Below the pieces are notes generated by a model, which was given only the letters and a program-made list of their open reading frames with translations, was not told the origin of the DNA and ran no database searches. Shown piece by piece: positions 1 through 64,000 of a stretch of DNA of 64,000 bases. The DNA is taken from NCBI RefSeq assembly GCF_000144695.1, contig NC_014378.1, positions 1,677,833-1,741,832 of the forward strand, given 5' to 3'. The position numbers and the translations under genes were made by a program. Each line of letters starts with the position of its first letter. Position 1 is the stretch's first letter. Origin of the DNA: Acetohalobium arabaticum DSM 5501 (GTDB taxonomy: Bacteria > Bacillota > Halanaerobiia > Halobacteroidales > Acetohalobiaceae).

Positions 1-128
1 CCGGCTGATCGTTCAGTAGCCAACAGCTTCAGATCATCATAAGGAAAATCCCTCTCCTCTAAAATATTCAGCATCTCTCTTCCTACAGCTCCAGTAGCTC
101 CAACTACAGCAACATTACATCTTTTCAT
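1..128 (-). CDS. asd: Aspartate-semialdehyde dehydrogenase, N-terminal part (runs off window)
   Basis: Only the first 42 codons are in the window. They read MKRCNVAVVGATGAVGREML and onward, the Rossmann NADP-binding start (GATGAVG) typical of aspartate-semialdehyde dehydrogenase. The enzyme reduces aspartyl phosphate to the semialdehyde, the branch point to lysine, dipicolinate, threonine and methionine. The ATG at 126-128 follows an AGGAGG ribosome site eight or nine bases upstream. It is the last visible gene of the dapB-dpaA-dpaB-asd series, as in the B. subtilis spoVFA-spoVFB-asd order. A 350-base gap with RNA-like structure separates it from dpaB, so it may be controlled separately. Confidence 0.93.
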   Translation of the reverse strand, partial: MKRCNVAVVGATGAVGREMLNILEERDFPYDDLKLLATERSA

Positions 129-180
129 AGTAAATACCTCCTGATTTTAGATTAATTAGATAGATTCATCTTAATTTAAT

Positions 181-284
181 ATAATGCTTCACTTTGTTAC
201 AGTGCATTATAAAGCCTGGGAAGTTTCTCCGTTCCAGATCTTTTTTCACTCCGAAACAACCCAGGCTGTGATTACAGAGTAAAG
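181..284 (-). promoter_or_regulatory. Structured leader upstream of asd (unassigned)
   Basis: On the minus strand this stretch forms an 8-bp stem AGCCTGGG/CCCAGGCT (213-220 with 260-267) with an inner GTTTC/GAAAC stem. A second hairpin, ATAATGC/GCATTAT, follows directly (181-187 with 204-210). An alternative pairing, TTTACTC with GAGTGAAA (244-251 with about 277-284), would compete with the first stem. It ends about 50 bases before the asd start and has no long T-run. It lacks lysine riboswitch core motifs, and I recognise no known family. A cis-regulatory leader is an inference. Confidence 0.4.
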
Positions 285-319
285 TTTTACATAAATATAG
301 CCAATATATTAGATTACAA

Positions 320-447
320 ATAGTCAACATTTCTCTGAAGCGACTCTTAAAACTGATTCGAAACCACGGACGGTGGAGAATCAGTTTTTGACAATGAGTG
401 AGACAGGACGTCGAACGAATGGCAAGCGTAAGAGATTTGTTGACTAT
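320..447. repeat. 128-base palindromic structured element between dpaB and asd
   Basis: The outer arms ATAGTCAACA-TTTCTCT (320-336) and AGAGAT-TTGTTGACTAT (431-447) are inverted repeats of 17 bases with two mismatches. Inside is a second hairpin, AAACTGATTC/GAATCAGTTT (350-359 with 378-387), capped by CCAC/GTGG. The rest (390-430) is an unpaired GC-richer stretch. There is no convincing ORF. The shape suggests a small dispersed intergenic element or a structured RNA. Only one copy is in the window, so calling it a repeat is an inference. The 129-479 gap otherwise holds the asd leader and asd ribosome site. Confidence 0.4.
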
Positions 448-479
448 ATCTGCAATATGTTAAGCAGAAGCTGCTATAA

Positions 480-1073
480 TCAAATCCCTTTATACTCTAT
501 TAATACCGGCTGAATCTGTCTTTCCTCTAGAGCATACTCTAAAGTATCCGGTATCAAATCCATCCGGGCTACTAATGAATTAATCTTTCTCTGTGGATTA
601 TCCTGCCCAAAGGGAACAAAATATATATTCTTAGTATTCAATAATTTACCTAAATTGTGAGCATTATTGCCTAGACCATCATTAGAAGCAAGTGCTAACA
701 CCACTGGACGATTATTTCTCAAGTGAGACTTAACTGCCATCAATACCGGAGTATCAGTAATTGCATTGGCTATCTTGGCCAATGTATTTCCGGTACAAGG
801 TGCAACAATCAAGATATCCAACAGTTTATCAGGACCGATCGGTTCAGCTTCTACTATTGTAGTTTTAGGTTCTTGATCTGTAATCTCTGTTATCTTAGTC
901 TTCCATTCCTCAGCTGTACCGAACTTAGTATCCATATTCTGAACTGACTTTGATAAGATAGGTGTAACTACTCCCCCAGCCTCTACTATCCTCTTTAATT
1001 GAGGAAGCACCTGATCAAAAGTACAGTGAGAACCAGTAACTGCAAAACCAATTCGTTTACCATCTAACTCCAA
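480..1073 (-). CDS. dpaB: Dipicolinate synthase subunit B
   Basis: A 197-residue flavoprotein-like subunit (SpoVFB) of dipicolinate synthase. Together with DpaA it converts the lysine-pathway intermediate dihydrodipicolinate (or its hydrated form) to dipicolinic acid, which is loaded into the spore core with calcium. The N-terminus reads GKRIGFAVTGSHCTFDQVLP, a hallmark of the family, and the length is normal. The start is TTG at 1071-1073, eight or nine bases after AAAGGAGGTG; no ATG fits. dpaA lies 29 bases upstream in the same transcript. Confidence 0.93.
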   Translation of the reverse strand: MELDGKRIGFAVTGSHCTFDQVLPQLKRIVEAGGVVTPILSKSVQNMDTKFGTAEEWKTKITEITDQEPKTTIVEAEPIGPDKLLDILIVAPCTGNTLAKIANAITDTPVLMAVKSHLRNNRPVVLALASNDGLGNNAHNLGKLLNTKNIYFVPFGQDNPQRKINSLVARMDLIPDTLEYALEERQIQPVLIEYKGI

Positions 1074-1102
1074 ACAGATACACCTCCTTTGGAAGGCTGA
1101 CC

Positions 1103-1984
1103 TTAGATTCTTTCAGCAATTAATCGCGGAGTTATTCTACCTAAAATCTCTCCAGCAGTCTTAGGAGCTACTCTCCCCGGCAAACCTAAACTTAAGACAG
1201 CTTCAATTCCTAACTCTTCAGCAGTGGCAAAGTCCGTACCGCCCGGCTCTGATGCTAAATCAATAATTAAAACTTCTGACTTTACTTCACTTAGCACCTC
1301 TTTGTCCAGCACTACAGCCGGTACAGTATTGAAGATAAAGTCCATTTCAGAGATTACTTCTTTTAAATCAGAAAACTTGACAGGAATTATTCCCAGCTCT
1401 TTGGCGCGGGCTCTATCAGCAGGATTTCTTGCTGCTCCGTAAGTCTTACTGCCTAATCCTTTCAACATCCTGGCTTGAGTCAGACCTACTCTACCTAGCC
1501 CCAATACTATAGATTTATTGCTATGTAGAGTAATATCAGACTTTTCCATAGCAACCTGAATAGCTCCTTCAGCTGTAGGGATCGAATTTAGAATGGCCAA
1601 CTCATCCAGTTTAGCCAGCTGGATTAATTCCAGATTATTCTGCTGGCAGTAATCCTTCATCTCTTCATCTGCTATTCCGATCATAAATATACTTTCTGGA
1701 GCTAATTGAGTAAAAAAATCCTGTGTCAATTCTACAGCTCTATCACCAAAGGTTGCCTTGAGATATCCTTCTTCGTTAGTTCCAGTCATAGGAGCAATCA
1801 CTACATTAGCATCTTTAACTACTTCCAAAACCTTATCTTCAACTATTAAACCTTCAATTTCACTTTCCGGCCGGCCTAAGGTCTTAACTTTAGCATCTAC
1901 TGCTATCAGAGATTCCAACATAACTTCTTCTCTAGTTCCACCGCCCAAGACTGCTATCTCAACTCCAGTTAACTTATTATCCAT
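1103..1984 (-). CDS. dpaA: Dipicolinate synthase subunit A
   Basis: A 293-residue SpoVFA homologue of normal length. An N-terminal segment (VLGGGTREEVML, about residues 12-23) and a second Rossmann NAD(P)-binding motif (VLGLGRVGLTQARML, about residue 160) match the dehydrogenase-like A subunit. It acts with DpaB in the mother cell during sporulation to make dipicolinate. The ATG at 1982-1984 follows AAGGAAGGGG. It lies between dapB and dpaB, so both lysine and dipicolinate synthesis are fed from one operon. Confidence 0.93.
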   Translation of the reverse strand: MDNKLTGVEIAVLGGGTREEVMLESLIAVDAKVKTLGRPESEIEGLIVEDKVLEVVKDANVVIAPMTGTNEEGYLKATFGDRAVELTQDFFTQLAPESIFMIGIADEEMKDYCQQNNLELIQLAKLDELAILNSIPTAEGAIQVAMEKSDITLHSNKSIVLGLGRVGLTQARMLKGLGSKTYGAARNPADRARAKELGIIPVKFSDLKEVISEMDFIFNTVPAVVLDKEVLSEVKSEVLIIDLASEPGGTDFATAEELGIEAVLSLGLPGRVAPKTAGEILGRITPRLIAERI

Positions 1985-2055
1985 TCAAACCCCTTCCTTT
2001 AGTTAGTAATCACTTATATTATATGGTCAACCTCCCAAAGTAGTGCCTGTCAAAT

Positions 2056-2853
2056 TTAAAATTCCATTAATTTTTCCAATCCATAGACAACACCATCTAC
2101 TTCATCCAGGCTTTCCAGAGCCAATTTAACTCCAGGCATAAAGGAACGGCGATTGATAGAATCATGTCTGATCTTTAAAGTCTGTCCTACTCCTCCAAAT
2201 AAAACTTCCTGGTGAGCAACTAATCCTGATAATCTAACACTGTGAATATTGATATTACCTTCTTCACCGCCACGAGCCCCGATTATCTTCTCAATCTCAT
2301 CTACTTCCTTTTCTGTGGCATTCTGAACTTCATTAATCAGTTCAGCAGTCTTAATGGCTGTTCCCGAAGGAGCATCCAATTTCTGATCATGATGCAGCTC
2401 AATAATCTCAGCCTGATCTAAATATTTTGCTGCCATCTGAGAAAACTTCATCATTAAAATAGCACCAACAGCAAAGTTAGGAGCAATAATCACCTTTGCT
2501 TCAGCTTCTTCAGTCCAGTCTTCTATTTTATCAATATCGGCCTCTGTAATCCCTGTCGTTCCTATCACCATATTGATTCCATTCTCTAAACCTGTTTCAA
2601 TATTCTCCATCACTACCTGAGGAGTAGTAAAATCCACTACGGCATCAGGTTCTGTTTTAGAGATAGCCTCCGCCAAATCAGATTCAATCTCTACAACCGG
2701 AGCTGATACCCCCAATAACTTATGAATATCTTCTCCAATATCAACTTTATCTACAGCACTTACTAATTTAAATCCATCAGTTCTATTAAGTAACTTAACA
2801 ACTTCCTGTCCCATCTTACCTAGGGCACCATTTACTATTACTTCTTTTGTCAT
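2056..2853 (-). CDS. dapB: 4-hydroxy-tetrahydrodipicolinate reductase
   Basis: A 265-residue DapB of usual length. An N-terminal Rossmann motif (VNGALGKMGQEVV) binds NAD(P)H. The mid-region has the family pattern GTTG and ELHHDQKLDAPSGTA, whose His and Lys residues act in catalysis and substrate binding. It makes tetrahydrodipicolinate for lysine and diaminopimelate. The start follows GGAAGGAG. It is the first gene after the lysine riboswitch and terminator and so the most direct target of lysine control. It shares substrate with the dipicolinate synthase genes that follow. Confidence 0.95.
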   Translation of the reverse strand: MTKEVIVNGALGKMGQEVVKLLNRTDGFKLVSAVDKVDIGEDIHKLLGVSAPVVEIESDLAEAISKTEPDAVVDFTTPQVVMENIETGLENGINMVIGTTGITEADIDKIEDWTEEAEAKVIIAPNFAVGAILMMKFSQMAAKYLDQAEIIELHHDQKLDAPSGTAIKTAELINEVQNATEKEVDEIEKIIGARGGEEGNINIHSVRLSGLVAHQEVLFGGVGQTLKIRHDSINRRSFMPGVKLALESLDEVDGVVYGLEKLMEF

Positions 2854-2897
2854 CTTTTTTGACTCCTTCCTGACAGCTTGATAATATTATTAATATT

Positions 2898-2928
2898 AAA
2901 AAAATGATTGGCACAGGCACCAATCATT
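2898..2928 (-). terminator. Riboswitch-linked intrinsic terminator before dapB
   Basis: On the minus strand AATGATTGG (2920-2928) pairs with CCAATCATT (2903-2911), followed by a run of T. The sequence AATCATTAT just after the 3' arm of the riboswitch P1 stem can instead pair with ATAATGATT of the terminator's 5' arm. This is the usual mutually exclusive terminator/antiterminator arrangement. Lysine binding should favour P1 and hence termination. Confidence 0.9.
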
Positions 2929-2949
2929 ATATATAAACTACTTATAATG

Positions 2950-3126
2950 ATTAAGACAGCCCTTCATCAGTTTAACTGATGACAGTTCTGAAGTTATTAA
3001 CTCCAGCCCCAATCTGAATTCAATGATCAGCTTAAATTCAGATTTCGAAAATAATCCCTTTCTTCAGAAGAAGATCTGATCCATAATCCTCTGAATACTG
3101 ATAATTATTCCAGCCTCCATCTTAAT
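2950..3126 (-). promoter_or_regulatory. Lysine riboswitch (L-box) controlling dapB-dpaA-dpaB
   Basis: The minus strand carries the L-box core in order: P1 arm ATTAAGA, GATGGAGGCTGGA, CAGTATTC, GAAAGGGATTATTTTCGAA, the ATCTGAATT/GAATTCAGAT stem, GGGGCTGGAG, then the hallmark CTGTCATCAG...CTGATGAAGGGCTGTC, closed by P1 arm TCTTAAT. This aligns end to end with the B. subtilis lysC and Thermotoga lysine aptamers from memory. It lies between a promoter and an intrinsic terminator, so it is a transcription-terminating OFF switch. Confidence 0.93.
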
Positions 3127-3153
3127 CCTATTTAATTTTTCCAGTTATACTTT

Positions 3154-3182
3154 ATTTTCTAACAAATTCAGTGAAATGTCAA
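3154..3182 (-). promoter_or_regulatory. Vegetative promoter for the lysine-riboswitch operon
   Basis: TTGACA (3177-3182) is followed after 17 bases by GAAAAT (3154-3159). The -35 is perfect and the -10 matches four of six positions. The predicted start, near 3147, lies just before the riboswitch aptamer at 3126, which supports the call. Confidence 0.7.
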
Positions 3183-3194
3183 GTCTAAATAGAA

Positions 3195-3220
3195 ATTGGG
3201 GAGAATTAATTCTCCCCAAT
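3195..3220 (-). terminator. Intrinsic terminator after the stress-type gene
   Basis: A perfect 26-base palindrome, ATTGGGGAGAATTAATTCTCCCCAAT, lies 8 bases past the stop of the 3228-3728 gene. It is followed on the minus strand by TTCTATTT, a modest T tail. It separates that gene from the dapB promoter. Confidence 0.8.
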
Positions 3221-3227
3221 AAATCAT

Positions 3228-3728
3228 TTAATGAGTTTCAACATCTATAGCTCCATTTCGCTGCATAATAGCTGCTATTTCTGATGCTTCCTCGCTACTT
3301 TCAATCCCTTCATAGATAGCTAGCATATTACCGCTACGGATCTGTTCCTCATAATCTTGACTAGCTTCCTGTGGAATTCCATAATCGACCAATGCCCCTG
3401 TTAGACCGCCGGCTGCAGCTCCACTTAGACCGGCAGCAATAGGACCAGCAGCAATAATTGGACCTACACCTGGAATCGCTAAGGTACCTGCTCCGGCTAA
3501 TAAACCAGCAATTCCACCAATTGCTCCTCCAGTAGTAGATCCATCAGTTAAATTCTGATCTCCAACTGTCATTTCTTCTCCAGCTTCTACATCCTGCTGG
3601 CGTCCAGCATCTTCATCCTCTTTAGCTACTAAAGACATATCAGCTTCGCTATAACCTGACTCTTTAAGCTCCTGTAGTGCTTCTTCTGCCTGACCTTGGC
3701 TATTGAAAATACTTATTACTGAGGACAT
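3228..3728 (-). CDS. General stress protein 17M-like (YflT family) with glycine zipper
   Basis: A 166-residue protein. The N-terminal SSVISIFNSQGQAEEALQEL segment matches the general stress protein 17M/YflT-type domain. A Gly/Ala-rich stretch (about residues 68-115, GGAIGGIAGLLAGAG and similar) looks like a membrane-inserting glycine zipper. The C-terminus returns to an alpha/beta fold (ISSEEASEIAAIMQRNGAIDVETH is only part of it). The biochemical role is unknown; homologues are linked to stress. Its ribosome site AAAGGAGG lies wholly inside a 13-bp hairpin, described separately. Confidence 0.75.
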   Translation of the reverse strand: MSSVISIFNSQGQAEEALQELKESGYSEADMSLVAKEDEDAGRQQDVEAGEEMTVGDQNLTDGSTTGGAIGGIAGLLAGAGTLAIPGVGPIIAAGPIAAGLSGAAAGGLTGALVDYGIPQEASQDYEEQIRSGNMLAIYEGIESSEEASEIAAIMQRNGAIDVETH

Positions 3729-3734
3729 AATTTT

Positions 3735-3781
3735 AGCCTCCTTTCATCTAGAAATTAATATATCCTAAATGAAAGGAGGCT
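3735..3781 (-). promoter_or_regulatory. Ribosome-site-sequestering hairpin
   Basis: AGCCTCCTTTCAT and ATGAAAGGAGGCT (3769-3781 and 3735-3747) form a perfect 13-bp stem with a 21-base AU-rich loop. The 3' arm contains the whole AAAGGAGG ribosome site, eight bases before the ATG at 3726-3728. There is no T-run after the stem, so it is not a good terminator for the preceding gene. Control of translation, for example by temperature or an antisense or trans factor, is inferred. Confidence 0.7.
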
Positions 3782-3790
3782 ATTCTAACA

Positions 3791-4057
3791 TTATATAGAA
3801 GCCCGCTGCGGCTGCAGATCATTATCCAGATCAACAATGATAACTTCCGAACCAACCTTCTTTACTGCCTGCCAAGGAATTATTAGATACTTTTCTTCAC
3901 CAAAAATACTTAAAAAACCGCCCTGATCAGGAATAATTATGGATTCTATATCACCAGATTTTATATCTAAAATCAATTCGGTATCACCTAAAATTCCTAA
4001 TCTACCTCCATCATGCATATTTATGATCTCTTTACCCTGCAGTTCACTTAGTTTCAT
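3791..4057 (-). CDS. ymxH: YlmC/YmxH family PRC-barrel sporulation protein
   Basis: An 88-residue PRC-barrel protein beginning MKLSELQGKEIINMHDGGRLG, the YlmC/YmxH signature. I chose the start at 4057 because AAGGAGG lies six bases upstream; a longer in-frame version to 4075 has no ribosome site. In B. subtilis ymxH sits next to spoVFA, which fits its location here. The function is not established; the family is associated with sporulation. Only a short spacer and the sequestering hairpin separate it from the next gene. Confidence 0.85.
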   Translation of the reverse strand: MKLSELQGKEIINMHDGGRLGILGDTELILDIKSGDIESIIIPDQGGFLSIFGEEKYLIIPWQAVKKVGSEVIIVDLDNDLQPQRASI

Positions 4058-4119
4058 TTTTATCCTCCTTAACAAGTTCTTTCTATATATTTATGCAGAG
4101 CACTTGGAAGGTATTAAGA

Positions 4120-4557
4120 TTAGTCCCTAAGTCCGGTATGTCCAAATCCGCCTTCTCCCCTATCTGTAGTAGATAATTCCTCTACTTCCTTCCATTCTAC
4201 TTCTTCATACTTTTGGACTACTAACTGAGCTATTCTAGTTTTCTTCTTTACTTTAAATTCTTCCGCTCCATGATTAATCAGTGGTACTCCTATCTCACCG
4301 CGGTAGCCGGGATCTATCACTCCATCAGCATTTAAAACAGTAACTCCATAGTCTACAGCCAGACCGCTTCTAGGATTAATAAATCCCGCATAACCCCGCG
4401 GCAGAGCAATTGCTATTCCTGTCTTAAATAATCCATACTTCCCCGGTTTTAAAACTCCTTCTTCGCGCGAATATAGATCCATTCCTGCATCCTCACCGCG
4501 GTGTTTATATTCCGGTAGCGGCAGTGAATCATCCAGTCGCTTAATCTCAATCTCCAT
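4120..4557 (-). CDS. dut: dUTP diphosphatase
   Basis: A trimeric dUTPase of 145 residues that hydrolyses dUTP to dUMP. It keeps uracil out of DNA and supplies thymidylate synthesis. The family motifs are present in order: AGMDLYS, PRSGLA, GVIDPGYRGEIGV, and the C-terminal arm RGEGGFGHTG. The ATG at 4555-4557 is chosen because GGAGGAG lies six bases upstream; the in-frame ATG five codons earlier overlaps that site. Confidence 0.95.
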   Translation of the reverse strand: MEIEIKRLDDSLPLPEYKHRGEDAGMDLYSREEGVLKPGKYGLFKTGIAIALPRGYAGFINPRSGLAVDYGVTVLNADGVIDPGYRGEIGVPLINHGAEEFKVKKKTRIAQLVVQKYEEVEWKEVEELSTTDRGEGGFGHTGLRD

Positions 4558-4617
4558 TTCTGTCTCCTCCATTCTAATCCATTATTCAGTACTTGGTCTA
4601 TTTCAGCAAAAGATAAT

Positions 4618-5475
4618 TTATTCCTGCTGGTAGCCTAAAATTTTAATCACTAATGTCCTCCCATGTACACTGCCTTTAATAATTAATGGAAATAAATACT
4701 GATTATGGAACTTAAAGTCCAATAGATTCCAGGCTACTGCTGCATCCTGTCCCTCCGGCACATATCTTACTGGACTGGAATGGGGATATCTTTCTATTAT
4801 CTGTAAATTGGCCTCTTGCACTGCATTATAGAGAGTACTTGAAACCTGACAGACGCCGCCTCCAATCCCTGATCCTGCAGTACCATTATATAGAACAGGA
4901 CCTTCCTTATATCCCTGCTCTTCTGTCCGCGGACCTACTACCTGATTAAAAGAGAATACCTCATCAGAATAGAGAAGTTGATTATTGATACTCTCCGCTG
5001 CTAACTTAATATTCTCCAGCCTGCTGCGGCTGCCGCTAATAGATGTTTTATAGCTACCTATCACTTCTGTAACCTTTTTTAGATCCTCTTCAGTTGGATA
5101 AGAATCTATCTGATAAACCTTGGCAGTTACTGCAGTCCCCGCTTCGGCTTCCATAATCCTTTTTACCGTACTCTCTATATCTATAATCTTCCCCTCTTTT
5201 TCTGCAATTATTCTTCCTGTCTTAGCATCTATATCAGCACTCCTACTCCAGACCCTCCTCTTTTCGGCATCTTCCCTTACTAAGTTACGAACTTCATTCC
5301 AAAATAGATACTCCACCGACTCTCCTTCATAAGTAACGCCTTCAGCTACTCCATACAGCCTCCGCTTAATTCTTTCAACAATTAAATTAGTAATCAATAA
5401 TAACGCTATAATAACTAAACTGATTATTATTAGAAGTCTTTTTTTCTTAAAATCATTAATAACATTTAGTACCAT
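4618..5475 (-). CDS. VanW family protein
   Basis: A 285-residue protein with one N-terminal membrane segment (about residues 13-31), a linker, and a C-terminal VanW domain (RSRLENIKLAAESIN, then GGGVCQVSSTLYNAV and HSSPVRYVPEGQDAAV). VanW domains are widespread in Firmicutes surface proteins. Most have nothing to do with vancomycin, and the molecular role is unknown. The start ATG directly follows the stop of the upstream deacetylase (TAAATG), so translation is probably coupled. This places it with an envelope or spore-cortex group. Confidence 0.85.
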   Translation of the reverse strand: MVLNVINDFKKKRLLIIISLVIIALLLITNLIVERIKRRLYGVAEGVTYEGESVEYLFWNEVRNLVREDAEKRRVWSRSADIDAKTGRIIAEKEGKIIDIESTVKRIMEAEAGTAVTAKVYQIDSYPTEEDLKKVTEVIGSYKTSISGSRSRLENIKLAAESINNQLLYSDEVFSFNQVVGPRTEEQGYKEGPVLYNGTAGSGIGGGVCQVSSTLYNAVQEANLQIIERYPHSSPVRYVPEGQDAAVAWNLLDFKFHNQYLFPLIIKGSVHGRTLVIKILGYQQE

Positions 5476-6210
5476 TTAATCACCTGACTCTGTCAACAGT
5501 TTAGATACAGTTACCAGTTTATATCCTTTAGCCCGTAGCTTATCGATCATCTTCGGTAAGGCTTTGGCTGTTGGCTCTGTAGGATGCATTAAAACAATTC
5601 CTCCCTTACCAGCCTTCCGCATTACCCGATGAATAATCACTTCTGGCTTTGGCCGCTGCCAATCAACTGTATCAGCCGTCCACATAATAGTCTTATAGCC
5701 TAATTCATCAGCTACTTTAACCACCTGATCATTATACTCTCCATAAGGCGGAGCAAATAGTTCTGTCTGTTCTCCAGTTATCTCCTGTAGGAGCTTCTCA
5801 TTCTTTTTAATTAGCTCTGTTAACCGATTTCTGGATAACTGATTAGGATGGAAATGTTGATAACCGTGATTGCCTACTTCATGTCCCTTATCGGCTATTC
5901 TTTCTGTCAATTCCGGAAACTTCTTCACCCATTTACCGAGAAAGAAGAAAGTAACCTTCACATCCTTTTCTTCTAATACCTCAAGCATCTTAGGAATATG
6001 CTCCTGTCCCCAGGCAACATTAATTGTTATAGCCATCTCTTCTTTAGTCTCTGGACCATGATAATAAGGCTTTATTTCATCATTAACTACCGGCGCTACA
6101 TCGGATGTTAATGTCTGAACCATAAAGCTGGCTGTTATCAATAAAATAATGACTGCAAATAGAGCTATTCTATGTAAAGGAATAAAGTAGAATCTGAACT
6201 TATTAAACAT
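5476..6210 (-). CDS. YlxY/PdaB-type polysaccharide deacetylase, degenerate
   Basis: A 244-residue protein with an N-terminal membrane anchor and a NodB fold. The His motif GNHGYQH and the later motifs DTVDW and VLMH are kept. Motif 1, normally TFDDGP, reads TINVAWG, so both acidic residues are gone. Motif 3, normally RxPY, reads APPYGEY and lacks the Arg. This suggests an inactive or non-hydrolytic member. The position between pnp and ymxH matches B. subtilis ylxY. It is coupled to vanW downstream and lies 6 bases from the paralogue upstream. Confidence 0.82.
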   Translation of the reverse strand: MFNKFRFYFIPLHRIALFAVIILLITASFMVQTLTSDVAPVVNDEIKPYYHGPETKEEMAITINVAWGQEHIPKMLEVLEEKDVKVTFFFLGKWVKKFPELTERIADKGHEVGNHGYQHFHPNQLSRNRLTELIKKNEKLLQEITGEQTELFAPPYGEYNDQVVKVADELGYKTIMWTADTVDWQRPKPEVIIHRVMRKAGKGGIVLMHPTEPTAKALPKMIDKLRAKGYKLVTVSKLLTESGD

Positions 6211-6216
6211 CTAAAA

Positions 6217-6999
6217 TTACTCCTCTCCAGATTTTTTTCTCTTCTTTTGAACTCCAGAATGGCTTTCAATATAATAATTATCATCATAAGTTAACTCAGA
6301 TACCTTCACTATTTCATATCCCTGCTTTTTCAACTTAGGGATCAAAGTTTCAAGCGCTTCAACAATATCTGTAGCATTATTATGCATCAAAATAATATCT
6401 CCAGGACTTACTTTATCCAGAACACGATTAACAATAGCCTCATTCCCTGGGTCCTTCCAGTCCAAAGAATCAATACTCCACTGAATTGTCTGAAAACCTA
6501 ACTCTTTAGCCACATTGATTACTTTATTGCTGTATTCTCCAAAGGGCGGCCGAAATACCTTAGGCTGTCTGCCAACTAAACTTTCAATTAACTTCTGATT
6601 TCTAATAAGCTCCTCTTCAATCTCCGATTTACTTAAAGAATTCAGATGAGGATGGCTATAGGTATGATTACCGATCTCATGTCCATTCTCTGCTATCTTT
6701 TTAGCCATCTCGGGATTATCCTCTAACCAGTTACCGCCAAAAAAGAAGGTGATCTCAACATCATGCTCACGAAGGACTTTCAAGATATCTTCTGTATATT
6801 TAGCTCCCCACATTCCATCCAATGTAATTGCTATCTTCTGTTGAGAAGTATCTACTTTATAGATCGGTACTAATCGATTGCTAGTTAATAGGCTTACTTT
6901 CTTGCTTAAATCAGGACTTAAATTGCCTACAAAAAAGATACTCGTTCCAATAATCAGTAATAAAATTAAAGCAATCCTTTTTGAAAGATAAAAGCTCAT
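6217..6999 (-). CDS. YlxY/PdaB-type polysaccharide deacetylase
   Basis: A 260-residue NodB-fold protein with an N-terminal membrane segment. It retains one Asp in motif 1 (TLDGMWG), the metal-binding HTYSH, RPPFGEY, DSLDW and ILMH. It is therefore closer to catalytic competence than its downstream paralogue, though still unlike canonical TFDDGP. PdaB-type sporulation deacetylases have a similarly altered motif 1. The two genes look like a tandem duplication. The start follows GGGAGGAG, and the divergent amidase begins 158 bases away. Confidence 0.85.
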   Translation of the reverse strand: MSFYLSKRIALILLLIIGTSIFFVGNLSPDLSKKVSLLTSNRLVPIYKVDTSQQKIAITLDGMWGAKYTEDILKVLREHDVEITFFFGGNWLEDNPEMAKKIAENGHEIGNHTYSHPHLNSLSKSEIEEELIRNQKLIESLVGRQPKVFRPPFGEYSNKVINVAKELGFQTIQWSIDSLDWKDPGNEAIVNRVLDKVSPGDIILMHNNATDIVEALETLIPKLKKQGYEIVKVSELTYDDNYYIESHSGVQKKRKKSGEE

Positions 7000-7157
7000 A
7001 CTAAACTCCTCCCTATTATCATTCCTCTGCTAACTATTTATTCATAGAGAATACTAAATATAATAAAGTAACAGCTGGTAAATTTTACTCAGCATACTTT
7101 TATAAAGAATTTAATAACTATTCTATAGATTCTAATAATAGGGAGTTTTAAAATAAA

Positions 7158-8339
7158 ATGATTAATTTTTGGATAATCAGCAAATATAAATTTATTATCA
7201 TCTTAAGTATGATTATCTTTTTAGTCAGTTTCTTTGCTGGAGGTATTACTAAGCATAATAACTTCTCCCAACTTGAAAAAATAGTTGTTATCGATCCTGG
7301 ACACGGTAGTATTGATAAAGGTACTCATCGAAATGAAGTTTATGAAAAGGAAATTAATCTAAAGATAGCTAAAGAATTAGCCGCTCTTCTTGAAAAAGGA
7401 AATCTACAGGTAATCCTAACTAGAACTGATGATTCATTATACAAAGATGATCGCAATAAAGATATTAAGTATCGGGCTAGATTAGCAAATAAAAAAGATG
7501 CTGACCTCTTTGTCAGCATCCATGTTAATAGTTTTCCCGGGACCAGTTCTTTTGGCGGACAGACCTTCTATACCCCTAATTCACCTCAAAGTAAGAAATT
7601 AGCTAAATTTATCCAGCAAGAGTTAATCAATATTCAACCGGAAAATTATCGTAAAATAAAACCTGGAAACTTCTATGTGCTGAATAAAACTGATATGCCG
7701 GCAGTCTTGGCAGAGGTTGGATTCTTAAGCAATGATGTAGACTTTAAACGCCTAACCAGTACCGAGGAAAGAAAAAAGATTGCTAAAGCATTGAGCAAAG
7801 GAATAATTACTTATTTTAATAGTAATCTACCGCTCCCCCCAACAGAAAAAGAGGCCCAACAGACTGTCCAAACCAATACTTCTCTCAACAATAAATTTAA
7901 AGTTTATTTCCCTAAAGTTACAGCCACTGAGGCAGATTTAATCCCAATTAATCAAACAGTCCCTACCACTGAAATATTTGTTACAAATTCTAACTCTTTA
8001 ATTGAACAGATAGCCTCTAAAGCCTTAGAAGCTTTGATTGCAGGACCGGAACTTAAAGATAAATTCCAAAATATAATTCCAGTCGAAACTGAAGTATTAG
8101 AACTTAAAGTTAAGAATAAAACTGCTTATGTAAACTTCAGTCGTGAAATAATGACTAACTTCAACGGCGGTAGCACAAAAGAAGCCCTAGCCGTCAATGC
8201 TATAGTCCAAACACTAACTCAGTTTTCGGAAATTAATGAGGTAGAGATTCTAATTGAAGGCCAACAGAATAAAAGTATTGGGGGGCATATATTCTTTGAA
8301 TATCCTTTAACCAAAAAAGACCTACCTATAATCAGGTAG
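7158..8339 (+). CDS. N-acetylmuramoyl-L-alanine amidase fused to a GerMN domain
   Basis: The only plus-strand gene, 393 residues. An N-terminal membrane segment is followed by an amidase_3 domain: VVIDPGHGSIDKGT (zinc His), the Glu of EKEINL, VSIHVNS (zinc His) and LAEVGFLSN (catalytic Glu). From about residue 245 a GerMN domain follows (KVYFPKV, ALEALIAGP, VNFSREI, LAVNAIVQTLTQF). CwlD-type amidases prepare the spore cortex for germination and GerM acts in sporulation and germination, so the fusion suggests a cortex or septum role. The start follows AGGGAG. The stop codon lies inside the terminator of the convergent gene. Confidence 0.9.
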   Translation: MINFWIISKYKFIIILSMIIFLVSFFAGGITKHNNFSQLEKIVVIDPGHGSIDKGTHRNEVYEKEINLKIAKELAALLEKGNLQVILTRTDDSLYKDDRNKDIKYRARLANKKDADLFVSIHVNSFPGTSSFGGQTFYTPNSPQSKKLAKFIQQELINIQPENYRKIKPGNFYVLNKTDMPAVLAEVGFLSNDVDFKRLTSTEERKKIAKALSKGIITYFNSNLPLPPTEKEAQQTVQTNTSLNNKFKVYFPKVTATEADLIPINQTVPTTEIFVTNSNSLIEQIASKALEALIAGPELKDKFQNIIPVETEVLELKVKNKTAYVNFSREIMTNFNGGSTKEALAVNAIVQTLTQFSEINEVEILIEGQQNKSIGGHIFFEYPLTKKDLPIIR

Positions 8340-8342
8340 GTC
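8313..8342 (-). terminator. Intrinsic terminator of the LysM/SleB gene
   Basis: GACCTACCT/AGGTAGGTC, a perfect 9-bp stem with a 6-base loop, is followed on the minus strand by six T. It overlaps the last codons and stop of the convergent plus-strand amidase. Plus-strand transcription has no T-run after it. Confidence 0.85.
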
Positions 8343-8363
8343 CTGTAAGCTAATCTATTAAAT

Positions 8364-9317
8364 TTATCTTGCAAAAACATGATCTCCAATCTTAACTAAT
8401 GTACTTCTAGTTGACAGCCACTGCATAGTCTTAGCTGTTTTAGGATTATAGAAGTATAATGCTCCACGTGAAGGATCTTGTCCATTCAATACTGTTTCAG
8501 CAGCCCTGTATGCCTGACGTGTAGGCTGATTATTGATCTGCCCATCACTAACTACAGCAAACTGCCCCGGTTGATAAATTACTCGTTTAATGCTGTCAGG
8601 AAAATAATTACTAACCACACGATTTAGAACAACAGCTCCGACAGCAACCTGTCCCACAAAGGGTTCTCCTCTAGCTTCAGCACTGATTAATCGGGCCAAT
8701 AAATTTAATTCTTCCCGTGAAATAGTCTTTGAAATTACCTGCTTAGGAGTTAAATTATTAATCGGTAAAGCAATCTTATCCCCGCGTCTAATTACATCAG
8801 TATCTATGAGATTATTTAACTTTCTTAACACTCTTACTGAAGTATTGAATTCACGGGCCAATTCATATAAAGTGTCTCCCGATTTTAAATAATAATCCAA
8901 CGTTCTGAGATTTGAAACATCAACTTTAGCAGTAGATTTATCCTTTATTTTTACAACAATCTCTCTCTCAACAAAATTTTTTTGTCGAAACTGACCATCA
9001 ATTATTCTATCCGTCTTATAAACTTCATCCAATAATATTCTATTAATTTGATAATCTCTTTTTTTATCAGTCTCTGCCTGATAAGTCTGGGGAATTTTTA
9101 ATTCTTCTCCCGCTTTAATGGTTCCCTTTTGTAAATTATTTATCTCTTTTAGCCTATCCACTGAAGTTCCAAACTTTTTAGCCACCTTAACTAAAGCATC
9201 GCCTTCCTGCACTTCATAATATAACTTGAATCTCGGAGCTGCCACAGCCCCAGCTGTTATAATCACTAACATAAGTATTAAAATACAGACTACAAAGGCT
9301 CCCTTTTTCCAACGCAT
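8364..9317 (-). CDS. LysM-SleB cell wall hydrolase
   Basis: A 317-residue exported hydrolase with a signal-like hydrophobic N-terminus, LysM 1 (YYEVQEGDALVKVAKKFGTS), LysM 2 (DYYLKSGDTLYELAREFNTS) and a C-terminal hydrolase_2/SleB domain (RLISAEARGEPFVGQVAVGAVVLNRV, with the catalytic Glu in SAEARGE). SleB/CwlJ-type enzymes are cortex-lytic transglycosylases acting in germination. I chose ATG at 9315-9317, six bases after GGGGG; an upstream in-frame TTG at 9344 has no ribosome site. Its terminator is shared with the end of the convergent amidase. Confidence 0.88.
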   Translation of the reverse strand: MRWKKGAFVVCILILMLVIITAGAVAAPRFKLYYEVQEGDALVKVAKKFGTSVDRLKEINNLQKGTIKAGEELKIPQTYQAETDKKRDYQINRILLDEVYKTDRIIDGQFRQKNFVEREIVVKIKDKSTAKVDVSNLRTLDYYLKSGDTLYELAREFNTSVRVLRKLNNLIDTDVIRRGDKIALPINNLTPKQVISKTISREELNLLARLISAEARGEPFVGQVAVGAVVLNRVVSNYFPDSIKRVIYQPGQFAVVSDGQINNQPTRQAYRAAETVLNGQDPSRGALYFYNPKTAKTMQWLSTRSTLVKIGDHVFAR

Positions 9318-9401
9318 ATCCATCCCCCTATTACCTTGAATCAATTCTAGATTTTAATCCCTAATAGACTCACTTCTTGATTTAATATGTTGAATCCTGT
9401 T

Positions 9402-11918
9402 TTAAGCTTGAATTTTTTCAACTTTTTTAGTTATTTCTTGATGATTATCAGCAATTATTTTACATCCTTGAGGAACAGAACTAATAAATGATTTACCGTA
9501 GTTTTTAGTAAGTATTCTTTTATCCAGTACAATTACAGAACCAGAGTCAGACTGAGATCTGATTAACCGTCCAAAACCCTGTTTGAACTTTATTACTGCC
9601 CGCGGCAGCATATAGTTATAAAAAGCATTCCTACCTTCTGCTTCTATCTCCTCTACTTTAGCCTCTATTACAGGATCAGTCGGTACCTGAAAAGGTAACT
9701 TTACAATAATTACCGAACTCAACTGTTCACCAGGAATATCGATTCCTTCCCAGAAGCTGGCCGTGCCAAAGATTACTGGTGCCAAATCCTGCTTGAAATC
9801 CTCAACTAAAAGATGGCGGGATTTCTCTCCCTGTCGGTATAAATTCAGTTTAGTCTCTTCTAACTCTCCCCTCAACTTATAATAGAATTGATTCAACATA
9901 CCATAGGAGGTAAATAAAACTAGACTACGCCCCTGATTGGCAGTCAATAATTCCTTTAAAACTCTTAAAGCCTCAGTAAGAAAAGTATCATCATACGGTT
10001 CAGGTAGATCAGTCGGAATTCCTAGTAATGCCTGTTGGCTATAATCAAATGGATCACCGGTCCTCAGTTCTGCAACTAAGTCTTTCTCTAACCCTAATCT
10101 ATCTCTAATGTAATCAAAAGATTTATTAACTGTTAAGGTGGCTGAAGTAAAGATAATCGAATCCATCTCCAGCAGTAAGTTATCTTTGAATTCACCAGCA
10201 ATATTAATCGGCGCAGAATTAAGCCTACAGTTGATCTCTTCTCTGCTGTTTTTAGTTACCTCAATCCAGTCTACTGTGTCATCATCTGTCTGGTTAATGA
10301 CAGTATCAATCACTCTAACTACTGCTTTAGCCCGATCTACTCTAGCAGTTATATCTACTAACAGACCTTCATAATCATCTATATCAGCAGTGGATAATAG
10401 ATCGATCTCCACCCTTAATTCATCCAATTTCTTGCTTAACTGATTCAGCGATAATAAAAGATTATCAGCTTCTTCCTTTATAGTCTCCCAGCCTTCATCT
10501 TCTCTTATCTCTTCAGTTAACCGCAGCTTATTCTCTCCCTGCTTTTCAGACTGTGCTTTTTGTTTAAACTTCTCTAGAACATTAAAGAAAGTATTTGTCC
10601 TATCAGTTACTTTTAGAACTAACGGCTGCAGAATATTATCGATTAAACGCTGCAAATCCAGTCTAGTATCTTCATCAATCTGCTCCCGGGCTTGATTAAT
10701 CTTAAATCTAGCCTCCATTAAAAAGCCCTGAATTCCTTCCTTGGACTGCTTAACATGTAGATTATTGAGATACTTAATCAGCTGCTGTTTACTAATCTTC
10801 TCTCCTAAATAGCTTGTTGCTACCTCTTCTATGTTATGGGCTTCATCACAGATAATATGGCTGTAGCGGGGTAAAACTGCTACCTTCAGATCCATTCCCT
10901 CTTCTTTCCGCACGGCAATATCAGAAAATAGCAGATGATGGTTGACTACTAAGAGATCAGCATTGATGCTTTTGGCCCTAGCCCGGGCAAAGAAGCACTG
11001 GCTATGGTGAGGACAGTCTGACCGCAGACAGGTATCACTTTCTGAAGCTACACGATTCCAAACTGAAGCCTGAGGTTGAAAGACTAACTCAGACCGACAG
11101 CCGGTCTGGGCCTCAGTTGCCCAGTCTAATAATTTAAGATATGACTCTCTTTCTTCATTCTCCAGAGCCTGGTCAGCTATCTGCTGTAAATTATAAAGCT
11201 TCCGCAGACAGATATAATTTCGCCTACCTTTAACTAAGACTGCTTTAAAGTCCAAATCCAGCGCCTTCTTAAGCAGTGGAATATCCTTCTTGATCAATTG
11301 TTCCTGTAGATTAATTGTATTGGTTGAGATGACTACCCGCTGTTCATTCTTAACAGCCCAATATATACTGGGGATCAGATACGCAAGGGATTTTCCGGTT
11401 CCTGTACCTGCCTCGACTAATAAATGGGTGCTCCGGTTGAAGGCCTTAGCAACTACCTCTGCCATAATCTGCTGCTGGCGCCGGTATTCATATTGGCCTA
11501 ATGTCTTGTCCAAAGCATTCCCGGCAGCAAATAGATCACTGATCTCTTCAACAGCTAATTCCTTCATTTCCGCTGCTAAATCTGGCTCAACAACTACATA
11601 AAGATCATCCACCTGATTATTAATAATAATAAATCCTATCTGTTGGGCCCCAAACTTAGCCGCTAAATTAAGATCAGGCTGAGAAGGACTTAAGTTGCCG
11701 CTGGGATGATTATGGATCACTACCTCTCCTGGCCTTAATTTAGCAGCTGGCACCGGTACTGCTTGCTTATTCCCCCGGGCTACTACCTCAACTTCAGTAA
11801 TTATCTCTTCTTCACTGCTTAAACGTCCTATACAGTAAACCTCCTGCTGATCTGCTTCAACAATTACTTTCTTTAATTTTGTTCTTACCTCAGCTGTAAA
11901 ATAATCATCAATCTTCAT
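9402..11918 (-). CDS. dinG: DinG-family helicase with N-terminal RadC-like JAMM domain
   Basis: An 838-residue protein. Residues about 1-115 carry a JAMM/MPN-type metal motif, HNHPSGNLSPSQPD (His69, His71, Ser79, Asp82), as in RadC. Then comes an XPD/DinG superfamily 2 helicase: Walker A GTGTGKS (171-177), cysteines spaced as for the 4Fe-4S cluster (CLRK, GCRS, TCLRSDCPHHSQC), DEAH, and C-terminal GRLIRS. DinG proteins unwind 5'-3', including R-loops and D-loops. Many Firmicutes DinG carry a DEDD exonuclease at this end instead, so the JAMM fusion is unusual. nfo lies 34 bases upstream. Confidence 0.9.
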   Translation of the reverse strand: MKIDDYFTAEVRTKLKKVIVEADQQEVYCIGRLSSEEEIITEVEVVARGNKQAVPVPAAKLRPGEVVIHNHPSGNLSPSQPDLNLAAKFGAQQIGFIIINNQVDDLYVVVEPDLAAEMKELAVEEISDLFAAGNALDKTLGQYEYRRQQQIMAEVVAKAFNRSTHLLVEAGTGTGKSLAYLIPSIYWAVKNEQRVVISTNTINLQEQLIKKDIPLLKKALDLDFKAVLVKGRRNYICLRKLYNLQQIADQALENEERESYLKLLDWATEAQTGCRSELVFQPQASVWNRVASESDTCLRSDCPHHSQCFFARARAKSINADLLVVNHHLLFSDIAVRKEEGMDLKVAVLPRYSHIICDEAHNIEEVATSYLGEKISKQQLIKYLNNLHVKQSKEGIQGFLMEARFKINQAREQIDEDTRLDLQRLIDNILQPLVLKVTDRTNTFFNVLEKFKQKAQSEKQGENKLRLTEEIREDEGWETIKEEADNLLLSLNQLSKKLDELRVEIDLLSTADIDDYEGLLVDITARVDRAKAVVRVIDTVINQTDDDTVDWIEVTKNSREEINCRLNSAPINIAGEFKDNLLLEMDSIIFTSATLTVNKSFDYIRDRLGLEKDLVAELRTGDPFDYSQQALLGIPTDLPEPYDDTFLTEALRVLKELLTANQGRSLVLFTSYGMLNQFYYKLRGELEETKLNLYRQGEKSRHLLVEDFKQDLAPVIFGTASFWEGIDIPGEQLSSVIIVKLPFQVPTDPVIEAKVEEIEAEGRNAFYNYMLPRAVIKFKQGFGRLIRSQSDSGSVIVLDKRILTKNYGKSFISSVPQGCKIIADNHQEITKKVEKIQA

Positions 11919-11952
11919 CTAATCCCCCCTTCACCTAAGCACTCACCAATCT

Positions 11953-12795
11953 TTACTTACCTAAATTCCGCAAAGTCTTTAGATTCAACTCATCATCACC
12001 ATTATCATCAATGGGAGTTTCAATAATTAATACTTTCTCCTTCATCTGTGAATGATTAACTAATCTCGCAAAGCCTTCACTACCTATCTTGCCCTGACCA
12101 ATATGATAGTGACGGTCCTTATTGCTGCCCACCTCTTCTTTTGAATCATTGACATGGATTACTGGTAAATTCTCTAATCCAAAAGTATCATCAATCTCTG
12201 TTAATAATCCATCAAAACCGGCTTCACTCCTTAAATCATAGCCAGCAGTAAAAGCATGGCAGGTATCAAGACAGATCCCTACTCTCTTTAGTGGTATCCC
12301 TTCAGTCATAGCCAGTAGATCATCAAAGTTAAAACCTACCTCGGTGCCAGCTCCAGCAACATTCTCCAGCAGTAATTTAGCCTCAGGATTGAATTCATTG
12401 ATAATCTCCTGCAGTGCCTGATTAACCCGCTTAATCCCTGCCTCAATCCCTGACCCAGTGTGATTACCTGGATGTAGTACAACATAATCAGCTCCTAAAC
12501 AATCAGCCCTTCTGATATCCTCTGTAAGTGATTCTTTTGATTTCTTATATAATTCATCTTTAGGCGTAGCCAGATTACTGAGATAATTAGCATGAACTAC
12601 CGATGAAGCTAACTCTATAGATTTACTCTTCTCCTTAAATAGCTCAGCTACTTCTGTAGTTAACTCTTTGCCTGTCCAGCCGCGAGGATTCTTAGCAAAG
12701 ATCTGAAAAGCATTTATCTCTAACTCTTCTGCTCTATCTACTGCCTTATCAACTCCACCAGCAATCGAAAGATGTGCTCCTAACTTCACTACCAT
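11953..12795 (-). CDS. nfo: Endonuclease IV (AP endonuclease)
   Basis: About 280 residues, the usual length. A TIM-barrel metal enzyme that cuts 5' of abasic sites in base-excision repair. Family motifs visible include GAHLSIAGG, the LHPGNHTGSG region, LLENVAGAG, GICLDTCHAF, HVNDSK and HIGQGKIG, whose His, Asp and Glu side chains bind the three zinc ions. The exact start is unsure: GTG at 12798, ATG at 12795 or GTG at 12789 all lie close to a GAGGTG ribosome site. It is adjacent to dinG, forming a small DNA-repair pair. Confidence 0.93.
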   Translation of the reverse strand: MVVKLGAHLSIAGGVDKAVDRAEELEINAFQIFAKNPRGWTGKELTTEVAELFKEKSKSIELASSVVHANYLSNLATPKDELYKKSKESLTEDIRRADCLGADYVVLHPGNHTGSGIEAGIKRVNQALQEIINEFNPEAKLLLENVAGAGTEVGFNFDDLLAMTEGIPLKRVGICLDTCHAFTAGYDLRSEAGFDGLLTEIDDTFGLENLPVIHVNDSKEEVGSNKDRHYHIGQGKIGSEGFARLVNHSQMKEKVLIIETPIDDNGDDELNLKTLRNLGK

Positions 12796-12831
12796 CACCT
12801 CATTCTAGAATAAATGTTCGATCGTGAATTT

Positions 12832-12866
12832 AAAAAAACATAAACTAGAAAGAATCTAGTTTATGT
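12832..12866 (-). terminator. Intrinsic terminator after pnp
   Basis: ACATAAACTAG/CTAGTTTATGT forms an 11-bp stem with a 7-base loop, followed on the minus strand by seven T. A second hairpin overlaps the pnp stop (GGATAGATAA/TTATCTATCC, about 12876-12902). Confidence 0.88.
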
Positions 12867-12892
12867 TTAAAGAAAGGATAGATAATATTTAT

Positions 12893-15019
12893 TTATCTAT
12901 CCTCATTATCTTTTTCTCTTTCTCTCTCGACTAAGGCTTCCTTGCGGGAGAGATTAAGCCGATCCTTATCATCAATTTCTGTTAACTTAACTAAGATCTC
13001 ATCACCTACAGTTAAGAGATCCTCTACCTCATCGACATGGTAATCGGCTAATTCAGAAATATGAACTAACCCTTCCTTACCAGGAAGAATTTCAACAAAA
13101 GCTCCAAAGTGGGTTACTCTCTTAACCTCACCTAAATAGATCTCACCAACTTCTACATCTTCCGTCATCTTGGCAACCATCTGCTGGGCCTGTTTACCGC
13201 TCTCCTGATCATCAGCAGCAATAAAGACAGTACCATCATCCTCAATATCAACATTAACACCAGTTTCGTCGATAATCTTCTTAATTGTCTTGCCGCCAGG
13301 ACCGATTACATCCCGAATCTTTTCTGGGTCAATCTCCATTGTAATAATGCTTGGTGCATACGGCGATAATTCATCACGTGATTCAGGCATAACTTCTAAC
13401 ATCTTATCCAGAATATGAAGTCTACCTTGGCGGGCCTGCTCTAAAGCTTCAGCTAAGATATCTTTAGAGATCCCCTTAATCTTTACATCCATCTGTAAGG
13501 CAGTAATACCGTCCTCACTACCGGCAACTTTGAAGTCCATATCGCCGTTAAAGTCTTCAATACCCTGAATATCAGATAGTACTTCTACTTTATCTCCCTT
13601 TTTCATCAGTCCCATAGCTATACCAGCTACTGGCTTTCTGATAGGTACTCCAGCATCCATTAATGACAGCGTACTGCCGCAGATACTGGCCTGCGAAGTA
13701 GAACCATTGGATTCTAACACTTCAGAGACTAACCGAATAGTATAAGGGAAATCATCATGTTCCGGAATCATCGGACGAAGTGCTCTCTCGCCTAAGGCAC
13801 CGTGGCCGATCTCTCTACGCCCTGGACCTCTAATCGGGCCTGTCTCACCTACACTGAAGGAAGGAAAATTATAATGATGCATATATCGTTTTGATTCTTT
13901 AACTTCAATTCCATCCAATCTCTGTTCATCACCAACAGCACCTAAGGTCGCTACTGTCATAACCTGCGTTTGGCCGCGGGTAAAGATACCGGAACCGTGG
14001 GCCCGAGGTAATACATCTACTTCACACCAGATAGGACGAACCTCATCAAGATCACGACCGTCAACCCGTTTGCCTTCATCCAGAACTAAACTGCGGATTG
14101 TCTCCTTAGTAATCTTGTCCAGAGTACTGCTAACTACCTTCATCTTCTCTTCTGTTCCCTCATCATCTGCAAATTCATCAGTAAAATGTTCTTTTACTTC
14201 TTCTTTAACCTGATCTAGATTCTCACCGCGCTCTGCTTTATCTTTAGTCAGTAATGCCTCTTTGAGATCTTCACCTGCATATTCCCGAACTGCTGCTTCA
14301 ACTTCTGGATCTTCAACTGTGACTAATTCTAAATCTGCTTCCTCTTTACCGATCTTAGCTACCATTTCTTCCTGCAACTTAATTATACCCTGTAGCTTCT
14401 GATGACCATAATCAATAGCTTCAATCATCTTATCTTCAGTAACTTCATTGGCTGCCGATTCTACCATCATAACTCCATCTTTATTACCAGCAACAATTAA
14501 ATCCAGACTGCTCTCTTCCTGTTCTTCAACTGTTGGGTTGAGAATTAATTCTCCATCTACCAATCCAACATTAACACCGCCGATAGGACCCTCAAAAGGA
14601 ATATCAGAAATAGATAAAGCAGCTGAAGCTCCAATCATAGCTGCTACTTCAGGGGAATTATCATTATCTACTGATAATACTGTTGCTATGACCTGAACAT
14701 CATGTCTCATTCCTTCAGGAAATAGAGGTCTTAGCGGTCTATCAATCAATCTAGAGGTCAATGTTGCTGCTTCACTAGGTCTTCCTTCCCGCTTAATAAA
14801 TCCGCCGGGAATCTTACCGACAGAATAGAGACGCTCCTCATAATTAATCATTAGCGGAAAGTAATCCATTCCTCTAGGATCATCCATAGTAGCTGTTACT
14901 AGAATGACTGTTTCTCCATAACGAACTAAAACTGAACCATTAGCCTGTTGGGCCAATTTTCCGGTCTCTAAAGTTAATTCTCTACCACCGAGTTCCATCT
15001 TCCATTCTTGGTTTTCCAT
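12893..15019 (-). CDS. pnp: Polyribonucleotide nucleotidyltransferase (PNPase)
   Basis: A 708-residue PNPase of normal length. Two RNase PH-like domains flank an all-helical linker (IRPLFPEG of the first core; [13 protein letters not shown] and [17 protein letters not shown] of the second). A KH domain follows ([16 protein letters not shown]) and then an S1 domain ([33 protein letters not shown]). It degrades RNA 3'-5' using phosphate. The tail is short and charged. The start follows AAAGGAGCG. It follows rpsO, the near-universal order, with a terminator-like hairpin between. Confidence 0.97.
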
Positions 15020-15088
15020 TTATCAACGCTCCTTTTATTATTTATTATATATTATGTACAGTTTGATAAATTTTAAATATCAAATTCT

Positions 15089-15119
15089 AAAATATAAGAG
15101 CGGGAAATCCCGCCCTTAT
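15089..15119 (-). terminator. Terminator or processing hairpin between rpsO and pnp
   Basis: ATAAGGGCGGG/CCCGCTCTTAT is an 11-bp stem with one G-U pair and a 4-base loop, followed on the minus strand by ATTTTAG. It lies 9 bases past the rpsO stop. It may be leaky, since pnp often shares transcripts with rpsO. Confidence 0.8.
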
Positions 15120-15127
15120 GTATCAGC

Positions 15128-15394
15128 TTAACCTCTAATACCTAACTCTTTAATTAACTCTCGATATCTTTCAACATCATTATTCTGTAAGTACTCCAAT
15201 AATCTCTTTCGCTTACCAACCATCTTTAATAGACCACGGCGAGAATTATGATCCTGGTTATGATCTCTAAGATGCTCAGTTAATTCATCAATCCGAGCAG
15301 TTAAAATAGCAATCTGGACTTCCGAAGAACCAGTATCTCCTTCATGGCGTCCATACTTATCAATAATTTCTTCCTTCTTTTCTGGTGCTAACAT
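15128..15394 (-). CDS. rpsO: 30S ribosomal protein S15
   Basis: 88 residues, full length, with the S15 signature [19 protein letters not shown] and the helix ending [21 protein letters not shown]. It binds the central domain of 16S rRNA early in 30S assembly. The start follows AAGGAGGTGACC. Its own promoter and a pseudoknot-like leader lie directly upstream, which suggests the autoregulation common for S15. Confidence 0.97.
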
Positions 15395-15407
15395 CTAGGT
15401 CACCTCC

Positions 15408-15456
15408 TTAAAATATAATCGCCACTAGCCAAGACCAACGGCGGAGAAACGCTAGT
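15408..15456 (-). promoter_or_regulatory. Pseudoknot-forming rpsO leader (likely S15 autoregulation)
   Basis: On the minus strand ACTAGC (15451-15456) pairs with GCTAGT (15424-15429). CGCC (15440-15443), inside that loop, pairs with GGCG (15420-15423) immediately after the first stem. This is an H-type pseudoknot with two stackable helices ending about 12 bases before the ribosome site. S15 represses its own mRNA through a pseudoknot in E. coli. The same mechanism here is an inference. Confidence 0.6.
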
Positions 15457-15484
15457 CCTAGTTAATGGTTCAAACTACTATATA

Positions 15485-15513
15485 ATTTTAACATACAGCA
15501 TTACAATTGTAAA
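15485..15513 (-). promoter_or_regulatory. Vegetative promoter for rpsO
   Basis: TTTACA (15508-15513), 17 bases, TAAAAT (15485-15490). The predicted start near 15478 gives a leader of about 85 bases containing the pseudoknot. It lies between ribF and rpsO, so rpsO does not depend on read-through. Confidence 0.8.
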
Positions 15514-15520
15514 CTCATTT

Positions 15521-16444
15521 TTAAACTTCTAAAATATCCTTGGCTTCAGCTATATCCTTCATTATCTGCTTTATTAGCCCATCCCGGGAGTTAAATTCCA
15601 TTTCACTACGCAGCCCCTCAACAAACTCCACTTCAATCTTCTCTTGATAGATATCATCATCAAAATCAAAGATATTCACTTCAATGCTCAATTCATCCTG
15701 ATTAAAGGTAGGACAAGAACCTACATGGGCAGCTCCAGCCATCTTTGTTCCCTCTAAATAGACATAGACAGCATAAACTCCGGACTTGGGAATAATATAA
15801 TCAGCTACAGGCTTTAGATTAGCAGTAGGAAAGCCTAATTCTCTTCCGCGCTTATCTCCGTCAATAACCTTGCCCTCTATCGAATAATTACGCGTTAAAT
15901 AAGTCTTTACTTCCTGCAATCTACCTGCTTCAATTAATTCCCTAATATAAGTACTGCTAACAACTTTATTATCGATAGTAACTGAATCAATTACTTTAAC
16001 TTCAAAACCAAATTCTGCCCCTAACTTCTTTAATTTAATCGTATCACCTAATCCTTGATAACCAAACCGAAAATCTTCGCCAACTACCACCTTATGAACA
16101 TTAATTCCAGCTACCAGATAATCCCGAACAAACCCTTTAAAGTCTAACTTAGCAAAGTCAGCTGTAAATTCAACTAAATAGACTTTATCCAGTCCTAACT
16201 CTTCTAAAATACGATACTTCTGTTTCCAGCTGGTTATTAAGGGAGGAGCCTTGCTAGGAGCAACTACAGATAAAGGATGTGGTTTAAAACTAAATAAGGC
16301 TGCTTTACAGTTTAATCTATCTGCAGTAGTAATTACCTCATCTATTAACTGCTGATGTCCATAATGAATTCCATCAAAAGCACCCAAAGCAGCAACTACA
16401 GATTCAGTTTCAGATTTAATTTCTTCTCCGTTAATAATCTCCAT
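15521..16444 (-). CDS. ribF: Bifunctional riboflavin kinase / FAD synthetase
   Basis: A 307-residue RibF. The N-terminal adenylyltransferase domain has GAFDGIHYGHQQLI (HxGH-type nucleotide motif) and YIRELIEAGRLQ. The C-terminal riboflavin kinase domain has KVIDGDKRGRELGFPTANL. It makes FMN and then FAD. It lies between nrnA and rpsO. truB, which commonly sits just before ribF, is not present here. Confidence 0.95.
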   Translation of the reverse strand: MEIINGEEIKSETESVVAALGAFDGIHYGHQQLIDEVITTADRLNCKAALFSFKPHPLSVVAPSKAPPLITSWKQKYRILEELGLDKVYLVEFTADFAKLDFKGFVRDYLVAGINVHKVVVGEDFRFGYQGLGDTIKLKKLGAEFGFEVKVIDSVTIDNKVVSSTYIRELIEAGRLQEVKTYLTRNYSIEGKVIDGDKRGRELGFPTANLKPVADYIIPKSGVYAVYVYLEGTKMAGAAHVGSCPTFNQDELSIEVNIFDFDDDIYQEKIEVEFVEGLRSEMEFNSRDGLIKQIMKDIAEAKDILEV

Positions 16445-16493
16445 AATTAAGCTCCCCTTTAACAGATCAGTCTATTAAAATTAATTATCCCCT

Positions 16494-17483
16494 TCATTGG
16501 TTCTTAACACCCAATTCAGATTCTAATTTAGATATCACTCTCTCTTCTGCTTCAGCCAGCGGAGCCATAACAGTACATCCAGCAGCTCTAGGATGTCCCC
16601 CGCCTTCAAATTGATGGGCAAATTCATTAACGGCAAAGTATTCATTTGATCGAAAACTAACTCGAATCTTCTCTTCAGCTACTTCCTTAAACAGAACCCC
16701 TACTTCTACTCCTTTAACACCTCTTATGGAATTGACTAACCCTTCTGTATCTTCCCAGTCAACTTCAAATAAATCCAAATCCTGCTGGCTAACGCTAGCC
16801 CAAGCGATATTTCGATCTCCAGCCAGCTTAAGATCGGATAATACCTTTCCTTTTAACTTCAATCCGCCATAGCTTTCCCGCTGATAGACTTCCTTAATAA
16901 TCCTTTTCGTATCAATCCCTAACTCCAGCATATCAGCAATAATACGGTGGGCTTTAGGAGTAGTATTCGAAAACTTAAAGTTACCTGTATCAGTAATAAT
17001 CGCCGCTGCAATAGCCATTCCAAAATCCTTTTTAAAGTTGGCTCCCAGCTCTACTGCTAAATCATAGACCAATTCTCCAGCTGATGATACTGTAGAATCA
17101 ACATAATTATAACTACCATATTCCTGATTATCATCATGATGATCTATATTGATTATCTTATTACCCTCAGGAATTAGGTCTGCTACTTTCCCGATCCGCT
17201 CCAGATCACCACAATCAACTACAAATACTAAATCATAATCAGTTTTTCTTTCTGTATTGGCCAATTCATCAGATAAATATATATCTTCAGTTCCGGACAG
17301 AAAACTTAAATACTCAGGTACAGAATCCTCTACTACAAGATCAATCTCATCAGCATAAGACTGCAGAATATACTTCAAACCTAACAGCGAACCGACTGCA
17401 TCACCATCAGGATTAACATGAGTAGTTAACAAAAAACTATCATATTTCTCCAGAGAGTTAAGTAAGCTTTGATACTTCCTCAT
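16494..17483 (-). CDS. nrnA: NrnA-type DHH/DHHA1 oligoribonuclease and pAp phosphatase
   Basis: A 329-residue DHH phosphoesterase. Metal-site motifs are THVNPDGDAVGS, VVDCGD, the defining NIDHHDDN, and TDTGNFKFSNT. The DHHA1 domain ends with FEGGGHPRAAG. The family degrades short RNA oligonucleotides and 3'-phosphoadenosine 5'-phosphate. It is 6 bases downstream of rbfA and in the conserved rbfA-nrnA order, so it is probably co-transcribed. Confidence 0.93.
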   Translation of the reverse strand: MRKYQSLLNSLEKYDSFLLTTHVNPDGDAVGSLLGLKYILQSYADEIDLVVEDSVPEYLSFLSGTEDIYLSDELANTERKTDYDLVFVVDCGDLERIGKVADLIPEGNKIINIDHHDDNQEYGSYNYVDSTVSSAGELVYDLAVELGANFKKDFGMAIAAAIITDTGNFKFSNTTPKAHRIIADMLELGIDTKRIIKEVYQRESYGGLKLKGKVLSDLKLAGDRNIAWASVSQQDLDLFEVDWEDTEGLVNSIRGVKGVEVGVLFKEVAEEKIRVSFRSNEYFAVNEFAHQFEGGGHPRAAGCTVMAPLAEAEERVISKLESELGVKNQ

Positions 17484-17489
17484 AATTAA

Positions 17490-17858
17490 TCATTCCTTCT
17501 TATCTGCCTCTTTTTCATCCTGATCTAGATCCTTCAAAATTTCAAAGATTCGGGCACCTCTTTTAATTGAATCATCATATCTAAATAGGATTTCTGGAGT
17601 ATGGCGCAGCCTTATTCGCTGGCCTAGCTCTCGCCGGATATATCCAACAGCATTCTCCAAACCTTCCATAGTCTCTTCTTTAGTCTCCTCAGCATCCAAG
17701 ACACTGACAAATACCTTAGCATGTCGTAAATCCTCGGAAACTTCTACATCAGTTATTGTTACAAATCCAATTCGCGGGTCTTTAATCTCTTGCTGTAACA
17801 TCTGACTTACTTCTTTTTTTATTAATTCTGCTACTCGTCGAGGGCGGTAGTTACCCAT
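17490..17858 (-). CDS. rbfA: Ribosome-binding factor A
   Basis: A 122-residue KH-like protein that helps late 30S maturation near the 5' end of 16S rRNA. It begins MGNYRPRRVAELIKKEVSQML and contains the usual DPRIGFVTITDVEVSEDLRHAKVFVSV segment (cited in part) and RHTPEILFRYDDSI. The ATG at 17856-17858 is preferred because GGAG lies nine bases upstream; an in-frame TTG three codons earlier overlaps it. It lies 19 bases after infB; ylxP, often between them, is absent. Confidence 0.95.
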   Translation of the reverse strand: MGNYRPRRVAELIKKEVSQMLQQEIKDPRIGFVTITDVEVSEDLRHAKVFVSVLDAEETKEETMEGLENAVGYIRRELGQRIRLRHTPEILFRYDDSIKRGARIFEILKDLDQDEKEADKKE

Positions 17859-17877
17859 TACAATCAACTCCTATATT

Positions 17878-19833
17878 TTAAAGAGTTCGTTTAATCTCTT
17901 TATAATCATAAATCTCAATTGTATCTCCAACTTTAATATCATTAAAGTTCTCTAAACCTAGCCCGCATTCATATCCTTCATCTACTTCCCGTACATCATC
18001 CTCAAACCGCTTCAGAGAAGCAATATCTCCTTCAAAGATAACCACATTATCTCTTAGTAACCTGGCATTTGCATTGCGGTTGACCTTACCGTCAGTTACA
18101 TAAATTCCAGCTATTGTTCCTACCTTTGGTACACTGAAGGTATCTCTTACATCTGCTCGACCCAGAACTATCTCTTTATAATCAGGTTCTAACATACCCT
18201 CCATGGCGGCTCTAATATCCTCTATAGCTTTATAGATCACACGATAGGTCCGAATATCCACCTGCTCTTTTTCAGCTGCCTGACGGGCATTATCATCAGG
18301 ACGTACATTAAATCCGATCACAATAGCATTAGAGGCAGTAGCTAACATGATATCTGCTTCTCGAACTGCTCCCACGCCGCTGTGGACTACATTAACCTGT
18401 ACCTCATCAGTACTCAACTGCAGCAGCGCTTCTTTGATTGCTTCTACAGAACCCTGAACATCACCTTTAATAATAATATTTAAATCCTTGATCTCTCCCT
18501 CTTGAATCTGATCATATAAATCATCAAGTGTAACTGTCTTTTTCTGGCTTAAATCTTCCTGTCGCTTCTCATCCTGGCGTCTTTCAGCCAGCTTTCTAAC
18601 TTCTCTTTCATCCTCAAGCACCTGTAATAGATCTCCAGATTGGGGTACAGAATTAAAACCTAAAACCCCTACTGGCATTGCTGGTCCTGCCTTTTTAACT
18701 CTTTCACCCTGATCATTAACCAAGGCCTTTACCGTACCATAGGATAAACCGGCAACTATCGGATCTCCAATCTTTAAAGTTCCGTTCTTAATTAAAACTG
18801 TAGCTACCGGTCCCCGTCCTTTATCCAGTTCCGCCTCTACAACTACACCATTGGCTGGACGGTCATGATTGGCCTTTAATTCTTCCATTTCTGAAACTAA
18901 GATAACCATTTCCAGTAATTCATCTATATTCTGCTTCTGGAGTGCAGAAATCGGAACACAGATAGTATTTCCGCCCCATTCTTCTGGTACCAATTCATAC
19001 TCAGTTAATTCCTGCTTTACTCTCTCTGGTTGAGCATTATGCTTATCAACCTTATTAATAGCTACAATAATCGGCACATCAGCTGCTTTAGCATGGTTAA
19101 TAGCCTCTACTGTCTGCGGCATCACTCCATCATCAGCTGCTATAATTAAAATAGCAACATCAGTCACCTGAGCTCCCCTAGCCCTAAGAGAAGTAAAGGC
19201 TTCATGACCGGGAGTATCTAAAAAAGTAATCTTTTCACCATCAACATCAACCTGATAGGCACCGATATGCTGTGTAATTCCTCCAGCTTCACTTTCTGTA
19301 ACATTAGTTTCACGAATAGCATCTAAAAGTGTAGTCTTACCATGGTCGACATGGCCCATAACTGTAACTACCGGTGCTCTTTCTTCTATATCTTCCGGAT
19401 CATCATCTATATCTTGGACTAATTCATTATAAGAAGTCCCTTCTTCCTCTTCTTCAGTTTTGAATTCAACTTCATAACCGTACTCTGCTAACACAGTCTC
19501 AATCGTCTCTTCATCCAGTTCCTGATTAATCGTCGCCATGATTCCTAATCCAACTAATTCTTGCATCAAGGAATTAGGCTCTTCACCCATTTCTTCTGCT
19601 AATTCTTTTACTGTTAATGATGTCTCAAGTTCTATCACATCGTCACCGCTTTCAGTTTTTGTATCTTCTGCTGCTTCTTCATTTACCATTTCAGCTACTA
19701 AATCAGCTGTTTCATCCTCAACAGTACTCATATGGCTGCTGACCTCTTCACCTAATTCATTTAAAATATCTATTACTTCTGAACTTTCTAATCCTAAATC
19801 TTCCGCTAATTTATAAACTCGTATCTTCCCCAT
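17878..19833 (-). CDS. infB: Translation initiation factor IF-2
   Basis: About 651 residues, shorter than many because the N-terminal region is reduced. Two IF2_N-type modules ([13 protein letters not shown] and [18 protein letters not shown]) precede an acidic linker. The GTPase has [20 protein letters not shown] and NKVDK. C-terminal beta-barrel and fMet-tRNA domains follow. The ATG at 19831-19833 follows GGAGGTG. The very acidic linker fits a salt-adapted proteome. It sits in rimP-nusA-infB-rbfA order; the usual ylxR and ylxQ genes between nusA and infB are missing. Confidence 0.96.
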
Positions 19834-19905
19834 ATTGCTCACCTCCAACTAATTTATACAAACTATCCTACTTACAGAATAAATCTATTTAAAAGACCTT
19901 TTAGT

Positions 19906-21036
19906 TTAACTGAGGCCATCACTTAAATCAACTTCTGTAAAGTCAAAATTAGAACCTTCTTCTCCATCAGTTTCAACATCATCCATACTCTCCAATATTT
20001 CTTCATCTACTTCGGATTCGCTTTTAATATCTATCTTCCATCCGGTTAATTTAGCTGCTAGACGTGCATTCTGTCCTTCTTTACCGATAGCTAAGGATAA
20101 TTGATAATCAGGGACAACTACTACAGCCACCTGCTCTTCTTCATCAACTTCAACTCCAGTAACTTCAGCCGGGCTTAAAGCATTAGCAATAAACTCCGCT
20201 GGATCTTCACTCCAGTTAACAATATCTATCTTTTCTCCATTCAATTCATCAACTACTGCTTGCACCCGCATACCATTAGGTCCAACACAGGAACCGATAG
20301 GATCTACCTCAGCTTCAGTAGAATCAACAGCTATCTTAGATCTGAATCCTGCTTCCCGGGCTACTGCCTTAATTTTGACAACTCCATCATGAATCTCCGG
20401 CACTTCCAGTTCAAAGAGCCGTTTTAATAGTCCGGGATGAGTCCGCGATACCAAGATATTCGGCCCCTTTGTCGTCTGTTTAACCTCCACAATATAGATT
20501 TTAATTCTTTCACTCGGTTCATAATTCTCATTCGGAATCTGTTCTGGAGGAATTAGAATAGCTTCCGTGCGCCCTAGATCTACAATTACATTCTTCTTAT
20601 GATTCCGCTGAATAATTCCCGTAATAATTTCATCTTCCATATCAGCAAATTCTTCATAAATAATATCCCGTTCTGCTTCTCTAATACGTTGAATCACCAC
20701 CTGCTTAGCAGTCTGAGCAGCAATTCGCCCAAAATTAGCCGGCGTTACTTCAACAGAAACGACATCTCCTGCTTCATAGTTAGGATCAATTTCTCTAGCT
20801 TCTTCCAGCGACATCTCTAAATTAGGATTATCAACTTCCTTTACTACTTCTCTATTAGAATAAACATTTACTTCTCCGTTTTCTTCATCAATCTCAATTT
20901 CTACATTCTGCTTCGAACCAAAATTCTTCTTATAGGCCGATTCTAATGCTGCCTTCAGAGCATCAAGCAGCATCTCTTTAGGAATATTCTTATCTTTTTC
21001 AATATCCTCTAATGCCTGAATCAATTCTATATTCAT
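19906..21036 (-). CDS. nusA: Transcription termination/antitermination factor NusA
   Basis: A 376-residue NusA. An N-terminal RNA-polymerase-binding domain is followed by S1 (GIIQRNHKKNVIVDLGRTEAIL), KH1 (DPIGSCVGPNGMRVQAVVDEL, cited in part) and KH2 (LAIGKEGQNARLAAKLTGWKIDI, in part), then an acidic tail. It lacks the C-terminal repeats of proteobacterial NusA, as usual in Firmicutes. It modulates pausing and termination. It lies 22 bases after rimP, in an operon whose leader contains a terminator-like hairpin that could mediate feedback. Confidence 0.96.
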   Translation of the reverse strand: MNIELIQALEDIEKDKNIPKEMLLDALKAALESAYKKNFGSKQNVEIEIDEENGEVNVYSNREVVKEVDNPNLEMSLEEAREIDPNYEAGDVVSVEVTPANFGRIAAQTAKQVVIQRIREAERDIIYEEFADMEDEIITGIIQRNHKKNVIVDLGRTEAILIPPEQIPNENYEPSERIKIYIVEVKQTTKGPNILVSRTHPGLLKRLFELEVPEIHDGVVKIKAVAREAGFRSKIAVDSTEAEVDPIGSCVGPNGMRVQAVVDELNGEKIDIVNWSEDPAEFIANALSPAEVTGVEVDEEEQVAVVVVPDYQLSLAIGKEGQNARLAAKLTGWKIDIKSESEVDEEILESMDDVETDGEEGSNFDFTEVDLSDGLS

Positions 21037-21058
21037 CTTTACGCCCCCTTCATAACCC

Positions 21059-21520
21059 TTAAAACTCCAGAGCTAAATTCGCCTTTGCAATCTTATCTCT
21101 AGAAATCTCAACCACATCATCATTATCAAGCTTTAACTTAACTTTATCATCGATTATCTCCAATAATTCTCCAGTAAATGACTTTTCTCCATTGACTGGA
21201 GCATATGTAGAAACATCGATTAAATGGCCGGTAAATCTCTTAAAATCCTCCTCATCCTTCAACGGCCGATCCAGACCAGGTGATGAAACTTCCAATATAT
21301 ATGACTTTTCGATAGGATCTTCAATATCCAGCCGATCACTAATCTCCCGGCTAATCTTCTGACAGTCATCTAAAGTAACCCCTTCCGGTTTATCAACAAA
21401 GACCCTTACAGTCCAGTCTTGTCCTTCTTTCTGATACTCTGTATCAACTAATTCTAAACCATGGTCTTCAACAATTGGTCGGGCTAAATCAAATATATAA
21501 TCTGCTATCTTCTGTCCCAT
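21059..21520 (-). CDS. rimP: Ribosome maturation factor RimP
   Basis: A 153-residue RimP of normal length (ELVDTEYQKEGQDWTVRVFVDKPEGVTLDDC region and SPGLDRPLKDEEDF). It helps 30S assembly by promoting S12 binding. The start follows AAAGGAGGGA. It is the first gene after a promoter and a hairpin, and heads rimP-nusA-infB-rbfA. Confidence 0.95.
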   Translation of the reverse strand: MGQKIADYIFDLARPIVEDHGLELVDTEYQKEGQDWTVRVFVDKPEGVTLDDCQKISREISDRLDIEDPIEKSYILEVSSPGLDRPLKDEEDFKRFTGHLIDVSTYAPVNGEKSFTGELLEIIDDKVKLKLDNDDVVEISRDKIAKANLALEF

Positions 21521-21599
21521 ATATTATTCCCTCCTTTACTACCTAGTTTTCTACTAACAGACTGCCATTATTCTATAATAACGATCAATTTATTCATCT

Positions 21600-21642
21600 A
21601 AAAATACAAGGAAAGAGTGGGATAGTCGCCCAACCCACTCTT
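21600..21642 (-). terminator. Leader terminator/attenuator upstream of rimP
   Basis: AAGAGTGGG/CCCACTCTT (21634-21642 with 21613-21621) is a perfect 9-bp stem with a 12-base loop. It is followed by TCCTTGTATTTTT. It lies downstream of the rimP promoter, about 30 bases into the predicted leader, as well as downstream of polC. It can therefore act both as the polC terminator and as an attenuator for rimP-nusA. B. subtilis NusA is known to feed back on its own operon by leader termination. The parallel is inferred. Confidence 0.7.
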
Positions 21643-21677
21643 AACTACTAAAAATATACACATTGTATCCAGATAAT

Positions 21678-21706
21678 ATTTTAGCACATTATTAAAATTT
21701 TTGCAA
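21678..21706 (-). promoter_or_regulatory. Vegetative promoter for rimP-nusA-infB
   Basis: TTGCAA (21701-21706), 17 bases, TAAAAT (21678-21683), located just after the polC stop at 21720. The leader of about 150 bases includes the hairpin at 21613-21642. Confidence 0.78.
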
Positions 21707-21719
21707 GTCCTATTCCCTA

Positions 21720-24700
21720 TTACTGAAAGAAGGATAACTGATTTGTCTCTGGTAATCCATCAAGACAGCCGTGTTCTTTCATTACTTCAATTACTGTTTT
21801 ACTAATGCTAGTTCGATTCTTTAAATCTTCAATCGAACTAAACTCTCCTTCCTCTCGAGCCTGAATAATACTCTCAGCTGCACTCTTACCTAATCCTTGT
21901 AAAGTAATCAAGGGAGGTCTTAAGCCATTATTCGTAATTTGAAATTTTTCAGCCTCTGAATCATAAAGATCAACACTTACAAATTCAATCCCTCGAACTA
22001 GGGCTTCAATCACTATCTCCAGCACAGTTAAAGTATTCTTGTCCTTCTGAGTAGCATCATTCCCCTTAGCTTTAATTTCTTGGATCTTCTCTTTAATAAA
22101 GTCTTTACCCTGAAGAACTATCTGGGCATCAAAATCAGCAGACTTAATTGTAAAGTAAGTGTTATAGAAGGCTTCCGGATAATGAACCTTAAAGAAAGCA
22201 ATTCTGAAGGCCATCATTACATAGGCTACAGCATGAGCCTTCGGAAACATATACTTAATCTTTTTACAGGACTTAATATACCAATCAGGAACATCATTAT
22301 CCCGCATTGTCTGTTCTTGTTCTTCCGTTAATCCTTCTCCATGTCGTACATCTTCCATAATCCAGAAAGCCTTACTGGCTTCTACGCCTTTCTGTAATAG
22401 ATAATTCATGATATCATCCCGCACTGAGATAACTTCTGATAATTCAGCCGTCCCTTCCTCAATCAGATCTTGAGCATTATTCAGCCAGACATCAGTTCCG
22501 TGGGAGAGACCGCTGATTCGCACCAATTCAGCAAAAGTAGTCGGGCGCGTATCCTCCAGCATCTGCCGAACAAAGCTAGTCCCAAACTCCGGAATACCTA
22601 GGCTACCTACAGTGGTACCTATTTCTTCTTTACTGACCCCTAACGGTTCTACTTTAGAGAAGATGGCCATAGTTTCAGGATTATCCAGCGGAATTGATGT
22701 AGGATCAACTCCTGTTAAATCCTGTAACATTCTAATCGTTGTTGGATCATCATGGCCTAAAATATCCAGTTTTAGAATCCGGCCGCTGATTGAATGATAA
22801 TCAAAATGTGTTGTCAACACATCCGAATCCTGATCATTAGCCGGCCGCTGAATCGGAGTAAAGTCAAAGACCTCCTTATCCTGGGGAACTACCATCTGTC
22901 CCCCAGGATGCTGACCGGTAGTTTTGCGGGCACCTGTACAGCCATCCACTAATCGATTAACTTCTGCCTTCCGTAAGGTAAGACTGCGATCATCCATATA
23001 GCCCTTCACAAATCCATAAGCCGTCCTGTCAGCAATAGTAGAAATAGTCCCTGCTCTATAGACATGATCCTCACCAAAAAGATCTTCCGTATAGCGGTGA
23101 ACCTCAGGCTGATACTCTCCCGAGAAGTTAAGATCAATATCAGGTACTTTATCCCCTTCAAAGCCCATAAAGACTTCAAATGGAATATCCGAACCAGACT
23201 TGATTAAGTCTGCTCCACATTCCGGACAGACCTCATCCGGCAGGTCAACACCAATCCCGACAGAACCATCAGTAAAGAACTCAGAATATTTACACTTAGG
23301 ACAGACATAATGCGGCGGCAGTGGATTTACTTCCGTAATATCACACATTGTTGCTACTAAAGAAGAACCAACTGAACCCCGCGATCCAACTAAATATCCA
23401 TCATCTAATGACTTTTTAACTAACTTATGAGAGATAAGATAGATAACTGCAAAACCATTACCGATAATCGCATCTAATTCTTTCTCCAGCCGGTTGACTA
23501 CTAACTCCGGCAGCTCATCGCCATAGATTGATCGGGCCTTATTGTAAGTCATCTGTTTTACCTCTTCTACTGCTCCTTCAATTTCAGGAGTAAATAATCC
23601 ATCCGGTACCGGTTTAACCTCTTCAACCTCTTCTACAATCTGTTTAGGATTATCGATTACTACCTCTTTTGCCACCTCAGGCTCAAAGTAATCAAATTCA
23701 TCCAACATCTCTTCAGTTGTCCGGTAATAAAGCGGAGCCTGATCTTCAGCATCATCAAAGCCCTGTCCTTCCATCAAAATTTCACGGTAGATCTTATCCT
23801 CAGGATCGAGAAAGTGGACATCGCCAGTAGCAACTACCGGTTTATTCAGCTTCTGTCCCAGTTGATAGATCTGATGGTTAATCTCCTTTAGTTTTTCTTT
23901 AGAATCAACCTGTTCATTTTCAATTAAGAATTGATTATTGCCTAGTGGTTGAATCTCTAAATAATCATAGAATTCAGCAATTTCTCTGATGGTACTCTCA
24001 TCCTTACCATTAACAATGGCTTGATAGAGCTGACCAGCCTCACAGGCACTGCCGATAATCAACCCTTCCCTCCGCTTTAAAAGATCACTCTTTAGAATCC
24101 GCGGTACCCGGTGAAAGGTTTCAATATGGGCCTTTGAAACCAGTTTATATAGATTCTTCAGTCCTTGCTGATTCTTAACTAAAATAACTGCATGATAAGG
24201 GCGGAGACGCTTATAATCAATCTCACTGCTTAATTCATTAACTTCGGTTAGATGAGTAACACCATCTTCTTTTAAAATATCCAATAGTTCCAATAAAATT
24301 TCTGCTGTTACTTCGGCATCATCAACAGCCCGATGATGATTATCAAGTGATTTATCAAACTCTTTTGCCAGTCTATTTAACTTAAAGCTCTTTAAATCCA
24401 GCAGAGCTCGGGCTAAGTTAAGGGTATCTAAAGCAGAATTATCCAACGCAGACTCGCCGATAGCCTGCAGCTTATTGTTGATAAAGTTACGGTCAAATGA
24501 TAGATTATGGGCTACAATTGTTGCTTCTCCTACAAAATCCAGAAACTCATTTAATGCTTCCTCTTTTTTTGGCTTTCCGGCTACCATGCTGTTATCGATT
24601 CCTGTCAATTCCACTATCCGCTCAGGAATCTCCGTTTCTGGATCGACTAATGTACCAAATCTATCTATAATTCTACCATCTTTAACTTTAGCTGCTCCAA

Positions 24701-26042
24701 TCTCTATTATCTCATTATGATAGGGATTGAAGCCCGTTGTCTCTAGATCGAAGACTATATATTCTGTTTCTTCCAGTTCAACATCAGCCTCATTGATCAC
24801 GATCGGCTCTCCATCATCAACTAAGTATGCTTCTAGACCATAAACCAGTTTCAAATCAAGATCATCAGCAATATTGTAAGCCTCAGGAAATGACTGAACT
24901 ACTCCATGGTCAGTAATTGCTAAAGCCTGATGCTCCCAATCTGCTGCCCGCTCAATTACATCTTCTAATTCAACTACTGAATCCATCGCACTCATCTGTG
25001 TATGGAGATGGAGTTCAACTCTCTTTTCTTCAGCCTGATCCTCTTTTATTTCCGGCTGAAACCTACTTACATCCCGCGGCATCACTGTCAATTCCTGAGT
25101 ATATTTATCAATCTGGGCTCTACCTCTAACTCTAAGCCAGTCCCCTTCAGAAATATTCGAAGCTACTTTACCATCCTTATCTTCAAATACTTTAGCCGTA
25201 ATCGAATCAGTAGTATCAGTAATAGCAAAGATAACTAAGTTTCGACCGCTCTTTAATTCTCTAATCTCTAAATTGATAACCTCTCCCTGAATAGTTACGC
25301 TCCGTTCTTCACTCTGTAGATCTTCAATATCCGTTACCTCTGATTTAATCTTTTTCCCCATAATAATCTTAGACTCACTTCTGTTATTAGAATTATTTCC
25401 GTCTGACGAACCAGTCTGATTCTCCATCTGTGAATCAACTGCAGCCATTAAATTATTAACATAATCTTCATTTTCCTGCTGCTGCTGTTTGGATAAGGCC
25501 TTTACTTCTTTACTAAAATCCCCTAATTCAAACTCTACTGTAACCTCTTGATTTAATCTATCAGCTATCAAATCAGAGATTAAGACATCACACTTTTTAG
25601 CCTGGAGTTTTTCTATTCCCATCTTATTCTTAACCTGAACTATTAACTGCTGCTTATCTACTAATTCCCACTTAGCTTCTAACAGCCAGCCTTTGGTCAT
25701 GGGAAATTCATCTGCTACTGTAGTTACTATTCCAGACCACTTATTTTCCAATCGCTCTTCCAAAGATAGATCAGCCCGAAAATAATTAAAGTAACAGTTC
25801 ACCTGCTGAATTGGATCTATCTTTCTTTCTATAATCTCAGCAATAGTTCCTGTTAATCCTTCTTCCTTTAAAAATTTTGCAGCCTGACCATAGATCTCCA
25901 ATCTCTTAGTTTCAGGTTCCAGAACAATCTTTTTAAATTTAATCTGTGCAGATAAATCGACATCAGATGCAGTAAGCAGCTCAGTAGCCAATTCCTGTTG
26001 AATAATATTTTCTTTAGCCGCTTCAATATAAACTCTTAACAT
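21720..26042 (-). CDS. polC: DNA polymerase III alpha subunit, PolC type
   Basis: A 1440-residue Gram-positive replicative polymerase. In order: N-terminal domains, an OB fold (SVTIQGEVINLEIRELKSG, in part), the PHP domain start HLHTQMSAMDSV, an inserted DEDD 3'-5' exonuclease (VFDLETTGFNPYHNEIIEIG, DDAEVTAEI), the second PHP part (ATGDVHFLDPED), a zinc-binding CPKC...CPEC, and the polymerase palm (PDIDLNFSGEY). All are present in a full-length frame. The usual neighbour proS is absent. mgtC is directly upstream. Confidence 0.97.
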   Translation of the reverse strand: MLRVYIEAAKENIIQQELATELLTASDVDLSAQIKFKKIVLEPETKRLEIYGQAAKFLKEEGLTGTIAEIIERKIDPIQQVNCYFNYFRADLSLEERLENKWSGIVTTVADEFPMTKGWLLEAKWELVDKQQLIVQVKNKMGIEKLQAKKCDVLISDLIADRLNQEVTVEFELGDFSKEVKALSKQQQQENEDYVNNLMAAVDSQMENQTGSSDGNNSNNRSESKIIMGKKIKSEVTDIEDLQSEERSVTIQGEVINLEIRELKSGRNLVIFAITDTTDSITAKVFEDKDGKVASNISEGDWLRVRGRAQIDKYTQELTVMPRDVSRFQPEIKEDQAEEKRVELHLHTQMSAMDSVVELEDVIERAADWEHQALAITDHGVVQSFPEAYNIADDLDLKLVYGLEAYLVDDGEPIVINEADVELEETEYIVFDLETTGFNPYHNEIIEIGAAKVKDGRIIDRFGTLVDPETEIPERIVELTGIDNSMVAGKPKKEEALNEFLDFVGEATIVAHNLSFDRNFINNKLQAIGESALDNSALDTLNLARALLDLKSFKLNRLAKEFDKSLDNHHRAVDDAEVTAEILLELLDILKEDGVTHLTEVNELSSEIDYKRLRPYHAVILVKNQQGLKNLYKLVSKAHIETFHRVPRILKSDLLKRREGLIIGSACEAGQLYQAIVNGKDESTIREIAEFYDYLEIQPLGNNQFLIENEQVDSKEKLKEINHQIYQLGQKLNKPVVATGDVHFLDPEDKIYREILMEGQGFDDAEDQAPLYYRTTEEMLDEFDYFEPEVAKEVVIDNPKQIVEEVEEVKPVPDGLFTPEIEGAVEEVKQMTYNKARSIYGDELPELVVNRLEKELDAIIGNGFAVIYLISHKLVKKSLDDGYLVGSRGSVGSSLVATMCDITEVNPLPPHYVCPKCKYSEFFTDGSVGIGVDLPDEVCPECGADLIKSGSDIPFEVFMGFEGDKVPDIDLNFSGEYQPEVHRYTEDLFGEDHVYRAGTISTIADRTAYGFVKGYMDDRSLTLRKAEVNRLVDGCTGARKTTGQHPGGQMVVPQDKEVFDFTPIQRPANDQDSDVLTTHFDYHSISGRILKLDILGHDDPTTIRMLQDLTGVDPTSIPLDNPETMAIFSKVEPLGVSKEEIGTTVGSLGIPEFGTSFVRQMLEDTRPTTFAELVRISGLSHGTDVWLNNAQDLIEEGTAELSEVISVRDDIMNYLLQKGVEASKAFWIMEDVRHGEGLTEEQEQTMRDNDVPDWYIKSCKKIKYMFPKAHAVAYVMMAFRIAFFKVHYPEAFYNTYFTIKSADFDAQIVLQGKDFIKEKIQEIKAKGNDATQKDKNTLTVLEIVIEALVRGIEFVSVDLYDSEAEKFQITNNGLRPPLITLQGLGKSAAESIIQAREEGEFSSIEDLKNRTSISKTVIEVMKEHGCLDGLPETNQLSFFQ

Positions 26043-26054
26043 TGAGACACTCCC

Positions 26055-26735
26055 TTAACCTGAGTCATCCTTAAGTTCAACCTGAATTACCCCAGTAGTC
26101 TGAGTTAGATGCGGAATTACCTGGTTGGCATCAAAATCCGCTGGCAGTCTAACCCGTAAATTAATATATATATTCTGTTCATTGCGGATATGGTCAATAC
26201 TTAAATCAAGAATATGCACATTATGATCTCCTAATACTGAACCAATCTTGCCAATCTCCCCCGGCTGATCATAAGCTTTAATCCGTAACTTCTTTTCTCT
26301 ATTCCCGTGAGTAATCTTCTTTTCAATAATACTTAAGATAGTCAGCGTCATAATAATTAATACAGTAGCACTAATAGCACTGAAATAAAAACCGGCTCCA
26401 ACTGCTAGACCAACGCCTGCAATAGCCCATAATCCAGCTGCTGTTGTTAATCCCTTAACTGCAAAGCCTTCTCTAATAATAGTTCCTGCCCCTAAAAAAC
26501 CAATCCCGCTAACTACCTGTGCTGCAATTCGTCCCGGATCATTAGAATGTGCAGCTTCAAAAAGACCATAAAATTTAAGCGACACAACCATTATTAATGC
26601 TGAACCCAAACAGACTAAAATGTTAGTTCTAAAGCCTGCTGGTCGAGAACTACTTTCTCGTTCCCAACCTACCATCCCCCCTAATAATATAGCTAATACT
26701 AGTCTTGATAAGATCTCAACATAGTTCAGAATCAA
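26055..26735 (-). CDS. MgtC/SapB family membrane protein
   Basis: About 226 residues with four or five N-terminal membrane helices (LVLAILLGGMVGWERE is the family signature, then GIGFLGAGTIIREG and LTTAAGLWAIAGVGLAVGAG). A cytoplasmic ACT-like C-terminal domain follows (KAYDQPGEIGKIGSVLGDHNVHI). The MgtC family is linked to magnesium stress and ATP synthase control in pathogens; the role here is unknown. I favour the TTG at 26733-26735, five bases after AAGGAG; a GTG two codons earlier overlaps the ribosome site. Confidence 0.85.
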   Translation of the reverse strand: MILNYVEILSRLVLAILLGGMVGWERESSSRPAGFRTNILVCLGSALIMVVSLKFYGLFEAAHSNDPGRIAAQVVSGIGFLGAGTIIREGFAVKGLTTAAGLWAIAGVGLAVGAGFYFSAISATVLIIMTLTILSIIEKKITHGNREKKLRIKAYDQPGEIGKIGSVLGDHNVHILDLSIDHIRNEQNIYINLRVRLPADFDANQVIPHLTQTTGVIQVELKDDSG

Positions 26736-26745
26736 AACCACTCCT

Positions 26746-26784
26746 TAAAATCAAATGTTGTTACTTGGCTGCCAAGTAACAACA
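26746..26784 (-). terminator. Intrinsic terminator after the glycosyltransferase
   Basis: TGTTGTTACTTGG/CCAAGTAACAACA is a perfect 13-bp stem with a 3-base loop (26756-26784), followed on the minus strand by TTTGATTTT. It ends the upstream dxr/ispG-side transcript before mgtC-polC. Confidence 0.85.
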
Positions 26785-26804
26785 CTACTTATATCATTAA
26801 AATT

Positions 26805-27434
26805 TCAGCTCCACCGAACCCCTTTAAGCATCTCCCAGTACATCTTCAATCGGGCTATAAGCCCCTGCCAGAAGCCCAACTTTTCTTCCTTCATTACATG
26901 GGTTAAATCTTCTAATCTAACCTGTTTGGTCTTAATTCCAGCTTCGTTGGCATATCTAGTTAAAGCGACTTCTACTCCAAACTTAGTTAAATCTAAATTG
27001 GATATCTGTTGTAGTATCTCCCGTCTAATTCCGCGCTGGCCTGATAGAAAAGGAGCAATTTTATGGGCTAAATCAGTAGTAAATCTTCCTTCTCCAAAGA
27101 CTCCAACTGTCATTTTAACCTTGTTATTAATAAGCGGTTTTAATAACTTATCAAGATGCTTCTCCTTTAAACCAATTAAATCTGCATCCAAAAAAAGAAT
27201 GATTTCTGCTTCAGTCTCTTCTATTCCTAACTGCATTGCTCCACCTTTACCAATATTCTCACTCAATTCTAAAACTTCTGCTCCACATCTGTTAGCAATT
27301 AAAGCTGTATTATCAGTAGAACCGTCACTGACTACAATAGTTTCTGTAATTAAGTTATGTTGAATAGCTACCTTAGCTACTTCTGCAATTCGCTCTTCTT
27401 CGTTATAGGCTGGAATTACTGCAGCTATCTCCAT
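26805..27434 (-). CDS. Family 2 glycosyltransferase
   Basis: A 209-residue cytosolic GT-A enzyme with the GT2 start VIPAYNEEERI, VSDGSTDNTA and the metal-binding LFLDADL. The later SGQRGIRREIL motif resembles small GT2 enzymes such as glucosyl-3-phosphoglycerate synthases, but I cannot fix the donor or acceptor. There is no membrane segment. It follows ispG by 15 bases and ends at a strong terminator, so it probably belongs to the isoprenoid/envelope operon. The start follows GGAGG. Confidence 0.8.
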   Translation of the reverse strand: MEIAAVIPAYNEEERIAEVAKVAIQHNLITETIVVSDGSTDNTALIANRCGAEVLELSENIGKGGAMQLGIEETEAEIILFLDADLIGLKEKHLDKLLKPLINNKVKMTVGVFGEGRFTTDLAHKIAPFLSGQRGIRREILQQISNLDLTKFGVEVALTRYANEAGIKTKQVRLEDLTHVMKEEKLGFWQGLIARLKMYWEMLKGVRWS

Positions 27435-27449
27435 TACTTAACCTCCAAT

Positions 27450-28502
27450 CTACTTCATCTTATCTATTTCAGTCAATAAAGTAGCTATCAACTCATCTTC
27501 CGATACTTTTCTGATTACCTCTCCTTCTTTAAATAATAGCCCAACATTTTTACCACCAGCAATTCCAATATCTGCCTCTTTAGCTTCTCCCGGTCCATTG
27601 ACTACACAGCCCATAATGGCTACTTTGAGATTAAGATCTAAATTCTGTATCTTCTGTTCTACCTCATTGGCTACTTCAATCAAATCAATCTCACATCTTC
27701 CGCAGGTGGGACAGGAGATAATCTCCGGCCCCTTCTGGCGCAGATTAAGTGACTTTAAAATCTCATATCCAACTCTAACTTCCTGCACCGGATCTCCTGT
27801 CAGGGAAACTCTAATCGTATCACCTAATCCTTTATTGAGGATAATTCCTAAACCGACTGCTGATTTAATTGTTCCCGCCCATTCAGTTCCTGCTTCTGTA
27901 ATTCCTAAATGAAGCGGATAATTAACCTTCTTTGCTATCAATTCATAAGCTTCTTTGGTCATATCTACATCAGAAGCCTTCAGCGAAATAATAATATCAT
28001 TAAAACCGTATTTTTCTAATAATCTAATATTCTGTAATGCACTCTCAACCATTGCCTCTGAAGTAGGAGAACCATACTCAGCCAATAACCCTTCTTCTAA
28101 GGAACCAGCATTGACTCCTACTCTAATAGGAACTTCTCTTTTTTTAGCTGCTAAAGCTACTGCTTTTATCTTATCCTCACCACCGATATTACCGGGATTA
28201 ATCCGCAGCCCATCAATTCCTAATTCCAAAACACGTAAAGCCAATCGGTGATTAAAGTGAATATCAGCAATCAACGGAATATCGATAGCAGCCTTAATTT
28301 CGTCTACCTTCTCAGCAGCATCCTGGTCAGGAACCGCAACTCTAATCAGTTCACAGCCGGCTTTCTCTAACTTTCTAATCTGTTCTACTGTAGCCGCTAC
28401 ATCTCTGGTATCAGTATTAGTCATTGATTGGACAGAAATAGGAGCATCTCCCCCGATCTTAACATCTCCTATCTCTACCTGTTTAATCTCTTTTCTCAGC
28501 AT
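27450..28502 (-). CDS. ispG: 4-hydroxy-3-methylbut-2-enyl-diphosphate synthase (flavodoxin-dependent)
   Basis: About 350 residues. The MEP-pathway iron-sulfur enzyme converting MEcPP to HMBPP. Motifs: VQSMTNTDTRDVAATVEQI (in part), the barrel segment ADIHFNHRLAL, and the 4Fe-4S region CPTCGRC and CVVNGPGEAKEADIG. The ATG at 28500-28502 (MLRKEIKQVEIG) matches where IspG homologues begin; the longer frame to 28547 lies inside the upstream gene. It overlaps that gene by 20 bases. dxr of the same pathway lies two genes upstream. Confidence 0.94.
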   Translation of the reverse strand: MLRKEIKQVEIGDVKIGGDAPISVQSMTNTDTRDVAATVEQIRKLEKAGCELIRVAVPDQDAAEKVDEIKAAIDIPLIADIHFNHRLALRVLELGIDGLRINPGNIGGEDKIKAVALAAKKREVPIRVGVNAGSLEEGLLAEYGSPTSEAMVESALQNIRLLEKYGFNDIIISLKASDVDMTKEAYELIAKKVNYPLHLGITEAGTEWAGTIKSAVGLGIILNKGLGDTIRVSLTGDPVQEVRVGYEILKSLNLRQKGPEIISCPTCGRCEIDLIEVANEVEQKIQNLDLNLKVAIMGCVVNGPGEAKEADIGIAGGKNVGLLFKEGEVIRKVSEDELIATLLTEIDKMK

Positions 28503-29070
28503 CTGTTTCACCCACTCTACCATTACAGTCTTTACACTGCAGAGCACTACAATTCTGCAAACTCTGATAGACTAACATATCAAGCCGACGTACCCTCTCT
28601 AAGGCCTCAGCAAAATCTATCTCTAAATTATGTCGTTCCTTATCCTTTAACTCATCCATATCATCGGCATCAAAGACTAACTGTTGAAGCGGAGTTAACT
28701 CAACATTCTCACTGATAGGACTTGAATCACTATGAAAGAGAATAGCTAACGCAACTGTTCTAGCCTTGCTTAAATCTTCACCTTTAAAGATTAATAATTC
28801 ATGGGCTCTTTCTGCCCCTTTTATAGTATGAATATCATAATAATTATAAGACTCATAATCCCACTCACCTTGATGTTCCCAGGTAGTATGTCCTATATCA
28901 TGTAGCAGTCCGGCCTTAGTAGCTATATCTACACATAACTGCCGTTCATTTGCTAATTCAAAAGCATTTTCAGCTGTGATTACAGCATGGCGCAGTCCAC
29001 CCTGGGGCAGATGCTTTTTAGCTACGCTATCAGTAATTAAAGTCTCTAATGTAACATGCTCGGTTAACAT
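28483..29070 (-). CDS. HD-domain phosphohydrolase-like protein
   Basis: A 195-residue HD-superfamily protein. Metal-binding residues are seen as RHAVITAENA, GLLHDIGHTTWEH (the HD doublet) and ILFHSDSS. The substrate is unknown; small HD proteins hydrolyse nucleotides or phosphodiesters. The C-terminus is unusual: a Cys-rich tail, CSALQCKDC, encoded just before the overlap with ispG. It lies 18 bases after rseP in a run of isoprenoid and envelope genes. Confidence 0.8.
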   Translation of the reverse strand: MLTEHVTLETLITDSVAKKHLPQGGLRHAVITAENAFELANERQLCVDIATKAGLLHDIGHTTWEHQGEWDYESYNYYDIHTIKGAERAHELLIFKGEDLSKARTVALAILFHSDSSPISENVELTPLQQLVFDADDMDELKDKERHNLEIDFAEALERVRRLDMLVYQSLQNCSALQCKDCNGRVGETDAEKRD

Positions 29071-29088
29071 TCAAACACCTCTCTATCT

Positions 29089-30162
29089 TTAGAAGATATC
29101 AACTATATCTCTATAAACAATAATTGCCATTAAAATTAATAATAATACCAAACCTATAAAGTGGACAAAGCCTTCCTTTTCTGGATCAACAGCTTTACCT
29201 CTAACAACTTCAATCCCTAAAAAGACCAGTCTCCCTCCATCCAAAGCAGGAAAAGGAAGCAAATTTAAGATTCCTAAATTAACACTTAAAATTGCCATTA
29301 GATTTAATACTTTCAGAATACTAACCTGGGCTGCATCCCCTACCAGTTGTGCTATCTTTACTGGTCCAGCAACACTAGAGGACATTTGACCAGTAATCAT
29401 CTGCCAGACACCGCTAATAATTCCTACAGTTACTGCTAAAGTCTGTTGAACCCCTAATTTAATTGACTTAAAGATACCGGCCTGTTCCCGTACCAGCTGA
29501 GGCATAATCCCAATCAAGCCTATATCCCTTTCCGAATCCAATTCAGGAGTTACCTGAAAGGACTTAAAATCTCCATTTCTCTTGACTGTAACTTTAATCT
29601 CTTGATTCGGATTTTTATTAATTAAAGCCGCTAGTTCTTCCCAGTTATTTACCTGCTGATCATTGACAGCAACAATCTTATCCTGGGCCTGAAGTCCGGC
29701 TTCTTTAGCCGGTTTATCAGGCAGAACAGTTCCAATTACTGTCGAAGATGAGCCTGAAACAGGCACTCCAAAAACAGAAAAGATCAAACTGAAGACTACC
29801 ACTGCTAACAGAAAATTCATTAATGGCCCTGTAAAGATAACTGCCATTCGCTCAAAAACAGATTTTTGGAACAGACATCTTTCATTCCGATAAGCCTGCC
29901 GATATTGTTTTACATCCTCTATTTCATCTTCTTCCTCATCAATTGGAAACTCTCCTGTCATCTTACAATAACCGCCTAAAGGAAATAAACGGATTGAATA
30001 AAGAGTCTCCCCTTTCTGTTTTCCAACTAACTTTGGTCCCATTCCAATAGCGAATTCTTCCACTAATACTCCTGTCTTCTTGGCAACAATAAAGTGACCA
30101 AACTCATGAACAAAGATTAAAATACTAATCACAACTACAAATGATACTACTGTAGTTAACAA
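29089..30162 (-). CDS. rseP: RIP site-2 metalloprotease
   Basis: A 357-residue integral membrane zinc protease of usual length. HEFGH in the first helix and the LDGGRL motif near the third provide the metal ligands. One PDZ domain lies between (GTVLPDKPAKEAGLQAQDKI, in part). It cleaves membrane-bound anti-sigma factors and signal-peptide remnants. The start is TTG at 30162, ten bases after AAGGAGG inside the end of dxr. It overlaps dxr by 7 bases, a conserved dxr-rseP pair. Confidence 0.93.
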   Translation of the reverse strand: MLTTVVSFVVVISILIFVHEFGHFIVAKKTGVLVEEFAIGMGPKLVGKQKGETLYSIRLFPLGGYCKMTGEFPIDEEEDEIEDVKQYRQAYRNERCLFQKSVFERMAVIFTGPLMNFLLAVVVFSLIFSVFGVPVSGSSSTVIGTVLPDKPAKEAGLQAQDKIVAVNDQQVNNWEELAALINKNPNQEIKVTVKRNGDFKSFQVTPELDSERDIGLIGIMPQLVREQAGIFKSIKLGVQQTLAVTVGIISGVWQMITGQMSSSVAGPVKIAQLVGDAAQVSILKVLNLMAILSVNLGILNLLPFPALDGGRLVFLGIEVVRGKAVDPEKEGFVHFIGLVLLLILMAIIVYRDIVDIF

Positions 30163-31313
30163 AAGGCTTCAACCTCCTTTTCACCTTGAGTCCTAGCCCA
30201 GCTATCAGCAGCTAATATTTCTGTTAAATTAGGACTTTCAACTATCTGATGCTGCTCCATAACTCGTTTAATTACCTTCGGGATCTCAATAAATTTAAGT
30301 TTTCCCGCTAAAAATCTGGCCACAGCCACTTCATTAGCTGCATTTAAAACTGCAGGCATAGTACCTCCAAGTTCACCCGCCTGATAAGCATAATCAAGAC
30401 AGGGAAATAATTCGCGGTCCGGCTCTTCAAAATCAAGCCTTCCTACTTCAGCTAAATTCAATCTCTCGAGATTATTTTCCTGCCGCTGCGGATAGGTCAA
30501 TACATACTGAATCGGAACCTTCATATCAGGCAGTCCTAGCTCGGCTATTATGGAAGTATCCTTAAACTGGACTAGAGAATGAATAATGCTTTGGGGATGA
30601 ACAACAACCTCAATATCAGTAAACTCAACATCAAACAGCCACCGGGCTTCAATCACTTCTAATCCTTTATTCATCAAAGTAGCTGAATCAATCGTAATCT
30701 TTCCGCCCATATCCCAATTAGGATGGTCTAGAGCTTCTTCAACAGTTACATCAGCCAGTTCCTGTTTGGTACTGCCTCTAAATGGCCCTCCTGAGGCTGT
30801 AAGAATTATCTTTTCAATAACTTCTCTATCCTCACCGGCCAATGCTTGAAAGACAGCATTATGTTCACTATCTATTGGTAATATTTGAACTCCATTCTCT
30901 TTAGCTTTAGCCATGACCAATTCTCCAGCTACTACCAGCGTTTCTTTATTAGCCAATCCAATATCTTTACCTGCTTCTATAGCTTCTAAAGTAGGCATCA
31001 ACCCTGCTGCTCCTACTACCGAATTAATTACTAAATCTACCTGATCAACAGTTGCTGCTCTAATTAAGCCCTCTTTACCAGTTAAAACTTTAGTTTCCAA
31101 ATCTGACAATTTATATTTTAACTCACTAGCAGCCTCTTCATTCATTAAAACAGCAAACTTAGGCTTAAATTCCCTAACCTGAGCTGCCAGAACTTCTACA
31201 TTGCTATTAGCAGTTAAAGCTGTAAGCTCATACTCTAAGTCTAACTTTCTAATTACTTCTAAAGTCTGTTTCCCAATCGAACCTGTAGAACCTAAAATCG
31301 TAACTGTCTTCAT
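30156..31313 (-). CDS. dxr: 1-deoxy-D-xylulose 5-phosphate reductoisomerase
   Basis: About 385 residues. The second step of the MEP isoprenoid pathway. Motifs: NADPH-binding ILGSTGSIGKQTLEV, LANKETLVVAG, LPIDSEHNAVFQ (Asp and Glu metal ligands), TASGGPF, and PNWDMGGKITIDSATLMNKG (in part). The ATG at 31311-31313 follows GGAGG; six extra in-frame codons upstream overlap it. It is followed directly by rseP. Confidence 0.96.
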   Translation of the reverse strand: MKTVTILGSTGSIGKQTLEVIRKLDLEYELTALTANSNVEVLAAQVREFKPKFAVLMNEEAASELKYKLSDLETKVLTGKEGLIRAATVDQVDLVINSVVGAAGLMPTLEAIEAGKDIGLANKETLVVAGELVMAKAKENGVQILPIDSEHNAVFQALAGEDREVIEKIILTASGGPFRGSTKQELADVTVEEALDHPNWDMGGKITIDSATLMNKGLEVIEARWLFDVEFTDIEVVVHPQSIIHSLVQFKDTSIIAELGLPDMKVPIQYVLTYPQRQENNLERLNLAEVGRLDFEEPDRELFPCLDYAYQAGELGGTMPAVLNAANEVAVARFLAGKLKFIEIPKVIKRVMEQHQIVESPNLTEILAADSWARTQGEKEVEAFC

Positions 31314-31331
31314 AATAATTCCTCCAATCAA

Positions 31332-32390
31332 TTATTCAATTAAAACAGAAGCAAATCCGGCTCGAATTATTGCCCGCAGAAGAATTAAGATTGCTGGCCC
31401 AATGAAGAATCCTCCAATTCCCAATATCTGAACTCCTAGATACATAGAAATTAAAGTAGCTAACGGATGAATGCCTATATTCTCGCCAATTACCTTTGCT
31501 TCTACTAGCTGTCTAATTACTGCTACTGTAATTAAAACTGCTAATAAAGAAACTCCAAAACTAATATCTCCAATAATCATAGAATAACCAGCCCAAGGCA
31601 AAATAACTAAACTAGGTCCAATTACTGGAATCAAGTCCAATAAGCCTGCTACTAAACCTAAACTAATAGCATAATCACTACCTAACAATAATAATCCTGT
31701 AATCATAAGTACAGTAGTAATCGAAATCAAAATTAATTCTGCTCGAATAAAACCAATTGCAGCACTCATGATTTCTGATTCCAATTTATTAATATTTTTA
31801 TGCCATGGTCGGGGAAATGCTCTTAGAATTGTTTGATTAATTAATTCTTTATCACGACTGATAAAGAAAGTAGATATTAAACTGACCAACAGAATTGTAA
31901 TAAATTTCGGCAGCCCTCTCAACAGCTCCAAAAAAGTAGTAATTCCTCTTTGAATCATACTTCTTAACTGCTGATAAAGATGCTCCAAATTCTGAGTGAT
32001 AACCTCTTTGACTGTTTCCGGCAGTTCCAGTTCCAATAATAATCTACTTAAATTCTGATTCTGCTTGACTACCCATTGGGCTCTTGCCCCTAAAGTCTTG
32101 AATTCAGGAATATTATTGGCCAGTTTAGTCAATTCAACAAATAATCTGGATAAGAAGATAGTAATCAGTAATATAATAATAATTAATATAATCCCTAAAC
32201 AGATGGTAACCGCCAGTCCTCTATTTAATCTCAATTTCGTCTGCAGCAATTCAACAATAGGTTCAATTAAGGAAGCAATTAAAAAGGCAATTATAAAAGG
32301 GAGAAAATAAATTAATAAGTATTCGAAAAATATAAGACTTAATAAGGCTATACCTAAAATTCCCAGCCCCAGTTTATAAGTAGGTTTCAT
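31332..32390 (-). CDS. AI-2E/YtvI family membrane protein
   Basis: About 352 residues with seven or eight predicted membrane helices (for example LLSLIFFEYLLIYFLPFII and the C-terminal GVQILGIGGFFIGPAILILL). A soluble helical region follows helix 3 (FKTLGARAQWVVKQNQNLSRLL). This is the layout of the AI-2E transporter/YtvI superfamily. YtvI members are sporulation-associated, but transport of AI-2 should not be assumed. It lies between cdsA and dxr, an insertion relative to B. subtilis order. Confidence 0.83.
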   Translation of the reverse strand: MKPTYKLGLGILGIALLSLIFFEYLLIYFLPFIIAFLIASLIEPIVELLQTKLRLNRGLAVTICLGIILIIIILLITIFLSRLFVELTKLANNIPEFKTLGARAQWVVKQNQNLSRLLLELELPETVKEVITQNLEHLYQQLRSMIQRGITTFLELLRGLPKFITILLVSLISTFFISRDKELINQTILRAFPRPWHKNINKLESEIMSAAIGFIRAELILISITTVLMITGLLLLGSDYAISLGLVAGLLDLIPVIGPSLVILPWAGYSMIIGDISFGVSLLAVLITVAVIRQLVEAKVIGENIGIHPLATLISMYLGVQILGIGGFFIGPAILILLRAIIRAGFASVLIE

Positions 32391-32412
32391 CAACCTTCAC
32401 TCCTAAATATAT

Positions 32413-33243
32413 TTAGCTAAATAATTGGAAATAATAATAGGTTACCGGTAAAACAAATAATAAGCTATCAAACCTATCTAAAACTCCGCCATGGCCCGGA
32501 ATTAAATTGCCAGAATCCTTTATTTGGGCATCCCGTTTAAAAGCCGACTCTACTAAATCACCAAGTTGTGCAGCTATTCCCACTAAGGTCCCCAGAATAA
32601 TCCTATTTTTTAGATCTAAAAAACTAAGCGGAAGCCATAATCCCGCCACTGCCACCAACAGAATGCTTCCCACTAAGCCTCCTACTGCTCCTTCAATTGT
32701 CTTATTAGGACTTATATTAGGTGCTAATTTATGGCGGCCAAAATTCAGCCCAGTAAAGTAAGCTAAAGTATCAGTTATCCAGGTAGCCAAAATCGGAAGC
32801 CAGATTAACCTCTTACCTATATTTACTCCTCCAGAACTAAAATTATAAATCAGAATCAAGTATAAGAATAAACCGCCAACATATATAATTCCTAATAAAG
32901 TAACTGCAGTATCCAGAATCGGAGAATCTGTCTGGCGATTCTCTTTAAATAAATTACTTAACAATAATATATATAAGACCAAAACTATTCCTAAATATAG
33001 ATTAGAATTAATAATTAATCCTTTAAAGTCCAGATACCCCATCACTAATAAAAACAATCCGCTGACTATACCTAATATCTTATTAGGTTTAGCCCCCTTA
33101 ACAGCAGCTAGTTCATAAAACTCATTTAAACCAATTGCTGCTAATAATAAGACAGCTACTAAAAATAACAGCCCACCTGTATTTAAAATAAAGACTAATA
33201 ATAGAATTCCAATTAGAGCACTACCGACTCTTCTGTTTAACAA
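32413..33243 (-). CDS. cdsA: Phosphatidate cytidylyltransferase
   Basis: A 276-residue polytopic enzyme that makes CDP-diacylglycerol for phospholipid synthesis. The family signature is present near the C-terminus: a KDSGNLIPGHGGVLDRFDSLLF-type motif and upstream SPNKTIEGAVGG. The start is a TTG just after uppS with GGTGAT upstream; uppS ends 6 bases before. The uppS-cdsA-dxr-rseP order is conserved. Confidence 0.95.
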   Translation of the reverse strand: MLNRRVGSALIGILLLVFILNTGGLLFLVAVLLLAAIGLNEFYELAAVKGAKPNKILGIVSGLFLLVMGYLDFKGLIINSNLYLGIVLVLYILLLSNLFKENRQTDSPILDTAVTLLGIIYVGGLFLYLILIYNFSSGGVNIGKRLIWLPILATWITDTLAYFTGLNFGRHKLAPNISPNKTIEGAVGGLVGSILLVAVAGLWLPLSFLDLKNRIILGTLVGIAAQLGDLVESAFKRDAQIKDSGNLIPGHGGVLDRFDSLLFVLPVTYYYFQLFS

Positions 33244-33249
33244 TCTAGA

Positions 33250-33978
33250 TCACCTACTGTCCTTTTCCTTTAGTCCACCAAATCTCCGTTCCCGCCTCTG
33301 ATATTCAGCTATAGCCTCCAATAACTCCTCTTTATCAAACTCAGGCCAATATGTATCCGTAAACCAGAATTCAGCATAAGCAGACTGCCATAACAAGAAG
33401 TTACTGATTCTTTTTTCCCCGCTGGGCCTAATCAATAATTCCGGATCCGGTATATCTGCTGTGTAAAGTTCATTACTTAATTCTTCTTCATCTATATCAT
33501 CTAACTTTACTGTACCATTCTTCACTTTAGCAGCTAAACTCTTGGCAGCATCAATGATTTCAGATCGCCCGCCATAATTTAAAGCAATATTCAAGTTCAA
33601 ACCTTGATTCTTATTGGTTAAATCCACAACTTCATCGATCTTAGCCTTAATATTCTCCGGTAGACCCTGCCGGCGGCCTAAAACTCTAATTCTGACATCA
33701 GAATTATGTAAATCTAAAACTTCATTATCAAAAGTTCGATGGAACAGTCTCATTAAAAAGTCCACTTCTTTTTTAGGCCGCTTCCAATTTTCGGTTGAAA
33801 ATGCAAATACAGTCAAGTGTTCAATTTCTAATTTATTTACTATTTCTATAATCTTCTTTAATTTCTGCACCCCTTTTTTATGTCCAGCACTGCGGGATAG
33901 GCCCTGTTCTTTAGCCCACCGCCCATTCCCATCCATAATAACAGCTATATGTTCCGGCATTTCTTCAGTCTCCATCAT
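33250..33978 (-). CDS. uppS: Undecaprenyl diphosphate synthase
   Basis: A 242-residue cis-prenyltransferase that makes the C55 carrier for cell-wall precursors. Motifs: HIAVIMDGNGRWAKEQG with the catalytic Asp, HKKGV, FAFSTENWKRP, and DPELLIRPSGEKRISNFLLWQ (in part). The start follows TAGGAGGT. A GC-rich hairpin lies 25 bases upstream of the ribosome site. Confidence 0.96.
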   Translation of the reverse strand: MMETEEMPEHIAVIMDGNGRWAKEQGLSRSAGHKKGVQKLKKIIEIVNKLEIEHLTVFAFSTENWKRPKKEVDFLMRLFHRTFDNEVLDLHNSDVRIRVLGRRQGLPENIKAKIDEVVDLTNKNQGLNLNIALNYGGRSEIIDAAKSLAAKVKNGTVKLDDIDEEELSNELYTADIPDPELLIRPSGEKRISNFLLWQSAYAEFWFTDTYWPEFDKEELLEAIAEYQRRERRFGGLKEKDSR

Positions 33979-34002
33979 CCTACCTCCTATTATTACAACA
34001 TA

Positions 34003-34028
34003 ACCCCCTCTGTTTTTAAAGAGGGGGT
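34003..34028 (-). terminator. Hairpin between frr and uppS
   Basis: ACCCCCTCT/AGAGGGGGT is a perfect 9-bp GC-rich stem with an 8-base loop. It is followed on the minus strand by TATGTTGT, a weak T tract. It could be a leaky terminator or an attenuator before uppS. Confidence 0.55.
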
Positions 34029-34119
34029 CGTTACATACTACATTAAACTTCTTTCTACTAACCCTAACTTAAGACATTAAAAATTAATTATATAATTCCA
34101 AACGGCCAATTAAAAATTT

Positions 34120-34677
34120 TTATATTGCTAAAATCGCTTCCTCTTTCTTGTCTAATAACTCATCAACCTTAGCAATATATTCATCAGTTAAGTCTTGAAT
34201 ATTCTCCAAACCTCGATGATAATTATCTTCTGAAATCTCTCCCGCAGTTTCTAATTCTTCTAATTCATCATTTGCTTCTCGGCGCAGATTCCGAATTTCT
34301 ATCCTATGTTCTTCTGCTTTATCATTGGCTAAAGAAACATACTCCTTTCTTTTTTCTTCCGTTAATTTAGGAATATTAATTCTAATTACTTCACCATCAT
34401 TATTAGGACTTAAATCCAGATCAGACTTCATAATTGCTTTTTCAATATCTTCTAGTACACCATCATCCCAGGGCTGAATTACTAACTGCCGCGGTTCAGG
34501 AGCCGAAACTTTAGCCATCTGATTGATTGGAGTCTTCGTTCCATAATAATCAGCAGTAATCCCTTCTATTAAAGAAGGTTTAGCTCGACCAGTTCTAATT
34601 TGATCAAAATCATCTTTAACTTCATCAATCACTTCTTCCATCTTCTGTTGGGTTTTCTTTTCTACTTGCTTAATCAT
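34120..34677 (-). CDS. frr: Ribosome recycling factor
   Basis: A 185-residue tRNA-mimic that splits post-termination ribosomes with EF-G. The family core is evident: DFDQIRTGRAKPSLIEGI, YYGTKTPINQMA, and RRDANDELEEL-like RREANDELEEL. Length is standard. The start follows AAGGAGGAATAAAG. pyrH is 29 bases upstream. Confidence 0.96.
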   Translation of the reverse strand: MIKQVEKKTQQKMEEVIDEVKDDFDQIRTGRAKPSLIEGITADYYGTKTPINQMAKVSAPEPRQLVIQPWDDGVLEDIEKAIMKSDLDLSPNNDGEVIRINIPKLTEEKRKEYVSLANDKAEEHRIEIRNLRREANDELEELETAGEISEDNYHRGLENIQDLTDEYIAKVDELLDKKEEAILAI

Positions 34678-34706
34678 CTTTATTCCTCCTTATTAAAAAC
34701 CCTAAT

Positions 34707-35420
34707 TTAGCGGACAAAAGTACCAATCTCTTTTCCAGTAACTACCTTCTTTATATTCTCCATTTCTTTAAGTCCAAAAACAATAATTGGAATTTCATTA
34801 TCCATACATAAAGAAACAGCAGTAGAATCCATAACTCCTAAGCCGCGATTAATTACATCAATATAATTCAACTCTTTAAACTTTACAGCATCCGGATTCT
34901 CTACAGGATCAGAGTCATAAACTCCATCAACATTCTTAGCCATTAAAATAGCATCTGCATCAATTTCGGCTGCCCGCAGAGCTGCTGTAGTATCAGTAGA
35001 AAAGAAGGGATTTCCGGTTCCTGCTCCAAAGATAACTATCCGGCCTTTTTCCAAATGGCGAATGGCCCGACGGCGAATATAAGGTTCTGCTACTTCCCGC
35101 ATAGCAATGGCAGTCTGTACTCTAGTTTCAATCTCTAACTTCTCTAAAGCATCTTGAAGTGCTAAAGCATTAATTACAGTAGCCAACATTCCCATATAGT
35201 CAGCAGTACCGCGATCCATTCCTTTAGCACTACCAGCTACACCTCTAAAGATATTCCCGCCGCCTACTACAATAGCTACTTCTACCTCTGTCTCATTAAC
35301 TTCTTTTATCTCTTGAGCAACTGAGTTAATAAATTCAGGATCAATACCGTATTCTTGATTACCGCTTAATACTTCTCCACTTAGTTTAATAATTACTCTT
35401 GAAAATTCAGCTTCAGCCAT
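34707..35420 (-). CDS. pyrH: UMP kinase
   Basis: A 237-residue hexameric amino-acid-kinase-fold UMP kinase. Motifs: [35 protein letters not shown], and [17 protein letters not shown]. It makes UDP from UMP. The start follows GGGGG. A terminator after tsf precedes it, so pyrH may have its own promoter or rely on read-through. Confidence 0.96.
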
Positions 35421-35491
35421 TAAAAAACCCCCAGTCTTTCACACAATTCGATACCTATATCTAAAACTCCTTTTAAAAAAGTATTTTATTT

Positions 35492-35520
35492 AAAAAGAGA
35501 ACACATTAATGTGTTCTCTT
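35492..35520 (-). terminator. Intrinsic terminator after tsf
   Basis: A perfect 26-base palindrome, AAGAGAACACA-TTAA-TGTGTTCTCTT, is followed by TTT on the minus strand. Confidence 0.88.
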
Positions 35521-35548
35521 TATTAAATTTACTCTTTACTTTTCAGCT

Positions 35549-36199
35549 TTACTCTCCTACTTCGCTCTTAACTTCTTCAGCAAAGTCTTCTTCTTCAACT
35601 TCAATACCTTCGCCTAACTCATAACGAGTAAATCTTCTAATATTAATATTTTCTCCCAGTTCAGCAATCTTTTCAGTAAGTAATTCCTGAACTGTTTTAT
35701 CATCATTACGAATATATTCCTGTTCTAGTAAACAGTTCTGGTTAAAGAACTTCTCTAACCGCCCTTCAACTATCTGTTCTACTATATGTTCCGGTTTATC
35801 CTCATTAAGAGCCTGCTTTTCAAGCATCTCCTTTTCTTGTTCAATAACATCTTCAGGTACATCTTCCCTCGATAGATATTTCGGATTAGCGGCAGCTATA
35901 TGCATAGCAATATTATTGACTAATTCTTTAAAGGCATCATTCTTAGCTACAAAGTCAGTCTCACAGTTAACTTCAACCAAAACTCCAATTGTACCATTCA
36001 TATGTATATAAGAGTGAACTAATCCTTCAGCTGCCGTACGTTCTGACTTTTCTTCTGCTTCACTAATACCTTTTTCCCGCAGATACTTTACTGCTTCTTC
36101 CATATCACCATCAGTTTCTTTTAAGGCCTTCTTACAGTCCAATATTCCTGCACTAGTCTTTGCTCTTAATTCTTTAACATCAGCTGCTGAAATTCCCAT
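35549..36199 (-). CDS. tsf: Elongation factor Ts
   Basis: A 216-residue EF-Ts, the GDP exchange factor for EF-Tu. The N-terminal UBA-like domain (VKELRAKTSAGILDCKKAL) and the core VEVNCETDFVAKN are intact. It is shorter than the roughly 290-residue forms of most Firmicutes and E. coli; one core subdomain appears reduced, as in the compact forms of Thermus and cyanobacteria. The acidic C-terminus fits the rest of the proteome. It follows rpsB as usual. Confidence 0.95.
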   Translation of the reverse strand: MGISAADVKELRAKTSAGILDCKKALKETDGDMEEAVKYLREKGISEAEEKSERTAAEGLVHSYIHMNGTIGVLVEVNCETDFVAKNDAFKELVNNIAMHIAAANPKYLSREDVPEDVIEQEKEMLEKQALNEDKPEHIVEQIVEGRLEKFFNQNCLLEQEYIRNDDKTVQELLTEKIAELGENINIRRFTRYELGEGIEVEEEDFAEEVKSEVGE

Positions 36200-36224
36200 T
36201 TTAAACCCTCCTTCAATTTAGGCT

Positions 36225-36269
36225 TAAGAAAAGGGCGTTATATAGGAGCTTATCCTCTATAACACCCTT
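36225..36269 (-). terminator. Terminator/attenuator between rpsB and tsf
   Basis: AAGGGTGTTATAGAGGA pairs with CTCCTATATAACGCCCTT with one G-U pair and a bulge, followed by TTCTT. It is probably leaky, lowering tsf relative to rpsB. Confidence 0.7.
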
Positions 36270-36297
36270 ATTTATATCATCATATACTCAATATAAT

Positions 36298-37098
36298 TTA
36301 TTCAGCTTCTTTAGTTTCTTCAACTTCTGCAGTATCTTCTTGAACTTCTTCTTCGACTTCTGCAACATCTTCTGCTTCAACCTGGGCTTCTTGAACTTCA
36401 GCTTCTTGTTCTTGTTTGCCCTGCTTACCTTCTAATACTGCATCAGCCATAATTCCTGTCAAAAGCTTAACAGCTCGAATAGCATCATCATTACCAGGAA
36501 TTACATAATCTATTAAGTCAGGATCACAATTTGTATCTACAATAGCTACAATTGGAATTCCTAACTTATTAGCTTCAGCCACAGCAATCTCTTCTCTACG
36601 TGGGTCAGCAATAAAAATAGCATCAGGAAGACCATCCATATCTCTAATTCCACCTAAGAATCTAACTAGCTTGTCACGCTCACGTTTAAGCTCCATAACT
36701 TCTTTCTTAGGTAGAACTTCAAAGAGCCCGTCTTCTTCCATCTGTTCTAGCTCTTCTAAACGATCAATTCGCTTACTGATCGTTTGATAGTTAGTCAGCA
36801 TACCGCCTAACCATCTTTCTTTAACATACGGCATACCGCATCGTGTTGCTTCCCGCTCAATAGTCTCCTGAGCCTGCTTTTTAGTAGAAGCAAAAAGAAT
36901 CTGCTTGCCTTCACTAGCTAAGTCACGTACAAAATTATACGCTTCCTCAGCTAACTTTTCAGTCTGTTGAAGGTCAATAATATAGATTCCATTTCTTTCA
37001 GTAAAGATATAAGACTCCATTTTAGGATTCCAACGTCTAGTCTTATGTCCAAAATGAACTCCTGACTCTAACATTTCCTTCATAGTTACAACAGACAT
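36298..37098 (-). CDS. rpsB: 30S ribosomal protein S2
   Basis: A 266-residue S2. The body is canonical ([62 protein letters not shown]). The C-terminus carries an extra Glu-rich tail of about 40 residues, nearly all acidic or small, consistent with salt adaptation. The start follows AGGAGGTG. A promoter and a structured leader upstream suggest ribosomal-protein autoregulation. Confidence 0.96.
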
Positions 37099-37104
37099 TA
37101 CCTA

Positions 37105-37170
37105 CACCTCCTCTCTGGGTTTAATCCTCCACCTTCGTCAGCTCCCTATTAAACCCAGCTAACAATTAGC
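37105..37170 (-). promoter_or_regulatory. Structured rpsB leader
   Basis: CTGGGTTTAAT (37148-37158) pairs perfectly with ATTAAACCCAG (37115-37125), leaving a purine-rich 22-base loop (GGGAGCTGACGAAGGTGG). The stem ends two bases before the AGGAGGTG ribosome site. A small hairpin, GCTAA/TTAGC, stands just upstream. The form fits a ribosomal-protein leader bound by S2. I do not match it to a named family with certainty. Confidence 0.55.
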
Positions 37171-37225
37171 GGGCACCCTAATAAGGATCAGAAGATGTGT
37201 GTGATATATTTTACATACATTAAGT

Positions 37226-37254
37226 AGTATAACACAAAATACATATAATATCAA
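37226..37254 (-). promoter_or_regulatory. Vegetative promoter for rpsB-tsf
   Basis: TTGATA (37249-37254), 17 bases, TATACT (37226-37231). This is a strong match. The leader of about 120 bases includes the 11-bp stem near the ribosome site. Confidence 0.85.
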
Positions 37255-37263
37255 TCTTTTTCA

Positions 37264-37319
37264 CAAAAAATAAGATCGGTAATTAACTAGTTCATTTAAA
37301 AAATAATTAATTACTGATC
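37264..37319 (-). terminator. Terminator of the flagellar-side transcript
   Basis: AGATCAGTAATTAA pairs with TTAATTACCGATCT (37306-37319 with 37272-37285; one mismatch), followed on the minus strand by TATTTTTT. It overlaps the stop of the 37311 gene and isolates it from the rpsB promoter. Confidence 0.82.
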
Positions 37320-37805
37320 TCTATTTCCTGTTATATTGAGTAAAATTTTTTCTACAGATATATCAGAATCAAATTCATACTCTCCTGCTAAAATCTTATT
37401 TTCTAGATTTGCTTTCTTAATCAATTCTAGAAGTGCTTGTCTATCCTTAATAATTTTACTCTGGTATAATTTCTGTACAACTTGACCTGCTGTTGCTCCA
37501 CTAGTAATCTCAATCCTGACCGGCTTATTGTCATTACTTTCTTTTTCTGATGTTATATTGTTAGAATTAAGTTTTAATCCTACCCGTTTGGCTTGATGCT
37601 TAATTTCTTCCTTTGATAAATCTTCGGGAAACTTCATTCCTAATTCAGTAGCCTCTCTTATTATTCTTTTTTTATCTATTTTCTGCTTCACCTGTTTCTC
37701 ATCAGTCTCGCCAGGTTGCTGAAGCTCTAAGCTATCAGTTGCAATCAACAATAATCCAACCACTGTTAATAAAATTCCGATTCCTAATAAAACTTTTCTA
37801 GCCAA
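37311..37805 (-). CDS. Membrane-anchored MltG-like (YceG) LysM-like domain protein, no catalytic domain
   Basis: 164 residues. One N-terminal membrane helix (about residues 5-24) is followed by a charged linker. A C-terminal domain (VRIEITSGATAGQVVQKLYQSK, in part, then KILAGEYEFDSDISVEKILLNI) resembles the LysM-like N-terminal module of the endolytic transglycosylase MltG. The catalytic YceG domain is missing. It may bind peptidoglycan or act as a regulator. It ends in a terminator and is the last gene of the fapA/flagellar-side transcript. Confidence 0.65.
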   Translation of the reverse strand: MARKVLLGIGILLTVVGLLLIATDSLELQQPGETDEKQVKQKIDKKRIIREATELGMKFPEDLSKEEIKHQAKRVGLKLNSNNITSEKESNDNKPVRIEITSGATAGQVVQKLYQSKIIKDRQALLELIKKANLENKILAGEYEFDSDISVEKILLNITGNRDQ

Positions 37806-37817
37806 TTAAATCTCCCC

Positions 37818-38252
37818 TCAGTCATTTAACTTATGGATTAATTCTACTTCCCTACGCCCCATATTCAGATGTTGAGCAATCTCAGAATAATTAAATCCTG
37901 AATTTAACAATTCATTGATCTGCTTATGTTTTTCGGTCTTTGCAGCATCTTCTCTCTTTCTATCTTCCTTATTTAGGTTCTGGTTTATACTTTCTACCTT
38001 TTTGTCCGGGTGATAATCTTCTTTTAACTTAAAATCTAAAGTATCAACAAAATCCGATTTCTGTTCTTCTTCTAGTGTTGAATACTGCTTTTCTAATCTA
38101 TCTAAAAGATTATTAACCTGCTGTAATAACCGATTCAATCTCACTTCTCTCTTTCTTAGCTCATGTCCAACCTTCTTTTCTTGGCGATAAGCCAGAAATA
38201 AGGAAGCTGCTATACAACTAATTCCTAGACTCAAAATTAATATTTTTAACAT
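37818..38252 (-). CDS. Membrane-anchored coiled-coil protein with C-terminal HTH-like motif (DUF6115-like)
   Basis: About 144 residues. I chose the ATG at 38250-38252 because GGAGG lies six bases upstream and a membrane helix (LKILILSLGISCIAASLFLAY) then begins the protein. A coiled coil follows (about residues 25-70). The C-terminus, LLNSGFNYSEIAQHLNMGRREVEL (cited in part), looks like a small helix-turn-helix. Similar proteins lie near flagellar genes in Clostridia. The function is unknown. Confidence 0.65.
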   Translation of the reverse strand: MLKILILSLGISCIAASLFLAYRQEKKVGHELRKREVRLNRLLQQVNNLLDRLEKQYSTLEEEQKSDFVDTLDFKLKEDYHPDKKVESINQNLNKEDRKREDAAKTEKHKQINELLNSGFNYSEIAQHLNMGRREVELIHKLND

Positions 38253-38274
38253 TTTATCCTCCAACCCTAATCTT

Positions 38275-38469
38275 TTATGCTTTAATATCGATATAAGTAC
38301 CCTTAATTCCCTCTTGATCTGAATTCTGTTCTTCATCATCGGCTTCATTAACCTGTTGCTGCTTTTTGATATCCTCTTTCTGCATCTGATTTGCTAGCTC
38401 TTGCTGCTGCATCTTGCCGGCTTCAATTGAACGGGGTATCCGGGTATGGGGAGTAATAAACTCTCCCAT
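38275..38469 (-). CDS. Small flagellar-cluster protein, unknown function
   Basis: 64 residues, hydrophilic, starting MGEFITPHTRIPRSIEAGKM and rich in Gln, Glu and Lys. It has a good ribosome site (GGGGGTGAT) six bases before the ATG and fills the gap between fapA and the next gene, so it is likely expressed. I recognise no domain. A short helical, Gln-rich segment suggests a protein partner rather than an enzyme. Confidence 0.6.
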   Translation of the reverse strand: MGEFITPHTRIPRSIEAGKMQQQELANQMQKEDIKKQQQVNEADDEEQNSDQEGIKGTYIDIKA

Positions 38470-38488
38470 CTATATCACCCCCTAATTT

Positions 38489-40339
38489 TTAGGAGTAAGA
38501 ACCTTTATTTACTTCTCCGTCTTCTATATAATACTGCACATTGGTCAGCTTTTTACTAATCCTTTTCACCTCAGTACCAATAGTTAATTTCACTCCTGAA
38601 TGGAGTGTATCCTGTACCTTAATTCTGCCGTTTTTCCCTTCATCCAATCTCTTTTCAAGACTCTCTTTATCTTCTTTTAAGTCTTCAATCTCTTTAGCAG
38701 TCTGAAATCTAGCTCTAGTCTTCTGCCCCATAACTTCTCTGTCTCGATCAGATAGCTGGCCATCATTCTGCTCCTGTTTCTTCTTAAGATACTTAATTGT
38801 CTTTACTGCTTCTTCTAATTCCTGTTGATAATCAGCCAGTTCATCCTTTAACTGATTATATTTGTCCCGCAGTTCAGGAGTAACACCTACATATAACTCC
38901 GTTTTAGTACCTAAATTGGAACCTACAACTTTAGCCTCTATCTCTCTACCGGCTCTTATCTTTCCTCCTACAATCAGGCCCTTATTCTCAACTCTAATTA
39001 TTCTAGCAGCATCTATATCACTATGCATAATTGCTTCTGTAACTATCAAATCATTATCAGTAACTACTCTGCCATTCTCTATAAACTTAACCTTAATATC
39101 TCCGTCAGCACTAAGCTCTCCTTTATCCTTACCTATAAATCCATTCTTAACTAAAATTTCTTCTCCGGCTTCTAATTCAGCAGCATGTACACTCCCCTTA
39201 ACCTGAATATCCTCTTTGGCTTCAACCCTCATCCCATCGATCACATCACCTTCAATAACCACCGTACCAACAAACTTAATATTGCCTGTTGACAGATCAA
39301 CATCTCCCTGAACTGTATGGACGGGAACTACATCTATCTTATCTCTTTCATAGATTACCTGTCCTTCAATTTCTGATTCCAATGTTAAACTGTCAGAACT
39401 AAGTTTAGTATTCTTGCCAGCAGGAATAGATTTATCTTCCACTGGTTCAGGTTCGACCTTATCCCCAGTTACTGTTGTACCAGGACTACCCGATTGGGAT
39501 GGAGTTTTAGTCGCTAATACATCACCAGGCTTAACATTATTAATCTTATTTAAATTAAGATAGTCAACACTCCCATTCTCTAATTCCCGCACCTGCCGCT
39601 CTTCACTCTCAAGATCAAACTTAAAATCAATCTCTGCCGGGCTACCCTTTACTGGTTCAGCTCCTTTAGCAATCAATACTTCTTCTATTTCCTGTTTTAA
39701 GACTCCATCTTCATCAACTAAATCCTTTAATTTCTGTTCTTTAATTCCAAATGCAACTCCTGCCTCTGCTAAAGCAGATTTGATTCGTTCTAGAGTTGCT
39801 TTCTTTCCTCCTAAAGCAGGCTTAATTGATAAATAAGCTTCCATTCCATCATTCTTGAGATTCACTCCAATCTCAGCATCCCGGTCTAATTCCGGCTTCC
39901 TCTGTGCAACCTGTATCGGCTCATTATAGATATCCTCAGTCAAGGCTTCACTGACCTGGTCATAATCCACTTCTGTTATCTCTTTTGCTTCTAATAAATC
40001 TTCTATCTGAACAAGGCTAACCTCTTCTCCATTACCCTGTGGCGGAGTTAATTGAATAAAAATTCCTTCTTCATTAACAATTAAGTCAACTTCTCCATCC
40101 TGAAATTCAACTTTTTCCTCCACCTCTTCTGAAGCTTTTTCCTCTCCATCTTCAGGAATAGAAACCTGAACTTGATAAATCTTCTTCGCTCCAAAGCCTA
40201 AAAATCCTTTCTCCTCTTCTATTAATTCTGCCTTAATATCCAGCTCGTCTCGACTATAATCCTTTTGTAGTTCCAATTCTTCAAGTGCTTTTTGAATTGC
40301 TTCAGCTTCATTTGTAGCTTCTAATTTAACTTCCCTCAT
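38489..40339 (-). CDS. fapA: Flagellar assembly protein A (DUF342) with Jag-N domain
   Basis: A 616-residue protein. The N-terminal Jag-N module (EAIQKALEELELQKD...EEEKGFLGFGAKKIYQVQV, cited in parts) is followed by a FapA/DUF342 region with a beta-helix repeat section (VEGDVIDGMRVEAKEDIQVKG, in part; AIMHSDIDAARIIRVENKG) and a C-terminal coiled coil (about residues 480-570). FapA is needed for flagella in some bacteria, and the beta-helix resembles that of MinC. It follows the sigma factor by 16 bases. The start follows AAGGGGGAG. Confidence 0.85.
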   Translation of the reverse strand: MREVKLEATNEAEAIQKALEELELQKDYSRDELDIKAELIEEEKGFLGFGAKKIYQVQVSIPEDGEEKASEEVEEKVEFQDGEVDLIVNEEGIFIQLTPPQGNGEEVSLVQIEDLLEAKEITEVDYDQVSEALTEDIYNEPIQVAQRKPELDRDAEIGVNLKNDGMEAYLSIKPALGGKKATLERIKSALAEAGVAFGIKEQKLKDLVDEDGVLKQEIEEVLIAKGAEPVKGSPAEIDFKFDLESEERQVRELENGSVDYLNLNKINNVKPGDVLATKTPSQSGSPGTTVTGDKVEPEPVEDKSIPAGKNTKLSSDSLTLESEIEGQVIYERDKIDVVPVHTVQGDVDLSTGNIKFVGTVVIEGDVIDGMRVEAKEDIQVKGSVHAAELEAGEEILVKNGFIGKDKGELSADGDIKVKFIENGRVVTDNDLIVTEAIMHSDIDAARIIRVENKGLIVGGKIRAGREIEAKVVGSNLGTKTELYVGVTPELRDKYNQLKDELADYQQELEEAVKTIKYLKKKQEQNDGQLSDRDREVMGQKTRARFQTAKEIEDLKEDKESLEKRLDEGKNGRIKVQDTLHSGVKLTIGTEVKRISKKLTNVQYYIEDGEVNKGSYS

Positions 40340-40355
40340 TGTCGCTCCCCCTTTA

Positions 40356-41138
40356 TCACTCCAGTAACTCTTCTTTTTTTCGACTTAGGTATCCTCTTAA
40401 TCTATAGATAGCCTTTGTATGGAGCTGAGAGATTCTAGCAGTTGTAACTTCCAGTACTTCACCAATCTCGGTTAGATTTAAGCCTTCATAATAATAGAGA
40501 GTAACTACCTTTCTCTCCTGTGGTTTTAACTTTTCAATTGCTTCTCCTAAAATCCTTTTTATTTCTTCATATCTAAAAGTCTGTTCGGGTCTGGCAGCAT
40601 CTTCATCAGCAATTACTTCAATTAAGGTAACTCCATCTGCCTGACGGCTATTAATAAAGCTATCCAAAGAGGTTTCCTGGGGAATATTGATTTCAGACAT
40701 CAACTGGCTGTATTCATCAGAATCTAAATCTAATTCTTGTCTTATCTCTTCATCAGTAGGCAGTCTTCCTAATTTATTTGCTAACTCAGAATTAATTTCT
40801 GCTACTTGTTTAGCTTTACGCCGAATTGTAGTTGGTACCCAGTCCAATCTTCTTAATTGGTCAATAATGCTACCTCTAATTCGAGAAATAGCATAAGTAG
40901 AGAATTTCATACCGCGGCGGTGGTCAAAACGCTCTATAGCATCAATTAAACCAATGATTCCATAATTCTGTAGGTCTTCAAATTCAAATTTATCAGGAAG
41001 GTTAATAGCCACTCTATTAGCTACATACTTTACTAAAGGCATAAAGCGAAGCATTAACTCCTCTTTAGCCTGTTGATTATTATGCTCCTTAAATTCAATC
41101 CATAACTTCTGCTCGGTTTTATCCTTTGGTCTGGCTAT
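40356..41138 (-). CDS. sigD: Flagellar sigma factor (FliA/SigD/WhiG family), non-canonical start
   Basis: 260 residues from the proposed start. Region 1.2/2 (LWIEFKEHNNQQAKEELM, then RFMPLVKYVANRV) aligns with B. subtilis SigD (LWTRWKEWKDPKAGDDLM). Regions 2 to 4 follow (RGSIIDQLRRLDWVP; LNLTEIGEVLEVTTARISQLH). There is no ATG, GTG or TTG between the upstream stop at 41151 and the ATG at 41054, yet homology continues upstream of that ATG. AAGGAGG with seven-base spacing points to ATA at 41136-41138 as the start. It directs late flagellar and chemotaxis genes. Confidence 0.9.
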   Translation of the reverse strand: MARPKDKTEQKLWIEFKEHNNQQAKEELMLRFMPLVKYVANRVAINLPDKFEFEDLQNYGIIGLIDAIERFDHRRGMKFSTYAISRIRGSIIDQLRRLDWVPTTIRRKAKQVAEINSELANKLGRLPTDEEIRQELDLDSDEYSQLMSEINIPQETSLDSFINSRQADGVTLIEVIADEDAARPEQTFRYEEIKRILGEAIEKLKPQERKVVTLYYYEGLNLTEIGEVLEVTTARISQLHTKAIYRLRGYLSRKKEELLE

Positions 41139-41153
41139 CTTGATCCCTCCTTA

Positions 41154-41561
41154 TTACTCCTCCTGAATATTCTGTACCATCTTGGCTAATTTTTCTGGAT
41201 CCTGTTCTGCTAGCTCTTCAACTTCCTGCTGTTCATCATAATCTATTTCCTCTAAATCCAAAGGTTGAAATTCATCTTTAGCTGTTTTATCCTCTCCGGT
41301 CTCTTGGCTCTGGGCAGCATATTGTTGGGCAGCAGTCTCTTGGGAAACCGCATTTACTTCTTGCTGTTGTTTATTAATTCTGGTCATATTAGTAACTAGA
41401 TAACCGATAACTCCCCCTAAGACTCCAAATAATAAACTAGATAATAAACTACGCTTAAAAATAATTACCAGTGATAATCCATTTGCAACTGTAATAATAG
41501 CAACTAACAAGAACACAGCTGCAGCAAAGATAATAGATAAACTCTTAGTTAACCCATCCAA
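41154..41561 (-). CDS. Membrane protein of the flagellar cluster, unknown function
   Basis: 135 residues with two predicted membrane helices (IIFAAAVFLLVAIITVANGL and a second about residues 37-58), then a soluble acidic Gln/Glu-rich tail. It starts at TTG (41559-41561) after AAGGAGC. Its position between cheD and sigD is close to where B. subtilis has small swarming proteins such as SwrB, but I see no clear homology. It is likely co-transcribed with sigD. Confidence 0.6.
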   Translation of the reverse strand: MDGLTKSLSIIFAAAVFLLVAIITVANGLSLVIIFKRSLLSSLLFGVLGGVIGYLVTNMTRINKQQQEVNAVSQETAAQQYAAQSQETGEDKTAKDEFQPLDLEEIDYDEQQEVEELAEQDPEKLAKMVQNIQEE

Positions 41562-41577
41562 CCTAGTCAGCTCCTTT

Positions 41578-42060
41578 TTATAAAACCTGGTCCTCGCCCT
41601 TAACTGTCTTGATTAATGTTCTACCGTCCTCTGTATAAAATTCCATAGTCCGACCGTAATCTCTACCTACATCAGACCCTAATATTCTAATATTCTCTTC
41701 GCGCAGAATTCTTTTAACTGCTTTGACATTCCGCGTTCCAATCTTCATATTGGAATCAGAATTATCAAAGTCAAACATCTGGGCTCCACCAGCAATTTTG
41801 GCCTTTAATCTTCTGGTATTGGCTCCAATTTTCTTCATTTCCTCTAACAGAAGCTCCACAGCAGTATCTGCATACTTAGCCGGATTATTATTTTCCCGAT
41901 TGTCAGGTACTTCTGGTAACATAATATGGGCTAAACCACCGATCTGAGAATGAGAATCATATAGGGCCACTCCTACACATGATCCCAAACCAGAAGTTAT
42001 CAACACATCATTTTTTTTTCCTACATTTAAATCTGCCATCTTTACTCTGATTTTGCTCAT
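41578..42060 (-). CDS. cheD: Chemoreceptor glutamine deamidase CheD
   Basis: A 160-residue CheD. Catalytic Cys and His are in GLGSCVGVALYD and GGLAHIMLP, and the Thr is in the NVKAVKRIL/GTRNVKAV region. It deamidates receptors and stimulates CheC. Its ATG overlaps the cheC stop by 4 bases, so translation is coupled. It is retained although cheA, cheW and cheB are absent from this cluster. Confidence 0.93.
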   Translation of the reverse strand: MSKIRVKMADLNVGKKNDVLITSGLGSCVGVALYDSHSQIGGLAHIMLPEVPDNRENNNPAKYADTAVELLLEEMKKIGANTRRLKAKIAGGAQMFDFDNSDSNMKIGTRNVKAVKRILREENIRILGSDVGRDYGRTMEFYTEDGRTLIKTVKGEDQVL

Positions 42061-42695
42061 ATCTGCCCCACTCCGAGCTTGGACAAAATCTTATTTAGAG
42101 ATTCAGGAGTAGGAATAAAGAAGAAGTTACCTGAAATCTTATCTTTTCCATCCCAGAATTCAGTTTCAACTACTAAAGCATAATCTCCAATATAACCTAC
42201 CTGTAAAAAAGCAACTTCTAAAATCGCCCCTGCCATATCCTGTGCTAAACCTGGAACTGAAGGCACCGAAGATAAATTAGTCATTCTGCTTAAAGCATTT
42301 AAATAGGAATTAGTCAGAATATTTCCCATCTCTTTTAGAGTAGATTCCTGAATTTCTTCTGTCTGTTCCTCTACATTATTCAATCTTCTATCCACTAATA
42401 GAGCAGTCATTCTTTTAGCACTAGCTTCATCCAGAGCAAATAAAATCTTGCCTGGAATCTCCCCCATTACTTCAACTAAAATTCCAGCTATTAATGATTC
42501 AGGACCGCCCAAAATCTCCGGTATTTCATTTAACGGCATAATATCTACTTTCGGTACGCTCATATCAATCCTTCGGTCCAGCATCTGTGAAAAAGCAGTA
42601 GCAGCATTTCCGGCACCTATATTAGCTATCTCTTTTAGAGCATCTAACTGTATATCGGAAAGTTCAGTTAAATCAGTCTGCACCCCGTCTTCCAT
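42057..42695 (-). CDS. cheC: CheY-P phosphatase CheC
   Basis: A 212-residue CheC with both phosphatase sites: LKEIANIGAGNAATAFS near the N-terminus and LKEMGNILTNSYLNALS in the middle (Glu and Asn pairs). It dephosphorylates CheY-P and works with CheD. The start follows AAGGGGGAGG. A distal partner CheY must be encoded elsewhere, because only a cheY remnant is found in this window. Confidence 0.93.
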   Translation of the reverse strand: MEDGVQTDLTELSDIQLDALKEIANIGAGNAATAFSQMLDRRIDMSVPKVDIMPLNEIPEILGGPESLIAGILVEVMGEIPGKILFALDEASAKRMTALLVDRRLNNVEEQTEEIQESTLKEMGNILTNSYLNALSRMTNLSSVPSVPGLAQDMAGAILEVAFLQVGYIGDYALVVETEFWDGKDKISGNFFFIPTPESLNKILSKLGVGQI

Positions 42696-42741
42696 ATAGC
42701 CTCCCCCTTATTTGCTTATTTATTTCATAATTCACGATAAA

Positions 42742-43422
42742 TTACAAAAGACCTTTTTTATGTAATTCTAATTGTTTCTGTAGTACCCACTGGACGATCT
42801 CATCCTGTTCTGATTGGGAAATATTGATATATTTAATTGCTAAACCAATCTTTTCATCCTCTTCGGCCAATTGGTCTACCCGCAACACTTCACCTATTAC
42901 TTTATCAAAACTGAAGTCTTCAATATCAAATTTAAGTTCTACAAATGAATTTGGAGAAATATATTCCTGCACAGCCAACAGTAATCCCCCACCGCTTATA
43001 TCTCTTGTAAAGGTTAATTTAAAGTCTTCCTGCTTATCTTCTTCATCTTCTAATTCCTGTAAATCATCTAACTCAAGCTGACGATATTCAACTTCTTCTC
43101 TTATCGGTACCCGAACAAAATCCCTTCTCTGAATCTTATTTACTTTAGCCGGGAATTCTACCTCACAAACTGCTACATTATTAGCCTTATGACGGGATAA
43201 GACTTTAGTCCGAAAACTATATTTAGCACATTCATCACTAAAGGATACCTCTAATCTAGTCCCTACTGATAGCGGAACTACAGCCTCCTTTTTAATCGGT
43301 AAAGTAAGCTGGATTATATCTTCAGCTATATCAATAACTTTACAGATATAACTCCCGGTATATGAACCAGATTTAACCTCCACTTCAACTGATTGATCAA
43401 TCTCTAGACTTAAATTAGCCAT
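42742..43422 (-). CDS. YcgR/PilZ-type flagellar brake
   Basis: A 226-residue protein with an N-terminal YcgR-like beta domain (VEVEVKSGSYTGSYICKVIDI, in part) and a C-terminal PilZ domain. The c-di-GMP motifs are intact: RRDFVRV (RxxxR) and DISGGG (DxSxxG). Such proteins slow the motor when c-di-GMP is high. It sits between flhG and cheC as in Clostridia. The start follows AGGGGAGGGG. Confidence 0.9.
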   Translation of the reverse strand: MANLSLEIDQSVEVEVKSGSYTGSYICKVIDIAEDIIQLTLPIKKEAVVPLSVGTRLEVSFSDECAKYSFRTKVLSRHKANNVAVCEVEFPAKVNKIQRRDFVRVPIREEVEYRQLELDDLQELEDEEDKQEDFKLTFTRDISGGGLLLAVQEYISPNSFVELKFDIEDFSFDKVIGEVLRVDQLAEEDEKIGLAIKYINISQSEQDEIVQWVLQKQLELHKKGLL

Positions 43423-43446
43423 TCCATCCCCTCCCCTTGACAGACA

Positions 43447-44337
43447 CTATTTATCTGTTAATCCAAATAATTTAGAAAAGAAGCCCTTTACTCCTGTAGA
43501 AGTATTCTCCTCTTTAATATCCAATAGTTGGTTTCTGATCTCTTTAATCGCGTTAGCTGCTTTAGAATTAGGAAATTCTAACCAGAAGGGATGCTGTCTT
43601 TTGACAGCCTTAATTACATTCTTATCTTCAGGAATAGTTCCTAACACATTTACTTGAATCTCCAGAAAGTCATTAACAACTTCAGTGACCCGGTTAGAAA
43701 TCCTCTTTCCTTCTCTATCACTTTCAGTCCGATTAACAACCAGATTAATTTCAGAAATCTGTTGTTGATTAACAATAGTTTTAATTAAGCCATAAGCATC
43801 GGTAACTGAAGTCGGCTCTGGCGTCGAGATTATAATTATTTCATCAGCAGCTAAAGCAAAATCAATAACTGATTTAGAAATACCGGCTCCTATATCAATT
43901 AATATAATATCATACTTATTTTCTAACACCTGCCAGCTATTAATTAAGTTCTGCAGCTGGTAATCCGTTAAATTAGCCAGTTCTTCTGCACCAGAAGTCC
44001 CAGGAATAACCTCTAAATTCTGCGGACCTTCAACAATAATCTCTTCTATCTTTTTCTTTCCTTTAATCACATGGCCTAGGTTATACTGAGGAGTAAGCCC
44101 CAAAACTACATCTATATTGGCCATTCCTAAATCAGCATCAATAATTCCTACTCTTCTATCTTTAGCCTGCAGAGCTAAAGATAGATTAACAGTAAAATTA
44201 GTCTTGCCTACTCCTCCTTTGCCGCTAGCAACGGAATATATCCGAGCCAATTCTTCCTCTGGCTTCTTTTGGTCTTCCTGGTGTGTAGTACTCTGTTTTT
44301 GAACTAATTCTCTGAGTCCATGGGCTTGATCTTTCAT
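43447..44337 (-). CDS. flhG: FlhG MinD-like ATPase
   Basis: A 296-residue ParA/MinD ATPase with the deviant Walker A GKGGVGKTN, LGMANIDVVLGL and IDIGAGIS. A C-terminal amphipathic stretch (KGFFSKLFGLTDK) could bind membrane. It sets flagellar number and placement with FlhF and delivers FliM/FliN-type proteins to the C-ring. It lies 6 bases after flhF. Confidence 0.93.
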   Translation of the reverse strand: MKDQAHGLRELVQKQSTTHQEDQKKPEEELARIYSVASGKGGVGKTNFTVNLSLALQAKDRRVGIIDADLGMANIDVVLGLTPQYNLGHVIKGKKKIEEIIVEGPQNLEVIPGTSGAEELANLTDYQLQNLINSWQVLENKYDIILIDIGAGISKSVIDFALAADEIIIISTPEPTSVTDAYGLIKTIVNQQQISEINLVVNRTESDREGKRISNRVTEVVNDFLEIQVNVLGTIPEDKNVIKAVKRQHPFWLEFPNSKAANAIKEIRNQLLDIKEENTSTGVKGFFSKLFGLTDK

Positions 44338-44343
44338 TATAAA

Positions 44344-45426
44344 CTACTCCTCCAAAAGAGAATTTACTATCTTTTCTGGTTTAAATACCTCTATATCTTC
44401 GGGAACATTCTGACCATTAGTTATATATGATAATTCAGCATCAAATTGATCAATGATATTTACAAGCATTCCTAAATCTTTAGTTTCATCTAATTTAGTA
44501 AAGATAAATTTATCAAGTCCTATCTGCTGAAAGCTTAAAATAATATCTAATAAATCTTTAAATTTAGTAATTGCACTCAATACTAAATGTTTTTCTGCCA
44601 CATCTATTTTAGCCAGTAAAGCATCTAGCTCCGACATATGCATTTCATTATTCTGGCTTCGGCCTGCTGTATCGACCAAGACTAAATCTTTAGCAGCAAA
44701 TTTATCTAGAGCCTGTTCTAGTTCAGCAGAATTATAGACTACTTCCAAAGGAACATTGATTATTTCACTATAAGTCTTGAGCTGTTCTACAGCAGCAATC
44801 CGATAGGTATCAGCTGTAACTAAACCCACATCTTTATTCTTTGTTAAACTAAAATCAGCAGCCAATTTCGCCACAGTAGTTGTTTTCCCTACTCCGGTAG
44901 GACCTATAAAAGCAACTACTTTAGATTCTTGATCCGAAAGCGTTATTGGAGATACTGGATTTAATCTAGCCTTTATTTCTTCGGAAAATAAGCTCTTTAT
45001 TATCTCTTTATCTTCAATTTCTTTAGGGCCTAACTTATCATTAACTGCTATCAAAATTTCAGTTGCTAACTCATCTGTTATTCCTTGGGCTAATAATCTA
45101 TCTACTACTTCTTTTAAGTTTTCCGGTAAATTAGTATAAGAAGACTGTAGTTTATTCTCTTCTAATTTCTGTAAGACATTCCCCATCATCTGTTTTACCT
45201 GATTTAATTCTGACTCTACCTTCTGTTTCTCTTCTTTATCTTTTGTATTATGGACTTCATCCTCTATAGTAGCTACTACTTCTACCATTTCCGTTCCAAA
45301 CAGCCCTAAAAAACCGCCTTCTTTGAATTTACGAGTATGTAGAATAATAGCATCTGAACCTAAATCAGCCTTTACTTTAAACATTGCTTCCTGCATATTT
45401 TCTCCGCGATAGCGTTTAACTTCCAT
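44344..45426 (-). CDS. flhF: FlhF SRP-type GTPase
   Basis: A 360-residue flagellar SRP-family GTPase. A basic N-domain is followed by the NG domain with GPTGVGKTTTVAKLAA, DTYRIAAVEQL, LVDTAGRS and TKLDET. It marks the site of flagellum assembly and is stimulated by the FlhG N-terminus. Its ATG directly follows the flhA stop (TAAATG), so translation is coupled. Confidence 0.94.
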   Translation of the reverse strand: MEVKRYRGENMQEAMFKVKADLGSDAIILHTRKFKEGGFLGLFGTEMVEVVATIEDEVHNTKDKEEKQKVESELNQVKQMMGNVLQKLEENKLQSSYTNLPENLKEVVDRLLAQGITDELATEILIAVNDKLGPKEIEDKEIIKSLFSEEIKARLNPVSPITLSDQESKVVAFIGPTGVGKTTTVAKLAADFSLTKNKDVGLVTADTYRIAAVEQLKTYSEIINVPLEVVYNSAELEQALDKFAAKDLVLVDTAGRSQNNEMHMSELDALLAKIDVAEKHLVLSAITKFKDLLDIILSFQQIGLDKFIFTKLDETKDLGMLVNIIDQFDAELSYITNGQNVPEDIEVFKPEKIVNSLLEE

Positions 45427-47499
45427 TTATAAACTCACCATCCCTACTGTCTGCACATTTAAGTCAGGCTCTAATTCATTAAAGGATAGAACAGTTAAAT
45501 CAGAAGCTACCTGTTCTGTCAAATCTTTAAAGTGGTATCTAACTATTGGCGAAGTCAATACTATCGGATCATAGCCCTGCTGCATCATCTCCTGTATTTT
45601 CTGAGATAGATTATTAAAGAGCTGCTGGGCAGTTTCAGGGGTTAAGGTTACATAAGCCCCCTGCTCAGTCCGCTCAATTGAATCAGAAATTCTTTCTTCT
45701 AACTGTGGGTCCAAGGTTAATACATGAATATTATTCTTATCATCCTTATATAACTCCGAAATCTGCCGCGATAAAGCCTGGCGGGCATACTCTGTCAGGA
45801 TATCGATATCCTTTGTATTTCTGGCTTCATCAGCTAATGTTTCCAGAATAGTTACTAAATCCCGAACCGGAATACCTTCTTTCAATAAATTCTGAAGCAC
45901 TTTTTGAATCTCACCAATAGTCATCAGCTCAGGAATCAATTCATCAATTACTGCTGAATAGTCATCTTTTAAATTATCGATCAACTCCTGAACTTCCTGT
46001 CTGCCCAATAATTCATGAGCATGATCCTTAATCAGCTCAGTTAAATGTGTAGCAATCACTGAAGGCGGATCCACAATCGTATAACCGGCCAATTCGGCTT
46101 CTTCTTTCTGATCTTCACTGATCCATAAGGCCGGTAGATCAAAAGCCGGTTCAGTAGTTTCAATTCCATCTATCTCCTCAGTAACCATTCCTGAATCCAT
46201 AGCTAAATAATGGTTAACCATTATTTCATGGCTAGCAATCTCAATCCCCCTTAAATTCACCTGATAATGGTCCGGCTCTAACTGCATATTATCCCTAATT
46301 CTAATCGGAGGAATAATAATCCCCATCTCTAGGGCACACTGTCGGCGAATCATTGATACTCTATCCAGCAGATCCCCGCCCTGTTCTGGTACTACTAAAG
46401 GAATTAAATTATAACCTACCTCAACTTCCATAGGATCTACTTTTAATAATTCATCAATATCTTCCTGTTCTTCATACTGGGCAACCTCTTCCTCTTCTTC
46501 GCTTGCTGTCTCTTCTTCAACTATCTCCTGCTGTGTCTGATAGAGGGTATATCCTAATCCTGCCAGCATTACTGCCAGTAATAAGAACGGTATAGTCGGT
46601 AAACCACTGACAAAAGCAAATAAAGTAAGTACTCCTGAGACAATCAGTAAACTCTTGGGCTGAGCTAACATCTGATTGGAAAGATCTTCTCCTAAATTTG
46701 ATTCCGAAGCTGCTCTAGTAACTACAATTCCAGCAGCAGTAGAAATTAAAAGAGCTGGAATCTGGCTCACTAGACCATCACCAATCGTTAACAGAGTATA
46801 AGTCTGGAGTGCTTCTGTGACTGCCATTCCCTGCTGTAAGACACCGATTACTAAACCACCGATTACATTTATTAAGGTAATTATAATTCCAGCAATTGCA
46901 TCACCCTTAACGAATTTACTGGCACCATCCATAGCCCCATAAAAGTCCGATTCATCACGTAATTTCTTCCTCTGAGCTCTGGCTTCAGCTTCTGTAATTA
47001 AACCAGCATTTAAATCGGCATCAATACTCATCTGCTTACCGGGTAAAGCATCTAAAGTAAAGCGGGCAGTAACTTCAGCCACTCTTTCTGCTCCCTTAGT
47101 AATTACTACATACTGAATTACAATTAGGATAATAAAGATTACAAATCCTACTACATAATTACCTCCGACTACAAATTCTCCAAAACTTAATATCACTTCT
47201 CCAGCATAGGCTTCCCCTAAAATCAATCTAGTAGTGGAAACATTTAAAGCTAACCGAAAAAGAGTAGCAATCAACAGTAAAGTCGGAAAGACAGAAAACT
47301 CCAGCGGTTCTACAGTATACATTGAAATTAAAAGAATTGTTAAACCAAACGCAATATTAGCCGATAATAATACATCCAATAAGAAAGTAGGCAGCGGTAT
47401 AATAAACATAACTACGATTGTAACAACTGCTAAAGCAAAAATAATATCACTATATTGAGTAAAGCTTGCTGGAGCTAAATTATCACTAGGAGCGGCCAA
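45427..47499 (-). CDS. flhA: Flagellar export gate FlhA
   Basis: A 690-residue FlhA: seven or eight N-terminal membrane helices, the FHIPEP signature loop (LPGKQMSIDADLNAGLI), and a C-terminal cytoplasmic domain forming the nonameric ring. It couples proton flow to export. It starts at TTG (47497-47499) after AAAGGAGGT. It lies 2 bases after flhB, whose last codons overlap this ribosome site. Confidence 0.96.
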   Translation of the reverse strand: MAAPSDNLAPASFTQYSDIIFALAVVTIVVMFIIPLPTFLLDVLLSANIAFGLTILLISMYTVEPLEFSVFPTLLLIATLFRLALNVSTTRLILGEAYAGEVILSFGEFVVGGNYVVGFVIFIILIVIQYVVITKGAERVAEVTARFTLDALPGKQMSIDADLNAGLITEAEARAQRKKLRDESDFYGAMDGASKFVKGDAIAGIIITLINVIGGLVIGVLQQGMAVTEALQTYTLLTIGDGLVSQIPALLISTAAGIVVTRAASESNLGEDLSNQMLAQPKSLLIVSGVLTLFAFVSGLPTIPFLLLAVMLAGLGYTLYQTQQEIVEEETASEEEEEVAQYEEQEDIDELLKVDPMEVEVGYNLIPLVVPEQGGDLLDRVSMIRRQCALEMGIIIPPIRIRDNMQLEPDHYQVNLRGIEIASHEIMVNHYLAMDSGMVTEEIDGIETTEPAFDLPALWISEDQKEEAELAGYTIVDPPSVIATHLTELIKDHAHELLGRQEVQELIDNLKDDYSAVIDELIPELMTIGEIQKVLQNLLKEGIPVRDLVTILETLADEARNTKDIDILTEYARQALSRQISELYKDDKNNIHVLTLDPQLEERISDSIERTEQGAYVTLTPETAQQLFNNLSQKIQEMMQQGYDPIVLTSPIVRYHFKDLTEQVASDLTVLSFNELEPDLNVQTVGMVSL

Positions 47500-47501
47500 A
47501 T

Positions 47502-48563
47502 CTAATACCTCCTTTCGTCATTCAACTGATAGACATAAGCTAGTATCTCGGCTACTGCCTGATATAATTCCATTGGTATCTCTTCCTCTATCTCAACTTG
47601 ACCATATAAAGCTCTGGCTAATGGTTTCTCTTCTACAATCTCTATTCCGCATTCTTCAGCTTTCTTCTTAATCTTGTGGGCTATTTCTCCTTTACCTTTG
47701 GCTACTACTATTGGAGCATCCATATTATCAATATCAAACTTAATAGCTACAGCAATATGAGTCGGATTTGTAATCACTACATCAGCTTCAGGAACAGACT
47801 CCATCATCCGGTTCATAGCCATCTCCTGCTGTTTTTCTTTCTGTCTCTTCTTTATTTCAGGATTACCCTCAGTCTGCTTCTTCTCTTCTTTTACTTCCTG
47901 TTTAGTCATCTTCAGCTGCTGTTCATGCTCCCATTTCTGGTAAATAAAGTCCAAAATGCCTAACAAAATTAAAATTAAACTAACCTTAATTGCCAGTGAA
48001 TAAATTATACTTCCAATTAAGGAAACAACCTGATTAAGCCCCATCTTACTAAACATAATTAATTGAGGTAGATTATCCTTAATTGTTAAATAGGCTATAC
48101 CTCCTACAATAGATATCTTTAAAATTGATTTAAAAAATTCTGCTACTGTCTGTTTAGAAAAGATCTGCTTAAAACCAGAAACCGGATCTAATTTGCTAGG
48201 GTCAGGCTGTAAGGATGTAGGAGTAAATAGAAATCCTGTCTGCAACAATCCAACAACAACACCTACTAGTGCTACTACAAACATAAGTGGAGCAACCAAC
48301 CGAAAAATAAACTGCATAAGCTCTAACAGTAAAGTATAAAAGGTCTGCAGATTCAGCGTCATTGTCATGTAGTCAGTAAAATATTTATTCATAAACTCCA
48401 TACTTTCGTATAGGATATTATCCATCAAGAAAAAAAGCATAATAAAACTGAATAAGAGAGTAAAAGCCATAGATAATTCCTGGCTTTGGGCTACCTGTCC
48501 TTCTTCTCTGGCTTCCTGACGCCTTTTTGGAGTAGGATCTTCAGTTTTTTCTTCTGCCGGCAT
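47502..48563 (-). CDS. flhB: Flagellar export switch FlhB
   Basis: A 353-residue FlhB with four membrane helices and the autocleavage motif NPTH (ITNPTHIAVAIKFD, about residue 267). Cleavage switches export from rod/hook to filament substrates with FliK. The N-terminus TEDPTPKRRQEAREEGQVAQS is typical. The start follows AAGGGGGGAA. Confidence 0.96.
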   Translation of the reverse strand: MPAEEKTEDPTPKRRQEAREEGQVAQSQELSMAFTLLFSFIMLFFLMDNILYESMEFMNKYFTDYMTMTLNLQTFYTLLLELMQFIFRLVAPLMFVVALVGVVVGLLQTGFLFTPTSLQPDPSKLDPVSGFKQIFSKQTVAEFFKSILKISIVGGIAYLTIKDNLPQLIMFSKMGLNQVVSLIGSIIYSLAIKVSLILILLGILDFIYQKWEHEQQLKMTKQEVKEEKKQTEGNPEIKKRQKEKQQEMAMNRMMESVPEADVVITNPTHIAVAIKFDIDNMDAPIVVAKGKGEIAHKIKKKAEECGIEIVEEKPLARALYGQVEIEEEIPMELYQAVAEILAYVYQLNDERRY

Positions 48564-48574
48564 AGCTTCCCCCC

Positions 48575-49351
48575 TTAATTACCTAAAATACTTATTATTC
48601 TATCTATATTGGCAAACAAATCATCAAATAAACCTCTTATTAGTGAAATATATACCGGAACTGTAATCAAAAGTAATAATGAGCCAACCAATAATTTCGT
48701 CGGCAGTCCCATAACAAATACATTCATCTGCGGCACTGTTCTAGCTACTAGTCCAAAAGCAACATCGGTCAAAAATAAAGCTGCTATAATAGGTAAAGCA
48801 ATCTGAAAGGCCAGAGGAAATAAATCCCCGGCCATACGCAATAACTTCATAAATAAAGCATCCGATATCCTTAAACCAGTCAAGGGAATAACATCAAAGC
48901 TATGTTTTAGCGCCCGCAGTAACTGATGATGTCCATTGATAACCAGAAATAATAAAGTAGCTAATACATTCTTAAACTGTCCAATCACTGCAATCGAAGA
49001 TCCATTCATCGGATCCATTATATTAGCCATAGCAAGGCCCATTCTCATGCTTATCATTTGGCCTGCCAATTGAATGCTGGCAAAGATCAAAATAGTTATA
49101 AACCCAAAAATAAGTCCAATTGTTAATTCAGATAAAAAGTTAAATAATAATATCAAAATATTTGTTGGTAATTCTAAATTACTACCATCCACTACAGGAC
49201 TTAAAATCAAAGTTACTAAAAATGCTAAAGCAGCTTTAATCCGCTTAGGAATTACTCTACTGCCGAAGAAAGGAGCAGTAAGAAATAAACCTGTAAGCCT
49301 CAGCATAATTAAAGCTCCTTGATAAATTAACTCTATTAATGCTAAATCCAT
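48575..49351 (-). CDS. fliR: Flagellar export protein FliR
   Basis: A 258-residue polytopic membrane protein with six or so helices, including the family pattern RLTGLFLTAPFFGSRVIPKR near the N-terminus. With FliP and FliQ it forms the export gate core. It lies in fliP-fliQ-fliR-flhB order, 13 bases after fliQ. Confidence 0.94.
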   Translation of the reverse strand: MDLALIELIYQGALIMLRLTGLFLTAPFFGSRVIPKRIKAALAFLVTLILSPVVDGSNLELPTNILILLFNFLSELTIGLIFGFITILIFASIQLAGQMISMRMGLAMANIMDPMNGSSIAVIGQFKNVLATLLFLVINGHHQLLRALKHSFDVIPLTGLRISDALFMKLLRMAGDLFPLAFQIALPIIAALFLTDVAFGLVARTVPQMNVFVMGLPTKLLVGSLLLLITVPVYISLIRGLFDDLFANIDRIISILGN

Positions 49352-49364
49352 TATTATCCCCTTT

Positions 49365-49634
49365 TTACCCTACATAATTAGGTATATTTAGAAATAAATT
49401 ATGTACAAAATCCACTAAAGTATTCAACATCCAGGGCCCAAATATTATAATTGCTACTATAACAGCTAGAATCTTAGGAATAAAGACCAAAGTCTGTTCC
49501 TGAATCTGAGTAGTAGCCTGTAGAATACTGATTGCCAAACCAGCCAAAAGCCCTAAACCTAACATAGGAGCTGTAACCATTACTACTTGCAGCAAGGCCC
49601 TTCTTCCCAGTTCTATTACTAACTGCTCTGTCAT
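49365..49634 (-). CDS. fliQ: Flagellar export protein FliQ
   Basis: An 89-residue protein with two membrane helices (VMVTAPMLGLGLLAGLAISI and the C-terminal ILAVIVAIIIFGPWMLNTL). The sequence LGLLAGLAISILQATTQIQE matches FliQ. Four copies join FliP and FliR in the gate. The start follows GAAGGGAG. Confidence 0.95.
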   Translation of the reverse strand: MTEQLVIELGRRALLQVVMVTAPMLGLGLLAGLAISILQATTQIQEQTLVFIPKILAVIVAIIIFGPWMLNTLVDFVHNLFLNIPNYVG

Positions 49635-49657
49635 CTATAAAGCTCCCTTCTTTCTAA

Positions 49658-50443
49658 TTAATTAAAAGTCTTAATTAGCGATTTAATTACCAAATACCAG
49701 CCGTCAACTAATACAAAGAGTAATATCTTAAAGGGAAGTGAAATCATTACCGGAGGTAACATCATCATTCCCATGGACATTAAAGTACTGGCAACTATCA
49801 TATCAATCACTATAAAGGGAAGATAGATTATAAATCCGATCTGAAAAGCTATTCTCAATTCGCTAATAATAAAAGCAGGAATCAGGACATAAGTCGGAAT
49901 CTCCATTTGGTTTTGAGGCCGCTCTATTTCACCTAAATCAACAAATAAAGCAATATCCTTCTCTCGAGTCTGCTTAAACATGAATTTCCTTAACGGCTTA
50001 ATCCCCTGCTCATAAGCCTGCATCTGATTGATTTCATCATCCAAATAAGGTTGTACTGCAGTATCATAAATCTGGCCCCAGACAGGTGCCATTACAAAGA
50101 TAGTTAAAAAGATTGCTAACCCAATAATAACCTGATTAGGAGGCATCCTTCTGGTTGCCAAAGCTCGTCTAATTAAAGATAACACCACAGCAATCCGCAC
50201 AAAAGACGTTAACATAATTAAAATTGCCGGTGCTAATGATAACACGGTCAACAACAGCATAATCTGCAGTGGTAAAGCTAGATTCTGGCTTCCCTCTCCG
50301 GTTTCAATACTTAAATTGACATCAGGTATCTCAAAAGTAGGTGCTGCTTCAACTATACCCTGGCTACTAATAATTATTAGTAGTAATAATATTGAAACCT
50401 TAAAGATAAATTTCCATCTCTTATTAATCATTATTACAGCCAT
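49658..50443 (-). CDS. fliP: Flagellar export protein FliP
   Basis: A 261-residue protein with a signal-like N-terminus and four membrane helices. Family motifs RIAVVLSLIRRALATRRMPPNQ and the C-terminal FKILLFVLVDGWYLV are present. Five copies build the export pore. It overlaps fliO by 20 bases; ATG at 50443 or the ATG four codons later could be the start, the latter with slightly better spacing from AGGG. Confidence 0.94.
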   Translation of the reverse strand: MAVIMINKRWKFIFKVSILLLLIIISSQGIVEAAPTFEIPDVNLSIETGEGSQNLALPLQIMLLLTVLSLAPAILIMLTSFVRIAVVLSLIRRALATRRMPPNQVIIGLAIFLTIFVMAPVWGQIYDTAVQPYLDDEINQMQAYEQGIKPLRKFMFKQTREKDIALFVDLGEIERPQNQMEIPTYVLIPAFIISELRIAFQIGFIIYLPFIVIDMIVASTLMSMGMMMLPPVMISLPFKILLFVLVDGWYLVIKSLIKTFN

Positions 50444-50768
50444 CCCTATTAAAAAACTTTTTAAAGCTCTGTTTTAAATTATTATCCTCCAGCTCTGCTG
50501 TTAATTTCTCTATTTTATCCAAATCAGTCACTTTCGAAAGCAATTCTACTCTTTCTTTACTAATACCTAATACCCAGACTTCATCTATTACTTTTACTAA
50601 ATACAGAGCTTGATCAGAATTAAAATAAATCTTCTCTAATATCTGTAGATTACGATTAAAACCCTGAAGATGCCTCTGCTTCTTGATGAATTTAATTACT
50701 ATAAAGAAGAGAATAATAATCAGCGATAAATAAAATACCATCTTAATTAACTGCCAAGAAAAAGACAT
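50424..50768 (-). CDS. fliO: Flagellar biosynthesis protein FliO
   Basis: A 114-residue small FliO/FliZ-type protein with one N-terminal membrane helix (YLSLIIILFFIVIKFI) and a soluble domain (LQILEKIYFNSDQALYLVKVIDEVWVLG, in part) typical of FliO. It helps assemble the FliP ring. The start follows AGAGGTG. Just upstream is the cheY remnant instead of an intact cheY. Confidence 0.85.
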   Translation of the reverse strand: MSFSWQLIKMVFYLSLIIILFFIVIKFIKKQRHLQGFNRNLQILEKIYFNSDQALYLVKVIDEVWVLGISKERVELLSKVTDLDKIEKLTAELEDNNLKQSFKKFFNRDGCNND

Positions 50769-50781
50769 CTTAACACCTCTA

Positions 50782-50931
50782 TTAACCTAATATTTTATTG
50801 ACAACATTTAATACTTTAACTCCAACTTTCATAGCTTCCATTACCATTAACTACTGTCCCATAGCACTACAGACCAATGTCTTAGCCTTAGAATCCAGAG
50901 TTAAAATTTCTTTTATAGAAGTAATTACATC
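50782..50931 (-). pseudogene. cheY: Remnant of cheY (response regulator)
   Basis: Directly after the fliY stop, one frame reads ITSIKEILTLDSKAKTLVCSAMGQ in part, then an in-frame TAG, then LMVMEAMKVGVKVLNVVNKILG and a stop. This matches the last half of Firmicutes CheY (AVKEI..DPNAKI.MCSAMGQQ.MV.EA...GAKDFIVKPF...VLEA.NKVLG). The 5' half, with the phosphoacceptor Asp, is gone; the KPF segment is deleted; and CAG appears changed to TAG. The location between fliY and fliO is where Firmicutes keep cheY. Confidence 0.85.
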
Positions 50932-52158
50932 CTAAAGATTAGTGATTCTCTCCATCGGGCTAACTATATCAGTAACTCTAAAGCCAAAGTTTTCATCAAT
51001 TACAACCACTTCTCCTTTGGCTATTAATTTTCCATTAACCAATAAATCTACAGATTCACCAGCTAACTTATCAAGCTCAATTACTGAACCATTACCCAAT
51101 TCCAAAATATCCTTAATCAACATCTTGGTTTTGCCTAATCTAACTGTAACCTCCAGGGGAACATCTTTAATTAGATCTATCTTACTCTGTCCCTGTTCAG
51201 TCTGACCTTCACCTAACTGTGAAAACTCTACTGACTGTACATCAACACTCTCTTCTCTACTAACTGCCCCGCTTTTACTATTAGCCAACTGCTGTGCTGC
51301 TTGCTGTTGCTGTGGTTGCTGCTGTGCTGTCTGTTGTTGTGGCTGTTGTTCGGCCTCTGCTTTACTTTTGGTAGCTGGTTCATTCTGTGATATATTATCA
51401 GCCGCAGTTTCACCACTCTCCTGTGGTTCTTCAGCCCTCTCAGAAGGATCAGGATCGGTCAAATAAGCTACTAATTCTTTAGCAAAATCTAACGGCATTA
51501 GCTGTAAAATCTCACTATCTATTACCTCACCAATAGTTAGATCAAAAGACACCTTTACTACTTCATCGTCCGGCTGAAAGCTACGACTCTTAATTTCATC
51601 AGTATTCAAAGTTAAAAGTTCAGCATTAGGAGGGGATATATTCACTTTATCTCCCTGCATAATGGTTGACATCGAAGTCGAAGCTGAACCCATCATTTGA
51701 TTCATAGCTTCACTAACAGCACTCAAATGAAGCTCATTTAATTCCGCATCAGGATTATTGCCATCACCGCCCATCATTAAATCAGAAATAATAGCTGCAT
51801 CCTGCTGTTCTATAATTAGAAGATTGCTGCCTTCTAACCCTTCTATATATTCAACATCAACAACTACACAAGGACGTTCATATTCCTGAATTAACTTCTG
51901 AAAGGTAACCAACTCTACTTCCGGCGCAGTAATCTCTACTGTCTCATCTAACAGACTATATAAAGCGGTAGCAGCAGATCCCATAGAAATATTTCCAATT
52001 TCACCAATGGCATCCTTCTCTTTATCTGTTAATTCATTCTCCAATTCAGAATTATTATCATCCTGTTCGTTACTCTCTACTGCTTCAGTTTCATCATTGT
52101 TAGAATCATCATTTAGTAAAGCATCAATTTCATCTTGAGACAAAACTTCTTCATTCAT
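50932..52158 (-). CDS. fliY: Flagellar switch protein FliY (CheC-like domain plus FliN)
   Basis: A 408-residue protein. The N-terminus LSQDEIDALL binds CheY-P in homologues. A CheC-like phosphatase domain follows with two sites (GEIGNISMGSAATAL and SEAMNQMMGSASTS). Then a Gln/Pro-rich linker of about 60 residues precedes a C-terminal FliN domain (LEVTVRLGKTKMLIKDILELG, in part). It forms the C-ring with FliM and FliG and also removes phosphate from CheY. It overlaps fliM by 8 bases. The codons after its stop belong to the cheY remnant. Confidence 0.95.
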   Translation of the reverse strand: MNEEVLSQDEIDALLNDDSNNDETEAVESNEQDDNNSELENELTDKEKDAIGEIGNISMGSAATALYSLLDETVEITAPEVELVTFQKLIQEYERPCVVVDVEYIEGLEGSNLLIIEQQDAAIISDLMMGGDGNNPDAELNELHLSAVSEAMNQMMGSASTSMSTIMQGDKVNISPPNAELLTLNTDEIKSRSFQPDDEVVKVSFDLTIGEVIDSEILQLMPLDFAKELVAYLTDPDPSERAEEPQESGETAADNISQNEPATKSKAEAEQQPQQQTAQQQPQQQQAAQQLANSKSGAVSREESVDVQSVEFSQLGEGQTEQGQSKIDLIKDVPLEVTVRLGKTKMLIKDILELGNGSVIELDKLAGESVDLLVNGKLIAKGEVVVIDENFGFRVTDIVSPMERITNL

Positions 52159-53152
52159 CTTCGACTGCCTCCTCTTTATCCAAAACAGAACTAATTTCTA
52201 TAGCTAATTTACTGCCAACAACTCCCGGCTTACCAATAAATTTCTCTTTATTACCGACTTTAACTACTGCTTCCTTGGTAGCTTTTTGATCCATTCTTAT
52301 TACATCACCTGGCTGCAGATCTAGTAGATCAGCTACGGTAATATTTGTAGTCCCTAAATTAGCTATAACCGGCAGCTTAGCCTTACTTAATCTATCCTTT
52401 AATTTATTCAATTCTTCTGAACTGGCTGAATCACGCGAAGTCGAAAACCAGTATTGGGCATTTAATTTAGATACTATCGGCTCTAAAACAATATAAGGAA
52501 TACAGACATTGATTAACCCCTCTGCCTCAGCAATCTTGGCATCAAAAGTAGCAAGAATCACCATATCATTCCCCGGTACAATCTGAGTAAATTGAGGATT
52601 GGATTCTAAATTCTTAATCCGGGGCTTTAAATCAATAACATTCTCCCAGGCTTCTACAAAAGCACTTAAATTCTGTTTTAATACTTTTTTTAATACCATC
52701 TCTTCAATATCAGTAAAATCACGAATATTATTGGGCGGTGTCCCTTGACCGCCAAATAACCTTTCTACAATTGCATATCCCAGCCGGGGATTTATCTCTA
52801 AAATGAATTCACCAGCTAAAGGATTGAAATCACAGATGCTCATAATCGTCGGCTGCGGCAGTGAACGAATAAACTCATCATAGGATAACTGCTCAATCGA
52901 ATTCAGTTCTACATGAATCATTGTTCTCAGCTGAGTAGAAAGACTGGTATTCAATAAACGAGCAAAATTTTCATATATGATTCTTAAAGTTCTTAATTGA
53001 TCTTTAGAAAGCTTATCAGGATGTTTAAAATCATAAGCTTTAACTGATTTCTCTTCAGTATCCTTTAATTCTTCAGCCTCTACATCTCCCGAATTAAACT
53101 CCTGTAGAAGATCATCTATTTCATTCTGGGATAAAACTCTATCACTAGACAC
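52151..53152 (-). CDS. fliM: Flagellar switch protein FliM
   Basis: A 333-residue FliM: an N-terminal CheY-P-binding peptide (VLSQNEIDDLLQEF), a CheC-like middle domain (RTLRIIYENFARLLNTSLSTQLR region, cited in part; GGQGTPP), and a C-terminal FliN-like domain. With FliG it sets rotation direction. Retaining the CheY-binding peptide implies an active CheY elsewhere in the genome. It starts 11 bases after fliL. Confidence 0.95.
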   Translation of the reverse strand: MSSDRVLSQNEIDDLLQEFNSGDVEAEELKDTEEKSVKAYDFKHPDKLSKDQLRTLRIIYENFARLLNTSLSTQLRTMIHVELNSIEQLSYDEFIRSLPQPTIMSICDFNPLAGEFILEINPRLGYAIVERLFGGQGTPPNNIRDFTDIEEMVLKKVLKQNLSAFVEAWENVIDLKPRIKNLESNPQFTQIVPGNDMVILATFDAKIAEAEGLINVCIPYIVLEPIVSKLNAQYWFSTSRDSASSEELNKLKDRLSKAKLPVIANLGTTNITVADLLDLQPGDVIRMDQKATKEAVVKVGNKEKFIGKPGVVGSKLAIEISSVLDKEEAVEDE

Positions 53153-53163
53153 TTAACTCCCTC

Positions 53164-53613
53164 CTACTGAACAACAAACTGGGTAAAGAAAACATTAGTT
53201 ACCTTCCCTTCAGCAATGAACTTATTCAATTCGTTTCGAATCTGTTCCCGCAGATCTTTAATTCCGGCTTGAGTATTAATATCTTGAGGCTTTTTAGTCC
53301 GGACAATTGAAATCACTGCATCCCTAACCTGTGGATTTCTGGTTTCCAGTTTGTTTATAACATCTTTATTACTAACCTCTAATACTAAATTCATTCTCAA
53401 ATAGCGGCGGTTATCAGATAAATTAACTGTAAATTCTCCCGCTTTATGAGTAGGACCTAACTCAGCTACTGATTCACTTGCTTGACTGCTGCTTTGGCTA
53501 TTTCCTCCTAGCTGCTGTAACATAAAATAGGAAGTCCCAGCAGCAATTAACAAAGACAACAAAACCATGACTACTAACATCAATTTAAAGTTATGTCCAG
53601 AGTCTTCACTCAT
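53164..53613 (-). CDS. fliL: Flagellar basal-body protein FliL
   Basis: About 149 residues: a short cytoplasmic start, one membrane helix (LMLVVMVLLSLLIAAGTSYF), a linker, and a periplasmic-type FliL domain (TVNLSDNRRYLRMNLVLEV; FFTQFVVQ at the end). It stabilises stators. The ATG at 53611-53613 follows AAGGAGG and overlaps the motB stop by 8 bases; a longer frame to 53646 lacks a ribosome site. Confidence 0.92.
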   Translation of the reverse strand: MSEDSGHNFKLMLVVMVLLSLLIAAGTSYFMLQQLGGNSQSSSQASESVAELGPTHKAGEFTVNLSDNRRYLRMNLVLEVSNKDVINKLETRNPQVRDAVISIVRTKKPQDINTQAGIKDLREQIRNELNKFIAEGKVTNVFFTQFVVQ

Positions 53614-54352
53614 CCAACTTTCCTCCTTTTTGCCTACTAGCTTCACTAAACTCTCTTTTAAGCAAAATTACATCGACTCGCCTATTTAAAGCTCTATTTT
53701 CAGGACTATCATTTGGTTTAACCGGTTTATATTTAGAATAACCTGCAGCTGATAACTTAGCTGGAGTTATACTGTTCTCTTCAATAAAGTACTTTACAAC
53801 CTCAGTTGCTCTAGCTGTGGATAATTCCCAGTTAGAAGGAAACCTAGAATTACTAATCGGTAGATTATCTGTATGTCCCTCTACCATAATCTGATTAGGC
53901 ACTTCACTGATTATACCGGAGATTTTATCCAAAATGGAGTATGCATCTTCTTTAATAGTAGCTCTTCCTATATCAAATAATACCTTTCCGGTAAACCGAA
54001 TAGTTAAACCCCGTTCTGTCATCTCTACCTTTATCTCATCCTCTAATTCTTGCTCCTGCAAATAAGAAGTTATCTTCTGATTAATTCGATTTAACTCCGG
54101 CATACCCAGATTCTCATCTCTAACTCCGGCTGTAATCAAATCAGAAGAAGAAATAGTTTTTCCTCCCTTTAAAACACCTAAATTTCCCTGCAGAGCCTCT
54201 ACAACATTTCTGAACTTCTGTACATCTACTGAGGAGAAAGAATAGAGCAGAACAAAGAAGGCCAACAGCAGCGTCATCATATCACCATATGTAGTTAACC
54301 AGTTGCTGTCATCACTTTCATCATTATTCCGCCTCTTTTTACGGCGCGACAT
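53606..54352 (-). CDS. motB: Motor stator protein MotB
   Basis: A 248-residue MotB. The single membrane helix carries the proton- or ion-binding Asp (WLTTYGDMMTLLLAFFVLLYS). A C-terminal OmpA-like peptidoglycan-binding domain has GHTDNLPISNSRFPSNWELSTARA (cited in part). The ion type cannot be decided from this alone. It overlaps motA by 14 bases and fliL by 8. Confidence 0.95.
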   Translation of the reverse strand: MSRRKKRRNNDESDDSNWLTTYGDMMTLLLAFFVLLYSFSSVDVQKFRNVVEALQGNLGVLKGGKTISSSDLITAGVRDENLGMPELNRINQKITSYLQEQELEDEIKVEMTERGLTIRFTGKVLFDIGRATIKEDAYSILDKISGIISEVPNQIMVEGHTDNLPISNSRFPSNWELSTARATEVVKYFIEENSITPAKLSAAGYSKYKPVKPNDSPENRALNRRVDVILLKREFSEASRQKGGKLDE

Positions 54353-55154
54353 TATTCTCCACCGCCATTTCGCCTTCTATCTCTTCTTCTTCTAACACTT
54401 CACGGCCGGCACCTGATAAGAATGCCTTTAACTTTTCTTCCACAATCCTAGGGTTCTCTCCTGCCTGAATCGAAAGAATTCCTTCAATCATAACTTCTTT
54501 AACCAAGATCTCTTCTTCACTCTTCATCCTTAACTTTTTAGCCAGCGGAATAAAGACTAAATTAGCCATCACAGTACCATAAAAAGTGGTAATTAAGGCA
54601 GTAGCTAAACCGCCGCCTACATTCTCTGGATTCTCCAGCTTACTTAACATCTGGATCAATCCTACCAAAGTACCCATCATTCCAAAGGCCGGTGAAAGCT
54701 CACCCATAGTTTCAAAGATGCCGCGGCTTGTAGCATGGCGTTCTTCTAAAAAGGCCAGTTCTGTCTCTAAAATACTTCTGACCAATTCTGAATCTGTACC
54801 ATCTACCACTAACTGAATTCCTTTCTGTAAAAAGTCATCATCCAGTTGATTAGCTTCATCTTCTAGGGCCAACAGTCCTTCTCTCCTTGCTTTTTCAGCA
54901 AAGCTAACTAATACTGAAATTATCTCCTGGGGATTGGTCTGCTGTTCATAGAAGGCCACCTTCAAAATACCAATTAAATCCTGAATATGCTTAAAAGAAT
55001 AACTGACAGTAGCAGCAGCCAGAGTCCCGCCTACTACCATCAAAAAAGAGGTTCCACTAATAAAGATAATCGGACTGCCTCCAAGAACAATTGCTCCTGC
55101 AATTAAAAGGGCTCCGACTATAAGTCCGCCCATTGTTGCTAAATCTAAATCCAT
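54339..55154 (-). CDS. motA: Motor stator protein MotA
   Basis: A 271-residue MotA with four membrane helices and a cytoplasmic loop (EEQ..PQEIISVLVSFAEKARREGLLALED region). The motif PAFGMMGTLVGLIQML with Pro and Thr near the ion path is kept. It converts ion flow into torque on FliG. The start follows GAGGTGATAAG. Confidence 0.95.
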   Translation of the reverse strand: MDLDLATMGGLIVGALLIAGAIVLGGSPIIFISGTSFLMVVGGTLAAATVSYSFKHIQDLIGILKVAFYEQQTNPQEIISVLVSFAEKARREGLLALEDEANQLDDDFLQKGIQLVVDGTDSELVRSILETELAFLEERHATSRGIFETMGELSPAFGMMGTLVGLIQMLSKLENPENVGGGLATALITTFYGTVMANLVFIPLAKKLRMKSEEEILVKEVMIEGILSIQAGENPRIVEEKLKAFLSGAGREVLEEEEIEGEMAVENNVAP

Positions 55155-55181
55155 CTTATCACCTCATTCCTCAAACCTAAA

Positions 55182-55373
55182 CTAGTCTACTACTTTATTT
55201 AATTCTCTTTTATAATTGATTACTCTTTCTTTAACTACTTCAACATCTTCGGTAACAACTATCTTCTTACCTGAAACTAATGATAAAACAGTATCCGGTG
55301 TTGATTCGATAAATTCTATCATCTCTGCATTCACCACTACTTCACAGCCGCCTAATCTAGTAACTTCAATCAA
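55182..55373 (-). CDS. flbD: FlbD family protein
   Basis: 63 residues, starting MIEVTRLGGCEVVVNAEMIEF. The FlbD/SwrD family improves motor power for swarming in B. subtilis. It starts at TTG (55371-55373) after GGGGTG. It sits between flgE and motA, its conserved place in Firmicutes. Confidence 0.9.
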   Translation of the reverse strand: MIEVTRLGGCEVVVNAEMIEFIESTPDTVLSLVSGKKIVVTEDVEVVKERVINYKRELNKVVD

Positions 55374-55400
55374 ACTATTTCACCCCTTCTGGGCTCTAAG

Positions 55401-55434
55401 AAGGGTATTGGAGCAGTTTTTACTCCAATCCCTT
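55401..55434 (-). terminator. Hairpin between flgE and flbD
   Basis: AAGGGATTGGAG pairs with CTCCAATACCCTT with one bulged base and a 9-base loop. It has only a weak pyrimidine tail (CTTCTTAG). It may trim expression between hook and motor genes rather than end the operon. Confidence 0.5.
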
Positions 55435-55446
55435 AATTTATGTTAG

Positions 55447-57120
55447 TTATCTCTTCAGATTAACTAAAGTTTGTAACATCTGATCTGAAGTGCTAATTGC
55501 CTTTGAATTAGACTGAAAGCCACGCTGAGCAGTAATCATCTCAGTAAACTGCCGGGCTAGATCAACATTAGACATTTCCAGACTACCTGGAGCAATCATA
55601 CCGCGGCCGCCAATTCCAGCCTGCCCAACCTGCGGATCACCAGAGTTATTGGAAGTATCAAATAAGGTATCCCCCTCTTTAGACAGTCCTGCTGGATTAC
55701 TGAAAGTAGCTACACCTATTTTGGCTAATGCCTTATTATATCCATTATCATAAGAACCAGTAATTGTTCCTGAACCATCGATAGTAAAGCTTTCTAATGA
55801 TCCCTGTGGATAGCCATCAGCAGTATCAAAACCGGCTGTCATATCGCCGTCAAACTGAGTTAGACTGGAGAAATCAAGAGTAACTTCCTGACCGTCAGCA
55901 GCTCCTGTGGCAGGATCAAAGGTTAATGTGGCTTCTGTTCCGGAATCGATATTTCCATCAGCATCAAACTGAATAGTATGGTCAGAACCACCAAGCCAGT
56001 CTAAATCACCATCTCCATTATCATCATTAATATCAGCATCAGTTACATCAATACTGCTTTCTGCTATCTGCCAATCATTGGCACCCACCTTAGTAATATC
56101 CATAGTAACAGTATGCTCAGCTCCCTGTGAATCATAGACGTTAGTGGTAATTGTTCGGGTATTGTTGGTTATTGCATCTGCTGTAGTTCCTCCATCATTA
56201 GTATTATCAAATAATGTAGAAGCATTAACATGAGGAGTAGAACTACTAAAATCAGGCAATTCTATGTAAGTTGAACCAGCTGTTCCAGCTACCTGATTTA
56301 CTTCAATATCTGGAGTAGCTAATCCACCACTATCTGTAAAGGAACTACCACTACTATCTACAATATCTGATACTGTACCATCAGAGTTTAATTGTATAGT
56401 TCCACTTAAGGTATTACTACCTGAAGAAGCAACAAATTCAGTATCAGGATCATCAGCACTTAAAGTAAAGTTCCACTCATTCTCATTTTCTCCCTCAGAT
56501 AAAGAAACATTTATATTATCAGTAGCACCATTATCTATCTCAAATACATCAGAACCTTCAGTAAGATTTAGTTCCTCCAAAGTAGGATTCAGATTATCCT
56601 TATACTTTGCTTCGGTAGTAGCTGAAGCATCCATTGATTCATCTAAACTTATGTCTTCTAAGTTAGCTGCGTTAGTCTTATCAATTGTTCCATCTTCATC
56701 TGCTGTCCAGCCCTGAACTCGATTACCATTAGAAGAATTAGTTAAATAGCCTTCCTCATCAAAGGAGAGATTCCCGGCTCTGGTATATAAGTTCTTAGTC
56801 CCATCATTGACAATGAAGAATCCTTCTCCCTGCAGTGCAACATCAGTCATCTTACCTGTAGACTGTAGGTTTCCCGTTTCCATATTATTATCAATACTGC
56901 CGAGCGAAACACCTAAACCTATCTGCTGTGGATTGGTACCTCCGCGGCCGTCCTGTGGAGCAGAAGCCCCCTCCATTGTCTGATTTAACATCTCTTTAAA
57001 AGTAACTCTACTACCTTTATAACCAGTGGTATTAACATTAGAAATATTATTACCTATTACATCCATCTTGGTCTGATGGGCTTTAAGTCCTGAAACACCA
57101 GCATACATTGAACGCATCAT
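55447..57120 (-). CDS. flgE: Flagellar hook protein FlgE
   Basis: A 557-residue hook protein. The N-terminal rod-type motif (MYAGVSGLKAHQTKMDVIGNNISNVNTTGYK region) and C-terminal LEMSNVDLARQFTEMITAQRG are typical. The middle is a long, very acidic, Asp/Ser/Thr-rich surface domain with D-loop-like stretches (DINDDNGDGDLDWLGGSD). The acidity suits a salt-exposed surface. It is preceded by flgD and a small hook-cluster gene. Confidence 0.94.
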   Translation of the reverse strand: MMRSMYAGVSGLKAHQTKMDVIGNNISNVNTTGYKGSRVTFKEMLNQTMEGASAPQDGRGGTNPQQIGLGVSLGSIDNNMETGNLQSTGKMTDVALQGEGFFIVNDGTKNLYTRAGNLSFDEEGYLTNSSNGNRVQGWTADEDGTIDKTNAANLEDISLDESMDASATTEAKYKDNLNPTLEELNLTEGSDVFEIDNGATDNINVSLSEGENENEWNFTLSADDPDTEFVASSGSNTLSGTIQLNSDGTVSDIVDSSGSSFTDSGGLATPDIEVNQVAGTAGSTYIELPDFSSSTPHVNASTLFDNTNDGGTTADAITNNTRTITTNVYDSQGAEHTVTMDITKVGANDWQIAESSIDVTDADINDDNGDGDLDWLGGSDHTIQFDADGNIDSGTEATLTFDPATGAADGQEVTLDFSSLTQFDGDMTAGFDTADGYPQGSLESFTIDGSGTITGSYDNGYNKALAKIGVATFSNPAGLSKEGDTLFDTSNNSGDPQVGQAGIGGRGMIAPGSLEMSNVDLARQFTEMITAQRGFQSNSKAISTSDQMLQTLVNLKR

Positions 57121-57212
57121 AGCTTCATCGACCTCCTGAAAGTTTTAGATTTTAAATATAAACCGCTTCTATCAGTCCGCGGCTTACGGCTTCCTCACTC
57201 GAGGTCCAGCCT

Positions 57213-57608
57213 TTAATCCATTATTACTGCACTATCAATATTCGTAAAGACATTCTCCTTCATATTCTGATCATCAACGGCAGTAATTACCGTTTTATTC
57301 TCGACACTGACGATATAAGCCACTTTATCGGTCATGACTAGTGACTCTTTAGCTCCTTTGGTTTCTGCTTTAGTCACAGCTTTCTCTAATTTCTGCATAT
57401 CCTGTGCTGTTAAATCAATATTTCGCGACTCCAACCTCTTTTTAGCATGGCCGGAAAATTTAATGCCGGCTTCTTCTTGTAACTGCTTCTGTAAAATCTC
57501 ATTAAATGACTTACGGCTCTTTTTCTGTTCAGTCTTTTCTGTCTTATTTGATTGCTGCAAGGGAGCAATCCGGCGATTAGAATAGATTCGATTGTTCACT
57601 TTAATCAC
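57213..57608 (-). CDS. Flagellar operon protein (TIGR02530/flg_new family)
   Basis: A 131-residue family member with the core FSGHAKKRLESRNIDLTAQDMQKL, AVTKAETKGAKESLVMTDKVAYIV and VITAVD, found between flgD and flgE in many Firmicutes. The exact role is unknown; it may help hook assembly. The start is a GTG at 57606-57608, or the GTG three codons later, which is better spaced from AAAGGGTGAT. Confidence 0.88.
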   Translation of the reverse strand: MIKVNNRIYSNRRIAPLQQSNKTEKTEQKKSRKSFNEILQKQLQEEAGIKFSGHAKKRLESRNIDLTAQDMQKLEKAVTKAETKGAKESLVMTDKVAYIVSVENKTVITAVDDQNMKENVFTNIDSAVIMD

Positions 57609-57620
57609 CCTTTCCAGGGA

Positions 57621-58037
57621 TTATCCTAAAATCTCATTAACGCTTCCCATCTCATACTCATTACCGTTAATTATCAACTTAGGTCCGCTGTCGGCCATCT
57701 TAACCTTCTCTACTTCACCTGTTATCTCTTCTCCGCTATCCGAATCTAAAGCTTTTACTTCTTTACCGATCAGACTACTCACCTGAGTCAACTTCTGCAT
57801 ACCCAAAAATTTCTCTAAATTCTGATTCATATTCTTCATCTGTTCCATAGAAGTAAACTGGGCTGTCTGGGCAATGAATTCTTTATTATCCATCGGTTCT
57901 AACGGATTCTGATTCTTCAACTGAGTAACAAACAGCTCAAGAAACTCATCTTTTCCCATCTTATTTGAATCTTCAGTCTGCTTCCCTGTTCCCTCTACAT
58001 TAGCATTAGAAGCAGAAGCAATTTCACTAATAGCCAT
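57621..58037 (-). CDS. flgD: Hook cap protein FlgD
   Basis: A 138-residue short FlgD with the family start KDEFLELFVTQLKNQNPLEPMDNKEFIAQTAQFTSMEQM (cited in parts) and a small C-terminal barrel. It scaffolds hook polymerisation. It is shorter than E. coli FlgD because the Ig-like insert is missing, as usual in Clostridia. The start follows GGAGGTGAAGAG. Confidence 0.93.
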   Translation of the reverse strand: MAISEIASASNANVEGTGKQTEDSNKMGKDEFLELFVTQLKNQNPLEPMDNKEFIAQTAQFTSMEQMKNMNQNLEKFLGMQKLTQVSSLIGKEVKALDSDSGEEITGEVEKVKMADSGPKLIINGNEYEMGSVNEILG

Positions 58038-58052
58038 CTCTTCACCTCCAGA

Positions 58053-59699
58053 TTAGATTACATAATCAATAGAATCAACCCCTAAACTGCTATCTACTGC
58101 AGAATCTATTTCAATCGGCTCTTCTATCTCACCTAACTCCATTAATAGCTCTGGATTTAACTCCTGCTGACTCTGCCTATTCTGCTGCTGGCCAGAGAAC
58201 TCCTGTTGAGTGAATGATTCCTGTTCCTGGAAAGAACTAAAGTCTTCTTCGCTTCCTACCTCGACTACCATCTCGCCTACTTCAAGATTCTTTTCAGCTA
58301 ATGCATTCTTCAACTGGTGTAATTGGGCTTCAATTGCTTTCTTCACCTGATAATTTTCGGCCATTACTTTAGTAGTAAGTACCCCATCACTAACAGCCAT
58401 CTTCAAGTTTACTTTTCCTAAAGAATCCGGCTTTAACTTTAATGTTAATTCATTCTTACCTAGACTCTTTAGCTGCTCTAACTGCTGTAGAACCTGATTA
58501 ACAACCTTAGTCTGGTCTACTCCCTGTAAATTACTGTTAACATTCATGAATTTACTATTAACTATATTCTGTCTAACATTATTCTTAACCTTCATCTGAT
58601 CTTCAGCACTGGCTTTAGCAGCATTAAAGCTTTCTGCCTTTAATTTCTGCTTATCACTGCTTAATCTAACCTTAACCTTTTTATCCTTAGTTTCTTTATC
58701 TTGTGATTCTAATAATTGCTTTAATGATGATTTATCACTGTTATCTTGAGACTTGCTTTCTTTTTTACCTTTCAACTTCTGATTAGAAGCTGCATTATCT
58801 TTAGCATTCTTCCCATCAGAGGACTGTTGATTTTTTACTTTGGCCTGCTGCTTTTTGGTCTCCACTTCAATCTGTTCACCTGCGATACCATACTTCTGTA
58901 GTAACTTACTTAATTTACTATCAGAATTAGTAAGCTGCTTAAGCATCTTAGATATCTGCTGTAACTGCTGATTCTGTTGGCCACTTTTAAGTCCAGCAGC
59001 TGACCTCTGCTTCTGCATCTTCCCGGCTAACTTCTTTAATTCAGCCAGTTTCTGAAGCAGATTCTCTTTAAACTGCTTAGTAGCTTTAATCTGATGCTGC
59101 TCTTTAGTGGACTGCTGCTGTAGTAATTCCAACTGTTTAGCATCAATCTCTTTTAGATTCTTAAGCTGCAATTTAAACTCTTTTATAGCTGCCAATAAAT
59201 CAGCCTTCAGCTGTTTTAATTCGGACTGTTCTGCTTCTGATAAGGAAGATAACTTATTGATATCTAATTCCATCAACTCTTGATAAATACTACCGATAGA
59301 ATCCAATAAGTCTTTGAGTTCTTCCTCTGTTATTTCAAATCCATCTTCAGTAAGTAATTTCTTCAGTTTCTGAAGCTCTGTCTGATTCAAATTCAAATCT
59401 AAATCCTTATCAAATAGTTTTTTAAGCTTTATTGAATCCAAGTCTGTATCTTCATTAAGCAGTCTCTGAAATTTTTTAAGCTCTTCTTGACTCAAATTCT
59501 GTTTCAAATCTTTGACAGAATCAATTCCATTCTGATTAAGTAATTGTCCTGACTGCTGCTTCTGTTTCTGACCTACAGCCGCATTATTTAATTTCTGTAA
59601 AAAACTTGATCCAGATTTACTATTTTCTACTGTCTGAAATGATGAATTATTTACAGTCTGAGAGCTACTATTCAATTGTAACAATTGGGCTGCTTCCAC
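58053..59699 (-). CDS. fliK: Hook-length control protein FliK
   Basis: 548 residues. A long low-complexity Leu/Gln/Lys-rich helical ruler (about residues 1-390) is followed by a C-terminal Flg_hook domain (LKLKPDSLGKVNLKMAVSDGVL and ALAEKNLEVGEMVVEVG). It measures hook length and signals FlhB. It starts at GTG after GGAGGTGAGAAAGAA. It is preceded by the MotE-like gene and followed by flgD, a conserved order. Confidence 0.92.
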   Translation of the reverse strand: MEAAQLLQLNSSSQTVNNSSFQTVENSKSGSSFLQKLNNAAVGQKQKQQSGQLLNQNGIDSVKDLKQNLSQEELKKFQRLLNEDTDLDSIKLKKLFDKDLDLNLNQTELQKLKKLLTEDGFEITEEELKDLLDSIGSIYQELMELDINKLSSLSEAEQSELKQLKADLLAAIKEFKLQLKNLKEIDAKQLELLQQQSTKEQHQIKATKQFKENLLQKLAELKKLAGKMQKQRSAAGLKSGQQNQQLQQISKMLKQLTNSDSKLSKLLQKYGIAGEQIEVETKKQQAKVKNQQSSDGKNAKDNAASNQKLKGKKESKSQDNSDKSSLKQLLESQDKETKDKKVKVRLSSDKQKLKAESFNAAKASAEDQMKVKNNVRQNIVNSKFMNVNSNLQGVDQTKVVNQVLQQLEQLKSLGKNELTLKLKPDSLGKVNLKMAVSDGVLTTKVMAENYQVKKAIEAQLHQLKNALAEKNLEVGEMVVEVGSEEDFSSFQEQESFTQQEFSGQQQNRQSQQELNPELLMELGEIEEPIEIDSAVDSSLGVDSIDYVI

Positions 59700-59746
59700 T
59701 TCTTTCTCACCTCCTTTCCTTTCAAAAGTATAATCTATATTAAAGC

Positions 59747-60286
59747 TTATGATTCACCTGATAGAATATCTGAATATCTAGCTGCTTCTTCAGGCGGCAG
59801 TTGGCTTAAAATATCTCCAGCATGTTCTGCCTCTAACTCCTGTAAGATTCTAATTGCTAAACTATCCTTTAGCTCAGGAATTACCTGGGCCACATTTGCT
59901 GCATCCATGGCCTGGTACATATCGACTAACTTCTTAATCCGATTCTTTCTCTCCTGCTGTTGGGTTTCTAAATTAGCCAATTCCTCTTCTAAAGTTTCAA
60001 TGGTACTCTGCTTATCCTTCAGTTCTGAATTTCTACCCTCTAATCTATTTTTAAGCTCCTGATTCTCCTGAGTTAATTCCGCTACCTTCTCTTCTTCCTG
60101 CTCCAGTTCAGCCTCCAGCTCTGTCTGAATTTCTTGACCAGCTATCATCTGTTTAGCTACTGGAATCTTCTTCATCTGATTAATAGCTATCCCTTTAACA
60201 TCCATAATTCCAAACATCTGTAATCCAATAACTACGACTATGATTGATAAAATTATAGCTAATATACTTAAAAAGAACTTCTTCAT
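59747..60286 (-). CDS. MotE/YlxF-like protein (MgtE N-terminal-type domain)
   Basis: 179 residues: an N-terminal membrane helix (FLSILAIILSIIVVVIGL), a long coiled coil (about residues 55-115), and a C-terminal MgtE intracellular-type repeat (MDAANVAQVIPELKDSLAIRIL, DILSQLPPEEAARYSDIL). It is located between fliJ and fliK like B. subtilis ylxF. Related MotE proteins stabilise stators, a plausible role here. The start follows GGGGGAG. Confidence 0.85.
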   Translation of the reverse strand: MKKFFLSILAIILSIIVVVIGLQMFGIMDVKGIAINQMKKIPVAKQMIAGQEIQTELEAELEQEEEKVAELTQENQELKNRLEGRNSELKDKQSTIETLEEELANLETQQQERKNRIKKLVDMYQAMDAANVAQVIPELKDSLAIRILQELEAEHAGDILSQLPPEEAARYSDILSGES

Positions 60287-60306
60287 TCCAACTCCCCCTG
60301 CCTAAC

Positions 60307-60771
60307 TTAAATAACTGCCTGGTTATTATCTGCTTGACGAATAAAGTTATTTGTAGCTAATTCATCAATATTCTTCTGCTCTTCTTTAAGAAACTCCTCT
60401 TTATAATTAGCAAACTGTCTTTCTTTCAATTTATTCAGCATCTTACATTCTTTAGTCTTATCCAGCAGACGGCTGCGGCATTTCTCAAACTCTTCCTTAA
60501 TCTGGGCCACTACTTGCTTCTGTTCTTCAATCTCTGCTGCTAAAACTTCCAGATGATCTCTATACATTACAGCCTGCTGTAGATTAATACCGTTGGATTC
60601 CTTTTCTTTAAGCTTAGTCTGAATCTCGCATTTATTAGTTACTAATTTATTCAACTTCTCCTTTTCTTTCTTTAAAACTGACTGAATCTTGGTCAATTCC
60701 TGTTGAATCATATCCTCTTCCTGCTGTCGATAATCCAATACCTTCTCCATCTTAAAATCAAACTGTTGAAT
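60307..60771 (-). CDS. fliJ: Flagellar export chaperone FliJ, apparent AUU start
   Basis: 154 residues from the proposed start. The predicted N-terminus xQQFDFKMEKVLDYRQQEE matches FliJ homologues (M..F.FRLEKVLEYR), followed by a long coiled coil. There is no ATG, GTG or TTG at the homologous first position. ATT at 60769-60771 lies nine bases after AAGGGG. The next ATG (60748-60750) would cut six conserved residues and has no ribosome site. FliJ escorts substrates and activates FliI. Confidence 0.82.
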   Translation of the reverse strand: MQQFDFKMEKVLDYRQQEEDMIQQELTKIQSVLKKEKEKLNKLVTNKCEIQTKLKEKESNGINLQQAVMYRDHLEVLAAEIEEQKQVVAQIKEEFEKCRSRLLDKTKECKMLNKLKERQFANYKEEFLKEEQKNIDELATNNFIRQADNNQAVI

Positions 60772-60784
60772 CCTTATCAGCCCC

Positions 60785-62104
60785 TTATTTGAAGATGTTT
60801 TTCAATTGCTGAAGGGTAGTTTCAAAATCAGACTTTTCCTCAACTCCCTGCTGCAAGAAATCATTTACTTCATCTAACTTACTTAGAGCATAATCCAGTT
60901 CCGGATTATTCCCTTCTTCATAGGCACCAATATTGACTAAATCCTTGGACTCTTCATAGGTAGCCAGCACTTCTCTTAACTGTTGGGCTGCAGTCTGATG
61001 TTCTTCAGTGACAACATCATCCATCACCCGGCTGACACTCTCTAACACATCAACAGCAGGATAGTGATTCTGAGTAGCTAAGTCCCTACTTAGAGTAATA
61101 TGGCCGTCAACAATCCCCCGTACAGCATCCGCAATCGGTTCATTCATATCATCGCCTTCAACTAAGACATTATACAGCCCAGTAATTGTTCCTACTTCAT
61201 TATTTCCTGCCCGTTCTAGTAATTTAGGCAGCATAGCAAATACAGAAGGAGTATAGCCTCTAGTTGCTGGAGGTTCACCTACAGCTAGTCCAACCTCTCT
61301 TTGGGCTCTGGCAAATCTTGTGATTGAATCCATCATCAGCATTACATCTTGTCCCTGATCGCGAAAGTATTCAGCAATAGTAGTAGTTACTAAAGCACCT
61401 TTCAGTCTGACTAAAGCCGGTTGATCGGAAGTAGCTACTACCACTACTGAACGCTTAAGACCTTCCGTTCCTAAATCATCTTCAATAAATTCTCTAACCT
61501 CACGGCCTCGCTCTCCGATCAAACCGATTACATTTACATCTGCAGCTGTATTGCGGGCAATCATACCCAATAATGTACTTTTACCAACTCCGCTACCGGC
61601 AAAGATACCTAATCGCTGGCCGCGCCCGCAGGTCAAGAGGCCATCTATACTCCTAATGCCTACTGATAGCGGTTCAGTTATTCTCTGGCGCACTAAAGGA
61701 TTAGGGGGGGGATTATTTACTGAGTACTCTTTATGTAATTGGTCCAGATCCAGATCTGTCAATGGATTACCTAATCCATCTAAAACATGGCCTAATAACT
61801 CATCACCTACTTTAACCTTAAGCGGTTCATTAGTAGCTTCTACTTTACAGCCCGGTCCAATACCGCCCATTTCTCCTAAAGGCATTAGTAAAACTTTATT
61901 ATCTCTAAAACCTACTACTTCAGCCTGAATCGGTTCAGAATTGGAATCTGATTTAATCAGACAGATCTCCCCTAATGTTACATCAGGACCTTCTGATTCA
62001 ATAATCAAACCTACAACCTGACTGATCTTACCAAAGTTATTCACCAGCGACCAGGACTCCAGTTCCTTTGCTAACTTATTACCGTCTAATAGCTTATCGC
62101 TCAT
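60785..62104 (-). CDS. fliI: Flagellum-specific ATPase FliI
   Basis: About 439 residues: an F1-ATPase-like export ATPase with Walker A FAGSGVGKSTLLG, MLMMDSITRFARAQREVGLAVGEPPATRGYTPSVF (cited in parts). It powers initial export steps with FliH and FliJ. The ATG at 62102-62104 follows GGTGGAG; an in-frame GTG four codons earlier overlaps it. It overlaps fliH by 11 bases. Confidence 0.95.
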   Translation of the reverse strand: MSDKLLDGNKLAKELESWSLVNNFGKISQVVGLIIESEGPDVTLGEICLIKSDSNSEPIQAEVVGFRDNKVLLMPLGEMGGIGPGCKVEATNEPLKVKVGDELLGHVLDGLGNPLTDLDLDQLHKEYSVNNPPPNPLVRQRITEPLSVGIRSIDGLLTCGRGQRLGIFAGSGVGKSTLLGMIARNTAADVNVIGLIGERGREVREFIEDDLGTEGLKRSVVVVATSDQPALVRLKGALVTTTIAEYFRDQGQDVMLMMDSITRFARAQREVGLAVGEPPATRGYTPSVFAMLPKLLERAGNNEVGTITGLYNVLVEGDDMNEPIADAVRGIVDGHITLSRDLATQNHYPAVDVLESVSRVMDDVVTEEHQTAAQQLREVLATYEESKDLVNIGAYEEGNNPELDYALSKLDEVNDFLQQGVEEKSDFETTLQQLKNIFK

Positions 62105-62873
62105 CCTTTTCTCCACCTAATAGTCTATCAGAAATCTCTTCTAGCTGAGAAGTAATCGTAGCATCCAGACCGCCAAATTCAGTCTCCAGAATACAGCCTC
62201 CCGGCTGAATATCTTTATCAGAGACTAGTTTAATCTCTTCAAGATTTGAATCCAGCTTTAGAAGTCTATCCTTCTCCTCTTTGAGGAGCTCTAAATCAGA
62301 AAAATTAACTCTAATAGTTACTCTCTTTTCTCCATCCAGCAGCTCAAGTGATTCCTGGATTAAGTTCTTGATTATGCTCCTATCCAGGCTAAGCTCCTGT
62401 TTGATTATCTTCTCTGAAATTGCAATACTCAATTCTAAAACATCATCCTTAAGACAGAAAATCTTCTCTTCAATCTGGTGATCCAAGTTATCAATCTCTG
62501 TCTTTAATCGATCCAGAAGCTGGGAAATTTCTTCCTCTCCTTGAGCCAGAATTTCTTCCCGGCCTTCTTCATATCCCTGTTCCAATCCTTCCTGATAGGC
62601 TTCTTCTTTTATCTTTTCTGCCTCCGATTTAGCATTATTCTTGATCTCTTCTGCCTTTTTGTTAGCTTCTTGGATAATCTCTTCTGCCTCATTTTCTGCT
62701 TCAATTACTATCTCATCTTTAGCCTGCTTCAGTTCTTCTTCTGGCTGCTTAATTTCGTTTTCAGCCTCTGGAGGCTGCTTCTCATTCTGTTTACTAGTAT
62801 CCTCGTCTTCGTCCTTAAAGAGCTGAACAGAATTATTCTTATTTACCTGGAAATGTTTAATTACCTTAGACAA
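62094..62873 (-). CDS. fliH: FliI regulator FliH
   Basis: A 259-residue protein with a long Glu-rich coiled N-terminal half (about residues 25-110) and a C-terminal FliH/HrpE domain (LIQESLELLDGEKRVTIRVNFSDLELL, in part; GGCILETEFGGLDATI). It holds FliI at the export gate. It starts at TTG (62871-62873) after GGAGG and overlaps fliG by 8 bases. Confidence 0.92.
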   Translation of the reverse strand: MSKVIKHFQVNKNNSVQLFKDEDEDTSKQNEKQPPEAENEIKQPEEELKQAKDEIVIEAENEAEEIIQEANKKAEEIKNNAKSEAEKIKEEAYQEGLEQGYEEGREEILAQGEEEISQLLDRLKTEIDNLDHQIEEKIFCLKDDVLELSIAISEKIIKQELSLDRSIIKNLIQESLELLDGEKRVTIRVNFSDLELLKEEKDRLLKLDSNLEEIKLVSDKDIQPGGCILETEFGGLDATITSQLEEISDRLLGGEKDER

Positions 62874-63876
62874 TTACTTCATCCTCCCCGCCGCGATCTA
62901 TTACAATCTCACCCATTTCTTCTAATCTTCTAATCTCATTGACTATACTCTGCTGGGCTTCTTCTACGTCCCGAACGCGTACAGGTCCCATAAACTCCAT
63001 ATCTTCTTTAAGCATATCAGCTGCTCTATTGGATAGATTATTAAATATCTTATCACTGACTTCATCATCAACAGTCTTTAAAGCCAAGGCTAAATCCTCC
63101 ATATCTATATCTCTTAATACTAACTGTACAGCCTGATCGGTAAGAAGGGTAATATCTTCAAAAACAAATAATCTCTTTCTAATATCTTCAGCTAATTCTG
63201 GATCATCTTCATCCAAATCCTCTAAAATAGTCTTTTCAGTACCGCGGTCAACTGTATTTATAATATCCACTATAGATTCTAAACCGCCGGCTGTTGAATA
63301 TTCATTGGTCATCATTGATGATAATTTCTGCTCCAATACCCGCTCTACTTCTTTGATTACCTCCGGAGAAGTTCGATCCATAGTAGCAATTCTTTTTGCT
63401 ACTTCAGTCTGCTGCTGTGGAGATAAAGCAGATAAAATAGTAGAAGCCTGATTCGGATTCAGATAAGCCATAATAAGTGCTATAGTCTGCGGATGCTCTC
63501 CTTGAATAAAGTTTAGAAGCTGAGTAGGATCTGCCTTTCGGAGTTGATCAAAAGGTCTAACCTGTAAAGAAGAGGTCAACCGATCAATTACATTCTCTGC
63601 CTGTCTCTCCCCTAAAGCCTTAGTTAAGACTTCACGAGCATAACCGATCCCGCCTTGATTTAAATAGTCATAGGCCACACACATCTGATGGAATTCATCC
63701 AATACTTCATCCTTTGTTTCCGCAGGAACTTTATTTAAATTAGCTATTTCTAAAGTTAATTCTTCAATCTCATCTTCATCAAAATGCTTCATTACTTCTG
63801 CTGACAGATCAGGTCCCAGTGAAACCAAAAGAATTGCCGCCTTCTGTTTTCCAGATAAATTATCAAGCTGAGCCAT
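62866..63876 (-). CDS. fliG: Flagellar motor switch protein FliG
   Basis: About 336 residues: armadillo-like middle domain with EHPQTIALIMAYLNPNQASTIL and C-terminal torque domain (IDMEDLALALKTVDDEVSDKIFNNLSNRA region). It links the MS ring, FliM and MotA. The ATG at 63874-63876 lies eight bases after AAAGGAGG; a TTG two codons earlier is too close. It follows fliF. Confidence 0.96.
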   Translation of the reverse strand: MAQLDNLSGKQKAAILLVSLGPDLSAEVMKHFDEDEIEELTLEIANLNKVPAETKDEVLDEFHQMCVAYDYLNQGGIGYAREVLTKALGERQAENVIDRLTSSLQVRPFDQLRKADPTQLLNFIQGEHPQTIALIMAYLNPNQASTILSALSPQQQTEVAKRIATMDRTSPEVIKEVERVLEQKLSSMMTNEYSTAGGLESIVDIINTVDRGTEKTILEDLDEDDPELAEDIRKRLFVFEDITLLTDQAVQLVLRDIDMEDLALALKTVDDEVSDKIFNNLSNRAADMLKEDMEFMGPVRVRDVEEAQQSIVNEIRRLEEMGEIVIDRGGEDEVIV

Positions 63877-63895
63877 ATCCAATCCCTCCTTTCGA

Positions 63896-64000
63896 TTACT
63901 CTTCAGCTAACCAGGTCTTTAACAGTCTCGCTACTTCTTCTGGCTGCTGTTCTACCAAATCGGAAATTTCTTCTTTCATCTCTTTTCGCTTCCTCTCTTC
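63896..64000 (-). CDS. fliF: MS-ring protein FliF, C-terminal end (partial)
   Basis: The last 34 codons read EISDLVEQQPEEVARLLKTWL and end AEE-stop, the conserved FliF C-terminus that binds FliG. The rest lies beyond the window edge. It sits directly upstream of fliG, the universal fliF-fliG order. Confidence 0.88.
   Translation of the reverse strand, partial: EERKRKEMKEEISDLVEQQPEEVARLLKTWLAEE

Follow-up and report, generated by a model that had tools for sequence, protein, structure and literature searches.

A cheY remnant between fliY and fliO

The flagellar operon of Acetohalobium arabaticum DSM 5501 carries between fliY and fliO what is very probably a pseudogene of cheY, situated at the ancestral fliY-cheY-fliO site of this gene. 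The DNA analysed, hereafter the window, is a stretch of 64,000 nucleotides (NC_014378.1, positions 1,677,833 to 1,741,832), and its relevant features are collected in Table 1. Translation of the minus strand gave 49 codons, DVITSIKEILTLDSKAKTLVCSAMGQ(TAG)LMVMEAMKVGVKVLNVVNKILG, closed by a TAA at 50782-50784, in which the landmarks CSAMGQ and VNKILG are both present. A phmmer search matched this translation to L058, a fliY-linked CheY from a member of the same family (G004), with E = 6.2e-12. In BLASTP searches against the family's CheYs the remnant scored 47.4 bits, compared with a top score of 23.5 bits among 3000 translations of nucleotide-shuffled versions, and chance resemblance is thus excluded. 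Homology to CheY was likewise seen in a tree, in which the relic, on a long branch of its own, clustered with the fliY-linked CheYs and with three from G001 and G003 that are not linked to fliY (support 93/90), in a topology that is poorly resolved overall, with no starred branches and with open branches around the relic. A decaying cheY fragment bearing these landmarks had been proposed in a sequence-only reading of the window, and translation, phmmer and the shuffle control confirmed it to the base. Pfam did not list the remnant at E ≤ 1 and NCBIfam returned a weak CheY match (E = 0.02), which means that annotation by family models would miss it.

Both neighbours, described in the same reading as intact and close, indeed possess open frames that match the FliY/FliMN/CheC and FliO models. 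While fliY terminates with a TAG at 50932-50934, fliO starts at 50768 and is preceded by the leader TAGAGGTGTTAAG, which shows no difference between A. arabaticum (G000) and a species of the same genus (G001) and is similar in the remaining three of the five genomes that represent the family (G000-G004).

Table 1 Features of the fliY-fliO region, in window coordinates.
Feature	Position	Strand	Basis
fliO, intact	50424..50768	-	Pfam FliO, 4.5e-10
fliO leader with presumed ribosome-binding site (AGAGGTG)	50769..50781	-	Junction sequences, alignment
cheY remnant, very probably a pseudogene	50782..50931	-	Translation, phmmer, shuffle control, tree
Site of the 33-nt in-frame deletion	50814..50815	-	Alignment with L058 and L059
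Internal TAG	50851..50853	-	Translation, comparison, alignment
Junction of the 5' deletion (about 190 bp)	50931..50932	-	Comparison with L023 and L024
fliY, intact; CheC-like phosphatase / FliN-type switch protein	50932..52158	-	FliY/FliMN/CheC models

Lesions of the remnant

Comparison with two intact family loci, L023 and L024, in both of which the homologue of the first remnant codon sits 190 bp after the fliY stop, revealed that about 190 bp have been lost here, including the ribosome-binding site, the start codon and the phosphoacceptor half of cheY. An AGGA microhomology at the junction is visible against the sequence of L023. The acidic pocket and the phosphoacceptor aspartate are consequently absent from the remnant, as is the conserved lysine of the KP segment, which was removed by the 33-nt deletion together with the stretch matching DFVVKPFQAER (pattern DFxVKPFQxER). 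The codon now read as the internal TAG encodes Gln (CAA) in L024 and Asp (GAT) in L023, and the remnant is left with neither a start codon of its own nor an uninterrupted frame. The loss of the phosphoacceptor half and the KPF segment and the presence of an internal TAG, all claimed from the letters of the window, were borne out by translation and alignment.

Against G004 the remnant shows 11, 11 and 18 mismatches at codon positions 1, 2 and 3 over 49 codons, compared with 13, 6 and 22 of 49 for the intact pair G004-G002 in the same columns. This relative excess of second-position mismatches, counted over few sites, is in line with what would be expected once constraint has been lifted. Save for the one TAG the remaining frame is open, and the phase is kept across the 33-bp deletion. 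For a pseudogene this is slightly tidy, but a stretch of 49 codons is short.

Ancestral gene order and loss of cheY in related genomes

cheY comes directly after fliY in all 26 genomes that were sampled from the phylum's other classes, and a second collection, consisting mostly of Bacilli, showed the same arrangement in 77 of 80 loci. Within the class of A. arabaticum itself, the order fliY-cheY-fliO was found in two sampled genomes, while the remaining 28 of 30 lack an intact cheY at this place; the loci were sampled as best FliY matches, and genomes with poor FliY matches are therefore unrepresented in these counts. The family members with an intact cheY after fliY are G002 and G004. Together with the grouping of the remnant with the fliY-linked type, these gene orders uphold the earlier claim that the decay is taking place at the ancestral site. 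The locus thus resembles the fliY-cheY-fliO (fliZ) segment of Bacillota in having the same neighbours in the same order, with the remnant exactly at the place of cheY, but differs in that cheY is broken here and wholly gone in most of its own class.

Two further family members have progressed beyond this stage. The spacer between fliY and fliO measures 51 nt in G001, where only GTCAACAAAATATTAAGTTAA, the last ~20 bases of cheY, remains as the counterpart of VNKILG plus the stop, and 40 nt in G003, which holds a similar stub. Because both genomes keep only such stubs, we concluded that the remnant is not preserved for function. The loss of cheY here is part of a class-wide trend; inactivation either preceded the split of G000 and G001 or occurred in parallel in both. 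A clade of che-operon CheYs that joins G003 with G002 and G004 (90/96) weakly suggests that G003 may have lost its copy separately from G000 and G001. The description of the decay as recent-looking holds for the still-legible stretch, which looks fairly young, but not beyond it, given that G001 has lost nearly all of the gene and that the trend spans the class. Literature searches on the loss of cheY from the flagellar operon returned nothing on point.

Further CheY proteins

The genome consists of one contig of 2,469,596 bases, is 99.6% complete and encodes 13 response-regulator domains. The genome search for an intact cheY that the earlier reading had called for yielded two: L002, a CheY of 125 aa whose gene immediately precedes cheB and follows a CheA-like frame (G000:C1:1038197), and L001, an orphan CheY of 124 aa (C1:1418926). 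Using the fliY-linked L058 as query, we recovered these two at 60-64% as well as the relic, whereas an intact copy closer to the query was not found. Loss of the only CheY of the genome is ruled out by L001 and L002, and the designation of the decayed copy as a key chemotaxis gene was accordingly too strong.

The cheB-linked type occurs in all four other family genomes at 83-91% identity, a match to the orphan type was also found in family genomes, and the 11 additional class members tested all contain a CheY that best matches the cheB-linked type at 61-77% identity. In G001 and G003, three CheYs related to the fliY-linked type (L060, L061 and L062) lie at unrelated genome places with different neighbour genes. 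As the fliY-linked CheYs of G115 and G153, which belong to other classes, are 65% identical to the che-operon type, it is possible that for part of this history cheY moved to the che operon, rather than a spare copy simply being lost.

Pyrrolysine system of the genome

Prat et al. (2012) is reportedly the primary paper on pyrrolysine in A. arabaticum. In the genome, PylS scores 303 bits against a cut-off of 178. A TAG interrupts, at codon 333 as read, the frame of a methyltransferase gene next to the tRNA-Pyl gene; judging from its sequence and place, we take this gene to be of the mttB kind. Both PylS and tRNA-Pyl, as needed for a pyrrolysine-decoded gene, are thus present, with the mttB-type gene as a control, and the organism has been listed as a pyrrolysine user (PMC3639795, PMC8318568). 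PylS exceeded the cut-off in none of the four other family members searched. In a neighbouring family of the order, two genomes of one genus have a PylS above the family cut-off (G006:C10:42255-42980 and G009:C33:5694-6416) and the others searched lack it, so that the pyrrolysine system is patchy across the order. Elsewhere in the window, an FlhF-like gene (44344-45426) likewise ends in TAG, and its frame runs on for 533 codons through one further TAG and crosses the FlhG-like gene at 43447-44337 (together 43447-45426); pyrrolysine decoding would fuse these neighbouring frames.

Alternative explanations

fliY and the remnant share one frame, to which both the TAG that ends fliY and the TAG within the remnant belong, an arrangement that the sequence-only reading had missed. 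With PylS found above the cut-off in no other family member searched, the remnant could be conceived as a conditional C-terminal extension of FliY, its TAG being read as pyrrolysine while the pyrrolysine system is on. The predicted tail of 50 residues, up to the TAA at 50782, would begin with Pyl, followed by 26 residues, another Pyl and a final run of 22 residues. We nevertheless regard this as very improbable. The fliY TAG recurs at the loci L022, L023 and L024, and the genomes that share it, G002, G003 and G004, have no PylS over the cut-off; it hence need not concern pyrrolysine. TAG stops are tolerated generally, closing 19% of 218 crudely called genes sampled from this genome and 20% of 163 from the sister species, in which PylS is missing, and an avoidance of TAG stops was rejected on the same figures. 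Moreover, the 49-codon extension behind the fliY TAG is unexceptional in length, ranking 8th of 40; half of the CheY fold is missing from the tail; and the sequence past the TAG is not conserved as protein, the tail being absent in the sister species G001 and in G003. That FliY, a CheY-P phosphatase-type switch protein, should acquire this CheY-derived tail only on methylamines and that the tail should alter the behaviour of the motor switch is less probable still; if true, motor-switch behaviour would vary with diet. Read-through with an active pyrrolysine system is possible in principle and nothing points to selection for it. As TAG stops are equally common in the sister without PylS, the arrangement looks, and probably is, incidental.

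If the stretch were retained to regulate or space the leader of the fliO mRNA, this would agree with the conservation in all five family members of its terminal ~20 bases, the presumed ribosome-binding site among them, but the bulk of the remnant is missing from the short spacers of G001 and G003. An RNA element or promoter within the remnant was likewise rejected, since its folding is unremarkable (z = -1.35) and nothing resembling a promoter or terminator was found in it, and we consider such a role exceedingly improbable. That a functional cheY was mis-sequenced or misassembled has a negligible probability and found no support: about 190 bp and 33 bp are missing in addition to the TAG, the neighbours are intact in a single-contig genome of high completeness, and two relatives show related losses. 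These three separate lesions bear out the sequence-only reading, which had already deemed such an error unlikely.

Proposed course of decay and implications

Decay of a cheY pseudogene very probably accounts for the remnant, with the intact gene present in L023 and L024 of the family and in each of the 26 genomes of other classes. From the presence of paralogues, we infer that the fliY-linked copy had become dispensable, and redundancy may have been the cause of its loss. The deletion of about 190 bp cost the gene its ribosome-binding site, start codon and phosphoacceptor half, the 33-bp deletion took the conserved lysine segment, and one remnant codon turned into TAG, presumably in this order, leaving a spacer presumably untranslated from any start of its own. 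The remnant probably lasts longest at its 3' end, next to the indispensable ribosome-binding site of fliO, since deletions extending into the bases just before fliO would impair its translation. Chemotaxis signalling probably proceeds via the intact CheY encoded beside cheB, with the orphan as a second CheY. The remnant shares with ordinary pseudogenes of dispensable paralogues the 5' and internal deletions, the in-frame stop, the intact paralogues and the shorter relics in relatives, the sole difference being that its stop is a TAG in an organism with a pyrrolysine system.

The remnant is ordinary in kind, and neither its intermediate state nor the pyrrolysine aspect changes current understanding. 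It does offer a clear halfway stage in the disappearance of cheY, across the class, from the flagellar operon site where it ancestrally lay, and five related genomes can be arranged in a series from an intact gene through a partly eroded one to one almost erased. It also illustrates that, where an organism decodes pyrrolysine, a pseudogene may follow a TAG stop in the same frame, and suppression of that stop would then lengthen a functional protein by a vestigial extension.
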